DNA from: Dokdonella fugitiva | GTDB taxonomy: Bacteria; Pseudomonadota; Gammaproteobacteria; Xanthomonadales; Rhodanobacteraceae | DNA: 64,000 bases | Reading direction: 5' to 3' | Assembly (NCBI RefSeq): GCF_004342425.1 | Contig: NZ_SLWQ01000002.1 | Location: 62,001 to 126,000, forward strand | In this document: positions 1 to 64,000 of the stretch, in pieces | Numbering within the stretch: position 1 is the stretch's first letter | Layout: each line of letters begins with the position of its first letter | The notes under the pieces: model-generated | What the model was told of the DNA's origin: nothing | The model's database searches: none | Seen by the model: only the letters and a program-made list of their open reading frames with translations | Program-made: the position numbers and the translations under genes

Positions 1-50
1 AGGAAGAACACGAACAGGACGAGGGCGATCACGTGCAGGTTGCGTTTCAT
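1..50 (-). CDS. N-terminal fragment of a membrane or exported protein
   Basis: The minus strand has an ATG at 50 that opens a reading frame running off the window. The 16 visible residues (MKRNLHVIALVLFVFF) are a basic start followed by a hydrophobic stretch, as in a signal peptide or signal anchor. Nothing more of the gene is visible, so no function can be given. It lies upstream of sufT's 3' end only by position; its own downstream part is outside the window. Confidence 0.5.
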   Translation of the reverse strand, partial: MKRNLHVIALVLFVFF

Positions 51-126
51 CGCGGGCGCGCCGGTCAGGGGACGCCCCATCCTAAAACGAAACGCACGAC
101 GGCGCGCAAGCGCGCCGCCTGCCGCC

Positions 127-681
127 CTAGAGCATGCCGGTTTCGAGGCGCGCCGCCTCGGACATCATCGATTGCGTCCAAGGCGGATCGAACACGAGGT
201 CGACGTCGGCCTCCGCGATGGTGGGAATCATTTCGAGCTTGGTGCGCACGTCGTCGACGAGGATCTCGCCCATGCCGCAGCCGGGCGCGGTGAGCGTCAT
301 GCGCACGCTGACCTTGCGCCGCCCGTCGTCGAGGCGTTCGAGGTCGCAGTCGTAGACGAGGCCGAGCTCGACGATGTTGATCGGTATTTCCGGGTCGAAA
401 CAGGTGCGCAGCTGCTGCCAGACGAGCTTCTCGACCTCGGCGTCGTCGGCGCCTTCGGCGAGTTCCAGCGCGGCCGGCGCCTCCTTGCCGAGCGCGTCCG
501 CATCCGCGCCGCGGATGCGGAACAGGTTGCCGTCGACGTACACGGTGAAACTGCCACCGAGCGCCTGCGTGATGTAACCGACCTGCCCGGCGGGCAACGT
601 CACCTCGTCGCCCTGCGGCACCATCACGGCGGCGCAGTCGCGCTCGAAACGAACCGGTTCGGAAGTCTGGCTGTAACCCAT
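127..681 (-). CDS. sufT: SufT family Fe-S assembly/maturation protein
   Basis: A 184-residue protein. The C-terminal half is a MIP18/DUF59 domain (about residues 80-175) with the features DPEIPINIVELGLVYD, TLTAPGCGMG and FDPPW. The N-terminal half carries the extra SufT region (PAGQVGYITQALGGSFTVYV). SufT proteins act in the cytosol in maturation of iron-sulfur proteins. The ATG at 681 is chosen because the homologous part begins directly after it; an upstream in-frame extension to 777 overlaps the neighbouring non-coding region and looks spurious. No other suf genes are nearby, as is common for stand-alone sufT. Family assignment is strong; the client protein is unknown. Confidence 0.87.
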   Translation of the reverse strand: MGYSQTSEPVRFERDCAAVMVPQGDEVTLPAGQVGYITQALGGSFTVYVDGNLFRIRGADADALGKEAPAALELAEGADDAEVEKLVWQQLRTCFDPEIPINIVELGLVYDCDLERLDDGRRKVSVRMTLTAPGCGMGEILVDDVRTKLEMIPTIAEADVDLVFDPPWTQSMMSEAARLETGML

Positions 682-786
682 TGCGGCGGATCGGTGGCCC
701 TGGCGGAACTGCACATTATGCCGTCTCGGGGGCGGCCTCGTGCGTTGCGATATCGGGGCTGCGATCCGTGCGTTCAACCGCCGGCC

Positions 787-2235
787 TCAGCGCGACGGGG
801 CGAGGCCGGTCTCCTGCAGGCATTTGCCGAACAGCTTCATCGCGGCCTCGATGTCGGCCGGCGGCAGGCCGGCGTAGCCGAGCACGAGGCCCGGGCGCGG
901 CGGCTGCTTGAGGCAGTACGGCGTGATCGTGTAGAGGCCGAGGCCGCGCGTGCGCGCGTGCGCGACGAGGCGCTCGCAGTCGGCGTGGCTCGCGCGCGTG
1001 AGCCACGCGGTGAGGTGCATGCCAGCATTGGAATCGACCACTTCGACCGCGTCGCCGGCATGGCGACGCAGGCCGCTCAGCATCGCGCTGCGGCGCGCGC
1101 GCAGCGCGACCGCGGCGCGACGCAGGTGCCGCTCGAAGCCGCCGTCGGCCATGAAGCGGGCCAGCGTCGCCTGTTCGAGCGCGTTGCAGCCGCGATCCTC
1201 GAGCCACTTCGTCGCCGAGAACGCTTCGCGCAGCGACGCGGGCACCACCATGTAACCGAGGCGCAGCGCCGGGAACAGCGCCTTGGAGAAGCTGCCGATG
1301 TAGATCACGCGGCCGTCGCGGTCGAGCGATTTCAGCGCCGCGAGCGGGCGCCCGCCGTAGCGGAACTCGCCGTCGTAGTCGTCCTCGATGAGCCAGGCAT
1401 GGCGCTCGGTCGCCCAGTCGAGCAGGTCGACGCGACGCGACAGCGGCAGCAGCGCGCCGGTCGGGAACTGGTGCGAAGGCGTCACCACCGCGAGTCGCGC
1501 GCTCGACGGCAATGCAGCCGGCACGAGACCCTCGTTGTCGACGCGGCAACCACGTGCATGCGCACCGAACGCGGCGAACACCTGGCGCGCACCGCGATAG
1601 TGCGGATCCTCGAGCACGACCGTGTCGCCGGCTTCGAGCAGCACGCGCGCGGCGAGCGCGAAGGCCTGCTGCGTGCCGGACACGATGACGACGTCCTCCG
1701 GCGCGGCGGGCACGCCGCGGCGTCGCGCGAGGTAATCGCAGATCTGTTCGCGCAAGGCGAGCAGTCCCTGCGCATCCGGATAGTCGAACTCGACGTGCTC
1801 CGCCGCGCGGCTCACTTCGCGGCGCCAGACGCTGCCGAGCAACGGATTGGCCAGCGGCAGGCCGTACTGCAGGTCGTAGCGCAGGTCGCTGTGCTGGTGG
1901 CCGGGGATGCGCCGGCCGTCGGTGTTGGCGAGCGCGCGCCGCGCGAAGCTCGACAGCGGCGCGACGAGCGTATTCGCGCTGCGCTTCTGCGGGGTCGCAC
2001 TGCCGACATTGGCGACGAAGCTGCCGGAGCCGACGCGACCGAGCAGGAAGCCTTCCGCCTGCAGCTGTTCGTAGGCGGCGAGCACGGTGTTGCGCGAGAC
2101 GTCCAGTTCGCGCGCGAGCGCGCGGCTCGCCGGCAGGCGCGCCCCGGCGGCGAAGCGGCCGTCGAGGATCGCGCTCTTGAGTGCGCGGATGAGCTGCGCG
2201 TAGCGCGCGCCCTGGCCGTCGAGGTCGAGGTACAC
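787..2235 (-). CDS. MocR/PdxR-type transcriptional regulator (GntR-HTH fused to aminotransferase-like domain)
   Basis: About 482 residues. Residues 1-75 form a GntR winged helix (AGARLPASRALARELDVSRN), followed by a fold-type I PLP aminotransferase-like domain. That domain includes the region around YIGSFSKALFPALRLGY, where the lysine that would bind PLP sits. The start is taken as GTG at 2235, because GGAG lies 6 bases upstream and the LDLDGQGARYAQL segment is the usual beginning of this family; the longer frame to 2526 runs into the divergent gene. MocR proteins are transcriptional regulators that often respond to PLP or amino compounds. It faces a flavin/PNPOx-like gene across a 161-base spacer and probably regulates it (inference). 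Confidence 0.88.
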   Translation of the reverse strand: MYLDLDGQGARYAQLIRALKSAILDGRFAAGARLPASRALARELDVSRNTVLAAYEQLQAEGFLLGRVGSGSFVANVGSATPQKRSANTLVAPLSSFARRALANTDGRRIPGHQHSDLRYDLQYGLPLANPLLGSVWRREVSRAAEHVEFDYPDAQGLLALREQICDYLARRRGVPAAPEDVVIVSGTQQAFALAARVLLEAGDTVVLEDPHYRGARQVFAAFGAHARGCRVDNEGLVPAALPSSARLAVVTPSHQFPTGALLPLSRRVDLLDWATERHAWLIEDDYDGEFRYGGRPLAALKSLDRDGRVIYIGSFSKALFPALRLGYMVVPASLREAFSATKWLEDRGCNALEQATLARFMADGGFERHLRRAAVALRARRSAMLSGLRRHAGDAVEVVDSNAGMHLTAWLTRASHADCERLVAHARTRGLGLYTITPYCLKQPPRPGLVLGYAGLPPADIEAAMKLFGKCLQETGLAPSR

Positions 2236-2263
2236 GATTGGCTCCGTTGATATCCGCGATTCC

Positions 2264-2306
2264 GGTACTGGAGGGTACCAATATCCAAGCCTAATGTTGA
2301 GTACCA
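2264..2306. promoter_or_regulatory. Candidate MocR operator: repeated GGTAC boxes
   Basis: In the spacer between the divergent mocR-like and PNPOx-like genes, GGTAC occurs at 2264-2268 and again at 2274-2278, exactly one helical turn apart. GTACCA follows at 2301-2306. Directly repeated short boxes between a MocR gene and its divergent target are typical of how such regulators bind. Assignment as an operator is inferred from position only. Confidence 0.45.
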
Positions 2307-2396
2307 CGATGCGGCGGATGCGGACGGACGGGCAGCCCGCGCGCATCCCGCGACACCGCGAGCGCGCCGCGCTCGCGCAACCCTGACGGAGGATCG

Positions 2397-3074
2397 ATGG
2401 ACGTCCAGAGCGAAACCGTGCCGCGCGATGCGCGCCACCGCGTCGAGCGCACCAGGGCGCGCGCGCGCTACGACCGCGACACGGTTCACGCGATCCTCGA
2501 CGCGGGCATGCTCGCGCACGTCGCATTCAGCGTCGGTGGCCAGCCGTTCGTGATCCCGATGCTCTATGCGCGCGACGGCAAGACGATCGTGCTGCACGGC
2601 TCGATCGCGAGCCGGCTCATGGACGAACTCGCCGACGGCGTGCCCGCCTGCATCGGCGTGACCCATCTCGACGGGCTCGTGCTCGCGCGCTCGCACTTCG
2701 ACCATTCGGTCAACTACCGTTCGGTGGTCGTGTTCGGGCGCGCGCGCGCGGTGCTCGACGCGGACGAGAAGGCATCCGCGTTGTCGCGATTCGTCGACGC
2801 GCTGATCCCCGGGCGCGCGGCGGAGTCGCGCGCGGCCGACCGCACCGAACTCGCGGCGACGCAGGTGTTGCGGCTGGCGATCGAGGATGCGAGCGCGAAG
2901 ATCCGCAGCGGCGGCGTGAAGGACAACCCGGCCGACCTCGCCCTGCCCTACTGGGCCGGTGTCGTGCCGATGCGCACGCGGTACGCCATGCCGCAGCCGG
3001 AAGCCGACCTCGCCGATGCCGCCCTGCCCGCGTCGGTACGCCGGCTGCTCGCCGCCGACGAGGCCGCGGCATGA
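2397..3074 (+). CDS. Pyridoxamine 5'-phosphate oxidase-like flavin-binding protein
   Basis: A 225-residue protein of the split-barrel FMN-binding (PNPOx-like / NimA-like) family. It has the N-terminal strand pattern AHVAFSVGGQPFVIPMLYARDGKTIVLHGS and the later NYRSVVVFGRARAV. The ATG is preceded by GGAGG at good distance. These proteins bind flavin or haem and are often uncharacterised small-molecule reductases; real PNPOx activity is not implied. It overlaps the following GNAT gene by four bases, so the two are translationally coupled. The divergent MocR regulator suggests control by an amino or pyridoxal-type ligand (inference). Confidence 0.82.
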   Translation: MDVQSETVPRDARHRVERTRARARYDRDTVHAILDAGMLAHVAFSVGGQPFVIPMLYARDGKTIVLHGSIASRLMDELADGVPACIGVTHLDGLVLARSHFDHSVNYRSVVVFGRARAVLDADEKASALSRFVDALIPGRAAESRAADRTELAATQVLRLAIEDASAKIRSGGVKDNPADLALPYWAGVVPMRTRYAMPQPEADLADAALPASVRRLLAADEAAA

Positions 3075-3478
3075 TCATCTATCGCGACGATGTGCGACTC
3101 CCGCTCGAACAGGCGCGCGATCTGTACCGCGCATCGACCCTCGGCGAACGCCGGCCGATCGACGACGATGCGCGCTTCGCGGCGATGCTCGCCCACGCGA
3201 ACCTCACGATCACCGCGTGGGACGGCGACCTGCCCGTCGGCATCTCGCGTTGCGTGACCGACTTCGCCTGGACCACGTATCTCGCCGACCTCGCGGTGCG
3301 CGTCTCGCACCAGCGCCAGGGCATCGGCAAGGAACTCATGCGCCGGACGCAGGCGGCCGCGCCGCAGGCGAAGCTGCTGCTGCTCGCCGCGCCGGCTGCC
3401 GAGCGCTACTACCCGCACGTCGGCTTCAGCCATTTCCCGCAGGCGTGGATGCTGCGCGAAAACGAGTCCATCCCGTAG
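3071..3478 (+). CDS. GNAT family N-acetyltransferase
   Basis: 135 residues with the GNAT acetyl-CoA-binding motif A region, LAVRVSHQRQGIGKELM (Q/R-x-x-G-x-G/A signature). The rest is short but typical of small GNATs, ending ERYYPHVGFSHF. Its ATG overlaps the stop of the flavin-binding gene (ATGA), giving a two-gene operon. The acceptor substrate cannot be read from the sequence; an amine would fit the MocR context, but that is a guess. Confidence 0.82.
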   Translation: MIIYRDDVRLPLEQARDLYRASTLGERRPIDDDARFAAMLAHANLTITAWDGDLPVGISRCVTDFAWTTYLADLAVRVSHQRQGIGKELMRRTQAAAPQAKLLLLAAPAAERYYPHVGFSHFPQAWMLRENESIP

Positions 3479-3480
3479 GG

Positions 3481-3628
3481 CAGGTCGAGCGAGAAGCGCG
3501 AGTCCCGCCAGTTGCGACGACCTCACGTCGTGGGCGAACGGCGGCCCGCGCTTCGCGCGCACCGCCTCGCGGCGTACGTGCAGGTCGACGCGCAAGGGCG
3601 GGTCGAGCGCGCATCGCGTGTCCCGCCA
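3481..3628. repeat. Imperfect 30-bp direct repeat in an intergenic stretch
   Basis: The 241 bases between the GNAT gene and the next gene contain no convincing ORF. Two copies of a 30-base unit lie at 3481-3510 and 3599-3628, agreeing at 25 of 30 positions; shared parts are GGTCGAGCG and TCCCGCCA. Meaning unknown; it may be a degenerate intergenic repeat family. Confidence 0.4.
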
Positions 3629-3719
3629 CGCAGCCTTCGACGCCACGTCGAGTCCCGAACCACCGCGCAGTCGTCCCGAGCGGCTATCATCGCCGATTCC
3701 GCCCTCGTGCCGAACCCGC

Positions 3720-4148
3720 ATGCCCGCCGAGCCGTCCCCCGCTTCCCGCCCGCGCGCAATCGGCATCGCGACCGCGATCATGTGCGCGCTCGCGGGCGGC
3801 GCGCTGTGGTGCCTGCTCTCGCTGTACAGCCGCGGCGATCTTGCCGGCCTGGCCTTCCTCGTCGCGCTGCCGGTCACATGGACGCTGCGCCGGCACGGCT
3901 ACGCCGGACGCTGGTCGGGTGCACTCGTCGCCGCCGCGTGCGTCGCGCTTGCTGCGTTCTACTCGTTCTACCTGCAGGCGGTCGCACGGATCGCGGGCAT
4001 GCTCGGCCTGCCGATGCGCGAGACGCTGCTGCGCATGGAACCCGGCATGGCGATCGACATCGCGCGCGCGAACACCGGCACGACCAGCATCGCGATCGTC
4101 GTGGCCGCGATCGTGTTCGCCGGCGCGTTCGTCAAGCGTCGCGCTTGA
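3720..4148 (+). CDS. Small integral membrane protein of unknown function
   Basis: 142 residues from the ATG at 3720. Four hydrophobic segments are visible: about residues 14-36 (IGIATAIMCALAGGALWCLL), 38-53 (LAGLAFLVALPVTW), 61-83 (SGALVAAACVALAAFYSFYL) and 119-136 (TSIAIVVAAIVFAGAFV). The protein ends in a basic KRRA tail. No enzymatic motif is visible and I do not recognise a named family. The longer frame back to 3618 lacks hydrophobicity and is likely non-coding. It stands alone, converging on the FrnE-like gene. Confidence 0.65.
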   Translation: MPAEPSPASRPRAIGIATAIMCALAGGALWCLLSLYSRGDLAGLAFLVALPVTWTLRRHGYAGRWSGALVAAACVALAAFYSFYLQAVARIAGMLGLPMRETLLRMEPGMAIDIARANTGTTSIAIVVAAIVFAGAFVKRRA

Positions 4149-4166
4149 CGCGACGAGTCGCATCGT

Positions 4167-4823
4167 TCAGCGCACGTCACCCGCCGCGACGCGTCGCAGC
4201 GCCTGCTCGAACACCGCGACCGGCTGGCCGCCGGACACCAGGTGGCGCTCGTTGAGGATCACCGCGGGCACGCCATGGATGCCGCGGTCGGTGAAGTACC
4301 GCTCCTGCGCGCGCACCGCGTCGGCGAACTCGTCCGAGGCGAGCACGGCGCGCGCACGCGCGCCGTCGAGTCCCGCCGCTGCGGCGATCGCGACGAGCAC
4401 GTCGTGATCGGACACGTCGCGCGCGTCGCCGTGGTAGGCCTGCAGCAACGCGTGCTTGAGCGCGCGCTGCCCGGCCGCGCCGAGCGTGCCTGCCCAGTGC
4501 AGCAGGCGATGCGCGTCGAAGGTGTTGTAGATGCGTCCGCGCTCGCCGAACGTGAAACCGACGTCGGCACCGCGCGCGCGGATCGTGGCGCGGTTGCGCT
4601 CGAGCTGCTCACGCGTGAGCCCGTACTTGGCGACGAGGTGCGACGTCGCATCCTCGCCTTCGGCGGGCATGGCCGGGTTGAGCTCGAACGGCTGGAAGTG
4701 CAGCTCGACCTCGACTTCGCCATCGAGGCGCTCGAGCGCGCGTTCCAGCGAATTGAGGCCGACCGCGCACCATGGACAGACGACGTCGGAAACGAAATCG
4801 ATGCGGATCGGTTGCTTGGCCAT
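4167..4823 (-). CDS. DsbA family oxidoreductase, FrnE-like
   Basis: 218 residues with a thioredoxin-fold start (IRIDFVSDVVCPWCAVG) whose CPWC is the redox-active CxxC. An inserted helical domain (FELNPAMPAEGEDATSHLVAKYG) and the C-terminal cis-Pro region (IHGVPAVILNERHLVSGGQP) complete the DsbA/2-hydroxychromene-2-carboxylate isomerase-like FrnE fold. No signal peptide is present, so it acts in the cytosol, unlike true DsbA. The start at 4823 is used because the fold begins directly there; a longer form to 4856 adds an unrelated tail. Probable thiol-disulfide oxidoreductase linked to stress; partner unknown. Confidence 0.85.
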   Translation of the reverse strand: MAKQPIRIDFVSDVVCPWCAVGLNSLERALERLDGEVEVELHFQPFELNPAMPAEGEDATSHLVAKYGLTREQLERNRATIRARGADVGFTFGERGRIYNTFDAHRLLHWAGTLGAAGQRALKHALLQAYHGDARDVSDHDVLVAIAAAAGLDGARARAVLASDEFADAVRAQERYFTDRGIHGVPAVILNERHLVSGGQPVAVFEQALRRVAAGDVR

Positions 4824-4911
4824 CGGGGAGATCCTGCGCACGGCGATCACGTGCAAATGCGGGCGCCCCCGAGCCGATCAAGTCGCTGCCCCCGCGCGAG
4901 CCGCGATCCCG

Positions 4912-6561
4912 TCACGCCGCGATCGTGTGGTCGACCAGTTGCTGCGCTTCGGCGAGGATTTCGCCGAGATGGGCCGCATCGCGGAAGCTTTCGCCGTATA
5001 TCTTGTAGATGTCCTCGGTGCCCGATGGGCGCGCGGCGAACCAGCCGTGCTCGGCGATCACCTTGATGCCGCCGATCGGCGCGTCGTTGCCGGGCGCGTG
5101 GTCGAGCACGGCGACGATGCGCGAGCCAGCGAGCGTGCCGGCCGTGACCTCGGCGGGCGCGAGTTTCGCCAGACGCGCCTTCTGCTCCTTCGTCGCCGGC
5201 GCATCGACGCGGTCGGTGTACACGGCACCGAGTTCCTGCTCGAGACGCGCGTAGCATTGCCCGGGATCGCGCCCCTCGCGCGCGGTGATCTCGGCCGACA
5301 GCAACGCCGGCGCGATGCCGTCCTTGTCGGTGCTCCAGGCGCCACCGTCGCGGCGCAGGAACGATGCGCCCGCGCTCTCCTCGCCGCCGAAGCCGAGCGA
5401 ACCGTCGCACAGGCCGTCGACGAACCATTTGAAGCCGACCGGCACTTCGTGCAGGCGCCGGCCGAGGCGCGTGGCGATGCGGTCGATCATCGCGCTGCAG
5501 ACGATCGTCTTGCCGACCGCCGCGTCCGCGCGCCAGCCCTCGCGCGAGCGGAACAGGTAGTCGATCATGACCGCGAGGTAGTGGTTGGCCGGCATGAGGC
5601 CGACGCTGCGCGCGACGATGCCGTGGCGGTCATGGTCGGTGTCGCAGGCGAACGCGACATCGTAACGCTCGCGCAAGGCGAGCAGGCGCTGCATGGCCGG
5701 CGGCGACGACGGATCCATGCGCACGCGACCGTCCCAGTCGAGGCTCATGAACGCGAACGTCGGATCGACCTGCTCGCTGACGACGTCGAGCGCGATGCGC
5801 CAACGCTCGGCGATGCGCGGCCAGTAGTGCACGCCGGCGCCGCCGAGCGGGTCGACCGCGAGGCGCAGGTTCGCCGCGCGGATCTCGTCGAAGTCGATGA
5901 GCGCGCCGAGGCCGTCGACGTAGGCGCCGAGGAAATCGTGTTCGCGCGTCGTCGATGCGGCGCGCGCGCGCTCGATCGGCACGCGCTTCACGCCGCGCAA
6001 GCCCTCGGCGATCAGCGCGTTCGCGCGCTGCTGGATCGCGGCGGTCACGCCGGTATCCGCCGGGCCGCCGTTCGGCGGGTTGTACTTGAAGCCACCGTCT
6101 TCGGGAGGATTGTGCGACGGCGTGATGACGATGCCATCGGCGAGTCCGCTCGTGCGCCCGCGGTTCCAGGCGAGGATCGCGTGCGACAGCGCGGGCGTCG
6201 GCGTGTATTCGCCGCCCGCGGCGATGCGCACCTCGACGCCGTTGGCGGCGAGCACCTCGAGCGCGCTGTCCATCGCCGGCTTCGACAGCGCGTGCGTATC
6301 GATGCCGAGGAACAATGGACCACTGATGCCGGCCGTGGCACGGTGTTCGCAGATGGCCTGGGTGATCGCGAGCACGTGCGCTTCGTTGAAACTCGCCGCG
6401 AACGACGAACCGCGATGCCCCGAGGTGCCGAACGCGACGCGCTGCGCGGCGATCGACGGATCCGGGCGCTCGTCGTAGTAGGCGGCGACGAGGCGCTCGA
6501 CGTCGACCGGCGGCACCGACGTCGCAGGCTTGCCCGCGAGCGGGCTCCTCGCCGCGCTCAC
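4912..6561 (-). CDS. pgm: Phosphoglucomutase (alpha-D-glucose phosphate-specific)
   Basis: 549 residues, close to the 546 of E. coli Pgm. It interconverts glucose 1-phosphate and glucose 6-phosphate. The catalytic serine loop is [16 protein letters not shown], the metal-binding loop is [11 protein letters not shown], the sugar-binding loop is [12 protein letters not shown], and the phosphate loop is [13 protein letters not shown] near the C-terminus. It starts with GTG at 6561, overlapping the pgi stop as GTGA, so pgi and pgm form one translational unit. Together they link fructose 6-phosphate to glucose 1-phosphate for glycogen, trehalose or envelope sugar synthesis. Confidence 0.95.
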
Positions 6562-8210
6562 GGCGTGCTCCCGCGCAGCCTGCGGTAGCGCCTGATCAAT
6601 GCATTGGTCGAGCCGTCGTGGGCGAGCCGCGGCGTCTTCGGCGCAGCGAGTTCGGCGGCGATGCGCCTGGCGAGCACCTTGCCGAGTTCGACGCCCCACT
6701 GGTCGAACGAGTCGATGTCCCAGATCACCCCCTGCACGAACACGCTGTGCTCGTACAGCGCGACGAGCGCACCCAGCGTGCGGGGATCGAGACGGCGCGC
6801 GAGGATCGTGCTGCTCGATCGGTTGCCGTCGAAGGTCTTGTGCGGAACCAGCGCGGCGGGCACGCCTTCCGCGCGCAGTTCGGCGGCAGTCTTGCCGAAT
6901 GCGAGCGCTTCGCCCTGCGCGAACAGGTTCGCCATGAGCAGGTCGTGCTGGTCGCCGAGCGGATTGGCGGTCTCGCAGAAGCCGATGAAGTCGCAGGCGA
7001 CCGCGCGCGTGCCCTGGTGGATCAGTTGGTAGAACGAATGCTGCCCGTTGGTACCCGGCTCGCCCCAGACGATCGGGCAGGTGTCGACGCCGACGCGCGC
7101 ACCGGCACGCGTGACATGCTTGCCGTTGCTCTCCATGGCGAGCTGCTGCAGGTAGGCGGGAAAGCGCTTGAGGTACTGTTCGTACGGCAGCACCGCGACG
7201 CTTTCCACGCCGAGGAAGTTCGTGTTCCAGATGCCGAGCAGCGCATGCAGCACGGGCAGGTTGCGCTCGAACGGCGCCTTGCGGAAATGCTCGTCCATCG
7301 CGCGGAAGCCGGCGAGCAGCTCGCCGAAATGCGCCGGCCCGATCGCCAGCATCGTCGACAGGCCGATCGCCGAATCCATCGAGTAGCGGCCGCCGACCCA
7401 GTCCCAGAAGCCGAACATGTTGGCCGTGTCGATGCCGAACTTCGCGACCTCGGCCGCGTTGGTCGATACCGCGACGAAGTGCTTCGCGACCGCGGCTTCG
7501 TCGCCGAGCGCGTCGAGGCACCAGCGCCGCGCTGCGTGCGCGTTGGCGAGCGTCTCCTGGGTCGTGAACGTCTTCGAACAGACGACGAACAGCGTCTGCG
7601 CGGGATCGAGGTCGCGCGTCGCCTCGGCGAAGTCGGTGCCATCGACGTTGGAGACGAAGCGCAGGTCCAGCTCGCGATCGGCGTAGGCGCGCAGCGCCTC
7701 GTACGCCATCACCGGGCCGAGATCGGAACCACCGATGCCGATGTTGACGACGTGGCGGATGCGCCCGCCGCGATGGCCTTTCCACTCACCGCTGCGCACG
7801 CGCTCGCAGAACGCGGCCATGCGCGCGAGCACGCCGTGCACGTCGGCGACGACGTTGCGCCCGTCGACGACGATGCGCTCGCGCCTGGATGCACGCAGCG
7901 CGACATGCAACACGGCGCGATCCTCGGTCGTGTTGATGCGCTCGCCGCGGAACATCGCCTCGGCGCGCTCGCGCACGCCGCAGGCTTGCGCGAGGCGCAG
8001 CAGCAGCTTCAGTGCCTGCGCGTCGACGCGCTGCTTGGCGTAGTCGAAGTAGAGGCCTGCCGCCTCGAGCGCGAAGCGTTCGCCCCGCCCGGTGTCGGCG
8101 GCGAACAGTTCGCGCAGGTGGCGGCGGCGCATCGTCGCCGCGTGGCGCTGCAGGGCCTTCCATTCCGGCCGCGCGGTCAAACGCGGCGTCTTCATCGTGC
8201 GATACGCCAT
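6558..8210 (-). CDS. pgi: Glucose-6-phosphate isomerase
   Basis: 550 residues, matching the E. coli enzyme (549). It interconverts glucose 6-phosphate and fructose 6-phosphate in the cytosol. Family signatures are [31 protein letters not shown], the long active-site stretch [11 protein letters not shown], and the C-terminal [11 protein letters not shown] with its conserved lysine. Two in-frame ATGs (8210 and 8195) are possible; 8195 matches the usual N-terminus better, but only 8210 has an AGG at suitable distance. It overlaps pgm downstream. Confidence 0.95.
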
Positions 8211-8396
8211 CGCGTGAGCCTAGCAGAATGCGTCCATGAACCGGAGCGCAGGCGGTTCAACGTTCACCCCATGCGCTTCGCGTAGCCGTGCGTCACCGTG
8301 TAGTGCGGCCAAGGAAGGCCGCTTCCATGCCTTCACGGGCTCGTGCCATTCCGGGTTCAGGCAGTCGGACCGGCGGCGAAACACGACGTTTTCGCA

Positions 8397-9806
8397 CTAG
8401 TGGCTGCCGCCGCCCTCGACCGCCTTGAGCTCGGCGATGAGCTGGTTCGCTGCTTCCTTGCCGTCGGCGTAGAGCATGCGCGTGTTGTCGGCGTAGAACA
8501 ACGCGTTCTCGATGCCCGCGAAGCCGGTGCCCTTGCCGCGTTTGATCACGATCGTCTGCTTCGAGTCGACCACGTCGAGGATCGGCATGCCGTAGATGGG
8601 CGAGGACTTGTCCGTCTTCGCGGCCGGGTTCACCACGTCGTTCGCGCCGATCACGATCGCGACATCGCAGGTCTTGAACTCGGGATTGATGTCGTCCATG
8701 TCGGCGATCAGGTCGTACGGCACGCCCGCTTCGGCGAGCAGCACGTTCATGTGGCCGGGCATGCGGCCGGCCACCGGATGGATCGCGAACCTGACGTCCT
8801 TGCCGGCCTTGATCAACGCCTGCGAGAGTTCCCAGATCTTGTGCTGCGCCTGAGCGACGGCCATGCCGTAGCCGGGCACGATGATGACCTTCTCCGCCAT
8901 GTACAGCAGCGAGGCCGCGTCGGCCGCCTCGATCGGCTTCTGCGCACCGGCGATCGCCTCGCCGCTGCCGCCACCGCCGAAGTTCGAGAACAGCACGTTG
9001 CTGATCGGCCGGTTCATCGCCTTGGCCATCAGCTGGGTCAGGAACGTGCCCGCCGCACCGACCACCATGCCGGCGACGATGAGCGCCTCGATGCCCATCG
9101 CATAGCCTTCGAACGCGACCGCGAGGCCGGTGAACGCGTTGTAGAGCGAGATCACGACCGGCATGTCGGCGCCACCGATCGGCAGCGTCATGAGAACGCC
9201 GAACGCGAGCGCGAGCGCGAAGAACACGATCACGAGATTCGCGTCGAGCTTCCACGCGACCAGCGCGAGGCCGGCGAGCACGGCCGCGGCGAACACGATG
9301 AAGTTGAGCGCCTGCTGGCCGCCGAAGCGGAACACCTTGTCCATGCGCCCGTCGAGCTTGGCCCAGGCGATGATCGAACCGGTCATCGAGATCGAGCCGA
9401 TCAGGGCGCCGACGACCGCGAGCGCGAGCGTCGCGAGCGGCGGCACCGGCGCGCCGGGCTGCGAGAACTTGAGCAGCTCGCCCGCGCCGATCGCGGCGGC
9501 CGAGCCACCACCCATGCCGTTGAACAGCGCGACCATCTGCGGCATGTCGGTCATCGCGACCTTCTTGCCCCACAGCCAGGTCGGGATCACGCCGAGCGCG
9601 ATGCCGCCGACGATCCAGCCGACGTTGTGCACGCCGGTGATCGCGAACGTCGCGAGCGTCGCCAGACCCATGCCGATGCCGGCCCATTTGATGCCCGCGC
9701 GCGCCGTCACCGGCGAGGACATGCGCTTGATGCCGAGGATGAACAGCGCCGCGGCGAGCAGGTAGGACGCCTTGGCGAAGTAGACCAGCAGTGTCTGCGT
9801 ATCCAT
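8397..9806 (-). CDS. pntB: NAD(P) transhydrogenase subunit beta
   Basis: 469 residues. The N-terminal half is membrane-embedded, with repeated helices such as LATFAITGVHNVGWIVGGIALGVI. The C-terminal part is the NADP-binding domain III, with VPGYGMAVAQAQHKIW, HPVAGRMPGHMNVLLAEA and GANDVVNPAAK. The enzyme couples proton translocation to hydride transfer between NADH and NADP. The start at ATG 9806 has GGGAAG upstream. It is the last gene of pntAA-pntAB-pntB, 49 bases after pntAB. Confidence 0.95.
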   Translation of the reverse strand: MDTQTLLVYFAKASYLLAAALFILGIKRMSSPVTARAGIKWAGIGMGLATLATFAITGVHNVGWIVGGIALGVIPTWLWGKKVAMTDMPQMVALFNGMGGGSAAAIGAGELLKFSQPGAPVPPLATLALAVVGALIGSISMTGSIIAWAKLDGRMDKVFRFGGQQALNFIVFAAAVLAGLALVAWKLDANLVIVFFALALAFGVLMTLPIGGADMPVVISLYNAFTGLAVAFEGYAMGIEALIVAGMVVGAAGTFLTQLMAKAMNRPISNVLFSNFGGGGSGEAIAGAQKPIEAADAASLLYMAEKVIIVPGYGMAVAQAQHKIWELSQALIKAGKDVRFAIHPVAGRMPGHMNVLLAEAGVPYDLIADMDDINPEFKTCDVAIVIGANDVVNPAAKTDKSSPIYGMPILDVVDSKQTIVIKRGKGTGFAGIENALFYADNTRMLYADGKEAANQLIAELKAVEGGGSH

Positions 9807-9855
9807 CAATGCTTCCCGGACGTGCGGCGGCGGTGGGATCGGAATGTCGGCGACA

Positions 9856-10146
9856 TCACTTCTTGTCCTTGCTCGACTTGAACATCTCGAGCATGCGTTC
9901 GGTGACGACGTAGCCACCGGCGGCGTTGCCCGCGCCGAGCACGACGCCGATGAAGCCGATCGCGATCGCCAGCGGCGACTCGGCGTGGGCGAGCGCGATC
10001 ATCGCGCCGACCAGCACGATGCCGTGCACGAAGTTCGACCCCGACATCAGCGGCGTGTGCAGGATCACCGGCACGCGGCCGATGATTTCCTTGCCGGTGA
10101 ACGCGGCGAGCATGAAGATGTACAGCGCGAGAAATCCGTCAATCAT
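9856..10146 (-). CDS. pntAB: NAD(P) transhydrogenase subunit alpha part 2 (membrane portion)
   Basis: 96 residues corresponding to the membrane-spanning C-terminal part of E. coli PntA, here a separate subunit as in Rhodospirillum and xanthomonads. Three hydrophobic helices are visible (LALYIFMLAAFTGKEIIG, FVHGIVLVGAMIALAHA, IAIGFIGVVLGAGNAAGGYVV), followed by a charged end. The gene sits between pntAA and pntB, but the pntAA-pntAB gap is about 375 bases because an inverted-repeat-bounded pseudogene has been inserted there. Confidence 0.93.
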   Translation of the reverse strand: MIDGFLALYIFMLAAFTGKEIIGRVPVILHTPLMSGSNFVHGIVLVGAMIALAHAESPLAIAIGFIGVVLGAGNAAGGYVVTERMLEMFKSSKDKK

Positions 10147-10162
10147 TGCGTCACCTGCGCTG

Positions 10163-10185
10163 GAAAGCGAAAGATTGAAACACGG
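10163..10185 (+). repeat. Left arm of a perfect 23-bp inverted repeat
   Basis: The 23 bases here, beginning GAAAGCGAAAGATTG and ending AACACGG, recur exactly in inverted orientation at 10501-10523. The arms bracket the GxxExxY pseudogene and almost nothing else. Bases next to this arm continue as repeated ACACGGAG/ACACAGAG-like runs. This looks like the terminus of an inserted unit or of a hairpin-forming remnant. Confidence 0.8.
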
Positions 10186-10209
10186 AGCACACAGAGCACA
10201 CGGGAAAAG

Positions 10210-10500
10210 CTAAACGATCATGCGACGGATACCGTGCCGCAATACCTTTTCATTGAAGTTGATGAGCAATCCCTTGTGCAAGCCGGAGAGCCTGAGATAC
10301 GTCAGCAACTGCGCGCCGTGCACCGGCATCAATGACTCCACCGACTTCAATTCCACGACGAGCTGCCGTTCCACCGGCAAGTCCATGCGAAATCCGCAAT
10401 CAGGCCCGGTCTCCTAGTAACGAACAGGCACAGGCTTTTCCAATTCGTGTTCGCACCCCGCGGCCTGCAATTCGTAAGCGAGGCAGGTTCGATACACCGA
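10210..10500 (-). pseudogene. Truncated GxxExxY protein gene with an in-frame stop
   Basis: Read on the minus strand in one frame from about 10500 to the stop at 10210, the translation gives CLAYELQAAGCEHELEKPVP. It then reads VRY, a TAG codon, ETGPDCGFRMDLPVERQ and LVVELKSVESLMPVHGAQLL, and ends TYLRLSGLHKGLLINFNEKV plus LRHGIRRMIV. This is the C-terminal two thirds of the GxxExxY family (PD-(D/E)XK-like fold: the D in GFRMD and the E-x-K in VELKS). The N-terminal part holding the name motif is missing and the TAG interrupts it. The original activity, suspected to be nucleic-acid related, is unproven for the family. It sits inside the pnt operon between inverted repeats. Confidence 0.85.
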
Positions 10501-10523
10501 CCGTGTTTCAATCTTTCGCTTTC
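10501..10523 (-). repeat. Right arm of the 23-bp inverted repeat
   Basis: Exact reverse complement of 10163-10185. Its inner end abuts the GxxExxY pseudogene, and its outer end overlaps the last two bases of the pntAA stop codon. The insertion therefore took place immediately at the end of pntAA without harming it. Confidence 0.8.
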
Positions 10524-11652
10524 AGTCATCACCCACCAGCGCCTTGGCCGCCTCGTGGCGGATTTCGCCCGCGTGCGTCAGGCAGGTCTTGGCGATCAGT
10601 TCGTCGTTCCAGTCCAGCGTGAGAGCGCCGTCCTTGAGCGACAGCTCGAGGAAGTTGTAGAGGTTGCGGGCATACATCTCGCTCGCGTGCACGGGCGCGC
10701 TCGCCGGCAGGTTGGTCGTGCCGATGATGCTCACGCCGTTCGCGCTCTGCACGGTGCGGCCTGCCTCGGTGCCCTCGACGTTGCCTCCGGTTTCGGCGGC
10801 GATGTCGACGATCACCGCGCCCGCCTTCATGCCGGCGACCATCGCCGCCGAGATGATGCGCGGCGCCTTGCGCCCCGGCACCGCCGCGGTGGTGACGACG
10901 ACGTCGAAGGCCTTGAGTTGTTCGGCGAGTGCGCGCTGCTGCTGTTCGCGCTCCTCGGCGGTGAGTTCGCGCGCGTAGCCGCCGCTGCCGGCGGCGCTGA
11001 CGCCGAGGTCGAGGAACTTCGCGCCGAGCGACTCGATCTGTTCCTTCGTCTCCGGGCGCACGTCGAAGCCCTCGACCTGCGCCCCGAGGCGACGCGCGGT
11101 CGCGATCGCCTGCAGGCCCGCGACGCCGGCGCCGACGACGAGCACCTTGCTCGGGCGGATCGTGCCGGCCGCGGTGGTCAGCATCGGGAAGAACTTCGGC
11201 GCCGCCTCGGCGGCGATCAGCACTGCCTTGTAGCCGGCGACCGCAGCCTGCGAGGACAGCACGTCCATCGCCTGCGCGCGCGTCGTGCGTGGCAGCAGTT
11301 CCATCGCGAACGCGGTGATGCGGCGGTCGCGCAGCGCCTTCGTGCGCTCGGGCGCGAGGTGCGGCTGCAGGTGGGCGATGACGACCGCGCCTTCCTTGAG
11401 CGCGGCGATCTCGTCGAGTGAGGGCGGCTGCACGCGCAGCAGCACGTCGGCGAGGGCGAGCGCGGCGCGCGCGTCCGCGGCCGCCTCGCAACCGGCATAG
11501 GCGGCGTCGGCGAAGTACGCGCCCTGCCCCATGCCCGGTTCGATGACGATGTCGGCGCCGCGCGCCTTGAGCTTCTTCGCGACCTCGGGCGTCAATGCGA
11601 CACGGCGTTCGCCCGGTACGGTTTCGCGCAGCGCGACAACGGTCGTCGGCAT
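10522..11652 (-). CDS. pntAA: NAD(P) transhydrogenase subunit alpha part 1 (NAD-binding)
   Basis: About 376 residues of the soluble NAD(H)-binding domain I. It opens TTVVALRETVPGERRVALTP. The Rossmann dinucleotide loop is VLVVGAGVAGLQAIATARRLGAQV, and AEEREQQQRALAEQLKAFDVV and IVDIAAETGGNVEGTE match the alanine dehydrogenase/PNT family. It pairs with pntAB and pntB. Possible starts are GTG 11664, ATG 11658 and ATG 11652; 11652 is chosen because GTGAGG lies six bases upstream. The 3' end is immediately followed by the inverted repeat and pseudogene described separately. Confidence 0.93.
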   Translation of the reverse strand: MPTTVVALRETVPGERRVALTPEVAKKLKARGADIVIEPGMGQGAYFADAAYAGCEAAADARAALALADVLLRVQPPSLDEIAALKEGAVVIAHLQPHLAPERTKALRDRRITAFAMELLPRTTRAQAMDVLSSQAAVAGYKAVLIAAEAAPKFFPMLTTAAGTIRPSKVLVVGAGVAGLQAIATARRLGAQVEGFDVRPETKEQIESLGAKFLDLGVSAAGSGGYARELTAEEREQQQRALAEQLKAFDVVVTTAAVPGRKAPRIISAAMVAGMKAGAVIVDIAAETGGNVEGTEAGRTVQSANGVSIIGTTNLPASAPVHASEMYARNLYNFLELSLKDGALTLDWNDELIAKTCLTHAGEIRHEAAKALVGDD

Positions 11653-11792
11653 GACCATCCTCACCTATCGGTCGGAGCGCCGATCCTAGCCCAGATCGCG
11701 CGATGCTGGCGAGCCTCGCGCGCGGCTTGCGCAGCACGGCGCGCGTCCGCACTTCACCCGCTCCGGTCAGGCTATCCTTGCGTACTTCCGAC

Positions 11793-12377
11793 ATGACGAC
11801 GGCATCCGCCTTGAATCTTCTCGACCTGCTCGACCAGCGCCGCTCCGTGCCCGCGCGCCAGCTCGGCGAACCCGGCCCCGACGCCGCCCAGCTCGAACAC
11901 CTCCTGCAGGCAGCGATACGCGTGCCCGACCACGGCAAGCTCGTGCCGTGGCGCCTGCTCGCGATCCGCGGCGGAGCGCGTGCGCGCCTCGGCGAGCGCC
12001 TCGCCGCGATCCACGCGCAGACCGAGCCCGCGGTCGCGCCCAGCGCGCTCGAGAAGGACCACGAGCGCTTCAACGCCGCGCCGCTCGTCGTCGCGGTGAT
12101 CGCGCGCATCGAAGCCGATCATCCGAAGATCCCCGCGCAGGAGCAGCTGCTGTCCGCCGGCTGCGTCGCCTACAACCTGCTGCTCGGCGCGCAGGCGCTC
12201 GGCTTCGGCGCGCAATGGCTGACCGGCTGGGCCGCCTACGACGGCGAGGTCGCGCGCGAGCTGGGCCTCGGCGCGAACGAGCGCATCATCGCCTTCGTGC
12301 ACATCGGCACCGCGAAGGAGCCCGCGCCCGAGCGCGCGCGGCCGGCGCTCGCCGACGTCTGGTCGGAGTGGACCTGA
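11793..12377 (+). CDS. Nitroreductase family protein (YdjA-like)
   Basis: 194 residues of the FMN-dependent nitroreductase fold. It has LLDQRRSVPARQLGEPGPDA at the N-terminus, RVPDHGKLVPWRLLAIRG (FMN-contacting segment), QEQLLSAGCVAYNLLLGAQALGFGAQWLTG, and a C-terminal FVHIGT. The short length fits the YdjA subgroup. No clear Shine-Dalgarno precedes the ATG at 11793. Substrate not deducible. It is followed after four bases by the exonuclease gene, so the two are probably co-transcribed. Confidence 0.83.
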   Translation: MTTASALNLLDLLDQRRSVPARQLGEPGPDAAQLEHLLQAAIRVPDHGKLVPWRLLAIRGGARARLGERLAAIHAQTEPAVAPSALEKDHERFNAAPLVVAVIARIEADHPKIPAQEQLLSAGCVAYNLLLGAQALGFGAQWLTGWAAYDGEVARELGLGANERIIAFVHIGTAKEPAPERARPALADVWSEWT

Positions 12378-12381
12378 GGCG

Positions 12382-13269
12382 ATGGGCGACACCGTCCACC
12401 TCGTCGACGGCAGCCTGTACGTCTGTCGCGCCTGGTTCGCACAGGTGCCCGATGCGCACGACGCGGACGGCCATCCCGTGCACGCCGTGCACGGCTTCGC
12501 GCGCTTCCTGCTCGACCTGTTCGAACGCGCGAAGCCGACGCACGTCGCGGTCGCATTCGACGAATCGCTGAATACGTCGTTCCGCAACGCGCTGTATCCG
12601 GCCTACAAGGCGAACCGACCGGCTGCGCCGGCCGACCTCATGCGCCAGTTCGAGGGCTGCAAGGCGATCGCGCGCGCGCTCGGCGCGGCCGTGCTCAGCG
12701 ACGACCAGTACGAAGCCGATGACCTCATCGGCAGCGCGCTCGCGCGCCTGCGCGAAGCCGGCTTCCGCGGAGTGATCGTTTCCGCCGACAAGGATTTCGG
12801 CCAGCTCATCGGCCACGCCGACGAACAGTGGGACCCGGCGCGCAACCAACGCTGGGACAGCGCCGGCGTGAAGTCGCGCCTCGGCGTGCATCCGCACCAG
12901 GTCGCCGACTACCTCGCCCTCACCGGCGACGCGGTCGACAACATTCCCGGCGTGCCCGGCATCGGCGCGAAGACCGCGGCGATCCTGCTGCATCATTTCG
13001 GCACGCTCGATGCGCTGCTGTCGCGTGCCGAAGAGGTCGCCTTCCTGCGCGCCCGCGGCGCCGCGGCCGCGGCGATGCGCCTGCGCGAGCATGCGGAGTT
13101 GGCACGCCTGTCGCGCGCGCTGACCGGCATCGCGCTCGATGCACCGGTGCCGGCGAGTGCCGACGACTACCGGCGCAAGCCGCTCGACGCCGCGATCGAC
13201 GACCTGCTGGAACGGATGCGCTTCGGGCCGCTCACGCGCGCCCGCGTGCGGGCATTGCGCGAAGGCTGA
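12382..13269 (+). CDS. Stand-alone 5'-3' exonuclease (Pol I N-terminal domain type)
   Basis: 295 residues equal to the 5' nuclease domain of DNA polymerase I, without a polymerase part. Acidic metal-binding motifs are visible: HLVDGSLYVCRAWF, VAFDESLNTSFRN, YEADDLIGSALA and VSADKDFGQLI. The helix-hairpin-helix region with its aspartate is LTGDAVDNIPGVPGIGAKTA. It resembles E. coli Xni (ExoIX), a flap/5' nuclease in DNA repair or replication. The length is above Xni (251). A GC-rich stretch with REP-like palindromes follows. Confidence 0.88.
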   Translation: MGDTVHLVDGSLYVCRAWFAQVPDAHDADGHPVHAVHGFARFLLDLFERAKPTHVAVAFDESLNTSFRNALYPAYKANRPAAPADLMRQFEGCKAIARALGAAVLSDDQYEADDLIGSALARLREAGFRGVIVSADKDFGQLIGHADEQWDPARNQRWDSAGVKSRLGVHPHQVADYLALTGDAVDNIPGVPGIGAKTAAILLHHFGTLDALLSRAEEVAFLRARGAAAAAMRLREHAELARLSRALTGIALDAPVPASADDYRRKPLDAAIDDLLERMRFGPLTRARVRALREG

Positions 13270-13298
13270 GCCCGGACGGTACGGCGGGGTTTTTCGTT

Positions 13299-13413
13299 GG
13301 AACGGCGGGAGCCGCGATGCACGGCTCCTGCAGGAGCCCATCCTGCGGGCGAACGCGACGTCGCCGTGCACCGGGGCGTGGCGGTCGCCCACGGCGTGCG
13401 TTCCTGCCACAGG
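13299..13413. repeat. REP-like palindrome cluster (two families)
   Basis: In the 210-base gap between convergent genes, one unit at 13327-13357 reads CCTGCAGGAGCCCATCCTGC and continues GGGCGAACGCG. A related unit lies inverted at 13381-13413. The pair matches the unit found twice at 41020-41102 and resembles the xanthomonad 'TAGGAGCCCACCCTGTGGGCGA' type REP. Just before it, 13299-13319 (AACGGCGGGAGCCGCGATG) belongs to a second family also seen at 17944-18022. No ORF is seen in this gap. Confidence 0.7.
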
Positions 13414-13479
13414 CGTCGTTCATTCCATCCCGCCGCGCGGGCTCCGGGCGGAAAGCGCGTCGCGCGCACCGCCCCCGCG

Positions 13480-14955
13480 TCAATTCCCCGTGACCGACTG
13501 CGAACCGCCTTCGACGTTCGAGAACTTGCCGCTGCCCGGCTTCGATTCGCTGATCACCGGCGGTTTGCCGGGCACGGCGGGCGCCAGAGGAGCGCCCTGG
13601 TCCCACGACGCCGCGAGGCTGCTGCGATAGATCTTCACCGCCTCGAGCTTGGACGCGTCGTTCGGGTTGCCGTACGAGTCGTAGCCACCGCGCTGGCTGT
13701 TGGCGATGAAATAGAAGCCGTCGCCATCGACGACGCCGACGGTCGGCACCTTGAACTCGGGCTTGCCCGAATCGAGGATGATCGCGCGCGTCACCGTGCG
13801 GCCATCGTCGTCGAGGCGCAGGCGGATCACGCGCTTGGGCACCATGCCACTCTGCACCGCGACGAGCGTGCCCTGGTACCAGGCGAGGCCATCGACGCCG
13901 CCGAGCGGCAGCTTCGACGGATCGTAGACCAGATCGAAGCCGGTGCCCGCGGCGAGGTCGACGCCGAACACGCCGAGGGCATAGTCGGCGAAATAGAGCT
14001 TGCGCCCGTCATCGCTGAGCGCGAGGCCACGCACGCTCGTGAGCTTGGGGTTGGCGACGGTCGGCTTGAGCGTGTCGCCGTCGACGCGGTAGATGATGTT
14101 GCGCAGGCCGTCGGCGACGAAGACGAGCCCGCCCTTGCCGGCCGCGATGCTCGACAGCGTGCGCGGCTTCGCATCCGGCGTCAGCAGGTACTTGGCGAGC
14201 AGCTTGCCGCTCGAAAGCTGGAACTTGAACACGCCAGCCTTGCCGAAGTCGGCCTGGTTGAAATCCTTGAAGTACACCGACGAGGTGCTCGCGACGTAGA
14301 GCGCATCGTCTTCCGGCACGGCCGCGAGCGCATACACGCTCCACAGGCCGTTTCCGGCATCCGGGCTGATGAAGTCGGAGAGTTTGCCGTCCTTGCCGAG
14401 CAACTGCACCTTGCCGTCGCGCACGCTGCCGACGAGCAGCTTGTCGCGCTTGGGATCGTAGGCGATCGCTTCGTAGAGATGGTCGCCGGCCGGCAGCGTC
14501 GCCGCGAGCTTGCCGTCGCCGGTCGGCTTGGCGGTCTCGGCGTAACGATCGAGGATGTAGGACCACACCTTCGTCGTCGTCACCTTGGCGAAATCCGGAT
14601 CGTTGGCGATGTCGTAGGCGTAGCCCTGCTTCTGCATGTTGAGCAGCAGGTCATACGTCTTCGCCTTCTCGTCGCGCAGCGCGTAGGTCTTGGCCAGCGC
14701 GAACTTCGCTTCGCCGCTGTTCGGCAGCAGGAAGGAGAGGCGCTGCAGCGTCCACTCGAGGTGCTCGAGGTCGCCCTTCTCCTTGTAGATCGCCGCGAGG
14801 CGCAGCAGCGGGGCGGGACTCGTCGTCTTGTCGATGTCGGCCTTCGTCAACGCCGACGGGTCGAGGCCGCGCGGGGCAGCCGCCGGCTCCTGCGCCAGGG
14901 CCCAGCCCGCCGCGAAGGCGAGGGTGAATGCGCATAGAATGCGGCGCTTGATCAT
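13480..14955 (-). CDS. Exported protein with TPR-like N-terminus and beta-propeller
   Basis: 491 residues with a signal peptide (MIKRRILCAFTLAFAAGWALA, cleavage near residue 21). After it, residues about 30-140 are helical and TPR-like (PLLRLAAIYKEKGDLEHLEW, RLSFLLPNSGEAKFALAKTY). From about 150 on, repeated blades follow with periodic motifs such as YDPKRDKLLVGSVRDGKVQL, GLVFVADGLRNIIYRVDG and LYFADYALGVFGVDLAAGTG, in the style of SMP-30/NHL/gluconolactonase propellers. The ATG at 14955 has GAGG eight bases upstream. It probably works in the periplasm. No catalytic residues can be assigned with confidence; function unknown. Confidence 0.75.
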   Translation of the reverse strand: MIKRRILCAFTLAFAAGWALAQEPAAAPRGLDPSALTKADIDKTTSPAPLLRLAAIYKEKGDLEHLEWTLQRLSFLLPNSGEAKFALAKTYALRDEKAKTYDLLLNMQKQGYAYDIANDPDFAKVTTTKVWSYILDRYAETAKPTGDGKLAATLPAGDHLYEAIAYDPKRDKLLVGSVRDGKVQLLGKDGKLSDFISPDAGNGLWSVYALAAVPEDDALYVASTSSVYFKDFNQADFGKAGVFKFQLSSGKLLAKYLLTPDAKPRTLSSIAAGKGGLVFVADGLRNIIYRVDGDTLKPTVANPKLTSVRGLALSDDGRKLYFADYALGVFGVDLAAGTGFDLVYDPSKLPLGGVDGLAWYQGTLVAVQSGMVPKRVIRLRLDDDGRTVTRAIILDSGKPEFKVPTVGVVDGDGFYFIANSQRGGYDSYGNPNDASKLEAVKIYRSSLAASWDQGAPLAPAVPGKPPVISESKPGSGKFSNVEGGSQSVTGN

Positions 14956-15027
14956 CGTGTCTACCTCGAGGGGACGGGCGGACACAGACCGCCAACGCCC
15001 TGATAAGTTTCAGGAAAGCCGCCTACA

Positions 15028-15564
15028 ATGACCGAAACGGAAACCCTTTGCAATGGAAAGTGGCTGCGCCTCAAGCGCCGCGGCCGCTGGGAATACGCCG
15101 AGCGCACGAATCCGGGCGGCGGGGTCATGATCATCGCGGTAACCCCGGAGGACCGCATCCTGTTCGTCGAACAGTATCGCCCGGCGATCGAATGCATGAC
15201 GATCGAGATGCCCGCCGGCCTCGTCGGCGACGTCGCCGGCAACGCCGACGAGAGCGCGGTCGACGCGGCCCACCGCGAACTCGTCGAGGAAACCGGCTAC
15301 CGCGCCGGCCGCATCGACTTCCTCATGGCCGGACCGACCTCGGCCGGCATGAGCAACGAGATCCTCGCCTTCGTCCACGCCCGCGACCTCGTCCGCGTCG
15401 AACAGGGCGGCGGCGACGAAACCGAAGACATCACCGTGCACGAAGTCCCGCGCCGCGACGCGGCCACGTGGCTCGTCGAAAAGATCAACGCCGGCTACTC
15501 GATCGACCCCAAGATGTTCGCCGGCCTGTACATGCTCGACCACGCAGCACTGTTCGCACGCTGA
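15028..15564 (+). CDS. Nudix hydrolase, ADP-ribose pyrophosphatase-like
   Basis: 178 residues. The Nudix box is visible as GNADESAVDAAHRELVEETG; the REL-x-EE-x-G core is intact, but the leading glycine is displaced by two residues from the textbook spacing. Flanking features (EQYRPAIECMTIEMPAGLV before, AGPTSAGMSNEILAFVHA after) match the ADP-ribose/NDP-sugar diphosphatase (NudF/NudE-like) subgroup. The enzyme hydrolyses nucleoside diphosphate-X compounds in the cytosol. Exact substrate undetermined. Confidence 0.85.
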   Translation: MTETETLCNGKWLRLKRRGRWEYAERTNPGGGVMIIAVTPEDRILFVEQYRPAIECMTIEMPAGLVGDVAGNADESAVDAAHRELVEETGYRAGRIDFLMAGPTSAGMSNEILAFVHARDLVRVEQGGGDETEDITVHEVPRRDAATWLVEKINAGYSIDPKMFAGLYMLDHAALFAR

Positions 15565-15602
15565 CTGCGACGCGTCGAGCGCAAGAGAGCCGCCGCAGGG
15601 AT

Positions 15603-15800
15603 TGGAACGCGAAGAGACGAAGGACACGAAGAAGAGCTGATGGCAAAGAGCCCGGAACACGGGACACCGGGAAGGCAAGCCGGGGAAAGGCTCTTGTAAA
15701 AGCTGTTCCTCCGTGTTTCAGCCTTCTCCAGCTTTTCCCCTGATCCTGCTTTCCTTCGCGTCCTTCGCGTTTCAGGCTCTTCCTTTCCTGCTTTCAAGCT
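15603..15800. repeat. AG-rich inverted flanks resembling the surroundings of GxxExxY genes
   Basis: This part of the 253-base gap between the convergent Nudix and MAPEG genes has no credible ORF. The plus strand at 15603-15636 and the minus strand at about 15743-15800 carry related purine-rich strings built from GAAGGACACGAAG / GAAGGACGCGAAG. GAAACACGGAG, seen beside the pnt pseudogene at 10178-10188, recurs inverted at 15709-15719. It looks like the emptied or decayed shell of the same kind of unit. Confidence 0.45.
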
Positions 15801-15817
15801 TTCGCTTCTTCCTCGAA

Positions 15818-16216
15818 TCAGCGGATCGAAGTGAAGGCGAGCCACTGCCAGAGGATCAGGATGGCCATCGCGGCCATGATGCCCCAGGTGAGCGTGGTGC
15901 CGGTGACGCGGCCGATGCGCGAGAAGGACGGGATCGACATGCCGAGGGCATGCAGCACGCGGCCGGCGAGCAGTATGCAGCCGCAGGCGTGCAGCCAGGG
16001 CGGCGCGGTCTGGTTCCATTCGAGCAGGCCGAGCAGGAGCAGCGCGAGCGGCAGGTTCTCGATCGCGTTGGCGTGCGCGCGGATGCGCAGGAACATGTCC
16101 GCGTCGCCGCCGTCGCCGGTGTAGATGTTCTTGCCGTGGCGGCCGATCGACGTTCGCAGCGCGAGCACCAGCACGAGCAGGGTCGCGAGCGCGGCGTAGA
16201 TTCCGGTGATATGCAT
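15818..16216 (-). CDS. MAPEG family membrane protein
   Basis: 132 residues with four hydrophobic helices and the MAPEG pattern: an N-terminal helix (ITGIYAALATLLVLVLALRTSI), then MFLRIRAHANAIENLPLALLLLGLLE with the conserved E-N-x-P, then CILLAGRVLHALGM. MAPEG proteins include microsomal glutathione transferases and bacterial homologues of unclear role in eicosanoid-like or detoxification chemistry. The ATG at 16216 follows AGGGGA. It converges with the Nudix gene. Confidence 0.86.
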   Translation of the reverse strand: MHITGIYAALATLLVLVLALRTSIGRHGKNIYTGDGGDADMFLRIRAHANAIENLPLALLLLGLLEWNQTAPPWLHACGCILLAGRVLHALGMSIPSFSRIGRVTGTTLTWGIMAAMAILILWQWLAFTSIR

Positions 16217-16348
16217 GGTCGTCCCCTGGTGTGATGCGCCTACGGTACACGCGCGCCACCGGCTCGTCACATCGGCGAAGCGGCCCGGGCTGGACGACGG
16301 CGCCGACGCATGCGGCTTCGATGATGCGCGCGGCGCTCGCGCCCGGGA

Positions 16349-17038
16349 TCAGCGCTTGATCGCGTGCAGCCGGCCGTCGCGCTGCACGCCGCTCACGTTG
16401 CGCGTCCCGGCCGGCACGATGCGGTACGCGACGCGCAGGTCGCCCGCGGCGGGTTTGCCCGGATCGCCCGTGCACAGCGCGCCGTCGCAGTCGCGGAACG
16501 TCGCGGCGAGGTTCGGCGGCAGGCGTGCGGCCGTCACCGGGTACGGCTGCGCCGGCGCGCCGGTGGCGGCGAGATCCGCATCGATCGCGTACGCACCGAG
16601 GCGCACTTCGCCCGCGGCAAACGCTTCGCTCGAGAACGGGAACGGCACGTCGTTGCGGTGGCCCGCGTCCCGGAATGCGTGCGAATCGATGCGGCGCGGC
16701 GACCATTCGAGCGCATAGCGGCAGTCGGAACCGGCGCAGTGCTCCTGCCATTGCAGCATTTGCACCTCGCGCAGGAGCATGACCGCGTCCGCCTGGATCG
16801 ACAGCTCGCCGTCACGCGCGGGGCGCGCGACCTGCAGGCGGCCGCTGAGCTCGACTTCGCGTCCCTCGTTGCGCGCATCGACGCGGTCGATGTTCGTGGG
16901 CACCACGGGCGCCGGCGCCGTCGAGGGCGCGTGCGGGCGATGACGCAACCACCACGCCGTCGCGATGCCGACCGCGATCACCACGACGGCGACCAGCACC
17001 GCCGGCCTACCGCGGGAACGGCGCCCGCGCCGCGCCAT
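16349..17038 (-). CDS. TMEM43-like membrane protein
   Basis: 229 residues. A basic start is followed by one transmembrane helix (residues about 13-31, AVLVAVVVIAVGIATAWW), and the rest is extracytoplasmic. The segment VMLLREVQMLQWQEHCAG with a downstream YALEWSPRRIDSHAF and NDVPFPFSSEAFAAGEVRLG matches the PF07787 (TMEM43) signature, though bacterial members normally have further helices at the C-terminus that are absent here, so it may be a short variant. It overlaps the MBL gene stop by one base (TGATG), indicating coupling. Role unknown. Confidence 0.68.
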   Translation of the reverse strand: MARRGRRSRGRPAVLVAVVVIAVGIATAWWLRHRPHAPSTAPAPVVPTNIDRVDARNEGREVELSGRLQVARPARDGELSIQADAVMLLREVQMLQWQEHCAGSDCRYALEWSPRRIDSHAFRDAGHRNDVPFPFSSEAFAAGEVRLGAYAIDADLAATGAPAQPYPVTAARLPPNLAATFRDCDGALCTGDPGKPAAGDLRVAYRIVPAGTRNVSGVQRDGRLHAIKR

Positions 17039-17901
17039 CAGGCCGCCTCGCCGACGAGTTCGGCGACTTCGCCGCGCGTGCCGAAGCGGCCCTTGTCGTC
17101 TCGCGTGACGTGCGCGCAGGCGCAGCCGACGTCGTGGGTGAAGAACAGGCGCACGTCGCGCGCGAGCTTGTCCTCGAGGAACGCGCGCTTCTCGTCGATG
17201 AGCAGTTCGGGGTAGCGGTCGTAGCCCATCGTGATCGGCAGGTGTACCCATGGCCGCCCGGGAATGAGGTCGGCGCAGAACACGATGCCACCGCCCGACG
17301 TCGCGATCTCGGACAGCATGAGGCCGGGCGTATGCCCGTTCGAGTACGTGAAGCGCACCTGCATGCCGAGGGTGAGCGAATGCGTGCCCTGCACGCGCTC
17401 GAGCCGGCCCGAGGCTTCGAGCAGCGGTTGCAGTTCGGGAATGAACGACGCGCGGTCGCGCGGATGCGGATGCGTCGCGCGCTGCCAGCACTCCTCGCCG
17501 ACGATGTAGGTCGCGTTCGGGAACAGGAGGCCCGGCGCCTCGCCTTCCTCCCAAGGCGTGAGCAGGCCGCCCGCGTGGTCGAAATGCAGGTGCGAGACGA
17601 CGACGGCGTCGATGTCCTCGTGCGAGAACCCGGCTGCGCGCAGCGAATCGAGCAGCACGTGGCGATCCTCGACCACGCCGAAGCGTTCACGCAGCTTAGG
17701 TTCGAAGAATGCGCCGATTCCGGTCTCGAACAGCACGGTCTTGCCATTGAGACCTTCGACCAGCAATGCGCGACACGCGAGCGGGATGCGGTTGTCCACG
17801 TCCGGCGTGATCCAGTGTTCCCACATCGCGCGCGGCACGTTGCCGAACATCGCGCCACCGTCGAGTTTCTGCGAGTTGCCGAGGATGGACCAGAGTTTCA
17901 T
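17038..17901 (-). CDS. MBL-fold metallo-hydrolase
   Basis: 287 residues. The zinc ligand motif [10 protein letters not shown] (HxHxDH), a later [10 protein letters not shown] and a terminal [12 protein letters not shown] place it in the metallo-beta-lactamase superfamily, of the quorum-quenching-lactonase/AttM-like or general hydrolase type. The sequence has no signal peptide. The substrate is not deducible; the longer N-terminal region ([20 protein letters not shown]) is shared with uncharacterised hydrolases. Start ATG 17901; REP-like palindromes lie just upstream, between it and the upstream ggt gene. Confidence 0.86.
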
Positions 17902-17943
17902 TGCGGATGTCCGTTCGTTTCGTTGGCGGCGTTGCTTCCGTGG

Positions 17944-18022
17944 GGAGCGGCGGAAGCCGCGATGACCCTTGAGTCGAGGGCTCGGGGCTCGGGACTGAAA
18001 AGCATCGCGGCTGGAGCCGCTC
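17944..18022. repeat. REP-like inverted pair
   Basis: Two arms, GAGCGGCGGAAGCCGCGATG near 17945-17964 and CATCGCGGCTGGAGCCGCTC at 18003-18022, are near reverse complements of each other. They lie in the gap between ggt and the MBL gene. One more copy of this unit lies at 13299-13319. Together they could form a long hairpin after ggt. Confidence 0.65.
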
Positions 18023-18025
18023 GCG

Positions 18026-19711
18026 TTACCTGACGATGCCGCTGCCGGAATCACCGCGCGGATCGGAGCCTGCGTGCATCTCGCCGGTGTTGCGGTTCCA
18101 GCTCACGACGTTCATGAAACCGAACGGCCACGTGCTCGCGGCGACGTTGATGGTGTGGCCCATCGCCTCGAGCGCGGCCTTCTCGGCCGGCGTGAACGCA
18201 CCCGCTTCCGCCTCGATCACGTCGGGCATGTACTGGTGGTGGAAGCGGCGCCGAGCGACGATCTTCTCGGGCGTCTCGCCCTCGACGAACGCGAGGATGC
18301 CCTCGAGCACCATCGTGATGATGTAGCTGCCGCCCGGCGTGCCGATCACGCCGATGCGGTCCTTGCCGACGATGAAGCTCGGCGTCATCGACGACAGCGG
18401 GCGGCTGCCCGGCTTGGGCGCGTTGTTGTCGTTGCCGAGCAGGCCGTAGGCATTCGGCTTGCCGGCGACGAGCGCGAAATCGTCCATTTCGTTGTTGAGC
18501 ACGAAGCCGGTGCCGGCGACGACGAACTTCGAGCCGAGCGTGGTATTCACAGTCTGCGTGCCGGAGACGAGGTTGCCGTCGCGGTCGATGATCGAGAAGT
18601 GCGAGGTGTGCATGCTCTCCGTCGGTGCCATGTAGCCGGGCAGCATGTCGCTCGGCGTCGCGCGGTCCGGGTGGATCGATGCGCGCAAGCCGGCCGCATA
18701 AAGCGGATGGGTGAGTTCGGCCACCGGCATCTGCACGAAATCGGGATCGCCGAGGTACTCGGCGCGGTCGCGGAAGGCGCGACGCATCGCCTCGACCTCG
18801 AGATGCACGCGGTGCGCGCGATCCAGCTTGGCCAGGTCGTAGCCGCCGAGGATGTTGAGCATCTCGGCGAGCGCGATGCCGCCTGACGACGGCGGCGGCG
18901 CCGTCACGATGTGCCAGTCGCGGTATTCGAATGCGATCGGCTTGCGCTCCTTGGCCTCGTAGTTGGCGAGGTCGTCGAGCGTCCAGCGGCCACCCGCGGC
19001 GCGCACGCCGTCGACGAGGCGCTGGGCGATCTCGCCGCGATAGAAGCCGTCGTTGCCGTCGCGCGCGATCGCTTCGAGCACGCGCGCCAGATCCGGCAGG
19101 CGCAGGGTCCAGCCCTGTTTCGGCACCGCGCCACCATCCAGGTAGAGCGCGGCCGATGCGGGCCAGCGCAGGAGGTTGTCGCGCTGGCGCGCGATCGCCC
19201 GGAGCGCGCGCGGATCGGGCTGGAAGCCTTCGCGGGCGATGCGGATCGCCGGTGCGAGCGACTTCGACAACGGTAGCTTGCCGTATCGGCTGGCCAATGC
19301 GACGAGCGCGGCAGGCTCGCCCGGGATCGCGGCCGACAGCGGCCCGTTCAGCGCATGGTCGCGATCGGGCTGCCCCTTGGCATCGAGATAGTCCTTCGGA
19401 TCGACCGCGGCCGGCGCGGTCTCGCGCCCGTCGAGCATGACTTCCTTGCCGTCCGACGCGCGCCGCAGCAGGAACAGGCCGCCGCCGCCGATGCCCGAAC
19501 TCTGCGGCTCGACGACCGACAGGGTCGAGGCGACCGCGACCGCGGCATCGAACGCATTGCCGCCCATGTCGAGCGCCTCGAACCCCGCCTGGGTCGCGAG
19601 CACGTGCGCGCTCGCGATCGCCGCCTGGCTCGGCTTGTCCGTCGCCGATGCGCCGGCGGCCGCGAAGGCGACGAAGGCGGCGAGGACGATCTGCTTCCAA
19701 CGATGATTCAT
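18026..19711 (-). CDS. ggt: Gamma-glutamyltransferase
   Basis: 561 residues with a signal peptide ([18 protein letters not shown]) directing it to the periplasm. It cleaves gamma-glutamyl bonds of glutathione and related peptides. The precursor self-cleaves at the catalytic threonine in [13 protein letters not shown] (H-T-S-H-F), splitting large and small subunits. [21 protein letters not shown] and the loop around [20 protein letters not shown] are family signatures. The start at 19711 has GAGGAG seven bases upstream. Length agrees with the family (about 560-590). Confidence 0.94.
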
Positions 19712-19847
19712 GACGGGGCTCCTCGCGCGGGTTTTCGATTCTGCGTCATTCCGGCGGTCGCGGGCAAAGAGGCACGACGGCAACGCGCGCATGGCGTGCG
19801 CCGCCGCGCTGCACGATGGCGGGACGATGTGGCGCGCCGGGCGCGAT

Positions 19848-20679
<832 letters not shown>

Positions 20680-20686
20680 GGTGGTG

Positions 20687-21226
<540 letters not shown>

Positions 21227-21838
21227 TTAGCTTAGCGGAACCGCCACGGAGCGGCGATAGAGCGCATGGCGCACCGCGCCCGCGAAGCCTTCGCGGTGTG
21301 GCGCCCATGCCGGCGGCAGCTCGAAGCGCGCGTCGCGGGGCGACTCGACGTAGGCGAAGCCGCCGTCGGCGAGCCAGCCACGGCTTTCCAGTGCCGCCGC
21401 CGCGCCCGTCCAGAGGTTCGCGTCGAAGGGCGGGTCGAGGAAGACGAGGTCGTACGGTCGCGCCGGCCCGGCGAGCCAGCCGGCCGCGTCGGCGTTGACG
21501 ACTTCGCCGCCCTCGACGTGCAGCCGCGCGAGATTGTCGGCGAGCGCGCGCGCGAGCTCGCGGTCGCGCTCGACGAAGGTGCAGGCGCCCGCTCCGCGCG
21601 ACAGCGCCTCGATGCCGAGCGCGCCGGTGCCTGCGTAGAGGTCGAGGCAGCGCATGCCCGGCAGGTACGGCATGAGCCAGTTGAACAGCGTCTCGCGCAC
21701 GCGATCGGGCGTCGGGCGCAGGCCTTCGCGCACGGGCACGGCGAGGCGCGAGCCGCGCAGGCGGCCGGCGACGATGCGCACGGCGCCGGCGCTCGGCCTC
21801 GCGCCCGCGGGTCTGGCTGGGGGTTTGCGCAGCGGCAC
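21227..21838 (-). CDS. rsmD: 16S rRNA (guanine(966)-N(2))-methyltransferase
   Basis: 203 residues. RIVAGRLRGSRLAVP, RPTPDRVRETLFNWL, the SAM-binding CLDLYAGTGALGIEALSRGA and the catalytic DPPFDANLW motif identify RsmD. It methylates G966 of 16S rRNA. Divergent from ftsY with 61 bases between, the classical arrangement in gammaproteobacteria. The unusual N-terminal Pro/Arg-rich 18 residues (LRKPPARPAGARPSAGAV) may be a basic tail or a mis-set start. Confidence 0.94.
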   Translation of the reverse strand: MPLRKPPARPAGARPSAGAVRIVAGRLRGSRLAVPVREGLRPTPDRVRETLFNWLMPYLPGMRCLDLYAGTGALGIEALSRGAGACTFVERDRELARALADNLARLHVEGGEVVNADAAGWLAGPARPYDLVFLDPPFDANLWTGAAAALESRGWLADGGFAYVESPRDARFELPPAWAPHREGFAGAVRHALYRRSVAVPLS

Positions 21839-21899
21839 GATGTCGTCGGCGCCCGGGTGTTAGCATTGTCGATCCGCATTTTCGCCCAATTTCCCTGCG

Positions 21900-23060
21900 A
21901 TGCTGAAGTTCTGGAAGAAGAAGCCGCCGGCCGAGGACAAGGCCGCGGCTGCGCCCGAGGCGCCGGCCGCCGAGCCGGCCGTGCCTCCACCCGCGCAAAC
22001 GCCGCTCGCCGAAGCAGCCGCGGTCGAGGCGACCGGCAGGGGCATCGCCGATTCGGCTGGCGACCATGCCGCCGACGGCGCAGCCGCGAGCGGCGACCCG
22101 GCCGACGCCGCCGCGCAAGCCGATGACGACGCGCCGGCGCGCCGCGGCTGGCGCGACCGCCTCGCCGGCAGCGGTTTCGCGCGCGGGCTCGCCTCGATCT
22201 TCAAGCGTCATCCGGTACTGGACGAGGCTTTCCTCGACGAACTCGAGACCTGCCTCCTCACGGCCGACGTCGGCGTCGCCACCACGACCGCGATCGTCGA
22301 CGAATTGCGCCGCCGCGTCGGCAAGCGCGAGTTCGCCGAGGCAGGCGCGCTGCTCGATGCGCTGCGCGCCGAGCTCGTCGCGCGCCTCAAGCCCGTCGAG
22401 CAGCCGCTCGACGTCGGCGCCGGCGGGCGCAAGCCATTCGTGATCCTCACCGTCGGCGTGAACGGCGTCGGCAAGACGACCACGATCGGCAAGCTCGCTC
22501 ACCGTTACAAGGGTGAATTCCGCAGCGTGCTGCTCGCCGCCGGCGACACGTTCCGCGCCGCCGCCGTCGAACAGCTGCAGACCTGGGGCACGCGCAACGC
22601 GGTCAGCGTGATCGCGCAGGGCTCCGGCGCCGATTCGGCGAGCGTGATCTTCGACGCGCTGCAGACCGCGCGCTCGCGCGGCACCGACGTGCTGATCGCC
22701 GATACGGCCGGCCGCCTGCACACCCAGGGCGGCCTCATGGACGAGCTGGCGAAGATCCGCCGCGTGCTCGGCAAGCTCGATCCCGAGGCGCCGCATGAAG
22801 TGCTGCTCGTCATCGACGGCACGACCGGCCAGAACGCGATCAGCCAGGTGCGCACGTTCCGCGAGGCGATCGGCGTGACGGGCCTGGTGGTGACCAAGCT
22901 CGACGGTACCGCGAAGGGCGGCGTCGTGTTCGCGCTCGCGCGCGAGTTCGGCCTGCCGATCCGCTACGTCGGCCTCGGCGAACGCGCGACGGACCTGCGC
23001 GTGTTCGACGCGGCCGCGTTCGTGGACGGCCTGCTGCCTGCGTCGCTCGGCCGTGGCTGA
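21900..23060 (+). CDS. ftsY: Signal recognition particle receptor FtsY
   Basis: 386 residues. The first about 90 are an Ala/Pro/acidic-rich membrane-targeting A domain. The four-helix N domain follows (FLDELETCLLTADVGVATTT), and then the GTPase G domain with the P-loop VGVNGVGKTTTIGKLA, DTFRAAAVEQLQTW, DTAGRLHTQGGLMDEL, and TKLDGTAKGG. It docks SRP-bound ribosomes at the inner membrane. Its partner Ffh is encoded at the far right of the window. Downstream asmA-like, mutY and yggX genes overlap in series. Confidence 0.96.
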   Translation: MLKFWKKKPPAEDKAAAAPEAPAAEPAVPPPAQTPLAEAAAVEATGRGIADSAGDHAADGAAASGDPADAAAQADDDAPARRGWRDRLAGSGFARGLASIFKRHPVLDEAFLDELETCLLTADVGVATTTAIVDELRRRVGKREFAEAGALLDALRAELVARLKPVEQPLDVGAGGRKPFVILTVGVNGVGKTTTIGKLAHRYKGEFRSVLLAAGDTFRAAAVEQLQTWGTRNAVSVIAQGSGADSASVIFDALQTARSRGTDVLIADTAGRLHTQGGLMDELAKIRRVLGKLDPEAPHEVLLVIDGTTGQNAISQVRTFREAIGVTGLVVTKLDGTAKGGVVFALAREFGLPIRYVGLGERATDLRVFDAAAFVDGLLPASLGRG

Positions 23061-23727
23061 GAAGCCCGCCGCGCAACCGCGCCGACGGCGCCGGTGGTTG
23101 CGCCTGCTGCTGGTGCTGCTCGCGCTCGCGATCATCGGCGCATCGCTCGTGCATCGCTACACGCGGCCGCAGCGCATCACGGCGATGCTGGTCGAGCGCG
23201 TGCGCAGCGAACTCGGCGCGGAGTTGCGCCTCGGCGGCGACGGCGGCTACACGTTGCTGCCCGGCCTGCGCGCGGTATTGCCGCAGCCCGAACTCGTCGC
23301 CGGCGGCGCGCGCGTGCTACGCGCGGATGCGTTGCGCGTGGCGATGCCCTGGCACTCGCTTTGGTCGTCACGGCTGGAGATCGGGCGGATCGATCTCGTG
23401 CGGCCCGTGCTCGACCTCGACGCGCTGCGCTCGTGGCTCGCGGCACGTCCGCCGTCGCCGGCGGCCGCGCCGGACGTGCGCTTCGCGTTGCACGTCGAGG
23501 ACGGCCGTGTCCTGCAAGGCGGCCAGCCGGTCGCCGAGGGCGTGGCCGTCGATCTCGCCAATCGTGCCGACCTCGCCGCGTGGCTGCACGCCTGGGACGC
23601 GGGCCAGCCCGATCTCGTGCCGCCGCTCGCCGGCACGGTGCGCATCGATTCCGCGCAGGTCGGCGGTACGCGCATCGAGGGGCTGAAGGTCGAACTGCGC
23701 GACGACGCGCCGGTGCAGGCACGATGA
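23053..23727 (+). CDS. AsmA-like membrane-anchored protein (short)
   Basis: 224 residues starting with GTG at 23053, eight bases inside ftsY. A basic stretch ([12 protein letters not shown]) leads into one transmembrane helix (residues about 16-33). The periplasmic part reads [20 protein letters not shown], then [20 protein letters not shown], which is the N-terminal repeat style of AsmA/TamB-type lipid-transfer-like proteins. It is much shorter than AsmA (617 residues), so it is either a short family member or only AsmA-like. Overlap at both ends (with ftsY and, as ATGA, with mutY) implies translational coupling. Confidence 0.7.
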
Positions 23728-24770
23728 CCGGAGCATTCGCCGGCGCGCTGCTCGCGTGGTTCGACCGCCACGGCCGCAAGGACCTGCCGTGGCAGCATCC
23801 GCGCACGCCGTACCGGGCCTGGCTCAGCGAGATCATGCTGCAGCAGACCCAGGTGCGCACGGTGGTGCCGTATTTCGAACGCTTCGTCGCCGCCCTGCCC
23901 GACCTCGCCTCGCTCGCCGCGGCGAGCGAGGACCGCGTGCTCGCGCTCTGGTCCGGCCTCGGCTACTACAGCCGCGCGCGCAACCTGCATCGCACCGCGC
24001 AGCTGTGCGCGGACCAGCATGGCGGCGAACTGCCGCGCGACATCGAGGCGCTCGCGGCGCTGCCCGGCATCGGCCGCTCGACTGCGGCGGCGATCCTCGC
24101 TCAGGCGCACGACGAGCGGCACGCGATCCTCGACGGCAACGTCAAGCGCGTGCTCGCACGTTGGCACGGCGTTTCCGGCTGGCCCGGCTCGACCACGACG
24201 CAACGCATCCTGTGGACGCACGCGGAGCAGCACACGCCGTCGTCGCGCGTCGCCGACTACACGCAGGCGATCATGGACCTCGGCGCGACCGTGTGCACGC
24301 GCAGCCGCCCGCGCTGCACCGAATGCCCGGTCGCCGAGCATTGCGCGGCGCGGCGCGGGAACCTCACGACCGTACTGCCGCAACCCAAGCCGAAGCGCGC
24401 GCTGCCGACGCGCCGCACGACGATGCTCGTCGTGCGCGACGCGCGCGGCCGCGTGCTGCTCGAACGCCGGCCGCCGGCCGGCGTATGGGCACGGCTGTGG
24501 AGCCTGCCCGAAGTGGACGACGCCTCGGATGCGGCTGCGGTCCTGCTGCGGCGGCACGGCATCGATGCGCCGCCGCCACGCGCGCTCGCGCCGTTCGTGC
24601 ACGTCTTCAGCCACTACCGACTCGACGTCACGCCGCTGCTGTTCGACGAAGCGCGCGCCACGCGCGTGGCCGATGCGGACGCGCGCTGGCACGACGCCAA
24701 CGACCACGACGCGCTCGGCCTGCCCGCGCCGGTGCGCAAGCTGCTTTCGCAACTGGAGGAACCGCGATGA
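23724..24770 (+). CDS. mutY: A/G-specific adenine glycosylase
   Basis: 348 residues. Features in order: the [20 protein letters not shown] catalytic-domain start, the helix-hairpin-helix [13 protein letters not shown], the catalytic aspartate in [12 protein letters not shown], and the [4Fe-4S] cysteines C-x6-C-x2-C-x5-C in [19 protein letters not shown]-terminal Nudix-like 8-oxoG-recognition domain starts near residue 230. It removes A opposite 8-oxoG. The ATG overlaps the asmA-like stop and its own end overlaps yggX (ATGA). Confidence 0.95.
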
Positions 24771-25039
24771 CGCGCATCGTGCACTGCGTGAAGCTCGGCC
24801 GCGACGCCGAAGGCCTCGCCTTCGCGCCCTGGCCTGGCGAACTCGGCAAGCGCATCTACGAGCAGGTGTCGAAGGAAGCCTGGGCCGCGTGGCTCGCGCA
24901 CCAGACCATGCTCATCAACGAAAACCGCCTCAACCCGCTCGATCCCGCGACACGTACGTTCATCGCGGCGGAGATGGAAAAGTATTTCTTCGGCGGCGGC
25001 TCGGAGAAGCCGGCAGGCTACGTCGCGCCGGAGGATTGA
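24767..25039 (+). CDS. yggX: Fe(2+)-trafficking / oxidative damage protection protein YggX
   Basis: 90 residues, as E. coli YggX (91). [20 protein letters not shown] with its conserved cysteine, [20 protein letters not shown], and [20 protein letters not shown] are family hallmarks. It protects Fe-S enzymes against oxidative damage. The mutY-yggX arrangement is conserved in gammaproteobacteria; the two genes overlap by four bases. Confidence 0.95.
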
Positions 25040-25162
25040 AAGGGCCACCCGCGCCCGCCGTACCGAATCGCGCCTGAAGCCCGAGGGCCGCCGTTCACGC
25101 TCCGATCCGCAATGGCGCGTGAGGATCGCGATCGCGGAACGACCGCAGCCCGAGGAGCGATC

Positions 25163-25336
25163 ATGGCCAAGCGCAGGAAGTCGATGGCGATCCCGACGCC
25201 GGTCGACGAGGACTGGCAACGGGTCCAAGCGAAGATCGACGCGATCGTGCACGAGCGGGACCAGCCACCGGACAAACCGGCCCGACGGCGCATTCCGCAG
25301 CAACCGCCCGCACCGCCCGCGCGTCCGCGCGAATGA
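25163..25336 (+). CDS. Small basic protein of unknown function
   Basis: 57 residues. The ATG at 25163 is preceded by GAGGAG at five bases' distance, one of the better ribosome binding sites in the window. The protein reads MAKRRKSMAIPTPVDEDWQR, an amphipathic middle (VQAKIDAIVHERDQ) and a Pro/Arg-rich tail (PQQPPAPPARPRE). No known family is recognised. The gene is supported only by start context and composition, so confidence is moderate. Confidence 0.5.
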   Translation: MAKRRKSMAIPTPVDEDWQRVQAKIDAIVHERDQPPDKPARRRIPQQPPAPPARPRE

Positions 25337-25565
25337 ACACCAACAGCACTCGCACGCCGCAATGTCGCCGTGATCGCGTTCGCCCATCGCGCACATCGCG
25401 CCGATCGGGGCCGCGTGCATCGATGGCCATTCATTCATGCCGTCGCGCCCGACGCGCTGAATCGCTCCTGTCTCGACCCGCACGCGTTCAGCCAGCAACA
25501 GGCGGCCGTGCTGCACCGTGCGCGCACCGGGACCGACCGGTTCCCCACGTTGCGACGGAGAGACG

Positions 25566-26018
25566 ATGGACGCGATCAAGCTGCTGAAGAACGATCATGA
25601 CGAAGTGCGCGAGCTGCTCGCGGCGCTGGAAGAATCCACCGCGCGGGCGCTGAAGAAGCGGCGCGACCTCGTGGCGAAGATCGCCGCGCTGCTGGAGGCG
25701 CACACGACGATCGAGGAAGAAATCTTCTACCCCGCGTTCAAGGCAGCCGGCCAGAAGAGCGACGACGACAAGATGTACTTCGAGGCGCTCGAGGAACATC
25801 GCGCGGCCGGCGAGCTCGTACTGCCCGACCTGCTCGGCACCGACCCCGGCAGCGAGAAATTCAGCGGGCGGGCCAAGGTGCTCAAGGAACTCGTCGAGCA
25901 CCACGCCGACGAGGAGGAAAAGGAAATGTTCCCGCGCGCGCGCAAGCTCCTCACGCGCGACGAGCTCGCCACGCTCGGCGAGCAGCTGGAAGCGCGCAAA
26001 GCCGAGCTGCTGCCGTGA
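25566..26018 (+). CDS. Hemerythrin domain protein
   Basis: 150 residues of four-helix hemerythrin HHE type. Metal-ligand candidates are His11 (KNDHDEV), His46 and Glu50 (AHTTIEEEIFYP), His78 (EEHRAAGE) and the HHADEEEKEMFP segment. Such proteins bind a diiron centre and sense or store O2/NO or protect iron-sulfur proteins. GGAGAG precedes the ATG. It overlaps the next gene by four bases (GTGA), so it may work with the iron-permease-like membrane protein. Confidence 0.88.
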   Translation: MDAIKLLKNDHDEVRELLAALEESTARALKKRRDLVAKIAALLEAHTTIEEEIFYPAFKAAGQKSDDDKMYFEALEEHRAAGELVLPDLLGTDPGSEKFSGRAKVLKELVEHHADEEEKEMFPRARKLLTRDELATLGEQLEARKAELLP

Positions 26019-26557
26019 AGGAGGCCCCGTCCGGCGCGCGCACGCGCCCGCGCATACGGCTGCGCGGCCGGCATTCGGTCTTCGATCGACTGTCCGGCCG
26101 CGTCACGGCATGGGTCGGTTCGCCCTGGGCGTTCCTGCTCGCGCTCCTCGCCGTGCTCGTGTGGGCCGCAACGGGGCCGCTCTACCATTTTTCCGAAACG
26201 TGGCAGATCGTCATCAACACCGGCACGACGATCGTCACCTTCCTCATGGTGTTCCTGATCCAGCAGTCGCAGAACAAGGACAGCCTCGCGATCCATATCA
26301 AGCTCAACGAATTGCTCGCCGCGCACGAACTGGCCAGCAACCGCGTCGTCGCGGTGGAGGACCTCGACGAGCAGGAGTTGCAGATCCTGCGCGCGTTCTA
26401 CTGCGAACTCGCGCGCCGCGCGGCCGAAGGCGGCGGGGTCAAGGAGAGTCATTCGCTCGACGAAGCCCAGGAGCTCGCCAACCGCAAGCACGGCCTGCGC
26501 CATGGCGAGCGGGCGACGAAGCGCGCCAACCGCGAGGCGGCCGTTTCCGGCGAGTAG
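26015..26557 (+). CDS. Low-affinity iron permease family protein
   Basis: 180 residues from GTG 26015. Two transmembrane helices (residues about 35-55, AFLLALLAVLVWAATGPLY; 65-86, IVINTGTTIVTFLMVFLIQQ) are followed by SQNKDSLAIHIKLNEL. That is the PF04120 signature named after yeast Fet4-related proteins; bacterial members are smaller and transport has not been shown for most. Coupling with the hemerythrin gene hints at an iron or redox role (inference). Confidence 0.78.
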   Translation: MKEAPSGARTRPRIRLRGRHSVFDRLSGRVTAWVGSPWAFLLALLAVLVWAATGPLYHFSETWQIVINTGTTIVTFLMVFLIQQSQNKDSLAIHIKLNELLAAHELASNRVVAVEDLDEQELQILRAFYCELARRAAEGGGVKESHSLDEAQELANRKHGLRHGERATKRANREAAVSGE

Positions 26558-26789
26558 CGCGGCCGCGACCGGCATGGCGGCCGCCCCTCGCGGCCCCCTT
26601 TGAAGGATGGCCCTGCGGCATTGGCCCGCCGCGTCCTGCAATGCCCGGATCGCGGACATGGCACACCCGGGAATCCCCGAGGGACTCATGGCCCGTCTTT
26701 TCACGTTTGCGCGCGTCGTAAGCGGGGGGCCCGTCGTCGCGTCCGCGTCCGCGGCTGCCTCCCGTCCCATTCCGACAACGAGGCAAGCC

Positions 26790-28016
26790 ATGAACGACAT
26801 CCATACCTCAGGGACAATGCGGACCGCGCATGCATCGCGCAGCCACTTCACCACGGCACTGCTCGTCGCCTTCGCGGCCTGCACGGCGGCCCACGCGCAG
26901 CAGCCTCCCAACCCGACCGCGAGCGACGGTGCACACAACACGGCCGGCGGCACCGACGCCCTGCTCAACCTCGTGCTGCCTGCCGGCTACAACACCGCAT
27001 TCGGGGATTCGGCGCTGTACTCGAATACGAACGGCGCGTTCAATGCCGCGTTCGGCGGCAATGCGCTGAAGCAGAACACGACAGGGTCCTACAACACCGG
27101 CCTGGGCCAGGCTGCGCTGCTCGGGAACTCCACGGGGCGGTACAACACGGCGGTGGGTGCTTACGCGATGTACGCGGGGAGTCCCGGCGGCGAGGACAAC
27201 GTGGCGGTCGGCGTCGAGGCGCTCTGGTCCAACAGCTCGGGTAACCACAATGTCGGCGTGGGGTCGGGATCGTTGCACGACTTGACCAGCGGCTACGACA
27301 ATACGGCCATCGGTCATGGCGCGCTGCAGGCGGCAACGGCCGGCAACGGTAGTGTCGCGATCGGCTCGGGCGCGCTGTCCGCAGCGACGGGGTCGGACAA
27401 TATCGGGGTCGGCAGCAACGCGGGCTCGGCGATCACCACGGGCGCCTCCAACATCGATATCGGCCATCCGGGGGTGGCCGGCGACTCGCAGACGATACGC
27501 ATCGGCAAGACCGGGGGCAGCCGGGATGCGCAGACCCGTGCGTTCGTCGCCGGCATCTATGGCGCGACGATCACGGGCGGCGCGACCGTGCTGATCGATT
27601 CGAGCGGCCAGCTCGGCACGGTCGTCTCGTCCGGACGCTTCAAGAAGGATGTCGCGGACATGGGCGACTCGAGCAGCCGACTGATGGAGCTGCGCCCGGT
27701 CACGTTCCATTACAAGGCCGATCCGAGCCAGGCTCGCCAGTACGGCCTGATCGCCGAGGAAGTCGCCAAGGTGTACCCCGACCTCGTCGTGCGCAATGAA
27801 AATGGCGAAATCGACTCGGTCGCCTACCACGAACTCGCGCCGATGCTGCTCAACGAGCTGCAGAAGCAGCACCGCGAGATCGAGGCGCTGCGCAAGGCGC
27901 GCGAGCGCGACGTCGCCCTGCTCGGCGAGATGCGCGCGATGCTGAAGGAACAGGCCGCCGTGCTCACGCGCCTGCAGGCCACGCCGGCCGAGTCGCTGCG
28001 CGTCGCGGCACGCTGA
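26790..28016 (+). CDS. Exported protein with head-like repeats and C-terminal S74 intramolecular chaperone domain
   Basis: 408 residues. A signal peptide (TALLVAFAACTAAHA) leads to a run of short degenerate repeats of the Hep/Hag or YadA-head style, including YNTAFGDSALYSNTNGAFNA, YNTGLGQAALLGNSTGRYNT and VAIGSGALSAATGSDNIGVG. From about residue 280 comes a peptidase S74 domain: SSGRFKKDVADMGDSSSRLM, LRPVTFHYK, and QYGLIAEEVAKVYPDL. A C-terminal coiled coil (LLNELQKQHREIEALRKARE) suits trimer formation. In phage tail fibres this domain cleaves itself off after trimerisation. No phage genes are nearby, so this is a host surface protein. The usual SDxR is SSGR here. Confidence 0.82.
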   Translation: MNDIHTSGTMRTAHASRSHFTTALLVAFAACTAAHAQQPPNPTASDGAHNTAGGTDALLNLVLPAGYNTAFGDSALYSNTNGAFNAAFGGNALKQNTTGSYNTGLGQAALLGNSTGRYNTAVGAYAMYAGSPGGEDNVAVGVEALWSNSSGNHNVGVGSGSLHDLTSGYDNTAIGHGALQAATAGNGSVAIGSGALSAATGSDNIGVGSNAGSAITTGASNIDIGHPGVAGDSQTIRIGKTGGSRDAQTRAFVAGIYGATITGGATVLIDSSGQLGTVVSSGRFKKDVADMGDSSSRLMELRPVTFHYKADPSQARQYGLIAEEVAKVYPDLVVRNENGEIDSVAYHELAPMLLNELQKQHREIEALRKARERDVALLGEMRAMLKEQAAVLTRLQATPAESLRVAAR

Positions 28017-28025
28017 AGCAGTATC

Positions 28026-28054
28026 CCGGGTGCGCCCGCCGCGCACCCGGTTTT
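28026..28054 (+). terminator. Rho-independent terminator
   Basis: CCGGGTGCGC, a five-base loop, GCGCACCCGG and then TTTT form a perfect 10-bp stem with a T-tract just after the S74 protein stop on the plus strand. A convincing intrinsic terminator. Confidence 0.85.
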
Positions 28055-28108
28055 GCGCAGCGTCGCGGGGAACGTACGCGCGGTCGTGCCGGTGTTGCGA
28101 CCAGCGGG

Positions 28109-28369
28109 TCAGCGACGACGCTGCCTGCCGCGCTCTTCGTGCAGCGCGACGCGGATGGTCGAGCCGTCATGCGTCGAGCCGTTCAGCGCCGCCATCGCGC
28201 CGCGCGCTTCATGTCCTTCCATCTCCAGCTGCGCGAAGCCGCGGCATTCGCCGCTGAAGAGGTCGCGCGCCATGCGCAAGCCGAATACGCGGCCATGTTG
28301 CGCGAAAAGTGCCTGCAGCGAGCTGTCGGTCATCGACTTGGGCAAGCCGCGCACGTCCAACGTGATCAT
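28109..28369 (-). CDS. RRM-type RNA-binding protein
   Basis: 86 residues forming one RNA recognition motif. RNP2 is LDVRGLP at residues 4-10, RNP1 is CRGFAQLEM near residue 42, and it ends with a basic tail (EERGRQRRR). Small stand-alone RRM proteins are cold- or stress-related RNA binders in bacteria. It is convergent with the S74 gene across the terminator. Confidence 0.85.
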   Translation of the reverse strand: MITLDVRGLPKSMTDSSLQALFAQHGRVFGLRMARDLFSGECRGFAQLEMEGHEARGAMAALNGSTHDGSTIRVALHEERGRQRRR

Positions 28370-28423
28370 CGGTGTCTCCTGGTGGAATGGTGAAAGGCGA
28401 ATCGCACGCTCCGCGACGTCGCG

Positions 28424-28729
28424 TCATTTCGCACGTGGCACGCCGTCGAGGCGGAAGAGCGTGACGCCCCCCTTTGGGAATCGCGCTTCCAGCGTCGCCC
28501 GCAGGCGGTCTTCGACGATCGCGAGGTCGAAGCGGTGCGGTGGCGCCCACAGCGAATACCGATGCCCGGAGCGCTCCTCGTTCGCATTCGTCGGCTCGCG
28601 CGACACGGTGACGTCCTCGCAGCCACTGGCGACGGACCACAGATGCTTCAATGCGGCCGGCCCGATGGACAGTCCGCGCGCGAGCCGGAACTGGAACTGC
28701 GGCACCCGCGTACCCACGGCGGGACGCAT
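28424..28729 (-). CDS. Unknown protein, last gene of a three-gene operon
   Basis: 101 residues. It overlaps the preceding gene by one base (TGATG). The sequence contains VPQFQFRLARGLSIGPAALK, HLWSVASGCEDVTVSREPTN, RYSLWAPPHRFDLAIVEDRL and a C-terminal PKGGVTLFRLDGVPRAK. No family is recognised; no membrane segment or signal peptide. Gene reality rests on the coupled start, coding-like composition and the operon arrangement. Confidence 0.6.
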   Translation of the reverse strand: MRPAVGTRVPQFQFRLARGLSIGPAALKHLWSVASGCEDVTVSREPTNANEERSGHRYSLWAPPHRFDLAIVEDRLRATLEARFPKGGVTLFRLDGVPRAK

Positions 28730-28998
28730 CAGTCCCGTCCGTAATTGCAGTGCTGCCACAGGCGCAGCCAGGCGCGGACCGGTACGTGATCGATATCCAG
28801 GCTCTGCGGCAACGATTCGATGATCATCCGCGCGAGCTTGTCGATGCCCTGCGGACCGACCAGCATGTGCTGGTCCACGTCTTCCTCCGACACGATCGCG
28901 AGCACCGCGCCGTTGACGTGCACTTCGAGGCGATTGTCCTGGCGCAGGTAGAACGTCGCGGCGCCCGCGCGATGCTTGCTGAAGATGAGGCCACTCAT
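28729..28998 (-). CDS. Unknown protein, middle gene of a three-gene operon
   Basis: 89 residues. GAGGAC precedes the ATG by five bases. A beta-rich first half (MSGLIFSKHRAGAATFYLRQ, DNRLEVHVNGAVLAIVSEED) is followed by an alpha-helical second half (GIDKLARMIIESLPQSLDID) and a C-terminal WLRLWQHCNYGRD. Not recognised. It follows the upstream gene after nine bases and overlaps the next by one. Confidence 0.62.
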   Translation of the reverse strand: MSGLIFSKHRAGAATFYLRQDNRLEVHVNGAVLAIVSEEDVDQHMLVGPQGIDKLARMIIESLPQSLDIDHVPVRAWLRLWQHCNYGRD

Positions 28999-29007
28999 CG
29001 CCCGTCC

Positions 29008-29304
29008 TCAGGCACGGCTGCCGACCGCGAGGAAGTGCGCGCCCGTGACGACGCGGAAGCCGTCGACACCGCTCTCGGACAGCTCGGTGAGCACCTTGCG
29101 CACCACGTCGGCGACATGTGCCATTCCGTTGGAGAGGTCGACGAGGACGTCGACCCACGCATAGCCGTTCGGCGCCGCCGCGCGCTGTGTCATCCGGTAG
29201 CCGGCGGCTTCCGTCGGCAGGCGCAGGACGAACGAGGCGCGTGCATCGACCTCGACGGTCGCGACGACCGTCCAGCGTCCGCTCGACGCGATCGGTGAAG
29301 ACAT
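29008..29304 (-). CDS. Unknown protein, first gene of a three-gene operon
   Basis: 98 residues starting from ATG 29304. It begins SGRWTVVATVEVDARASFVL, then RLPTEAAGYRMTQRAA, and a middle helix (NGMAHVADVVRKVLTEL). A short strand near the C-terminus (GVDGFRVVTGAHFLAVGS) suggests a small alpha/beta fold. No motif of known function is seen. It faces the arsenic operon across 264 bases. Confidence 0.6.
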   Translation of the reverse strand: MSSPIASSGRWTVVATVEVDARASFVLRLPTEAAGYRMTQRAAAPNGYAWVDVLVDLSNGMAHVADVVRKVLTELSESGVDGFRVVTGAHFLAVGSRA

Positions 29305-29537
29305 GTTCGGCAGCCTTGCGGCCGCATGATCAGGGCGGCGGGAACTTGGGGCCACCGGGAGCGCGGACCGGATTGCGGAGCAGCCCGTGATCGGGACGCT
29401 GCTACGCCACGCGCCAAGGCAGGCTGGATGGGCCCGGTCACCGTACCCGCTCGGGGCGGCATTGTCGAGCGGAAAAAACTTCCCGCTCCCGCACGCGGCG
29501 ACGACATGGGTGTTCCTCCGGCGGGGAAGCGCCTTGC

Positions 29538-29562
29538 TATAATTCGATTATTCTGGAATTAT
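29538..29562 (+). promoter_or_regulatory. ars promoter -10 and ArsR operator
   Basis: A perfect -10 TATAAT lies at 29538-29543. Overlapping it, ATAATTC (29539-29545) and GAATTAT (29556-29562) form a dyad with a 10-base spacer, the usual shape of an ArsR/SmtB site. The arsR start codon is at 29569, so repression would block RNA polymerase at the -10, and the leader is very short. Confidence 0.75.
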
Positions 29563-29568
29563 AGATGC

Positions 29569-29910
29569 ATGGACACCCGCCAAGCCGTTGCCGCCCTCGG
29601 CGCACTCAGCCATGGATCCCGTCTGGCCGCCTATCGTTGCCTCGTCCAGGCCGGGCGCGATGGGCTTTCGGTCGGCGAGCTGCGCGACCAGTTGGAACTG
29701 CCGCCCGCGACGCTGACCGCGCACCTCAACGTGCTGCGCGCGGCCGGACTCGTCGGCGACGAACGCCAGGGCCGCGTGATCCGCGTGCGCGCCGACTACG
29801 CACGCATGAACGCCCTGCTCGCCTACCTCACCGAAAACTGTTGCGCCGGCGATGCCTGCACGCCCGGACGCAGCTGCCCACCGAAACCCACGCGGAGAAA
29901 CAAGCGATGA
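29569..29910 (+). CDS. arsR: ArsR/SmtB family metalloregulator
   Basis: 113 residues. It is a winged helix with [20 protein letters not shown], the recognition helix region [20 protein letters not shown], and wing [12 protein letters not shown]. The C-terminal [14 protein letters not shown] offers clustered cysteines for arsenite sensing, different from the CxCxxC site in helix 3-4 of classical ArsR. It presumably autorepresses through the overlapping dyad. Its stop overlaps arsI's ATG. Confidence 0.9.
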
Positions 29911-30377
29911 AGCGCTTCCATGTACACGTGAACGTCACCGACCTCGACGCGAGCATCGCGTTCTACTCGCAGCTGTTCGCGGCCACGCCGGCCGTGGTCA
30001 GGCCCGACTACGCGAAGTGGATGCTCGACGACCCGCGCATCAACTTCGCGATCTCGCGTCGCGATCGCATCGCTGGCGTCGACCACCTCGGCCTGCAGGC
30101 GGAATCGGCCGACGAGCTCGCCGACATCGGCGCGCGCCTCGCCGCGGCCGATGCGATCAAGCTCGCCGAGACCGGCACGACCTGCTGCTATGCACGCTCG
30201 GACAAATACTGGTCCGAGGATCCGCAGGGCTTGCGCTGGGAAACATTCCAGACGCACGGCGAAGCGACCACCTACTTCGCGCCGACCGACGACGCGGCGT
30301 GCTGCGGGCCCGCGCCGGCAGCAAGGGAAACCAGGGCGACCTGCTGCGGCCCGGCCTCGACGTCGCGCTGCGGCTGA
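29907..30377 (+). CDS. arsI: ArsI/CadI family organoarsenical C-As lyase-like protein
   Basis: 156 residues, a vicinal-oxygen-chelate fold. Candidate Fe(II) ligands are His5 (KRFHVHVNV), His60 (AGVDHLGLQ) and Glu112 (GLRWETF), and the arsenic-binding cysteine pair is Cys93-Cys94 in [11 protein letters not shown]. These positions match the lyase that demethylates trivalent methylarsenicals. An additional tail holds three more Cys groups (AACCGP, ATCCGP, SRCG). Overlaps arsR by four bases. The ArsI versus CadI assignment is by analogy. Confidence 0.88.
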
Positions 30378-30385
30378 AGTCCGCG

Positions 30386-30697
30386 ATGCGCAGCGTCCTG
30401 TTCCTCTGCACCGGAAATTCCGCGCGCAGCATTCTCGCCGAAGCCCTGCTCGGCACGCTCGGCAAGGGACGCTTCGAGGCCTACAGCGCGGGCAGCCAGC
30501 CCGCGGGACGCGTCCAGCCGATCGCCGCGGAGCTCGCGACGGAACTCGGCTATCCGGCCGATCGCCTGCGCAGCAAGAGCTGGGACGAGTTCGCCACGCC
30601 CGGCGCACCGCCGATCGATTTCGTGATCACCGTGTGCGACAACGCGGCCGCCGGGCCTGTCCGATCTGGCCGGGCCATCCCGCGTCCATACACCTCG
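30386..30697 (+). pseudogene. arsC: Broken arsC (LMW-phosphatase-type arsenate reductase)
   Basis: The frame from ATG 30386 gives [20 protein letters not shown] with the CX5R catalytic loop Cys8-Arg14, and continues well to [14 protein letters not shown] one-base loss near 30651-30658 then shifts the frame: the native sequence [13 protein letters not shown] continues in the other frame to about 30697. The rest of the gene is absent; unrelated sequence and then a RAYT fragment follow. Whether the deletion is real cannot be checked without reads. Confidence 0.85.
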
Positions 30698-30746
30698 ATA
30701 AATCTGCCCCCTGTTCTGCTGTGTTCTTACCCCGCCGTTACTGAAT

Positions 30747-30894
30747 CTACGTCCAGCAGCAACGCGCATGGGGAATGATCGGTTCCAGCGCCTCATCGAA
30801 ACCGAACTCGGGCGGTGCGCTCGCGTCCGGCCCGCCCATCGGCCACGCCGCGATGCCGAGTCCATGCCTGAATAAGGTGCTCTGACCCCGTTAG
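30747..30894 (+). mobile_element. 3'-end fragment of a RAYT element
   Basis: 148 bases nearly identical to 32491-32639, the 3' end of the intact RAYT downstream; one base is missing (GCGCATGGGG against GCGCACTGGGG). It ends with the same 21-bp terminal repeat (AAGGTGCTCTGACCCCGTTA plus G). The rest of the transposase is missing. It lies where arsC's C-terminus should be. Confidence 0.88.
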
Positions 30895-30897
30895 TCG

Positions 30898-31217
30898 GAA
30901 GGAATGCGGTCGACCTACCTCGTCCGAACGTCACCGCGCGGACGATTCAATCGGAGAATTCCTCCGTCCCCTTTGATTCACCATTCAAAGAGGCGGCGTC
31001 CATCTCTGCCACTCGAACGGATCGGATGCGTGTCCTCGGCAGGAATGCGGTCGACCTACCTCGTCCGAACGTCACCGCGCGGGCGATTCAAACGGACAAA
31101 TTCCTCCGTCCCCTTTGATTAAACGGAACGTGACGCGTGTCCTCGGAAGGAATGCGGTCGATTGACCTACCTCGTCCGAACGTCACCGCGCGGACGATTC
31201 CTCCGTCCCCTTTGATT
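30898..31217 (+). repeat. Three direct copies of an 80-90 bp repeat
   Basis: Copies at about 30898-30978, 31031-31120 and 31137-31217 share GGAATGCGGTCGA, CCTACCTCGTCCGAACGTCA and CCGCGCG. Each ends CCTCCGTCCCCTTTGATT, but the unit before that ending varies in length; copy 2 has AAACGGACAAATT where copy 1 has CAATCGGAGAATT and copy 3 lacks it. Intervening bases differ between copies. No ORF is evident in this stretch. It directly follows the RAYT fragment. Confidence 0.85.
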
Positions 31218-31230
31218 GCCGCAATAGACT

Positions 31231-31701
31231 CTACCGTTCCGCGATGCCAAGAAAGCTCCGTGCGGCCGCATTGACCGCGCCTCGCCTCAATACGCCTTCG
31301 GCAATTTCCGCGCGCAAAGATCTATTGTCCTGTAGTCGCTCGAAAAGCGGCAGCATCAAGTCCCTTGTCATCCATGCTACCCGACGCTCCCTTTCGTCAT
31401 CAGTTAACTTATTCTCAAGATCGAGACCTTGAGAAATGTCTCCCTCTTGATTCGGGTAGGCAGCCGACAAGCGGATTCGAATCGGGCAGTTTTGCTCCTT
31501 TGGAATAGGCATGCCATCTACGGTCATTCCAGTGGGAACCCAGCAAAGATTCACGTAGAACTGCTGGCCGAAGTTCGACTTCTGCAGGTCAGCTATTTGA
31601 AGCACTTCGCCAATTGAGCGATACCAGCGAGATCCTTGCTTCATGAAACCGTGCTCGCGCAATAATCTGCCAAAGAGCTTCTGAAAATATGTCTTTTCCA
31701 T
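31231..31701 (-). CDS. DUF4304 family protein
   Basis: 156 residues. EKTYFQKLFGRLLREHGFMK, QGSRWYRSIGEVLQIADLQK and SNFGQQFYVNLCWVPTGM are the typical DUF4304 course. Function unknown. The gene is noticeably A/T-richer than the core genome (one 60-base line in it is 45% G+C by count) and has weak start context, signs of horizontal acquisition. It is flanked by RAYT material and repeats. Confidence 0.8.
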   Translation of the reverse strand: MEKTYFQKLFGRLLREHGFMKQGSRWYRSIGEVLQIADLQKSNFGQQFYVNLCWVPTGMTVDGMPIPKEQNCPIRIRLSAAYPNQEGDISQGLDLENKLTDDERERRVAWMTRDLMLPLFERLQDNRSLRAEIAEGVLRRGAVNAAARSFLGIAER

Positions 31702-31808
31702 AACTGTTATCGATCATATGTCTCGACACTACTAGTCCACGTCCCTCCGAAATGCTCTTCCAGCTCTTTACGATATTCCTCCACTTGTTTTTCTCCCGCC
31801 CGTATCGC

Positions 31809-32639
31809 CTAACGGGGTCAGAGCACCTTTCCCGCGCATCTCGGCGGAAACGGCTGACGCCATCTCACCGGCTGCAGCGTTGGCTGTGGATGCCTCGTCC
31901 GGCGATCCTCGCCGTATGGCTCGACTCCCACGACCCGATCTTGCGGGCATTCCACAGCATGTCGTCCAGCGTGGCAACAATCGGATGCCTTGCTTCTTCG
32001 ATGATGACGACCGCCGCCGATATGGAGGGATGCTGCGTGAGGCCGCTTCGCGCTACGGCTGCCGGATCCACGCCTATGTGCTGATGAGCAACCACGTGCA
32101 CCTGCTGGTTTCGCCGGAAACGGCAGCGGGTGTCGCGCGCATGATGCAAGAACTGGGGCGAGCGTATGTCTCGACCTTCAATGCGAGACACCGCCGCAGT
32201 GGCACGTTGTGGGAAGGCCGCTACAAGTCCTGCCTCGTCGACTCGGAAACCTACCTGCTTCGCTGCTATCGCTATATCGAGCTCAATCCCGTGCGGGCAG
32301 CGATGGTGGCAGCGCCGTCGGAGCATCCCTGGTCGAGCTACCATGCCAATGCCGCAGGCAGGGACGACCCGCTCGTCCATCCCCATGCCGTCTACCTGGC
32401 CCTGGGGCCGAACGTCACCGAACGCTGCGTCGCCTACCGCGCGCTCTTCAACGAAGCGATCGGCGATGAGCAGCTGGCGGAAATCCGCGCCTACGTCCAG
32501 CAGCAACGCGCACTGGGGAATGATCGGTTCCAGCGCCTCATCGAAACCGAACTCGGGCGGTGCGCTCGCGTCCGGCCCGCCCATCGGCCACGCCGCGATG
32601 CCGAGTCCATGCCTGAATAAGGTGCTCTGACCCCGTTAG
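31809..32639 (+). mobile_element. Complete RAYT element bounded by perfect 21-bp inverted repeats
   Basis: The sequence starting CTAACGGGGTCAGAGCACCT at 31809-31829 recurs exactly inverted at 32619-32639, whose inner end overlaps the stop codon of the transposase gene. The core GGGGTCAGAGCACC is the kind of REP sequence usually next to this transposase class. No flanking target duplication is needed by such enzymes and none was seen. Confidence 0.85.
31916..32620 (+). CDS. REP-associated tyrosine transposase (RAYT, IS200-like Y1)
   Basis: 234 residues. The HUH metal motif is LMSNHVHLLVSP (HVH), and the catalytic tyrosine is in CYRYIELNPVRAAM. LARPRPDLAG-like N-terminus, IPQHVVQRGNNRM and SGTLWEGRYKSCLVDSETYL are family blocks. 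It nicks and rejoins REP sequences as single strands. A TTG-initiated longer form from 31880 is possible; ATG 31916 fits the family start better. A remnant of a second copy lies at 30747-30894. Confidence 0.92.
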   Translation: MARLPRPDLAGIPQHVVQRGNNRMPCFFDDDDRRRYGGMLREAASRYGCRIHAYVLMSNHVHLLVSPETAAGVARMMQELGRAYVSTFNARHRRSGTLWEGRYKSCLVDSETYLLRCYRYIELNPVRAAMVAAPSEHPWSSYHANAAGRDDPLVHPHAVYLALGPNVTERCVAYRALFNEAIGDEQLAEIRAYVQQQRALGNDRFQRLIETELGRCARVRPAHRPRRDAESMPE

Positions 32640-32732
32640 TTGGAGCAATTCCGCCAGCTGGGTCGATGCTGCGGCGCGTGCGTACTACCTGAGCGGTCGG
32701 TTCCGGGCGCAGCGACCGCCGCAATCCCGTCG

Positions 32733-33239
32733 CTAGGTTCCGCGAATCCTTTTGGCGAGTCGCACAATCTCAAGCGACAAGACTTGTTCCGCTTTGCGCG
32801 CCAAAGCGGAAATGCAATCGACGCCTTCCCGCGTCAGCTCTCTTGGAGGGTGGTCCGCAGTCGTCTGAATACCGGTTTCGGTGAAGTACACACGAAGCCG
32901 GTGCACTGATCCAGCCGCATGCGCAATCGACAAGTGACGGATTTCTCTAAACAGATTGTGTGCTGCGAGTTCGTCCGCATCGTATTGCAGCAGATCGACG
33001 CTCAAAGGCAGCCAGCCCGCATCGGATTTGCCGAAGGGTCGGCTGTAGGCAACGAGGATCGCGGACATGAAGGCGCGACGCATTGCGTGGCGCGTAAGGA
33101 TGTCGGCTGGCGGCTCGTAGAAGTTTGGCTGCCAGAACTCGAGCCGCTCCATCGCGTTTGCATATAGCGCTACCTCGCCAAACGCGCCTCGCGCGAAATG
33201 GTACTGATCGAACGTCTTCTGGTCCCGTGCAATTGGCAT
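32733..33239 (-). CDS. Unknown protein with HEPN-like RxxxxxH motif
   Basis: 168 residues, mostly helical. The segment LFREIRHLSIAHAAGS (Arg101, His107) has the R-x5-H spacing and AH context of HEPN ribonuclease active sites. The N-terminus reads ARDQKTFDQYHFARGAFGEV, with a later MRRAFMSAILVAYSRPFG. I do not recognise a named family, so the RNase activity is a hypothesis. The ATG at 33239 lies five bases after the stop of the TIGR02391 gene, indicating a two-gene operon. Codon use is less G/C-biased than neighbours. Confidence 0.68.
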   Translation of the reverse strand: MPIARDQKTFDQYHFARGAFGEVALYANAMERLEFWQPNFYEPPADILTRHAMRRAFMSAILVAYSRPFGKSDAGWLPLSVDLLQYDADELAAHNLFREIRHLSIAHAAGSVHRLRVYFTETGIQTTADHPPRELTREGVDCISALARKAEQVLSLEIVRLAKRIRGT

Positions 33240-33243
33240 GCGC

Positions 33244-33981
33244 CTACGCACGCGGTGTTCTGGCATCGACCAAGGCGAGCAGATGCGACGCCAAGATCAA
33301 GAGCTCGGCAGCAGCCTTCGCGTCGACCTGGACGTAACGGTGGCTACCTGGATTCTTGAATAGTCCAATCGCCCCTTGGAATAGATTCATCATCGCCGTC
33401 TGCTCGCCAGCCGCTATTCCTGTGTCGCGCAAGGGGCCGCCCGTGGGGTTGAATGCATCGGCCATCAATTGAATGCCAAGCCGCGTTTCGGGCAATCCGC
33501 TTGCCTTCCGAACGGCGACCTCGACGTCACGAAAAGCGCAGAACACGGAAACGTCGTAGGCCCCGCGCAAGAAATTGTCCAAGGCCTCGCCCTGCAGTGC
33601 TGGATGCAGATTCGTCCTATCAATTTGCCGCGCTGCTAGAAGCGGCGCCGGATCTGCGGCTGCCAAGAACTGTTCGCCAACGCGAGAGAGCTTGCGCCAA
33701 CCTGGCGTGAGGAAGTCAGAAACAACGAGGATCAGCTCTCGGTCCATCCACGCCCAAGCTTCGGCCACGGCCAAATCAACCGCCCCCGCCTGCTCTTGAG
33801 GGTATCCGTCGATCTGCACGTCCTGCGGATGAAAGCGAAGCGGCGGGTCCCTTCCGCCGAAGTTGACGACGTTTGCCGCACGTTTCTCGACCAAAAGGGC
33901 ACGCAGGATCGCATGCGCCAACTGCGCATGGGTCATTGCGAGCACCTGATCGACGTTAGGAACGACTGAGTGAAGTCGCAT
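33244..33981 (-). CDS. TIGR02391 (Ymh) family protein
   Basis: 245 residues. The C-terminal half carries the family blocks: LHPALQGEALDNFLRGAYDV, SVFCAFRDVEVAVRKASGLP, LMADAFNPTGGPLRDTG, and NLFQGAIGLFKNPGSHRYVQ. The KN-x3-H around Asn210/His214 resembles a HEPN-type motif. The N-terminal half (residues 10-120) has no clear domain. The family is often found near restriction or defence genes and has no settled function. The nearest upstream feature on the strand is tRNA-Phe, 142 bases away. Confidence 0.78.
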   Translation of the reverse strand: MRLHSVVPNVDQVLAMTHAQLAHAILRALLVEKRAANVVNFGGRDPPLRFHPQDVQIDGYPQEQAGAVDLAVAEAWAWMDRELILVVSDFLTPGWRKLSRVGEQFLAAADPAPLLAARQIDRTNLHPALQGEALDNFLRGAYDVSVFCAFRDVEVAVRKASGLPETRLGIQLMADAFNPTGGPLRDTGIAAGEQTAMMNLFQGAIGLFKNPGSHRYVQVDAKAAAELLILASHLLALVDARTPRA

Positions 33982-34122
33982 GACCGCTTCGCATTCCATC
34001 AACGCACATGGGGCGATTCTGCCGCATTGCCGGAACAGCGACGGGGGTCGATGGCATTTGGCAAACAAACGGCAAACGTAATGGGCCGTGCTTGACGTTA
34101 GTTACACAAGTGCTTGATTAGA

Positions 34123-34198
34123 TGGTGGCCGGGGACGGAATCGAACCGCCGACACGGGGATTTTCAATCCCCTGCTCTACCAACTGAGCTACCCGGCC
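34123..34198 (-). tRNA. tRNA-Phe (GAA)
   Basis: 76 bases that fold as a standard cloverleaf on the minus strand. The acceptor arm GGCCGGG pairs with CCCGGCC; the anticodon stem is GGGGA/TCCCC with loop TTGAAAA (anticodon GAA). The T arm has GGTTCGATTCC, and CCA is encoded at the 3' end. No intron or variable-arm oddity is seen. Confidence 0.97.
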
Positions 34199-34247
34199 AG
34201 GATGTCTTGCATGCGTGCGGTCCGAACGGACTGCAGCGGGGCCGCGT

Positions 34248-34276
34248 ATTAAAGCCGCACGCGGGGGCGGCGTCAA
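34248..34276 (-). promoter_or_regulatory. Promoter of tRNA-Phe
   Basis: On the minus strand, TTGACG (34271-34276) and TTTAAT (34248-34253) are separated by 17 bases; each matches the sigma-70 consensus at five of six positions. Transcription would begin some 40-45 bases upstream of the tRNA. The bases after the -10 are G/C-rich (ACGCGGCCCC), as in stringently controlled stable-RNA promoters. Confidence 0.8.
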
Positions 34277-34517
34277 GGGCGGCGTGCGTGGTGGTGGGCA
34301 TCGGAGTCGAAGCGCCGTTGCCCGATGGTGCCGTCGGGGGCGATCGCTGCGACGCCGCCCGCTGGGCGGCCTGCGCTCGGCGAGAGCGGAACTTTGCAGT
34401 GTGCCCGCCGAAGGCAATGGTTCCCGCAAGCGCCCGTGACGTGGGTTGCCCATATCGATCGCGATTGGCTGCGTCGACGGTCGGCTAAGGAATCCTGCGC
34501 CGCCGTGAGCGGCGCGG
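34277..34517. other. Non-coding gap between tRNA-Phe promoter and esterase gene
   Basis: About 240 bases of G/C-rich sequence with no convincing ORF on either strand. Only the 3' flank of the minus-strand esterase lies here. No clear terminator hairpin with a T-run was found. Confidence 0.5.
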
Positions 34518-35615
34518 TCAGGGCTGCGCGCCCGACGGGGGTCGTTTTCCGCCGCGCGTCCATTCGACGAGGCTGTCGAAGGCCTTGCCGATCTGCTCCG
34601 GCGTGAACACGCAGTGACCCTCGCGCTTCACGTACTGCTGCACGAAGTTGTCCGCGTGGCCGGTGCGTTGGAGCATGAGCGCGTACTCGAACGCGCTCGA
34701 CGCGATCACGAGCGGGTCGCGCGTGTCGTGCAGGGCGAGCAGCGGCCGGGTGAGCTTGCCGCTCGGTGTGTACCAGCGTGACACGTAGGCCGCCGCCTTC
34801 GGATCGGCGCGATAGCGCCTGACGCCGTCGTTGAGAGCGTCATCGTCGGTGGAACCGGTGTACACGAGATCGGCGTTGCCGAACGGATTGCCGCGTGTGC
34901 GCTGCTGCATCTCCTTGATGTCGTAGGTGATCGCGGCGATCACGCCGGGCAGGTTGTCCATGTCGCCGGCGCCGTAGAGCGCGCGCAGCGACGCGGAGGC
35001 TTTCGGATCGGCGCGCATCGCCCGCGCGACGCGCACGGCGGTCGGCTGGTCCGCGGCGAAGGTCGCCGGTACCGGCACGAGTTCACCGAGCACGCCGGGG
35101 AAGTAGTAGTCGAAGGCCGCGCGCACCGCGAAGTCGCGCTGCATCATGCGGTCGGACGGCTCGATCGCACCGCACAGCGAAAGGCCGCCGTCATACGCGT
35201 CCGGATGGGTCTCGAGCGCGTGCACGGTGAGCGAGCCGCCCATCGACATGCCCATCGCATACGTGTGTCCGGGGGCACCGTGCTTCGCGACGAACCAGCG
35301 GCGCAGGCGCTCGCTGTCCGCGCTGCCCTGCTCGATCGCCCAGCCGGGTCGCGAGTAGCCGGACTGGATCACCGCGTAGCCTTCGCGCAGCACCGGATCG
35401 AACATCGGCGAAAGCCGATCGTCCTTCGCGTACGCGACCGGCTCGTCGGAATAGCCATGGAAGAACACGACGAGGCCGCCGCCCTTCTTCCAGCCCGCCG
35501 GTACATCGACGCGGTACGAGGCGCCTTCGAGCGAGCCGGTCTCGGTGGCCGCGGTCGCGGCGAACGCATTGGAAGCGAGGAGCGAACACAGCACGATGAT
35601 CGACAGGCAGCGCAT
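34518..35615 (-). CDS. Exported alpha/beta hydrolase (esterase-like)
   Basis: 365 residues with a signal peptide (RCLSIIVLCSLLASNAFAA). The oxyanion-side HGYSDEPVAYAKDDRLSP, the nucleophile elbow GMSMGGSLTVHAL (Ser) and the C-terminal LALHDTRDPLVIASSAFEYA, with EGHCVFTPEQIG supplying Asp and His, complete a catalytic triad. Probably a periplasmic or secreted esterase; the substrate is not known. GGAGG precedes the ATG at 35615. It is the last of a likely operon with YceH, YodC and the 83-residue gene. Confidence 0.86.
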   Translation of the reverse strand: MRCLSIIVLCSLLASNAFAATAATETGSLEGASYRVDVPAGWKKGGGLVVFFHGYSDEPVAYAKDDRLSPMFDPVLREGYAVIQSGYSRPGWAIEQGSADSERLRRWFVAKHGAPGHTYAMGMSMGGSLTVHALETHPDAYDGGLSLCGAIEPSDRMMQRDFAVRAAFDYYFPGVLGELVPVPATFAADQPTAVRVARAMRADPKASASLRALYGAGDMDNLPGVIAAITYDIKEMQQRTRGNPFGNADLVYTGSTDDDALNDGVRRYRADPKAAAYVSRWYTPSGKLTRPLLALHDTRDPLVIASSAFEYALMLQRTGHADNFVQQYVKREGHCVFTPEQIGKAFDSLVEWTRGGKRPPSGAQP

Positions 35616-35649
35616 GGACACCTCCGAGGGATGGATGGCGTGCGGCGGC

Positions 35650-36369
35650 TCAACCGTCGCCGATGCGCTGCCGGAAGGCGTCGAAGGCTTCGCGCAATGC
35701 CGCGAGTTCGGCTTCGAGGCGCTCGACGCGTTCGGCCAGGTCCGCGCGCGAAGCCGACGGTGACGGTGGCGACGCCGCGGCGATCGCATCGACGTCGATC
35801 GCGCCACCGAGCAGGTGCATGTAGCGGTCCTCGCGCTGCCCGTGCGCGCGCGGCAACCGCACGACGAGCGCGGGCTCGCGCTGGACCAGGCGGTCGATGG
35901 TGTCCCGGACATCGTCCAGGCTCGGGAACTCGGCGAGCCGGTCGGTGCGCGCATGCAGTTCCGCGAGCGTCTGCGGACCGCGCAGCAGCATCACGCACAG
36001 CACGGCACGCTGGCGCGCGGTCGTTCCCCAGGTCGCGTCGAAGCGGTGCTCGTAGCGGAGCGCGCGCTGCGATGAAGGAGCGACCTTGACCAGGCCCTTG
36101 CCTTCGAGCACGCGCAATGCGTGCGCGACCGCGCCGGGCTCGAGCTGCATGACCGGCTCGCGACTGGTCTTCTGGTTGCATGCGACGAGGATCGCGTTCT
36201 CGGTGAGCGGATACGCTTCAGGCGTCGTCGCCGCCTTCTCGACGAGGCAACCGATGATGCGTGCCTCGATCGGATCGAGTTCGACGATGGTGGCGCGCCC
36301 GCTCGGCGCTTCGTTGTCTTCCACTGGCGGCTCGGCGTTCGGATGCTCCGGCGAGTCTAGCAGGACCAC
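35650..36369 (-). CDS. YceH family (DUF480) protein
   Basis: 239 residues starting from GTG 36369. It is a duplicated winged helix: [55 protein letters not shown], and [22 protein letters not shown]-terminal coiled coil ([20 protein letters not shown]) is present. The family is conserved but its function is not established; DNA binding is plausible from fold. Spaced closely to YodC (18 bases). Confidence 0.9.
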
Positions 36370-36387
36370 CGCGCCGTCCTCGTGCCG

Positions 36388-36687
36388 TCAGTCCTCGTCG
36401 AGGCTGATGGGTGCGACGTCGGACGACGCATCGTCCGCCCAGTCGGCGGGTGCGGCGATCGCGGCGTGCCACTCGTCGCTGTCATCGATCCCGGCGTCGC
36501 CTTCCAGCATGCACACGGGTTCGAGGTCTTCCGGCATGTAGCGCATCGCACGATGCTCGTCGTTGTCGTACCACGAGCAGATCCACTCGTCCGGCGTGCC
36601 GCCGAGCGTCATCACGTGCATGCTGCCGACCGGCCGCACCGCCATGCCGGCCACGAACTCGCCCTTGTGCATGGTCGCCGCGCTCAT
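36388..36687 (-). CDS. YodC-like (DUF2158) small protein
   Basis: 99 residues. FVAGMAVRPVGSMHVMTLGG, then TPDEWICSWYDN, follow the DUF2158 pattern (a short SH3-like barrel), longer than E. coli YodC (60) by an acidic tail (DSDEWHAAIAAPADWADDAS). Function unknown. Its ATG overlaps the stop of the upstream gene by four bases. Confidence 0.72.
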   Translation of the reverse strand: MSAATMHKGEFVAGMAVRPVGSMHVMTLGGTPDEWICSWYDNDEHRAMRYMPEDLEPVCMLEGDAGIDDSDEWHAAIAAPADWADDASSDVAPISLDED

Positions 36688-36935
36688 GCCCGGCGCGTGC
36701 CGCGCGTCGCGGTGAAGCGTTCGAGCGCGAGCTGCAGTTCTTCGGCCTTGTCGCGGATCATGCGCAGCTTGGTGCGGGTTTCGAGGATCTTGGCGATGAG
36801 CTCTGCGCGCAACTGGAGTTGCGCCTCGGTCATCGGCTCGCCGAGTGAACAGAGCTGGGCCGAGTCGTCGCAGCCACGCTCGAGGGCATCGAGCGGCAGG
36901 TGCGGATCGTGGGCAGCAGGCGTCTTGTGGAACAT
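36684..36935 (-). CDS. Small helical protein of unknown function
   Basis: 83 residues. The second of two ATGs (36935) is chosen because AGGAG lies seven bases before it; the ATG at 36941 is only one base from AGGAG. A helical C-terminal half (LQLRAELIAKILETRTKLRM, IRDKAEELQLALERF) suggests a coiled coil. Not recognised. It overlaps YodC, so both are co-expressed. Confidence 0.6.
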   Translation of the reverse strand: MFHKTPAAHDPHLPLDALERGCDDSAQLCSLGEPMTEAQLQLRAELIAKILETRTKLRMIRDKAEELQLALERFTATRGTRRA

Positions 36936-37057
36936 GGACATGCTCCTGCGAAAGGGTTTCCTGGAGGTTCGAGGGCGAGTTGCCCCTGGCCGGATCCCGT
37001 CCCTGGATCCGGCCATGATCGAGCGTCGACGGGCCGATGCGCGGGGCCCGCCCGCGC

Positions 37058-37897
37058 TCAGGGGCAAGCCATGGAGACTTCGGAATGGGCGATGACCACG
37101 TCGCCCGTCACGAGGCCGGCGATGTTCAGGCCGAGGTGGATCGCATTCGTGCCCAGGCTGAGCGAATGCACGCCGTCGCCGTCGCGCGTCTGTTCATTGA
37201 GGACCAGGGTCACGCCCGCGATGCCGAGCGCGTTGAGGTCGATCGAGGTGTTCGGCGGTGGATTGGTCGGCAGGGCGGGAACCGGGATGCCGAGGATCGT
37301 GATGACCGGATCGATCAGATCGGTTCCACCCGGCGGCAATCCGCCCGGGCCGCCGCCACCGTCGCCGCCGCCGTTTCCGCCGCCCCCGTTGAGGTTGCCG
37401 AAGTCGAAGCCGGTGCCGAACACGAATTCGCCGAGCAACGACTTCGAGGCCCCCGGCGTGGCCGGGCAGTAGCCGGACATTGCGGTGGTCGAGCGGATGA
37501 CGCCGGAGCTGAGACCCAGCACGTCGACAAGCACGGTCGCCACGGACAGGTCGAGGTCGTTCACGGTCGAGCGCGCGGCGATCGCCGACATCGGGCCGGC
37601 TGCGTATTCTGCTTCGGCGATGAGTTCACCGCTCGAAAGCGAGATGAGGTTCAGGGGATCGCTGAGGGACAGCGACGGCAGTTGGTCCAGGTCGCTCGCA
37701 TCGGTGACGACGTCGAGCAGGCTCGCACTGGTCTGCGAGGTGACGTCCAGCGATGTCAGGCCGATGAGGTTGATATGGATCGAAAAATCATGGGCAGCCG
37801 CATTGCCCACCGGATTTGCCGCCGAGGCCGCCGCCGGGCCGAGGAGCAGCGCTGCGGCGAGGGCCGCCTTCCGTACGTTACCCAGATGCAGAGTCAT
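37058..37897 (-). CDS. Exported choice-of-anchor P-like protein
   Basis: 279 residues with a signal peptide (KAALAAALLLGPAAASA). The body is beta-rich and low in charged residues (INLIGLTSLDVTSQTSASLL, LGTNAIHLGLNIAGL). A glycine-rich linker (GGGGNGGGDGGGGPGG) separates two halves. The terminal VTGDVVIAHSEVSMACP resembles choice-of-anchor P family ends. It probably lies outside the cytoplasm; role unknown. AGGAG precedes the ATG at 37897. Confidence 0.65.
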   Translation of the reverse strand: MTLHLGNVRKAALAAALLLGPAAASAANPVGNAAAHDFSIHINLIGLTSLDVTSQTSASLLDVVTDASDLDQLPSLSLSDPLNLISLSSGELIAEAEYAAGPMSAIAARSTVNDLDLSVATVLVDVLGLSSGVIRSTTAMSGYCPATPGASKSLLGEFVFGTGFDFGNLNGGGGNGGGDGGGGPGGLPPGGTDLIDPVITILGIPVPALPTNPPPNTSIDLNALGIAGVTLVLNEQTRDGDGVHSLSLGTNAIHLGLNIAGLVTGDVVIAHSEVSMACP

Positions 37898-38307
37898 CGC
37901 ATTTCTCCTGTTGCTACGACATTCGAAGCGATGCCGGCGGCATCGCCTTCCTTGCGATCCCGACCGGATCGCGTTCCGGGCCGCCGGGCGGCCCTTGCGA
38001 GTCGTGGGGTCATTCCCGGCCATTCAGGGACGGCTGGAATACCCATTGCAATGCTTGCGGTCGTGGTGCGCTGCGAGCGACCTTGGTGATGCCGTATTGC
38101 TGTATAGGTATAAACTTCAACTCATTGGGCAATCTTTCTTCGGATCGGCGAAATGCGGAAGCTGGAAATTCCCTCGCTCCGACGCAGCCTTGCTGTACAT
38201 TGTCGCGAACACCCCCGAAGACTCGTCACACGTGTCACCCGGAAAAGGTCGTCTGAGTAAATTCAATCAACATCACTGAAGATGCAGCATCGCTGAGGGA
38301 CGCCGCT
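37898..38307. other. Intergenic region with A/T-rich promoter-like segment
   Basis: 410 bases between divergent genes. The segment 38095-38120 contains TTGCTGTATAGGTATAAACT, the most A/T-rich run here, and could hold a promoter for either gene. A short palindrome CACACGTGTC lies at about 38227-38238, upstream of the XRE gene, and could be its own operator. No ORF is seen. Confidence 0.4.
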
Positions 38308-38694
38308 GTGAAGGATCGCGACATACGCGAACACGCGTTTACCGGGCCACGTCCGAACCGGATCAGGCACGCCAGACGACTGGCGCGCCTCACGCAAGCG
38401 AAGCTGGCCGAGGCCATCGGCGTCGGCGCCAGCGCGGTGGCGCAATGGGAACTGCCGAACGGCACCTCGCCGACGGCGGAACATCTCGAGCGCATCGCGA
38501 CTGTCTGCGGCGTGTCGTTCGAATGGCTCGCGACCGGCCGCGGGACGGCCGTGCAAGGGGTAGCGGAGACGCCGGCGATCGAAGTGGGCGAACTGGCCGC
38601 GGACGAGTTCGAGGATCGCCTGCTGGTCGCTTTCCGGCGCATCTCGCGGCGCAAGCGCGAGGCGTTCGTGCGCTGGATGGAGGAGTTTTTCTAG
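38308..38694 (+). CDS. XRE family transcriptional regulator
   Basis: 128 residues from GTG 38308. The helix-turn-helix lies at about residues 18-70 (LARLTQAKLAEAIGVGASAV, then AQWELPNGTSPTAEHLERIA). The C-terminal part is helical and charged (FEDRLLVAFRRISRRKREAF). Similar small regulators control restriction or stress genes. Its target is likely its own promoter or the divergent anchor-P-like gene. Confidence 0.85.
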   Translation: MKDRDIREHAFTGPRPNRIRHARRLARLTQAKLAEAIGVGASAVAQWELPNGTSPTAEHLERIATVCGVSFEWLATGRGTAVQGVAETPAIEVGELAADEFEDRLLVAFRRISRRKREAFVRWMEEFF

Positions 38695-38700
38695 GGTGCA

Positions 38701-38810
38701 GCCGGCCCCGCTGTTCGCGGGCCGGCGCGTTCATTCGAGGATCGCCCGGCGCCGGGTCGCCGGTTCGGCGTGCAGACGCCGCGTGGGACCCGGCGCATCG
38801 CACCGGGTCC
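38701..38810. terminator. Two hairpins between convergent genes
   Basis: GCCGGCCC at 38701-38708 pairs with GGGCCGGC at 38719-38726 (loop 10). GGACCCGG at 38786-38793 pairs with CCGGGTCC at 38803-38810 (loop 9). They lie between xre (plus) and the LVIVD gene (minus). Neither has a strong T-run, so they are terminator-like rather than classical. Confidence 0.45.
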
Positions 38811-38827
38811 GGTTTGCCGCTTGCCGC

Positions 38828-40804
38828 TCAGCCGTCGAAGCCGTCGGCGAAGATCGCGTCACCCCGCTCCGGGGCGAAGACGTGGACGCCGCCGACCGAG
38901 CTGAAGGCGAACACCCGGCCATCGGGTGCCAGCTCGACCTTGCGCACGACATAGCCGGTGTCGTGACGCGCCATCCAGGTCGGCGCGGCGGGATTGGACA
39001 CGTCCACTTCGTCGAGGCCGTACTCGTTGCCGACGTAGGCCGTGTCGCCGACCACGACGACCGAATGCGCGTCGTTGTAGTCGGTGAGGTTCGGCGGCAG
39101 GCCCGGCAGGGCCAGGCTGCCGAGCAGGAGCGGCTGCGTCTTGTCGGTCGTGTCGATCACCTGCAGCGCGCTCGCGAACGTGGTGTCGGAACTGCACGCG
39201 ACATAGGTGGTGTTGCCGTCGTCGCTGACGAAGACGCCGCTCGCGAAGGGGCAGCTCTGCTCCTGGCCGACGACGGTCGGCGCAGACGGATTGGAGATGT
39301 CGACGATGCGCAGGCCGCCGTCGCCGAAGTTGGCGCCGTCGACGAGGAACGCATGGTTGCCGCGCACGGTGAGATCGTAGGTCTGGCTGGTCAGGATCGA
39401 GCCGAGCTCCTGCGGCGATGCGGGGTTGCTCACGTCGAGCACCTTGAAGATGCCGCCATTGGTCGTGCTCGCGACATAGACGCGGTCGCCATGCGCTTCG
39501 ATCGCGCTGGCGAACGGGAACTCGAAGCGACCAAGCTCGACCGGCGCGGCCGGGTTGGTGAGGTCGGCGATGAGCACGCCGTATCCCCATGCGGCGAGAT
39601 AGGCGCGGCCGCCGTCGACGGAAATGTCCTCCATGTCGCGCGCGGCGAGGTACGGCGGCAGGTCGGCGTCGTAGCGACCGACCGGCGCGAGCGTCGTGGC
39701 GTCGGCGACGCCGAGGCCGTAGCCTTCCTCGGCGAAGTAGGCGTGCGTGCCATCGAAGCCGGCCGCATGCGCGGACACGCCGACCGGCACGTCGAACTGA
39801 GCGGCGAGCGTCGGTTGCAGCGGATCGGTGGTGCCGAGCAGCACGGCGCGGTCGGTATGGGTGAGCACGAGCGGACCGAACGGCGTCACCGCGGTCTGGT
39901 CCGGCGCGAACGTCGGCGCAGCCACCGTGCGGATCAGCGACGGCGCGGTCGGCGTCGCGAAATCCCACACCTGGATGCCGCTGTCCCCGACGAGATAGAG
40001 CACGTCGCCGAGGCGGATCGCGCCGGTCGCCTGCTCGATCGCCGTCGCATACACCTGGGTGATGTTGGCGCCGTCATGGGTGTCGTAGACGAGCAGGTCG
40101 TTGCCGACGCCGATCGCGTAGCCGTCGGTGAGCACGGCGCGCAGCACCGAACCGCCGTCGAGCTCCGCGCTGCCTTCGACGCTCGGCATCGTCGGGTCCG
40201 AAACGTCGATCGCGTATACGAGGCGGCCACCGAGGAAGCTGCTGCCGCTGGTGAGCAGCTGCGTGCCGTTGATCGCCATCGCGTCGAAGGCATAGATGTC
40301 CGAAGCCTGGCCGATCACGCTCGGCGCGGTGGGATTGCTCGTGTCGAGCACGAACAGCCCGTTCTGCGCATCGCCGAGGTAGAGCAAGGCGCCCGAGGCG
40401 ACCAGCCCGACCGGGCCGAAGAAGGCCGAGTCGACATAGTCGTCATACTCGGCCGCCCCGACCGGATGCGCCGGATCGGCGAGCGAATAGATCGTGATGC
40501 CCGCGGCCATGCCCATCGAGCTCCAGGCCGCATACAGGTAGTCGCCGACCACCGCGAGGCTGCTGATCGGCCCGGGCGCGGGACTCGCGCCGGTGCGGCC
40601 CACGTACGCCGGCTCGGCCGGATCGCTCATGTCCCAGACGTTGATGGTCGCGCCGGTGCCGACGTAGAGGTAGGCGCCGTGCACGGCGGGCGACGACAAC
40701 GCGCCACCCCCCGCGTCGACCGGGTGGAGCGTCTGCGCGGCAGCCGTCCCGGCCAGGATCGACATGCCGAACCACAATGAAACCACGGTGCGCAACCACT
40801 TCAT
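38828..40804 (-). CDS. Exported LVIVD-repeat beta-propeller protein
   Basis: 658 residues with a signal peptide (MKWLRTVVSLWFGMSILAGT, then AAA). The rest is a repeated blade pattern V-x-D-[IV]-S-[ND]-P-[AST]-x-P, seen as VWDMSDPAEPAYV, AIDVSDPTMPSVEG, LDVSNPASPQELGS and VDISNPSAPTVV. This is the LVIVD repeat of surface-exposed propellers. It ends ERGDAIFADGFDG, a motif shared with other exported proteins here. GAGGAA precedes the ATG. No enzymatic residues were identified. Confidence 0.82.
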   Translation of the reverse strand: MKWLRTVVSLWFGMSILAGTAAAQTLHPVDAGGGALSSPAVHGAYLYVGTGATINVWDMSDPAEPAYVGRTGASPAPGPISSLAVVGDYLYAAWSSMGMAAGITIYSLADPAHPVGAAEYDDYVDSAFFGPVGLVASGALLYLGDAQNGLFVLDTSNPTAPSVIGQASDIYAFDAMAINGTQLLTSGSSFLGGRLVYAIDVSDPTMPSVEGSAELDGGSVLRAVLTDGYAIGVGNDLLVYDTHDGANITQVYATAIEQATGAIRLGDVLYLVGDSGIQVWDFATPTAPSLIRTVAAPTFAPDQTAVTPFGPLVLTHTDRAVLLGTTDPLQPTLAAQFDVPVGVSAHAAGFDGTHAYFAEEGYGLGVADATTLAPVGRYDADLPPYLAARDMEDISVDGGRAYLAAWGYGVLIADLTNPAAPVELGRFEFPFASAIEAHGDRVYVASTTNGGIFKVLDVSNPASPQELGSILTSQTYDLTVRGNHAFLVDGANFGDGGLRIVDISNPSAPTVVGQEQSCPFASGVFVSDDGNTTYVACSSDTTFASALQVIDTTDKTQPLLLGSLALPGLPPNLTDYNDAHSVVVVGDTAYVGNEYGLDEVDVSNPAAPTWMARHDTGYVVRKVELAPDGRVFAFSSVGGVHVFAPERGDAIFADGFDG

Positions 40805-41184
40805 TCGGGGATTCCTCGACAGGGTGAAGGACGGACGCGGCCACGCCGCTCGGCGTCGCGCGCAGCCCCGCCGCCGCGGCGGCGGGAGACGCCGACGATC
40901 CTCGCGATACGCGCGCCCACGTGCATGTCGCATCGATGCGGCAATGATGCGCGATCGATGTACCGTGCACCGCGCAACATCGAATACCCGTAAAAACAAA
41001 CGCTTGCGCATGCCCCACCCCTGTGGGAGCGCACCTTGTGCGCGACCGCGCCGTCCCCAAAACCCCTCACGCCGCGTCGCCCACAGGGTGGGCTCCTACA
41101 GGCGATGGCGTTGCTGCGGTCGACGATCGCCCCTGGTCCCGACGCTTCCGATGCAGGAGGGGCACCCGGTGCCCGACCATGGCC
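40805..41184. other. Intergenic region holding an inverted REP-like pair
   Basis: 380 bases without a convincing gene. The first part (40805-41010) is G/C-rich with the upstream region of the LVIVD gene. It then contains the palindromic pair described separately. Confidence 0.5.
41020..41102. repeat. Inverted REP-like pair (BIME-like)
   Basis: Unit A at 41020-41050 begins CCTGTGGGAGCGCACCTTGT. Unit B, inverted at 41073-41102, begins CCTGTAGGAGCCCACCCTGT on the minus strand. Aligned, they agree at most positions. The same family occurs at 13327-13413. Such pairs are substrates of RAYT transposases; the RAYT in this window has a different repeat at its ends. Confidence 0.75.
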
Positions 41185-43623
41185 TCAACGCGGGGCGCGA
41201 CCGCCGAGGCCTGCGTAGCCCGCCAAGAGGCGTGCTTCGTTCTCTTCGGCGACGCGCGCGGCGTCGTCCTGGCCGAGCGCGCGGAACAGGCGCGCCTGCG
41301 CACCCGCCGCGCGCGCGTCACGGTCGGCCCAGATGGCTATCCGCCCGCTGACCGCTCGCGCGCTGTCGAGCTGGCTCGCCTCGACGAGTGCATCGAGGTA
41401 GGCGGCACCGACCTCGACGAGGTCCTCCGGCACGCCGAGCTGCTCGGCCGCCTTCATCGCCTGCGCGAACTGCTCGAGGGCGGGCTCGCGCCGGTGTTCG
41501 GCCCAGGCCTGTTCCGCTGCGGCGAGCGATGCCTGCATCGTCCGCCAGGCGTCGGTGCCCTTGTCCGCCTGCAGCGCGGCAGTAGTCGCCGCGGCCGCGG
41601 CGGGATCGCCACGCTCGCGCTGCACGCGCGCATGCAGCACCAAGGTGCGCGTCCAGTCCGCCGGGTCGGCATCGTGCAATGCGGGTATCCGCGCGCGTTG
41701 CAGGGCCACCGCCGCGCCCGCCTCGTCGCCGCTGCGCCGCGTGATGACCGCCTCCAGCAACGCCGCCTGCGCGCGCGTCGCGGCATCGCGCTGCGGATCG
41801 GCATCCCGGGCGATGCCCGCGAGCAGCGCCTGCGCCTCGGCGATGCGGCCGACGCCGACCAGCGCGAGCGCGCGCGTGCGCACGAGCTGCCAGCGCAGGC
41901 GGCGGTTGTTCGTGTGCGCCTCGGGCGGCCAGAACCGTTCGCTGGTCGCCAGTGCGGCGTCGACCTCGAGCAACTCGCTTTCGGCGAGCGCCTGCTGCAC
42001 GAGCGCGTAGGCACGTCCCTCGCGCGCGCCGAGGCGCTCGAACTGGCGGGCGGCCGCCTTCAGCACGGCGAGCGCGTCGGCCGGACGATGGCGCATGCGC
42101 TGGAATTCGCCGAGGTTGACGTCGACGCTGGCGACGCCGAGGCTGTCGCCGATTGTCGCCAGTTCGGTACGTGCCTGCGACAGCTCGGCGGTCGCTTCCT
42201 CCCAGTGGCCTTGCTGGCCGAGCACGGCGCCTCGGCCGAGGCGGGCGACGCCGAGCACCTCGTGGTCACTGGCGGCCGTGCGCAAGGCGATCGCCTCCTC
42301 GTAGAGGTCGACCGCGAGTTCGGCATGGTTGCGCCGCACCTGCGCCGCGGCGAGCGTCAGCAGCGCGCGTGCGCGCAACGCGTCGTCGCGCCCCGCCGGC
42401 AGGCGATCGACGAGCGCGTGCATGCGCGTCTCGGCCGCATCGTAGTCACCGCTGCGCAGCTCGATCTGCGCCATGCGATGCACGACCCGCGGCGATTCCC
42501 TGAGCGCGGCCGGTGCGGCTGCTATCAGCGCGCGCGCCTCGTCGAGCTGGTCGGCGAGCATCGCCGCGCCGCTGCGCTGCAGGAGTTCCTCGAGTGCCGG
42601 CGTCGCATCGTCCGCCGACGCCGCGCGTGGTTGTTTGCCGAGCTTGCGCAGCAGCGCGTCGGCCGCGTCGCGCGCGGCCGCGATCGCATCGCCGGCCTGC
42701 GCTTCGGCGTCGAGCGAACGCTGCGTGCCGAGCGCCTCGAGCCGCACGCGCCAGCGGCCATCCGCCCGGTCCACGTGCGGCAGCACGCGCAGTGCCGCGA
42801 CCTGCGCGAGCGTCGCGTCGTGCAGCAGGTCGGAGGGACTCGCATTCCCGCGCTGGCGCAGCAGGCTCACGACGCTCTCGCTGGGTGCCGTCGGCAGCGC
42901 GCCACCGCGCAGGCGGTTGGCGACGAGGTCCATCAGGCCGAGGCGCAACCAGTGCCATTCCTCGGGCGCGTCGACGTCGGCGGGCAACACGAGTGCGGCG
43001 ACAGCGACCGGGGCATCGCCGTCCGCATCCGCATCCGCCGCTGCCGGCACGACCGGTCCGGACGACGACACGGGCGCGACGTGCGTCGCGCGCTGCCAGG
43101 CGGCGTAGCCGAGCAAGACGAATACGGTGAGCGCGGCGAACGCGACGCCTGCGACGACACGTGGCCGAGGTGACGTCGCCGGCGGCGCCTCGCCGATGGC
43201 CGCGACGGATTCGCTCGCCACGCCCTTGGCTGCGTCCGCGCCCGTCGCCTCGCTTGCAGGCGCGCTGGCCGGATCGGCCGGTCCGGTCGGCGCCGCCGGA
43301 CGATCCGGCACGATTTCGAGGGGCAGCGCCCAGCGATAGCCGAAACGCGGCACCGTGCGGATCGTCCGCTGCTCGTTGCCGGTGTCGCCGAGACTGCGCC
43401 GGATGCGCACGATCGTATGGCCGAGCAGCGCATCGCTGACTTCCACCCTGCCCCATACCGCGGCGATGAGCTCGTCGCGGCCAACCGCGCGCTCGCGGTG
43501 CTCGATGAGGTAGGCAAGGCAATCGAACGCGCGCGCGGGCAACGCCAACGGGCGTCCGGCCTTGCGCAGCTCGCGCTTGGCCGGGCTCAGGTCGAAATCA
43601 TCGAAGCGGTACGTCGTCGTCAT
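41185..43623 (-). CDS. Membrane-tethered winged-helix regulator with TPR domain (CadC-like)
   Basis: 812 residues. The N-terminal OmpR/PhoB-type winged helix (residues 5-100) reads LPARAFDCLAYLIEHRERAV, HTIVRIRRSLGD and RTVPRFGYRW. An Ala/Pro linker leads to one transmembrane helix (about 156-176). A large periplasmic part of TPR-like helices (AADALLRKLGKQPRAASADD, ALLTLAAAQVRRNHAELAVD, VARLGRGAVLGQQGHWEEAT) follows. This is the CadC layout, in which a sensor in the envelope controls transcription directly. The signal is unknown; a glycosyltransferase gene follows upstream on the same strand. Confidence 0.84.
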   Translation of the reverse strand: MTTTYRFDDFDLSPAKRELRKAGRPLALPARAFDCLAYLIEHRERAVGRDELIAAVWGRVEVSDALLGHTIVRIRRSLGDTGNEQRTIRTVPRFGYRWALPLEIVPDRPAAPTGPADPASAPASEATGADAAKGVASESVAAIGEAPPATSPRPRVVAGVAFAALTVFVLLGYAAWQRATHVAPVSSSGPVVPAAADADADGDAPVAVAALVLPADVDAPEEWHWLRLGLMDLVANRLRGGALPTAPSESVVSLLRQRGNASPSDLLHDATLAQVAALRVLPHVDRADGRWRVRLEALGTQRSLDAEAQAGDAIAAARDAADALLRKLGKQPRAASADDATPALEELLQRSGAAMLADQLDEARALIAAAPAALRESPRVVHRMAQIELRSGDYDAAETRMHALVDRLPAGRDDALRARALLTLAAAQVRRNHAELAVDLYEEAIALRTAASDHEVLGVARLGRGAVLGQQGHWEEATAELSQARTELATIGDSLGVASVDVNLGEFQRMRHRPADALAVLKAAARQFERLGAREGRAYALVQQALAESELLEVDAALATSERFWPPEAHTNNRRLRWQLVRTRALALVGVGRIAEAQALLAGIARDADPQRDAATRAQAALLEAVITRRSGDEAGAAVALQRARIPALHDADPADWTRTLVLHARVQRERGDPAAAAATTAALQADKGTDAWRTMQASLAAAEQAWAEHRREPALEQFAQAMKAAEQLGVPEDLVEVGAAYLDALVEASQLDSARAVSGRIAIWADRDARAAGAQARLFRALGQDDAARVAEENEARLLAGYAGLGGRAPR

Positions 43624-43669
43624 CGACTGCCATCGCCCTTTAGCCACGGCGCGCGCGCGTGCATCGACG

Positions 43670-45412
43670 TCATGGATCGGCGTCGTCGCCGGCATCGACG
43701 GCACGGGTCGCCGCGCGCGGCTGCGGCGTGCAGCCGGGCACGATCGCATCCGCTTCGAGCAGGAACCAGTCGCGCCGGTTCGCGTGGCCGACCGCGTGCG
43801 CCTTGCTGCGATCGACGCACGCGCCGGCGGCGTCCATCGCCTGGTCGAGGATGAAGACGCGACGCTGCGCGGGCGCCTCGAGCAGCCAATGCGCGGCCGC
43901 GACGTACTGGCGGTCCCAGTGTTCGCGGAAACCGAAATCGCGCACGGGGCCCTCGGCCATCAACAGGTTCTGCTCCTTCCAGGCGACGAGCCCGATCTCC
44001 GCGTCGGCTCCGGCCATTTCGCGTGCGCGATGCATGATGCCCGCGGCCGAACTCGAATCATTGAGGAGCGGGTAGGCGCACACGCTCCAGACCAGCCAGA
44101 GGGCGGTGACGCCGGCGAGCAGCGCGTGTACGCCGCGGCGCGCGCGGAACCAAGCCGATGCGAGCAGGAATACCGCGCCGATCGCGACGAACATGCCCCA
44201 GAGGACGTGGCCGAGACCATCGAGTTCGCGCCTGCGCAGGAACTCTTCCGCGGCCGGCGAATGCCCGAGCAATGCCCAGGTGCCGGCACCGACCAGCACC
44301 ACGCCGGCGACGAGCGCCAACACGAGTGCCGTCGCGCGCAGCCAGCGCGCCGCGACGATCGCTTCGAGGTGCGGCGCGAGCGCGAGCGCGACCATCGGCA
44401 GCACCGGCATCAGGTACACCTCGCGCTTGCCGGTCGGGATGCTGAAGAACAGCACGACCAGCAGCGACCAGGCGAGCGGCAGCAGCACGCGCGCATCGCG
44501 CGCGCGCACGTCGCCTGCCCAGCGCGGCGCGGCACCGATGTAGGCGAGCGACAAAGGCAACCATTGCAGCGTCACGACGGGCAGGTAGTACCAGAACGGT
44601 TGTGGATGCGACCACGAACCGGCATAGCGGCCCGCGGTCTGGTGGAAGAACAGGTCATTGACGTACGCGGCATACTCGGGCGTCGCACCCGATTTCGCGA
44701 CCAGCAGCACGCTGCCGCCCCAGGCGAGGATCGGCGCGAGGAAAGCGAGCGCGCCAGCGGCCCACCGCAGGCCGGCCCCGGACGGGCGCACGACGCCGTC
44801 CCAGCCGCGCCAGCGCGCGAACAGGTACGGTGCGAACATGAGCAGGGCGAGGATGCCGACACCCTTGGTGATCACGCCAAGGCCGGCCGCGAAGCAGCCG
44901 AGCCAGTACGCGCGCCAGTTGGGCCCACGCAGGAAGTGCAGCAGCAGGCCCCAGTTCGCGAGCGTGATCCAGCCCATCACGAGTGGGTCGATCTGTGCGC
45001 GCTTGACCTGGAACGTGAACTGGAACGCGAACAGAACGCCGATCGCCGCATACAGGCCCGCGCGCGGATTCCACAGGCGCCGGCCCAGGTCCCGGACCAG
45101 GGCGAGCGTGAGCAGGCCGGCGAGCAGCGAAGGCAACAGGAACGCGATGCGCCAGCTGCGCAGGAGCTCGTATGCCGATGCCTGCAGCCAGAACAGCATC
45201 GGCGGCTTGTCCGAATACAGCTCGCGGCCGCGATGCGGAAACAGCCAGTCACCCGACTCGACCATCTGCCTGGCGACCAGCGCGAAACGCGGCTCGTCGG
45301 CCGGCCACGGATCGCGCAGGCCGATGCCGATGCCGAGCACGACCAGCGCGAACAGCATGAACAGCCAGAATTCGCGGCGCTCGCGCGCCGCCAGCGGAAT
45401 CGACGGGGTCAT
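43670..45412 (-). CDS. ArnT-like membrane glycosyltransferase (GT83/PMT superfamily)
   Basis: 580 residues with about 12 hydrophobic helices. The first loop DPWPADEPRFALVARQMVES carries the acidic catalytic-type motif, followed by GRELYSDKPPMLFWL and the helices LLAGLLTLALVRDLGRRLW and ITLANWGLLLHFL. The C-terminal periplasmic part is about 130 residues. This class transfers a sugar from undecaprenyl phosphate to lipid A or protein. The exact acceptor is unknown. It ends 47 bases from the start of the winged-helix/TPR gene on the same strand. Confidence 0.87.
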   Translation of the reverse strand: MTPSIPLAARERREFWLFMLFALVVLGIGIGLRDPWPADEPRFALVARQMVESGDWLFPHRGRELYSDKPPMLFWLQASAYELLRSWRIAFLLPSLLAGLLTLALVRDLGRRLWNPRAGLYAAIGVLFAFQFTFQVKRAQIDPLVMGWITLANWGLLLHFLRGPNWRAYWLGCFAAGLGVITKGVGILALLMFAPYLFARWRGWDGVVRPSGAGLRWAAGALAFLAPILAWGGSVLLVAKSGATPEYAAYVNDLFFHQTAGRYAGSWSHPQPFWYYLPVVTLQWLPLSLAYIGAAPRWAGDVRARDARVLLPLAWSLLVVLFFSIPTGKREVYLMPVLPMVALALAPHLEAIVAARWLRATALVLALVAGVVLVGAGTWALLGHSPAAEEFLRRRELDGLGHVLWGMFVAIGAVFLLASAWFRARRGVHALLAGVTALWLVWSVCAYPLLNDSSSAAGIMHRAREMAGADAEIGLVAWKEQNLLMAEGPVRDFGFREHWDRQYVAAAHWLLEAPAQRRVFILDQAMDAAGACVDRSKAHAVGHANRRDWFLLEADAIVPGCTPQPRAATRAVDAGDDADP

Positions 45413-45508
45413 ATCGCGGCTATCGTATCAGCTCGGCTGTCGCGGACCGGCCGTTGCACGCCCGGCCTGCGTGCCCGGATACTCCGCGCGAGGCAACGGA
45501 AGCGCACG

Positions 45509-46582
45509 ATGGCCATCGGTTCCACGCATCCCGAGTTCGCCGCGCAGGTGCTCGCGCATGCGTCCGCGCTCGCGGCGCACCACTACGTCGGCGCGGCTGC
45601 CGAGGCGCTCGACCGCCGGGCGGTGTTCGCCCGCAGCTGGCAGCTCGCCGCCCACGCCGAACAGGTGTCCGGCATCGGCGACCACGTCGTCACCGACGTG
45701 GCGGGCGTGCCGCTGCTGGTCGTGCGCGGCGACGACGGCGAGCTGCGCGCGCTGCACAACGTCTGCCGCCATCGCGCCGGTCCGCTCGCGCTGTGCGACG
45801 GCCGCGGCGCCAAGCGCCTGCGCTGCCGCTACCACGGCTGGACCTATGCGCTGGACGGCCAATTGCAGAGCGCTCCCGAGATGGAGTCCGCGCGCAACTT
45901 CGAGGTCGGCGCGATACACCTTCCACGGGCGCGCGTGGCGCAATGGCGCAACCTCGTCTTCGTCGCGCTCGGCGAGGTTCCGCCGCTCGACACCCTGCTC
46001 GACGGCATCGACGCGCGCATCGGCGCGCAGGCGTTCGACGGCTACGCGTTCCAGCGCCGCGTGGCCTACGACATCGCCTGCGACTGGAAGGTGTACGTCG
46101 ACAATTACCTCGAGGGCTACCACGTCCCGCACATCCATCCGGAACTCAACCGCATGCTCGACTACCGCAGCTACGTGACCGAGGTCGCGCTGTGGCATTC
46201 GCTGCAATGGAGCCCGCTGGAGAGCGCGGGCGAGCTGTACGGCAAGGGCGAGGCGCTCTACTACTGGATCTGGCCGAACACGATGCTCAACATCCTGCCC
46301 GACCGTCTGCAGACCAATCGCGTGCTGCCCCTGCCGGGCAACCGCTGCCGTGTCGAGTTCGACTACTACTACCCGGCCGACCTCGACGCGGTCGGCCGCT
46401 GGGAACGCGACCTCGTATTCAGCGATGCGGTGCAGAAGGAAGACGTCGGGATCTGCGAGCACGTGCAGCGCGGGCTCGCCTCCGGTTCCTATGTTGCGGG
46501 GCGGCTCAACCCGAAGCGCGAGAGCGGCGTGCATCACTTCCACGAGCTGCTGCGCGCGGCATACCGAAGCGCTGCAGGTTGA
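45509..46582 (+). CDS. Rieske-type ring-hydroxylating oxygenase alpha subunit
   Basis: 357 residues. The Rieske [2Fe-2S] ligands lie in NVCRHRAGPLALCDG and RLRCRYHGWTYAL (CxH, then CxxH). The mononuclear iron site is around DNYLEGYHVPHIHPELN (two His), and the acidic ligand is likely downstream. Family length is normal for a single-component-like alpha subunit; a reductase gene is not next to it. The substrate is unknown. The ATG is followed four bases after the stop by a permease gene, so the permease may import the substrate (inference). Confidence 0.86.
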   Translation: MAIGSTHPEFAAQVLAHASALAAHHYVGAAAEALDRRAVFARSWQLAAHAEQVSGIGDHVVTDVAGVPLLVVRGDDGELRALHNVCRHRAGPLALCDGRGAKRLRCRYHGWTYALDGQLQSAPEMESARNFEVGAIHLPRARVAQWRNLVFVALGEVPPLDTLLDGIDARIGAQAFDGYAFQRRVAYDIACDWKVYVDNYLEGYHVPHIHPELNRMLDYRSYVTEVALWHSLQWSPLESAGELYGKGEALYYWIWPNTMLNILPDRLQTNRVLPLPGNRCRVEFDYYYPADLDAVGRWERDLVFSDAVQKEDVGICEHVQRGLASGSYVAGRLNPKRESGVHHFHELLRAAYRSAAG

Positions 46583-46585
46583 GCC

Positions 46586-47890
46586 ATGGCGGCGCCGAAC
46601 GATCCGCCGCGCGCCGCCCTCGGACTCGCCACCGCGATCGCGATCGTCGCCGGCAACATGATCGGCTCGGGCCTGTTCCTGTTGCCCGCATCACTCGCGC
46701 CCTACGGTCCGGCCGCCCTGCTCGGCTGGGGTGCGAGCGCGCTCGGCGGCCTCGCGCTCGCCACCGTGTTCGCCGATCTCGCGCGCCGGTTGCCGCGCAG
46801 CGGCGGCCCCTACGCATTCGCGCGCGCCGCCTTCGGCGATGGTGCCGGCTTCGCGATCGCCTGGAGCTACTGGGTATCCATCTGGTGCGCGAACGCGGCG
46901 ATCGCGGTCGCATTCGCGGGCTATTTCGGTTCGCTGTTCGCGCCCGCCGCGACGCCGGGCGGCGCGCCCGTCGCCGCGCTCGGCGCGTTGTGGGCCTGCA
47001 CGCTCGCCAACGCGCTCGGCGTGCGCAGCGCGGGGTTCGTGCAACTGGTGACGACCGTGCTGAAACTGCTGCCGCTACTCGCGCTCGTGGTGCTTGCCGC
47101 ACCGGAGTTGCCGCATGCCGCGTGGCAGCCGTTCAACCGCAGCGGCGAAGGCCTCTGGTCGGTCGCGCTCGGCACGACCGCACTCACGCTCTGGGCATTC
47201 CTCGGCGTCGAAAGCGCGACCGTGGTCGCGCAGGACGTCGGGCATCCGCGCCGCAACCTGCCACGCGCGACACTCGTCGGTTCGTCGATCGCGATCGTCG
47301 TGACCGTGCTCGCCTGCAGCGTGGCCGGCGCGATCGTGCCGCCCGACGCGCTCGCCGCGTCGGGCGCACCGTTCGCCGATGCGGCGTCGCGCCTGTGGGG
47401 CGCCAAGGCGGGCACGCTGTTCGCGGCGACCGCCGCGATCGCCTGTTTCGGCGCGCTCAACGGCTGGGTGCTGATGCAAGGACAATTGCCGCTCGCCGCC
47501 GCGCGCGACGGCGTGCTGCCGGCATGGTTCGCCCGCGTCGACGAACGCGGCACGCCGTTGCAGGGCCTCGTCGCCGGCAGCGTGCTCGCGAGCATGCTCG
47601 TGCTCGCCAATTACCAGGACGACCTCGTCGGCCTGTTCACGTTCTCGATCCTGCTGTCGACGGCCGCCTGCCTGCTGCCGTACGTCGTGTGCAGTGCCGC
47701 CGCGCTGCACGGCCTGCGCGATGCGGGCGCGCACCCCACGCGCGGTTCCCGCGCGATCGCCGCGTTCGCGCTCGTCTTCAGCCTCGCGGCACTGCTCGGC
47801 ACCGGCGCGCATGCGCTGTCGTGGGGCGCCGTGCTCGTCGCCGCAGGATGGCCGATCCACTTGCACCTGCGACGCGCGTCGCGGGGTTAA
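46586..47890 (+). CDS. APC family amino acid permease
   Basis: 434 residues with 12 hydrophobic segments. The first, IAIVAGNMIGSGLFLLPASL, holds the GS/GxG substrate-loop signature of amino acid/polyamine/organocation transporters. ALTLWAFLGVESATVVAQDV in the sixth helix and the long basic end (LHLRRASRG) also fit. AdiC/YjeH-type antiporters are the nearest known group. The substrate cannot be read; the neighbouring Rieske oxygenase may use it. Confidence 0.88.
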   Translation: MAAPNDPPRAALGLATAIAIVAGNMIGSGLFLLPASLAPYGPAALLGWGASALGGLALATVFADLARRLPRSGGPYAFARAAFGDGAGFAIAWSYWVSIWCANAAIAVAFAGYFGSLFAPAATPGGAPVAALGALWACTLANALGVRSAGFVQLVTTVLKLLPLLALVVLAAPELPHAAWQPFNRSGEGLWSVALGTTALTLWAFLGVESATVVAQDVGHPRRNLPRATLVGSSIAIVVTVLACSVAGAIVPPDALAASGAPFADAASRLWGAKAGTLFAATAAIACFGALNGWVLMQGQLPLAAARDGVLPAWFARVDERGTPLQGLVAGSVLASMLVLANYQDDLVGLFTFSILLSTAACLLPYVVCSAAALHGLRDAGAHPTRGSRAIAAFALVFSLAALLGTGAHALSWGAVLVAAGWPIHLHLRRASRG

Positions 47891-47975
47891 CCCGACGGCA
47901 ACACCGCGTTAACCGGGCTCACACCGTGCCTGCGTATCCTGTGCCGGCGACGACAACAACAACGGAGAATCGCCC

Positions 47976-48179
47976 ATGCGTGACCAGCGCCGTACCGAAG
48001 TGAACGTCCTCGGCTATCGCATCGAACGCGTGCGCCGCTTCGACGAGCGCGGCGACGTCGCCGTGCAGTGGTACGAAGTGCTCGCTCCGGAATCGCAGGC
48101 GCTGCTCGGCACCTTCGCGCATCGCGCCGAAGCCGAGCGCGACATCGTCACGCGCGAACTCGCAACGATCGCGGCGTGA
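47976..48179 (+). CDS. Small conserved-looking protein of unknown function
   Basis: 67 residues. GGAGA precedes the ATG by eight bases. The protein reads MRDQRRTEVNVLGYRIERVR, RFDERGDVAVQWYEVLAPES and a helical charged end (AHRAEAERDIVTRELATIAA). No family recognised; likely cytosolic. Gene reality is supported by the ribosome binding site and continuous coding character. Confidence 0.6.
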   Translation: MRDQRRTEVNVLGYRIERVRRFDERGDVAVQWYEVLAPESQALLGTFAHRAEAERDIVTRELATIAA

Positions 48180-48194
48180 GCCGCGCACGCGGCG

Positions 48195-49004
48195 TCACGT
48201 CACGATCGTGAAGTCGTCCGCATCCATCCACGCCGGGAAACGCTCGCGATGCGCCGCGAGCGCGGCGGGATCGAGCGTGACGGTGACCACCTGCTCCTGC
48301 GCGCCGAGCTCGACCAGCGGCTGGCCGAGGAAATCGGCGACGACGCTGTCGCCCGCGTAGTGCAGTTCGTTGCCGTCGACGCCGACGCGGTTGACGCCGA
48401 CGCAGTAGCACCAGTTCTCGATCGCGCGCGCGAGCAGCAGCGTGCGCCAGGGATGGCGGCGCACGCCGGGCCAGTTCGCCACGTACAGCAACACGTCGTA
48501 CTCGAAGCGCCGCGCCGCGCGGTCGTAGCGGTTGCGCGACCATACCGGGAAGCGCAGGTCGTAGCAGACCAGCGGGCAGATGCGCCAACCGTGCAGCTCG
48601 ACCACGATGCGTTCGCTGCCGCCGGCGTAGCGTTCGTGCTCGCCCGCCATGCGGAACAGATGCCGCTTGTCGTACAGCGCATGGCTGCCGTCCGGTCGCA
48701 TCCACACCAGCCGGTTGACGCAGCGCTCGCCCTCGCGCACGACGAGACTGCCGGTGACGACCGCGCCGACGTCGGCTGAAAGTGCGCGCAGCCAGCGCAG
48801 GCCGTCGCCGTCCATCGATTCGGCGTTGCCGAGCGTCTCGTTGGTGAAGCCTGAAAGAAAAGTCTCGGGCAGCACGACGAGGTCGCTCTGCCCGCGCAAC
48901 GGGCGCACGAGCGCGCCGTAGTAATCCCGATTCGCCGGCGCATCGTGCCAGCGCGTCGCGCCTTGCACGAGCGATACCCGCAACGGACGCTGGTGCGCGG
49001 CCAT
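48195..49004 (-). CDS. Carbon-nitrogen hydrolase, omega-amidase (YafV/Nit2-like)
   Basis: 269 residues. The catalytic triad is Glu47 (VVLPETFLSGF), Lys113 (LYDKRHLFRMA) and Cys147 (PLVCYDLRFP). The CYDLRFPVWSRN context and absence of other domains fit the omega-amidases that hydrolyse 2-oxoglutaramate or 2-oxosuccinamate. It lies immediately downstream of the aminotransferase gene (one-base gap), reproducing the glutamine transaminase/omega-amidase pair. Confidence 0.88.
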   Translation of the reverse strand: MAAHQRPLRVSLVQGATRWHDAPANRDYYGALVRPLRGQSDLVVLPETFLSGFTNETLGNAESMDGDGLRWLRALSADVGAVVTGSLVVREGERCVNRLVWMRPDGSHALYDKRHLFRMAGEHERYAGGSERIVVELHGWRICPLVCYDLRFPVWSRNRYDRAARRFEYDVLLYVANWPGVRRHPWRTLLLARAIENWCYCVGVNRVGVDGNELHYAGDSVVADFLGQPLVELGAQEQVVTVTLDPAALAAHRERFPAWMDADDFTIVT

Positions 49005-49005
49005 G

Positions 49006-50154
49006 TCAGAGCGCCTTCAGGCGTTCGGCCGCCTGCTCGAGCACCGCATCGCTCTTGGCGAAACAGAAACGCACGAGGCGTTGTTGCGCGGGCGGGTCTT
49101 CGTAGAACGCCGACACCGGTATGGCGGCGACGCCGCCTTCCTTGACCAGCCACTCGCAGAAGGCGAGATCGTCGGCGCCGCTCAGCGCCGAATAGTCGGC
49201 GACCTGGAAGTACGCGCCGCCGACCGGAAGCAGGCGGAACTTCGAGCCCGCGAGCAGCGCGCGGAAGCGGTCGCGCTTGGCCTGGTAGAACGCGGGCAGG
49301 TCGAGGTAATGCTGCGGGTCGTTCTCGATGACTTCGGCGAGCGCCCACTGCGCCGGCGTGAACGTGCAGAACGTGAGGTACTGGTGCACCTTGCGGAACT
49401 CGGCCGACAGCGCGCGCGGCGCGATGCAGTAGCCGACCTTCCAGCCGGTGCAGTGATAGGTCTTGCCGAACGAACTGACCACGAAGCTGCGCGCGGCGAG
49501 CTCCTCGTGGCGCAACACGCTCTGGTGCGGCGCGCCGTCGAACACGATGTGCTCGTACACCTCGTCCGACAGCACGAACAGGTCGTGCTTGCGCGCGAGC
49601 GCGGCGAGCGCTTCGAGGTCTTCCGCGTCGAACACCGCGCCGCAGGGATTGTGCGGCGAGTTGACGAGGATCATGCGCGTCTTCGGCGTGACCGCGTCGG
49701 CGATGCGTTGCCAGTCCGGCGAGAAATCCGCGGGATCGAGCGCGACGTGCACCGCGCGCCCGCCGTTGAGCTCGATCGCCGGTTCGTAACTGTCGTAGCA
49801 CGGATCGAGCACGATGACTTCGTCGCCCGCGCGCACGACCGCGGCGATCGCGGCGAACAGCGCCTCGGTCGCGCCGGATGTCACCGTCACTTCGGTGTCC
49901 GCATTGACCTTGCAGCCGTACAGGCGCTCGGTCTTGCGCGCGATCGCCTCGCGCAGCGCCGGCACGCCGGTCATCGGCGCGTACTGGTTGCGTCCTTGCG
50001 CCATCGCGCGCGCGAGCGCGTCGCGCAGCGCGGGCGGGCCGTCGAAGTCGGGGAAGCCCTGGCCGAGGTTCACCGCCTTGTGCTCGGCCGCGAGCTGGCT
50101 CATCACGGTGAAGATCGTCGTACCGACTTTCGGCAGCTTGGTTTCGATCTGCAT
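49006..50154 (-). CDS. PLP aminotransferase, methionine/glutamine transaminase type (YbdL-like)
   Basis: 382 residues of fold-type I. NLGQGFPDFDGPPALRDALA, NSPHNPCGAVF, SDEVYEH and the PLP lysine at 231 in SSFGKTYHCTGWKVGYC are the class I/II signatures. YbdL-like enzymes transaminate 4-methylthio-2-oxobutanoate with glutamine. The neighbouring amidase would remove the 2-oxoglutaramate formed, making the reaction irreversible (methionine salvage). The link is inferred from gene order and family. Confidence 0.88.
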   Translation of the reverse strand: MQIETKLPKVGTTIFTVMSQLAAEHKAVNLGQGFPDFDGPPALRDALARAMAQGRNQYAPMTGVPALREAIARKTERLYGCKVNADTEVTVTSGATEALFAAIAAVVRAGDEVIVLDPCYDSYEPAIELNGGRAVHVALDPADFSPDWQRIADAVTPKTRMILVNSPHNPCGAVFDAEDLEALAALARKHDLFVLSDEVYEHIVFDGAPHQSVLRHEELAARSFVVSSFGKTYHCTGWKVGYCIAPRALSAEFRKVHQYLTFCTFTPAQWALAEVIENDPQHYLDLPAFYQAKRDRFRALLAGSKFRLLPVGGAYFQVADYSALSGADDLAFCEWLVKEGGVAAIPVSAFYEDPPAQQRLVRFCFAKSDAVLEQAAERLKAL

Positions 50155-50482
50155 GTCGCCTTTCGCGTTTGGACGGCCAAATGGCCCGAACGATCGATGG
50201 TAGCACGCGCATGCGGCGCGGCCGGGCGGGACGGCGCGCCGAGGCCGGGGCTGCCCATCCCAGCGCGCCGGCGCACGCGCCCGGCAACCGGCAAGGTGCG
50301 AAGCCGCTCACGGTTCGCGCCAAGACGGGTCCGGGCCGATTGTATTCCGCCCGCGCCCCGTGCAATGCTTGGGTCGATAGACCTAAGCAAGATCAGTCCC
50401 GGGGCGTAGTGCCGGAGAGGGCCGGCACGCGCGAGCCACCCCTGGACATTCCAGCAAGTCTTCCAAGCCTGGGGAGAGGCGG
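50155..50482. other. Intergenic region with a dyad upstream of the DUF4097 gene
   Basis: 328 bases without a gene. At 50367-50388, GCTTGGGTC-GATA-GACCTAAGC forms a dyad with one mismatch in nine, a candidate operator or hairpin in the leader of the next gene. The nearest sequence before the start, GGGGAGAGGCGG, is the ribosome binding site. No known riboswitch is recognisable. Confidence 0.45.
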
Positions 50483-51352
50483 ATGAGGACGGTCGTATTC
50501 GCCGCAGCGCTCGCCGCGCTGCATGGGTGTGCGCATGTCGACGCCGGCCGGCCGGTCGCTCCGTCGTCGGCGGCGGCGACGTCCGGAACCGGCGCGCAGC
50601 CCTCCGAAGCGGAACCGCGACGGCTCGACTTCCAGGCCCTCCTCGCCCCCGACCAGGCCGTCACGATCGACAATCCGTACGGCGACGTGCGCCTGCGTTT
50701 CGGCGGATTCGCGCACGCGCTGGAGATCCACGCAGTGCTGCAGCAGCCCGCGGACGCGGCCGCGATCGCCGTGCAGCCCGGCGTCGAAGGCGGCCGCTAC
50801 CGCTTCGCGCCACGCCTGCCCGCCGGCGCGATCGTCGCGCCGGGACAACGCCTGGACGTGGTCGCCTTCATCCCGCTCGGCCACGCGGTTGCCGTGCGCA
50901 CCGAGCGCGGCCTGGTGGAAAGCCGCGGCGTGCGCGGCGACATCGAACTCGAGAGCGTATCCGGCGACATCGCGATCCGCGGCACGCAAGGCAGCGTGCG
51001 GGCGCAGACCGGTGGCGGTTCGATCGAGGCCTCGTTCGAAACCGCGCCGAAGGGCTCGCGGCAGCGGCTTGCGACGAGCACCGGCAACATCGTGCTCGCG
51101 GTCGACGACCACCTCGGCGCGACGCTCGAGCTCGCGACCTCCGGCGTGTTCGCGACCGAGTTCTCGCTCGACGTCGAGCATCTGGCGAACCGGGAACCGA
51201 ACAAGCGCGCGCACGCGACCATCGGCGGCGATGGCGCGCGCGTCGCGGTGGAAAGCCGGCGCGGCGAGATCCGCCTGCTGCGCCGGAACGCATTCACGCC
51301 GTTGGGCGGCACGCCAGCGGACCAGGAGTACGAAGACAACGACAGTGACTGA
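50483..51352 (+). CDS. Putative exported or lipidated DUF4097-like beta-strand protein
   Basis: 289 residues. The N-terminus VVFAAALAALHGCAHVD looks like a lipoprotein signal, but the residue before Gly-Cys is His, unusual for a lipobox. The C-terminal part repeats short strands (GLVESRGVRGDIELESVSGD, IAIRGTQGSVRAQTGGGSIE), the 'adhesin-like' DUF4097 beta-helix pattern. Outer leaflet or periplasm is likely. Not otherwise identified. Confidence 0.72.
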   Translation: MRTVVFAAALAALHGCAHVDAGRPVAPSSAAATSGTGAQPSEAEPRRLDFQALLAPDQAVTIDNPYGDVRLRFGGFAHALEIHAVLQQPADAAAIAVQPGVEGGRYRFAPRLPAGAIVAPGQRLDVVAFIPLGHAVAVRTERGLVESRGVRGDIELESVSGDIAIRGTQGSVRAQTGGGSIEASFETAPKGSRQRLATSTGNIVLAVDDHLGATLELATSGVFATEFSLDVEHLANREPNKRAHATIGGDGARVAVESRRGEIRLLRRNAFTPLGGTPADQEYEDNDSD

Positions 51353-51437
51353 GTCGCCGTCCGCACGCACGGCGCCGGTCGCCGGACGTCGGCAGGGAAC
51401 CCGAGCCTAGGCAGATCTTCCGCAGGAGGAATTTCGA

Positions 51438-54400
51438 ATGAAACGCTTGAGGACCGTACTCGCCGGAGCAGCCGCATCGATGCTGCTGTTCGGCGCCGCG
51501 CATGCAGCCGACCTTTCCCGCGCCGGTGGCGCCGTCGAACTCGGCGAGCCGGTCACGCCGATCAGCATCGACGTCGACCTGCGCCAGCTGCCGGTGGTGC
51601 CGGCATGGCGCGCCGGCATGCCGATCAAGGAAGCGCACAAGCGCCAGTTCTTCCCGCTCGGGAAGCTCAATCCCGCCGCGCCGGACTGGATGGAAGCCGC
51701 ACCCGACCGCCTGCCCGAACTGCAGAAGCTGTGGGATGACAACGCGCCGCTGTCCGCGCTGCAGGCCGGCACGCAGGGCCACGTGAGCATCAACAACGGC
51801 TCGACCGGCGTATCGCCAGGCGACCCCGTCGTCGATGTCAGCGCCAACTACATCGTCTACGGCATCAACGGCAGCAGCGGCACGAACTTCACCGTCTACA
51901 ACAAGAGCGGCACCAAGCTCGCCGGGCCGACGACGTTCTCCTCGCTCGCACCCTCCGGCGACGGCTGCCGCACCTCGGTGAGCGATCCGATCGTGCTGTT
52001 CGACCGCCTCGCCAACCGCTGGTTTCTGCTCGAGATGGGCGGCACCTCGTCGGCGCCGAAGATGTGCATCTACATCTCCAAGACCGAAAACCCGGTCTCG
52101 GGCGGCTGGTGGTTCTACGGCTTCTCGACGCCGACGCAGAACGACTACCCGCATTGCGGCGTGTGGACCAACGCCTACGTCTGCACCGACAACGAAGGCG
52201 CGGCCAACGTGACCGCGTACGCCTATGACCGCGCCAACATGCTCAACGGCGCGACTGCGCGCGCGCAACAGCGTTTCGCCAGCGTGCCCAAGCTCGCCGG
52301 CTACGGCTTCCAGGCGCTGACGCCGGCGACGTTCATGGGTGACAGCGCGCACGCGCCACCGTCCGGCACGAAGCAGATCCTCGCGCGCCACAACGACGAC
52401 GAGGCGCATGCCGGCTCGTCGGCCGACACCTCGCACGACTTCATCGACCTGTATTCGATCAACGTCGACTGGACGACGCCGGCGAACAGCGGGATCACGA
52501 CCCTGCCGCGCATCACGATCAGCGAATTCAACAGCTGGTTCCGCGACTACTCGACGTTCGCGACGGTGCCGCAGCCGGGCTCGAGCTCGCGCCTCGACCC
52601 GATCCGCGAAGTCATCCTCAATTCGCTCGTCTATCGCAACCTCGGCACGTACGAGTCGATCGTCGGCCAGTTCGCGACGAACATGAACCCGGCGCGCAGC
52701 GGCACGACCGTCAATGCGGGCATCCGCTGGTTCGAACTGCGTCGCACCGGCGGCGGCAACTGGACGCTGCAGCAGGAAGGCACGTTCGGCCCCGGTGACA
52801 GCAGCACCCATCATCTGGAAGGGTCGATCGCGACCGACAACAAGGGCAACATCGGCCTCGGCTACAACGTCACGAAGACGAGCTCGCCCACGATCTACGC
52901 GACGCTCGGCTACACCGGCCGCAAGGCGTCCGATGCCGCCGGCGTGATGACGCTCGGCGAGAACACGGTCGCGGCCGGCACCGCCGCCGAAACCTCCGGC
53001 CGCTGGGGCGACTATTACCAGATGGCGGTCGACCCGAGCGACGACTGCACGTTCTGGATGGTCGGCATGTACCGTCCGTCGGGCAGCTGGAACACGCGCA
53101 TCCAGGACTTCAAGTTCGACGACTGCGGCGCCGCGCCGAGCACGTGGTCGGTTTCGGGCACGGTCACGACGAGCACCGGCGTCGGCATCGCTGGCGTCAC
53201 GATCAGCACCGGTGCCGCCAGCACGACGACCAACTCGAGCGGCGGGTACACGCTCGGCAGCCTCGCCAACGGCACCTACACGCTGACCCCGAGCCTCGCC
53301 GGCTACACGTTCTCGCCCTCGAGCAGCAGCGTCACGATCAATGGCGCGAACGTCAGCGGCAAGAACTTCACCGGCACGACGACGACCAATAACCCGCCGG
53401 TCGCGAACTTCGGCGTATCGACCAATGGCCTCACCGCGAACTTCACCGACAGCTCCACCGACAGCGACGGCACGATCGCCTCGCGCGCGTGGAACTTCGG
53501 CGACGGCGGCACGTCGACCGCGACCAATCCGAGCCACACCTATGCGAGCGCGGGCACCTACAGCGTGTCGCTCACGGTGACCGACAACGGCGGCGCGACC
53601 AACACGAAGACGACGTCCGTCCCGGTCAGCTCGCCGACCAACACGCCGCCGGTCGCCAACTTCAGCTTCACGACCAGCGGCCTCACCGCGAACTTCACCG
53701 ACAGCTCCAGCGACAGCGACGGCACGATCGCCTCGCGTTCGTGGAGCTTCGGCGATGGCGGCACGTCGACGGCGACCAACCCGAGCCACACCTATGCGAG
53801 CGCCGGCACCTACAGCGTCTCGCTGACGGTCACCGACAACGGCGGCGCGGGCAACACGAAGACGAGCTCGGTCACCGTGTCCAGCAGCGGCAACGTGCTG
53901 CAGAACGGCGTGGCGGTCACCGGGCTCGGCGCGACCACGGGCAACAAGCTCAACTACACGATGGTCGTTCCGGCCGGCGCAACGAACCTCAAGTTCGTCA
54001 CCTCCGGTGGCAGCGGCGACGGCGACCTCTACGTGAAGTTCGGCAGCGCGCCGACCACGTCGAGCTACGACTGCCGTTCGTGGGCCTCCGGCAACAGCGA
54101 GACCTGCAACATCACGACGGCGCAGGCCGGCACGTACTACGTGATGATCAACGCGTACTCGACCTTCAGCGGCATGAGCCTCACCGGCAGCTACTCGACC
54201 GGTGGCGGTGGCGGTGGCGGCACGACGCTCACGAACGGCGTGCCGGTCACCGGCCTCGCGGCGAGCTCGGGCAACTGGACCTCGGACTACACGCTGGTGG
54301 TGCCTTCGGGCGCGACCAACCTGAAGTTCCAGATCTCCGGCGGCAGCGGCGACGCGGACCTGTACGTGCAGCTCAACTCCGCGCCGACGAGCTCGAGCTA

Positions 54401-54536
54401 CCTCTGCCGCCCGTACCTCAGCGGCAACAGCGAGACCTGCACGTTCGCCTCGCCGTCCGCGGGCACGTACCACGTGCGCATCAATGCATACACGACGTTC
54501 TCCGGCGTCACCTTGACGCCGAGCTACACGCCGTAG
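51438..54536 (+). CDS. Large exported protein with carboxypeptidase-like, two PKD and two PPC domains
   Basis: 1032 residues. The signal peptide ends near residue 23 (GAAHA). Residues about 60-560 form a domain with propeller-like strands and WFLLEMGGTSSAPKMCIYIS. A carboxypeptidase-regulatory-like domain (about 571-649; SSGGYTLGSLANGTYTLTPS), two PKD domains (about 653-731 and 734-814; FGDGGTSTATNPSHTYASAG) and two PPC domains (about 817-919 and 929-1032; GDLYVKFGSAPT, SGDADLYVQLNSAPT) follow. No protease catalytic motif was found, although PPC domains usually ride on secreted proteases. Probably a large secreted or surface protein. Confidence 0.82.
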   Translation: MKRLRTVLAGAAASMLLFGAAHAADLSRAGGAVELGEPVTPISIDVDLRQLPVVPAWRAGMPIKEAHKRQFFPLGKLNPAAPDWMEAAPDRLPELQKLWDDNAPLSALQAGTQGHVSINNGSTGVSPGDPVVDVSANYIVYGINGSSGTNFTVYNKSGTKLAGPTTFSSLAPSGDGCRTSVSDPIVLFDRLANRWFLLEMGGTSSAPKMCIYISKTENPVSGGWWFYGFSTPTQNDYPHCGVWTNAYVCTDNEGAANVTAYAYDRANMLNGATARAQQRFASVPKLAGYGFQALTPATFMGDSAHAPPSGTKQILARHNDDEAHAGSSADTSHDFIDLYSINVDWTTPANSGITTLPRITISEFNSWFRDYSTFATVPQPGSSSRLDPIREVILNSLVYRNLGTYESIVGQFATNMNPARSGTTVNAGIRWFELRRTGGGNWTLQQEGTFGPGDSSTHHLEGSIATDNKGNIGLGYNVTKTSSPTIYATLGYTGRKASDAAGVMTLGENTVAAGTAAETSGRWGDYYQMAVDPSDDCTFWMVGMYRPSGSWNTRIQDFKFDDCGAAPSTWSVSGTVTTSTGVGIAGVTISTGAASTTTNSSGGYTLGSLANGTYTLTPSLAGYTFSPSSSSVTINGANVSGKNFTGTTTTNNPPVANFGVSTNGLTANFTDSSTDSDGTIASRAWNFGDGGTSTATNPSHTYASAGTYSVSLTVTDNGGATNTKTTSVPVSSPTNTPPVANFSFTTSGLTANFTDSSSDSDGTIASRSWSFGDGGTSTATNPSHTYASAGTYSVSLTVTDNGGAGNTKTSSVTVSSSGNVLQNGVAVTGLGATTGNKLNYTMVVPAGATNLKFVTSGGSGDGDLYVKFGSAPTTSSYDCRSWASGNSETCNITTAQAGTYYVMINAYSTFSGMSLTGSYSTGGGGGGGTTLTNGVPVTGLAASSGNWTSDYTLVVPSGATNLKFQISGGSGDADLYVQLNSAPTSSSYLCRPYLSGNSETCTFASPSAGTYHVRINAYTTFSGVTLTPSYTP
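53429..53880 (+). repeat. DNA-level tandem duplication of the PKD domain
   Basis: CCTCACCGCGAACTTCACCG occurs at 53429 and again at 53681, exactly 252 bases (84 codons) apart, and the following bases stay nearly identical through the domain. The two PPC domains, in contrast, are clearly diverged. A recent in-frame duplication or gene-conversion between copies is likely. Confidence 0.85.
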
Positions 54537-54558
54537 CACGCGGCAGGCGGGAGACGAG

Positions 54559-54588
54559 AACGGCGGCCGGGGAGACCCGGCCGCCGTT
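54559..54588 (+). terminator. Rho-independent terminator
   Basis: A perfect 13-bp stem, AACGGCGGCCGGG and CCCGGCCGCCGTT around GAGA, is followed by TTCGTT. It lies 22 bases after the stop of the PKD/PPC gene and also faces the convergent htpG gene, so it could serve both. Confidence 0.85.
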
Positions 54589-54611
54589 TTCGTTCCGGGC
54601 TCGCCCGTGGG

Positions 54612-56483
54612 TCAGGCCACGAGCAGCCGGTTCATGCGCGCGATGAACGCGGCGGGATCGGCGAGCTGGTCGCCGGCCGCGAGCTGCGCTTCCTCGAGCA
54701 GGAGTTCGCCCAGGTCCGCGCTGCGCACGGCGTCGGCTTCGTCGGCGAAGCGTTGCACGAGCGGATGGGCCGGATTCACCTCGAGCACCGGCTTGCTGGC
54801 CGGGACCTCGTGGCCGGCCTCGCGCAGCAGGCGCTGCATGTGCAGCGCCATGTCGTACTCGCCGAGCACGATGCATGACGGCGAACCGGTCAGGCGATGG
54901 CTCACGCGCACCTGCTCGACCCGGCCTTGGAGCACGCCGGCGAGCTTGTCGAGCATCGGCTTCGCCGCCTCCTCGGCCTGCTTGCGCTGCTCGGCCTCGG
55001 CGCCGTCGGCGGCGTCGATCTCGCCCTTCGCGGCGTTGCGCAGTTTCTTGCCCGCGTATTCGCCGAGATAACCGATCATCCATTCGTCGATGCGGTCGCT
55101 GAGCAGCAGCACTTCGACGCCGCGCGCGCGCAGCGATTCGATCTGCGGACTGCCCTTCGCCGCCGCGTGCGTATCGGCGGTGACGTACCAGATGACGTCC
55201 TGGCCGGCCTGCATGCGGCCGATGTAGTCGTCGAGCGAGACGTTCTTCTGCGCATCGTCGCCATGGGTCGAAGCGAAGCGCAGCAGCCTGGCGACGCGCT
55301 CGCGGTTCGCGCCGTCCTCGGCCACGCCTTCCTTGAGGACGTTGCCGAACGCATTGGTGAACTGCTGGTACTTCGCCGGCTCGTCCTTCGCGATCTTCTC
55401 GAGCAGGTCGAGCGTGCGCTTGACGCATGCGCTGCGGATCTGCGCGACGAGGCGGTTCTCCTGCAGGATCTCGCGGCTCACGTTGAGCGGCAGGTCGTCC
55501 GAATCGACCACGCCGCGCACGAAGCGCAGGTATGCCGGCAGCAGTTGTTCGCTCGCGTCCATGATGAACACGCGACGGATGTACAGCTTGAGGCCGTGGC
55601 GCTCGTCGCGACCGCTGAACACGGCGTCGAACGGCTGCTTCTCCGGCACGTACAGCAGCGAGGTGTAGCTCTGCGAACCCTCGACGCGGTTGTGCGCCCA
55701 CGCGAGCGCGTCGTTGAAGTCGTGCGAGAGCGACTTGTAGAAGGCCTGATACTCCTCGTCCTTGATCTCGCCCTTCGGCCGCGTCCACAGCGCGGCGGCA
55801 TGGTTGACCGTCTCGAACTCGCCGGACGGCTTGCCGTCCTTCTCGACCGGCAGCCGGATCGGGAACGCGACATGGTCGGAATAGCGCTTGATCAGCTCGC
55901 GCAGGCGCCAGCCGTCGAGGAATTCGCTTTCGTCGTCCTTGAGGTGCAAGGTCACGGTCGTGCCGCGGCGCGGCTCGTCGACGGTTTCGAGCGTGTAGTC
56001 GCCGCTGCCGCCCGATTCCCAGCGCACGCCTTCGCCCGCGGGCGCGCCCGCCTTGCGCGTGACGAGGGTGACGCGGTCGGCGACGATGAACGCGGAATAG
56101 AAGCCGACGCCGAACTGGCCGATCAGCTGCGTGTCCTTGCGGGCGTCACCCGACAACGATTCGAGGAAACGACGCGTGCCCGAGCGCGCGATCGTGCCGA
56201 TGTTCTCGACCACCTCGTCGCGGCTCATGCCGACGCCGTTGTCGCGGATGGTCAGCGTGCGCGCGTCCTTGTCCCAGGACACCTCGATGCGAAGCTCGGC
56301 ATCGTCGGCGGTCAGCGAGGCATCCGACAGCGCGGCGAAGCGCAGCTTGTCGCACGCATCCGACGCATTCGAGACGAGTTCGCGCAGGAAGATCTCCTTG
56401 TGCGAGTAGAGCGAGTGCGTGACGAGATGCAGGACTTGCGAGACCTCGGCCTCGAAGGCCCGGGTTTCGACGGCGTTGGACAT
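54612..56483 (-). CDS. htpG: Molecular chaperone HtpG (Hsp90 family)
   Basis: 623 residues, as E. coli HtpG (624). The Bergerat ATP-binding motifs are LVSNASDACDKLRF, IRDNGVGMSRDEV and GQFGVGFYSAFIVADR. The middle-domain RGVVDSDDLPLNVSREILQ and the C-terminal dimerisation part are present. It folds client proteins, especially under heat stress. GGAGGGAG lies just before the ATG at 56483. A heat-shock promoter was not identified. Confidence 0.96.
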   Translation of the reverse strand: MSNAVETRAFEAEVSQVLHLVTHSLYSHKEIFLRELVSNASDACDKLRFAALSDASLTADDAELRIEVSWDKDARTLTIRDNGVGMSRDEVVENIGTIARSGTRRFLESLSGDARKDTQLIGQFGVGFYSAFIVADRVTLVTRKAGAPAGEGVRWESGGSGDYTLETVDEPRRGTTVTLHLKDDESEFLDGWRLRELIKRYSDHVAFPIRLPVEKDGKPSGEFETVNHAAALWTRPKGEIKDEEYQAFYKSLSHDFNDALAWAHNRVEGSQSYTSLLYVPEKQPFDAVFSGRDERHGLKLYIRRVFIMDASEQLLPAYLRFVRGVVDSDDLPLNVSREILQENRLVAQIRSACVKRTLDLLEKIAKDEPAKYQQFTNAFGNVLKEGVAEDGANRERVARLLRFASTHGDDAQKNVSLDDYIGRMQAGQDVIWYVTADTHAAAKGSPQIESLRARGVEVLLLSDRIDEWMIGYLGEYAGKKLRNAAKGEIDAADGAEAEQRKQAEEAAKPMLDKLAGVLQGRVEQVRVSHRLTGSPSCIVLGEYDMALHMQRLLREAGHEVPASKPVLEVNPAHPLVQRFADEADAVRSADLGELLLEEAQLAAGDQLADPAAFIARMNRLLVA

Positions 56484-56629
56484 GGAAACTCCCTCCGTAG
56501 ATCTGGCTAGGCCCGACAATGGTGTCCGGGCCGTAGACGTTCAAGGCGACCCGGATCCGGCCGCGCGGGGGATCGCCGCTGCCGGCGGGTGGGCGCGGCG
56601 GCACGCGCTGCGCGCGTACCGCCCTACAC

Positions 56630-56664
56630 GAGCCCCGTCACCAACGACCGGTCACGCGGGGCTC
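56630..56664. other. Long-loop hairpin in the 370-base htpG upstream region
   Basis: GAGCCCCG (56630-56637) and CGGGGCTC (56657-56664) form an 8-bp stem with a 19-base loop. The region 56484-56766 otherwise shows no gene and no clear promoter. Function unknown. Confidence 0.35.
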
Positions 56665-56766
56665 TTGATGAAAAGTGGGGCCATGGACGGCCGCTCTGGA
56701 CGCCAGGCCCGGAGGGCACCCACTACACTGCAGCGATTCGTCGAGTGGCGATCAAGGATGAGCGCA

Positions 56767-56799
56767 CAAAAAAAGCGGCCGTCGTTTCCGACGGCCGCT
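56767..56799 (-). terminator. Rho-independent terminator of the rpsP-rplS operon
   Basis: On the minus strand, AGCGGCCGTCG, a GAAA loop and CGACGGCCGCT form a perfect 11-bp stem followed by TTTTTTT. It lies about 55 bases downstream of rplS and ends the rpsP-rimM-trmD-rplS transcript. Confidence 0.93.
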
Positions 56800-56853
56800 C
56801 TGACGAGGAGCACAGACGCGACTCGTATGCTCCAAGACGGATGTGGGTAGGCC

Positions 56854-57219
56854 TCAGCCTTCGTCCTTGGCGTGCGCAGCAAGGTCTTCCTTGATGCGTG
56901 CCTTCTTGCCTTCGAGGCCGCGCAGGTAATAGAGCTTCGCGCCGCGCACCTTGCCGCGACGCTTGACGACGACCGAGTCGATCGTCGGGCTGTGCGACTG
57001 GAACACGCGCTCGACGCCGGTGCCGTGCGAGATCTTGCGCACGGTGAAGGCCGAATTGAGGCCCGCGTTCTTGCGCGCGATGACGACGCCTTCGTAGGCC
57101 TGCACGCGTTCGCGGTTGCCTTCCTTGACCTTCACGTTGACGATCACGGTATCGCCCGGGCTGAACTCCGGCAGCGTACGGGTCATCTGGGCGGCTTCGA
57201 ATTGCTGGATCAGGTTCAT
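56854..57219 (-). CDS. rplS: 50S ribosomal protein L19
   Basis: 121 residues. [58 protein letters not shown] and [20 protein letters not shown] are L19. It stabilises the 30S-50S interface. The ATG at 57219 is preceded by TGGTGAG. It is the last gene of the operon; an intrinsic terminator follows. Confidence 0.97.
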
Positions 57220-57274
57220 GACACTCACCACTCTGGTCTGATTTTTTCGTCGACGCCCGTCGGCAGCGCCGTCT

Positions 57275-58045
57275 TCATTCGCCGGATTCGCGGTCCGGCG
57301 CGTCCTGTTCGTGCTCGCGCTGGAACTCGACCAGCAGCGCGCGGGATTTCTTGTCCAGCTCGACCCGCTCGAGCAGGTCGGGCCTTCGCAGCCAGGTCCG
57401 CCCCAGCGACTGCTTCAGGCGCCAGCGCGCGATCGCCGCGTGGTCGCCCGACGTCAGCACCGCCGGCACGTCGCCCCATTCGTGATGCTCGGGACGCGTG
57501 TAGTGCGGGCAGTCGAGCAGGCCGTTCGAGAACGAATCCTGTTCGGCCGACGTCGCATCGTTCAGCACACCTTGCTGCAGGCGCCCGACCGCATCGATCA
57601 CGATCGCCGCAGCCAGTTCGCCGCCGGAGAGCACGTAGTCGCCGATGGAAATCTCCTCGTCGACCGCACGCTCCAGAAACCGTTCATCCACGCCTTCGTA
57701 GCGTCCGCTCAGCAGGATCAGGTGATCGAGCTTCGCGAGTTCCACCACCTTGGCCTGGTCGAGCCGCTTTCCCTGCGGACTCAGGTAAATCACTTTCGCT
57801 TCGGTCGGTCCGGCCGCGGCGCGCGCTTCGTCGAGCGCCTTCCGCAACGGATCGATCATCATCACCATGCCGGGGCCGCCGCCGTAGCAGCGATCGTCGG
57901 CCGATCGGTAGTTGTCGGTCGCGAAATCGCGCGGGTTCCAGGTTGCGATCTGCAGCAACCCGCGTTCGCGCGCGCGCCCGACGACTCCTATCCGCGCACA
58001 GTTTTCGATGAAGTCCGGAAACAGCGTGATGACGTCGATCCGCAC
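57275..58045 (-). CDS. trmD: tRNA (guanine(37)-N(1))-methyltransferase
   Basis: 256 residues from GTG 58045 (E. coli 255). [20 protein letters not shown] at the start, the knotted SAM site [15 protein letters not shown] and [20 protein letters not shown] identify TrmD. It makes m1G37, protecting the reading frame. The GTG is chosen over an upstream ATG at 58087 because the family start matches and GGAGG lies ten bases upstream. Confidence 0.96.
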
Positions 58046-58090
58046 CGCGCCATTCCCTCCAGCAACCGCCGCGATGCGTGGTCGCATCGC

Positions 58091-58606
58091 CTAGAAATCG
58101 GCATCCCAGTCGACCGTGATGCGACCACCATCGAGATCGACTTCGGTCACGTACTGCCCGACCAGGAACGGAACCAGCCGTTCGCGTTCGGCATCCCTGA
58201 CCACCAGCACGTCGTTCGCGCCGGTCGCGAGCAGGTGCGATACCCGGCCGAGCGTCGTGCCTTCGACGGTGACGACCTCGAGTCCTTCGAGATCGGTCCA
58301 GTAGTACTCGCCGGGTTTCGCCTTCGGCAGCGCCGAACGTGCAACCCAGATTTCGGTGCCGACCAGCGCCGCCGCAGCGTCGCGATCCGTCACCCCGGGC
58401 AGTTCGGCGACGATGCCCTTGCCCTGGGCCCGTCCGCGACCACCGGCTTCGATCACCGTCTCGCCGGTCGCCGACCGCATCCGCCACGGCTTGTAGCGGA
58501 AGATCTGCGTCCGCGGTTCGGTGTACGACTCGAGCTTGAGCTCGCCGCGTACGCCGTGAACACCGACCACCTTGCCGAGCAGGACGAATTTCTCCGACCC
58601 GCCCAC
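58091..58606 (-). CDS. rimM: Ribosome maturation factor RimM
   Basis: 171 residues. Typical blocks are KFVLLGKVVGVHGVRGELKL, GVTDRDAAAALVGTEIWVAR, EYYWTDLEGLEVVTVEGTTL and VPFLVGQYVTEVDLDGGRIT. It binds S19 during 30S assembly. Four bases separate it from rpsP. Confidence 0.95.
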   Translation of the reverse strand: MGGSEKFVLLGKVVGVHGVRGELKLESYTEPRTQIFRYKPWRMRSATGETVIEAGGRGRAQGKGIVAELPGVTDRDAAAALVGTEIWVARSALPKAKPGEYYWTDLEGLEVVTVEGTTLGRVSHLLATGANDVLVVRDAERERLVPFLVGQYVTEVDLDGGRITVDWDADF

Positions 58607-58610
58607 GCGA

Positions 58611-58862
58611 TCAGGCTGCCTTCTTGTTCGCTTCCTTGTAGAGCGACTTGACCTTCTCGGTCATCTGCGCGCCCTTCTCGACCCACGCCTTGACCTTCGC
58701 GGTGTCCAGCTCGAGGCGCACGTCCTTGCCGGCCGCGATCGGGTTGAAATAGCCGACGCGCTCGATGTTGCGGCCGTCGCGCGCGTTGCGCCCGTCGGTC
58801 ACGATGATGTGGTAGAACGGACGACCCTTGGCACCGCCACGGGAAAGGCGAATCTTGACCAT
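58611..58862 (-). CDS. rpsP: 30S ribosomal protein S16
   Basis: 83 residues. [37 protein letters not shown] and [20 protein letters not shown] are S16. It is the first gene of the operon. Start ATG 58862. Confidence 0.97.
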
Positions 58863-58941
58863 TGTTTTTGCTCGATATTTTGCGAAGTCGGCGACGTCGC
58901 ACCCGGGCCTGTGTGCGGCCGTCGCGCGTCGGGAGCCGGGC

Positions 58942-58969
58942 ATTCTAGCGGGAATCAGGAAAAAATAAA
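58942..58969 (-). promoter_or_regulatory. Candidate rpsP operon promoter
   Basis: On the minus strand a -10-like TAGAAT lies at 58942-58947, 80 bases before rpsP. The element 16 bases further upstream is TTTATT (58964-58969), a weak -35. The segment is the only A/T-rich part of the rpsP upstream region. Confidence 0.5.
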
Positions 58970-59049
58970 GCCCTGCAACGACTTGTCGGGCAAGAGAGGC
59001 CGCTTCCCGCGCGCCCCGGTGCTCTCGCTGCGGCGATTGCGGCGTCCGT

Positions 59050-59571
59050 TCAGGGAACGAAGCCGCGGATGTCGAAACCGTCGCGGAACACCGTGGCGCT
59101 CGTCCCCGGCAGTGCGCCGTTCGCTATCCAGTCGTAGATGAGCGCCTGCTGCTCGGGCTGCAGGCCGCCACCGTAATTGTCGAGCGGCATGCGCGCGCCG
59201 ATGCCGGGCGTGTCGCAATTGACCTTGCGGAACAGCAGGCTCTCCTCGGGCCGTCCGGGCACGACGTAGAAGACGTTCTCGTCCGCGCTGCTCGGCACGC
59301 CCACGAGATGCCCCCATGACGCGCCCGCGCTGAGATCGAGTCCCGCGCTCGGCATCGGCGGCGGCGCGAAGTGGCAGTCGACGCACCCGGCGCTGCCACC
59401 GTTCGTGGCGTAGTCGTCGAACAGGCCCTGGATCGCCGCGCCGTAAGTGATCGCGTAGTTCGGGGCGATGTCCGCGATGCGCGTGCAGCCTTCCGGCGCG
59501 CCCGCAATGCCTTGCGACGCGCCGCCGAACACGAGTCCGGCGGCGATGAGGATGCGCGCTGCCGGCTGCAT
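59050..59571 (-). CDS. Exported single-haem cytochrome-like protein
   Basis: 173 residues with a signal peptide ([20 protein letters not shown]). One haem motif is CVDCHF (CxxCH) after [29 protein letters not shown] and [20 protein letters not shown] match the planctomycete-type cytochrome c domain. It ends [14 protein letters not shown], containing the F-x-D-G-F-D motif. It is the last gene of a three-gene unit with DUF1501 and DUF1800 genes. Confidence 0.82.
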
Positions 59572-59575
59572 GGGC

Positions 59576-61057
59576 TCAGACGAAGCCCAGGTTGGCGCTG
59601 CCGAAATTCGCGAGGTTCGGGAAGATCGCGGCGAGGTCGCTCGGCGAGGTCACGCCGAGCCACTGCGCGAGCGTCGCCGCGTACTGGTCGACGCCGATGC
59701 CGGGGATCATCTGCCCGCGCGAGAAATTGTTCGGCGCGTCGAGGCGCTGGTCGGGGAACCCGCTGATCGGCCCGCCGCCATTCGTGTACAGCCGGCCGCC
59801 GCTGACCGCGCCGCCGAGCACGAATTGCACCCCGCCCCACGCATGGTCCGAACCGGAGCCGTTCGACTGCAGCGTGCGCGCGAACTCCGACGCAGTGAAC
59901 AGCGTCACCTCGTTCTGTGCATCGACGTCGCCGGGCGCGAGTGCCTGCCAGAACGCCGAAACTGCGTCCGAGACGAGCTTGAGCAGCGCCGCGTGGTCGT
60001 TGTTGCCCCCGGACATGAGTCCCGAATGCAGATCGAAACCGCCGAGGCGCACGTAGTAGATCTGGCGCGAGGCGTAATTCTGCGCCTTCGACAGCTTGAT
60101 CATCTTGGCGACCATCAGCAGCTGCGAGGCCAGTGAATTGTTGGCCGGGAACGCCTGCACGATCGTCGTGCCGTCGAGCCCGGTCTTGAGCAGGTTGTAG
60201 AGGTCGCGGCTGCGCGCGAAGACCCTGGAGTACTCGCCCGCGAAATCGCTCGCATAGGTATCGGCGAGCAAGGCGTTGAGGGCATTGTCGCGCACGCTCG
60301 TCGCACTGACGCCGTTGCACGGCGTCGGATTGCACGCACCGCTGAGCGAGGACAGGCCGTTCGACGACATGCGATAGGGCACGGTCGACAGGCCGATCTC
60401 GAAGCGGTTCGCACCCGATATCGAAATGCAGGCCGACAGGTCCTGGTTGGCATTGGACGAACGCACGACGTCGCCGCAACGACCGCCCCAGCCGATGACG
60501 CTGTTGCGCAGGCTGTTGCCCTGGTGCCAGAGGTTCTCCTGGTCCGAATGCGAATACAGCTGTGGCGGACGGTTCGCCGCGATCGCGTAGTCTGCCTTCA
60601 CGATCGGCTTGACCAGGGTGCCGACGTTGGCCACGAAGGCGAGCTTGTTGGCGCGGTACAGCGCACCGAGGTCGGCCATCCTCGGATGCACGAAGTACTG
60701 GTTGGTCGCGCTGCTCGCGTCGGCGGCGTCGATGATCTTCTGCAATGCGACGTTGGCGCCGGTCGGGATGCCGAGGGCGAGGCCGTCGGCGTTGGACTGC
60801 GCGTTGTACACGCCGCCGCGCGCTTCCGCATAGACGGCATGGCGCGCATCGTCGAACGGCACGAGCATGTTCCAGGAGTCGTTGCCGCCGGCGAGGTAGA
60901 CGCAGACGAGGGCCTTGTAGCCGGGCAGCGAGGACGTGTTGGCGAGCGCGCTGCCCATCATGCGCAGTTGCGGGAACAGCGCGGCAGTGCCGCCGCTGCA
61001 GGCGGCGATCGCGAGCGCGCGCAGGAATTCGCGACGGGAAGTACGGGAATGGCTCAT
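59576..61057 (-). CDS. DUF1501 family protein with Tat signal
   Basis: 493 residues. The twin-arginine signal is TSRREFLRALAIAACSGG, so it is exported folded. The body has YKALVCVYLAGGNDSWNMLV, YFVHPRMADLGALYRANKLA, YYVRLGGFDLHSGLMSGGND and DHAWGGVQFVLGG, typical of DUF1501 (alkaline-phosphatase-like superfamily). The function is unknown; the pairing with DUF1800 is widespread and probably functional. It starts ten bases after the DUF1800 stop. Confidence 0.9.
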   Translation of the reverse strand: MSHSRTSRREFLRALAIAACSGGTAALFPQLRMMGSALANTSSLPGYKALVCVYLAGGNDSWNMLVPFDDARHAVYAEARGGVYNAQSNADGLALGIPTGANVALQKIIDAADASSATNQYFVHPRMADLGALYRANKLAFVANVGTLVKPIVKADYAIAANRPPQLYSHSDQENLWHQGNSLRNSVIGWGGRCGDVVRSSNANQDLSACISISGANRFEIGLSTVPYRMSSNGLSSLSGACNPTPCNGVSATSVRDNALNALLADTYASDFAGEYSRVFARSRDLYNLLKTGLDGTTIVQAFPANNSLASQLLMVAKMIKLSKAQNYASRQIYYVRLGGFDLHSGLMSGGNNDHAALLKLVSDAVSAFWQALAPGDVDAQNEVTLFTASEFARTLQSNGSGSDHAWGGVQFVLGGAVSGGRLYTNGGGPISGFPDQRLDAPNNFSRGQMIPGIGVDQYAATLAQWLGVTSPSDLAAIFPNLANFGSANLGFV

Positions 61058-61067
61058 CGACGTCTCC

Positions 61068-62816
61068 TCAGCGCTGCGCCGCGAACTCGGGCGACAGGAT
61101 CGTCAGGTAGACCGCCGACCACGCCTTCTCGGCCGCGGATGCGCCGTTGAGGTTGGTCAGCATGCTGGTCAGGGTCGCCTTCATGCCCGCCGACATCGTG
61201 CCGTACAGCAGGCTGCGGTCGATCGTCGCGACCATCGCGGCCGGATTCGTCGCGTTCGCGGTCAGCGGCGACAGGTCGAGCAGCGGCCGGTCGGTCGGCG
61301 GGTTCGACATGCCCTGGTACGCCTTCGCGGTGAAGTTGTAGTACGCGTTCGCGGTCGAGTACGCGCTCGCTTCGCTGAGGATCTGCAGCTCCGGCGAATA
61401 GCGGTCGTTGTCGGCGAACGGCCCCGGCTGCTGGTAGTCAGGCTCGTAGAAATTGAACACCGTCGGCGACTGCAGCGGCCCCTGGCCGAACGCGCTCGTC
61501 TGCGTGCTGCCGGCGGTCATCTTCACTTCGCCGTAGGCGTCGGCTGGCTGCGCCTGCGCGTTGAACGCGCGCCACACCGCGGTCAGGCGCAGGATCGGCT
61601 CGCGCAGCTTGCCGTAGCGGTCGCCGCTCGCGAGCGCGGGCGGATGACGCGCCTCGTCGTCCATGAGGATCGCCTTGACGACATCGCCGAGGTTCGCGCC
61701 CGGCGCATCGAACACCGTCGCGACGCGCTCGATGTACTGCGGCGACGGGTTGCTGGTCACGAAGCGCTGGATCAGCTGGCGCGAGATGAACGGCGGCACG
61801 TTCGGGTGCGCGGCGAGGATGTCGAGCTCGTCGCCGACGTCCTGCGCGCAGGTCTGGTTCGGCGGGATCGTCATGCCGCCGACGACCGTCTTTGGCGTCG
61901 CGGTGGTGCCGTCGTCGCCGGTGATGTCGTGGCGCATGTTGTTGCTGCCGCTGCCGCTCGCCGGGAAATGCTCGGTGCCGAAGCACTGCATCGGCGCGTA
62001 CTGCGCGGCGAAGGTGAGGCCGCCGCCGTTGAAGTTCGGCGGGTTCAGCGGCGCGTCGCTCCAGGTGAAACCGGTGAATACCTTCGCGGTGTGGGTGATC
62101 GTGGTCTGGTCGTAGGTCGGGATCTCGACGCCGTTGGACAGGATCGGCGTGAAGTCCATGTCGCGCAGGATCAGGCCGATCGAGAACAGTTGCATGACCT
62201 CGCGCGCATAGTTCTCGTCCGGGCTCGTCGTCGCGCTCGGCTTCTGGTTGCGGAACGACGACAGGTAGCGGCCCATCATCGGGTGCCAGGTCACGTCGCC
62301 GAGCAGCGTGCGGTAGGAGGCGAACGCATCCTTCGCGAGCATGTCGTAGTAGCCCGCCATCGGCACGATGTAGTTGCCGATCGAGCTGTTCTGGTCCGAG
62401 ACGACGAAGATCTGGCTGAGCGCCCATGCCATGCGCTGGCGCAGCTGGTCCGGGGCGTAGGCCGCCTGCCAGTACCAGCGCTGGATGCGCTGCGACTGGC
62501 TCACGCTCTGGGCCGCCGCGGTGCGCGCGTTGACGACCTGTTCGACCGCGGGCGCACTCAGCGTCGCCGGTTTGCCGAGCTGTTCCTCGAGCCAGGCGTC
62601 GTAGCCGAGTGCGGTGAGTCGCGCGATGTCGGCGCTGGTCGGGCCGAAGGTGGCCTGGGTCAGGAAGCGCGCCGCCTCGTTGGCCGTGGCAGGCGCGTCC
62701 GGGGCCGGATCGAAGCCGTAGACGAACAGGCGGTCGTGCGTGGCGGCATGCGCGCCCACGCCGGCCAGCGAAGCCCATGCGGCCAGCGCGCCGCAGGCAG
62801 TGCCCAAACGTGTCAT
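61068..62816 (-). CDS. DUF1800 family exported protein
   Basis: 582 residues with a signal peptide (ALAAWASLAGVGAHA). The mature start reads DRLFVYGFDPAPDAP. ARFLTQATFGPTSADIARLT, QLRQRMAWALSQIFVVSDQ, LLGDVTWHPMMGRYL and ENYAREVMQLFSIGL are DUF1800 blocks. No enzymatic role is established. First gene of the cassette that separates ffh from rpsP. Confidence 0.9.
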   Translation of the reverse strand: MTRLGTACGALAAWASLAGVGAHAATHDRLFVYGFDPAPDAPATANEAARFLTQATFGPTSADIARLTALGYDAWLEEQLGKPATLSAPAVEQVVNARTAAAQSVSQSQRIQRWYWQAAYAPDQLRQRMAWALSQIFVVSDQNSSIGNYIVPMAGYYDMLAKDAFASYRTLLGDVTWHPMMGRYLSSFRNQKPSATTSPDENYAREVMQLFSIGLILRDMDFTPILSNGVEIPTYDQTTITHTAKVFTGFTWSDAPLNPPNFNGGGLTFAAQYAPMQCFGTEHFPASGSGSNNMRHDITGDDGTTATPKTVVGGMTIPPNQTCAQDVGDELDILAAHPNVPPFISRQLIQRFVTSNPSPQYIERVATVFDAPGANLGDVVKAILMDDEARHPPALASGDRYGKLREPILRLTAVWRAFNAQAQPADAYGEVKMTAGSTQTSAFGQGPLQSPTVFNFYEPDYQQPGPFADNDRYSPELQILSEASAYSTANAYYNFTAKAYQGMSNPPTDRPLLDLSPLTANATNPAAMVATIDRSLLYGTMSAGMKATLTSMLTNLNGASAAEKAWSAVYLTILSPEFAAQR

Positions 62817-62989
62817 TGCTCATCCCCGATGGCCGGGTGATACCGGCAACCGGGCGGCACATTAGCCGTTGCGACCGCGCCCGATTGTGACGATCGCCCC
62901 ACTCGGCGACGGCGATCGACGTCCGGTGCGAACGCGCGGACGTGCGGTTGGTTGACGGCAGCGACGAGGACGCTGCGGCCGTCGCGCGA

Positions 62990-64000
62990 TCAGCGTCCGG
63001 GCAGGCCGCCCGGCGGGAAGCCGCCGCCACCCATGCCCTTCATCGCCGCCCCCATCTGGCGCATCAGGCCCTTGATGCCGCCGCTGCCGAGCTTGGCCAT
63101 CATCTTTTCCATCTGCTGGTACTGCTTGAGCAGCTTGTTGACGTCGGCCGGCTGCGTGCCCGAGCCGCGCGCGATGCGTGCACGTCGCGAACCATTGAGC
63201 AGGTCGGGGTGGCGCCGCTCCTTCTTCGTCATCGAACCGATGATCGCGATCATGCGGTGGACTTCGCGGTCGTTGACCTTGGACTTGACATGGTCGGGCA
63301 GCGTGCCGACGCCGGGCAGCTTGTCGATCAGCGATGCCATGCCGCCCATGTTGACCATCTGCTCGAGCTGGTCGCGCATGTCGTTGAGGTCGAAGCGCTT
63401 GCCCTTGATGACCTTCTCGGCGAGCTTGCGCTGCTTTTCCTGGTCGACGCCCTGCTCGACCTGCTCGACCAGCGACAGCACGTCGCCCATGCCGAGGATG
63501 CGCGTGGCGACGCGATCGGGATGGAACGGTTCGAGCCCGTCCGGCTTCTCGCTGACGCCGATGAACTTGATCGGGCGACCGGTCACGTAACGCACCGACA
63601 GCGCGGCGCCCCCGCGTGCGTCGCCGTCGGTCTTGGTCAGCACCACGCCGGTCAGCGGCAGCGCGTCGGCGAACGCCTTGGCCGTGTTCGCCGCGTCCTG
63701 GCCGGTCATCGAATCGACCACGAACAGCGTCTCGACCGGATCGAGCTCGGCGTGCAGTGCCTTGATCTCCGCCATCATGTCCTGGTCGACGTGCAGGCGG
63801 CCCGCGGTGTCGACGATGAGCACGTCGGCGAATGCGCGTGCGGCCGCGTCGCGTGCGGACTTCGCGATCGCGACCGGGTCCTGCCCGCCGCTGGAGGGAT
63901 GGAACAGCACCTCGACCTGGTCCGCGAGCGTGCGCAGTTGCTCGATCGCCGCGGGCCGATACACGTCGCAGCTGACCACCATGACCTTCTTCTTGCGCCG
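62990..64000 (-). CDS. ffh: Signal recognition particle protein Ffh (3' part; N-terminus off window)
   Basis: The visible 336 residues begin within the G domain (RRKKKVMVVSCDVYRPAAIE). DVLIVDTAGRLHVDQDMMAE, VVLTKTDGDARGGAALSVRY and IKFIGVSEKPDGLEPFHPDR are GTPase motifs. The M domain then follows (GKRFDLNDMRDQLEQMVNMG) with a Met/Gly-rich end (MGAAMKGMGGGGFPPGGLPG). It binds signal sequences and 4.5S RNA. The N domain and P-loop are outside the window. It partners with FtsY at 21900-23060. Confidence 0.96.
   Translation of the reverse strand, partial: RRKKKVMVVSCDVYRPAAIEQLRTLADQVEVLFHPSSGGQDPVAIAKSARDAAARAFADVLIVDTAGRLHVDQDMMAEIKALHAELDPVETLFVVDSMTGQDAANTAKAFADALPLTGVVLTKTDGDARGGAALSVRYVTGRPIKFIGVSEKPDGLEPFHPDRVATRILGMGDVLSLVEQVEQGVDQEKQRKLAEKVIKGKRFDLNDMRDQLEQMVNMGGMASLIDKLPGVGTLPDHVKSKVNDREVHRMIAIIGSMTKKERRHPDLLNGSRRARIARGSGTQPADVNKLLKQYQQMEKMMAKLGSGGIKGLMRQMGAAMKGMGGGGFPPGGLPGR

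Follow-up and report, generated by a model that had tools for sequence, protein, structure and literature searches.

We found two adjacent genes, here called A and B, that probably are HEPN-superfamily cargo of a horizontally acquired segment at tRNA-Phe, each most likely encoding a metal-independent ribonuclease toxin. This reading starts from the observed families, motifs and predicted folds of the two proteins, from their insertion at the tRNA gene, and from the absence of a conserved partnership between them. HEPN ribonucleases are a rich source of domains for phage defence and for toxins, and A-B is a new instance of HEPN cargo in a tRNA island. Its new parts are the unnamed HEPN-like family of B, whose strict signature of seven residues escapes current family libraries, and, as a second useful addition, a branch of Ymh proteins represented by A, in which lysine takes the place of the motif arginine. 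Both additions are open to bench testing.

Gene A occupies positions 33244..33981 of the window (the whole stretch of DNA analysed, 64 kb) on the minus strand and encodes a 245-aa TIGR02391/Hypoth_Ymh protein, its length being counted from the ATG that agrees with the homologues (33981 to 33244). Gene B, on the same strand at 32733..33239, encodes a HEPN-like protein of 168 aa whose family has no name. Four nucleotides (33240..33243) separate the stop codon of A from the start ATG of B; an alternative in-frame ATG for B at 33266 would give an overlap with A. When the coordinates were re-read from the sequence, the two minus-strand frames, the four-base gap and the 168-residue length all agreed with the initial annotation, which had also placed the pair between a RAYT element and tRNA-Phe and described it as less G/C-biased than its surroundings. 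Both of these observations held. A Y1/IS200-type transposase gene lies on one side and tRNA-Phe on the other, and GC is 0.60 for A and 0.58 for B, compared with 0.685 for the 64-kb window (third-position GC of 0.67 and 0.65, compared with 0.85-0.88 in two neighbours across the tRNA). From the 4-nt gap and the sequence, A and B are probably co-transcribed, and the gap suggests that they are perhaps translationally coupled. Promoter and terminator scans at the locus gave nothing beyond chance.

The segment that holds the two genes is a foreign insertion, acquired horizontally. By blastn, colinearity with the nearest relative (G028), whose DNA is 83-99% identical in the matching blocks near the site, ends at 34122, at the 3' end of tRNA-Phe(GAA) (34123..34198, minus strand), and resumes at 30687. 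The lower-GC segment in between (30688..34121, unstranded), delimited by synteny and composition and annotated with Pfam, holds A, B, a Y1/IS200-type transposase gene and a DUF4304 gene; it is missing in G028, which has neither A nor B. At the same tRNA-Phe site, G028 carries a RES toxin with an Xre/MbcA/ParS antitoxin (L059 11240-11800 and L098 2441-2776). In other members of the genus, a ResIII (restriction-type helicase) protein and tyrosine integrase genes (identified by eye) were found beside tRNA-Phe. The 3' end of tRNA-Phe is an insertion hotspot of the genus for toxin and defence cargo. Within the 64-kb window, no partial copy of tRNA-Phe was found as an attachment repeat. In G028, a 456-aa protein without a Pfam match adjoins the RES-Xre pair (L059 12199-13569).

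The assignment of A to the TIGR02391 family in the initial annotation was borne out, as the protein exceeds the curated cut-offs of both PF09509 (E 5.4e-20, 71.9 bits, cut-off 25) and TIGR02391 (E 1.9e-14, 53.8 bits, cut-off 39.45). Since Ymh (PF09509) is a recognised HEPN family, which occurs solo or fused to paraMORC, AbiJ-NTD1 or AbiTii domains and also in operons with restriction-modification genes (PMC3710099), the HEPN identity of A is established. The KN-x3-H claimed near its end is present as K209-N-P-G-S-H214-R (K209-N210-x3-H214), so that the HEPN R-x4-6-H pattern has lysine at the usual arginine position, as it does across nearly the whole branch. E154-x3-R158 is invariant in the alignment and lies within a helix of the AlphaFold model (142-161), as does the E-x3-(K/R) feature of HEPN helix 2; this motif and N-P-x-x-H agree with the published HEPN description (PMC3710099). 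K/R-N-P-x-x-H is found in nearly all A homologues. Throughout the winged-helix Ymh branch, L007 alone excepted, this place reads K-N-P-x-S-H; Ymh proteins outside the branch, from the same bacterial family, carry R-N-P-x-x-H. The lysine is therefore a trait of the clade rather than damage in this copy, and it could weaken catalysis.

Homologues of A, at 31-46% identity, align over the full length including the N-terminus. The AlphaFold model (mean pLDDT 81) has a winged-helix-like helix-strand arrangement at about 10-98; after residue 132 a helical bundle follows, with the HEPN C-terminus predicted at about 132-241. A PADLOC match to Aga_HEPN (E 0.002) was confined to this C-terminal region. 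Foldseek of the model against the PDB gave no significant match; the weak ones included winged-helix proteins and the HEPN entries 1ufb and Csm6, these two with E above 1 only. A keeps the Ymh motifs N-P-x-x-H and E-x3-R, but its branch differs from the published fusions (PMC3710099) in its winged-helix-like N-terminus and in its lysine.

B itself matched no model of Pfam, NCBIfam, PADLOC or PHROGs, and those of its homologues that were tried matched none in NCBIfam. Searches turned up eighteen remote homologues, which come from Dyella, Pseudomonas, Pseudovibrio, Mesorhizobium, Agrobacterium, Hoeflea, Bradyrhizobium, Sphingobium, Aureimonas and viral contigs; the phage records searched held none. 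In the family alignment (n=19 with B), seven residues are invariant in 19/19: Y65, R67, G75, H94, R101, A106 and H107. The R-x5-H (Arg101/His107) noted in the initial annotation is present as R101-H102-x4-H107, and it is no chance match, because R101 and H107 are kept in every member of this divergent family. The residue after R101 is H, N or D in all 19, which fits the HEPN R-x4-6-H pattern with the polar residue described after the motif arginine of HEPN active sites (PMC3710099). The HEPN-type four-helix bundle looked for in the predicted structure is present in the AlphaFold model (mean pLDDT 81; helices 2-32, 44-69, 88-104 and 137-167), where the motif stands at the end of helix 3, as in HEPN proteins, with H107 in a low-confidence loop. 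Helix 2 has no conserved acidic residue in the 19-member alignment, such a residue being a feature of many, not all, HEPN families.

Some homologues of B gave weak matches to AbiU2 (PF18734) centred on the motif, with a best E of 0.0039 in the Aureimonas member; the best score in the family, 17.1 bits, is below the gathering score of 26.8 bits. The B family also resembles AbiU2 in its R-(polar)-x4-H, but B itself did not match PF18734 and is shorter, and in profile-profile comparison (hhalign) B scored no higher against AbiU2 or Ymh than reversed controls did. A PF18734 search of the host and two related genomes gave no match, the control likewise being without one, and sequence searches of solved structures gave nothing relevant. 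Foldseek, which the initial annotation had proposed for comparing both proteins with HEPN structures, returned no significant match for B (PDB and BFVD), nor for A in the PDB. As there is no significant named relative by fold or profile, the placing of B within HEPN depends on its motif, its topology and the weak AbiU2 matches; we regard B as probably a HEPN protein, its family being related to AbiU2 at most remotely. Of the earlier proposal that both proteins are HEPN-type, the part on A is established and that on B is likely.

A and B were never found together outside the host genome in 233 genomes of the same family, class and phylum samples, plasmids, viral contigs and a limited scan of GTDB contigs with two short patterns only. 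Among the 233 genomes, B is present in two (host counted) and PF09509 proteins of various branches in 20. The fetched flanks of some 15 B loci contain no A homologue, and more than 20 A-branch loci have no B homologue beside them; the flanks compared at genome loci were 1.5 kb, and the search was broad, not exhaustive. A conserved A-B pair was rejected, since these searches, made in both directions, gave no second co-occurrence. The initial annotation had suggested an undescribed two-subunit ribonuclease or antiphage system and had made its case depend on the same pair in other genomes; the searches do not support this suggestion. Because A and B were not seen side by side in any other genome searched, they are better taken as ordinary mobile defence-type cargo than as a new two-part system.

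The neighbours are variable for both families. B homologues have a wide range of neighbours, many of them of nuclease or defence type (Abi_C with RNNKSLAH, NYN, AAA_21 with HNH, GmrSD with RiboL-PSP HEPN, an N6-methylase and ligD). A homologues are accompanied by, among others, integrases, a ThiF/JAB island, MqsRA and a RelA/SpoT-domain gene. Together with the tRNA-Phe hotspot, these neighbours support the mobile, defence-type context proposed earlier. In Pseudomonas viridiflava (L035 4046-5474), a B homologue stands downstream of an Abi_C protein with R-x6-H (RNNKSLAH), a second HEPN-HEPN tandem with another partner, and on a viral contig (L068 2535-5078) a B homologue, a GmrSD_N gene and a RiboL-PSP HEPN gene stand in a row. 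B-type genes therefore sometimes adjoin other HEPN genes.

In the mechanism that we favour, A would be a winged-helix and HEPN protein of the lysine-type Ymh branch and B a HEPN protein that stands alone and belongs to an unnamed mobile family, each most likely acting as a metal-independent ribonuclease toxin. Each would be active as a dimer whose motifs lie at the interface. Phage infection or other stress may trigger or release the toxin, cellular or phage RNA would be cut, and growth would stop; the winged helix of A could serve in DNA sensing or operon regulation. We infer ribonuclease activity and growth arrest on infection by analogy with HEPN precedents (PMC3710099), and dimerisation, trigger and co-transcription are presumed as well.

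We consider it unlikely that A and B are a dedicated two-gene module for defence or toxicity, in which a heteromeric HEPN-HEPN ribonuclease would sense DNA through the winged helix of A and take its canonical arginine from B. The common strand, 4-nt spacing and similar GC would fit such a module, as would the HEPN genes next to B homologues (Abi_C in P. viridiflava, RiboL-PSP on L068) and a published operon that unites two HEPN families, Bxe_C0808 and AbiU2 (PMC3710099, Table 1); the loci of each family without the other, and their variable neighbours, argue against it. The Bxe_C0808 operon resembles A-B in that two different HEPN genes share one operon, one of them possibly AbiU2-like, but no recurrent A-B operon was found, and the likeness covers layout, not kinship of Bxe_C0808 to A. 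A dedicated A-B complex would be conceivable, but the genome comparisons do not support it. That the pair is a heteromeric antiphage ribonuclease, joining a winged-helix sensor HEPN with a lysine-type motif to an arginine-type HEPN of an undescribed family, seems improbable to us.

We are similarly doubtful of a toxin-antitoxin pair in which B, with its intact R-x5-H, would be the toxin and A, with its lysine variant and winged helix, the repressor and antitoxin, or in which these roles would be exchanged. The two-gene layout, the RES-Xre pair at the same spot in the sister genome and the predicted winged-helix-like N-terminus of A are in line with it, but homologues of A and B each occur without the other, so that neither family depends on the other for an antitoxin. 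The known HEPN-MNT toxin-antitoxin systems share the two-gene layout with a HEPN component, but the A-B cassette contains no nucleotidyltransferase gene. There is very little chance, in our view, that B is a non-HEPN four-helix bundle with a convergent R-x5-H, or that A and B are both inactive RNA- or DNA-binding relics. That B has no significant match by fold or profile and is absent from Pfam, NCBIfam, PHROGs and PADLOC would suit this, but R101, A106 and H107 are invariant in the whole family, and the motif is placed in the AlphaFold model exactly as in HEPN domains.

The Y1_Tnp (RAYT-type) element in the insertion (31809..32639, plus strand) has perfect 21-nt terminal inverted repeats and is separate from the A-B genes. 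A 131-nt, 99% identical copy of its 3' end (30769-30899, matching 32514-32644) lies 1.7 kb off as a truncated duplicate. Next to this truncated element, at 30895-31217, a 64-nt sequence (GGAATGCGGTCGACCTACCTCGTCCG...) is repeated imperfectly, in three copies that have 27-nt tails ATTCCTCCGTCCCCTTTGATT. The DUF4304 gene (31231-31701) has a GC of 0.51, the lowest in the insertion.
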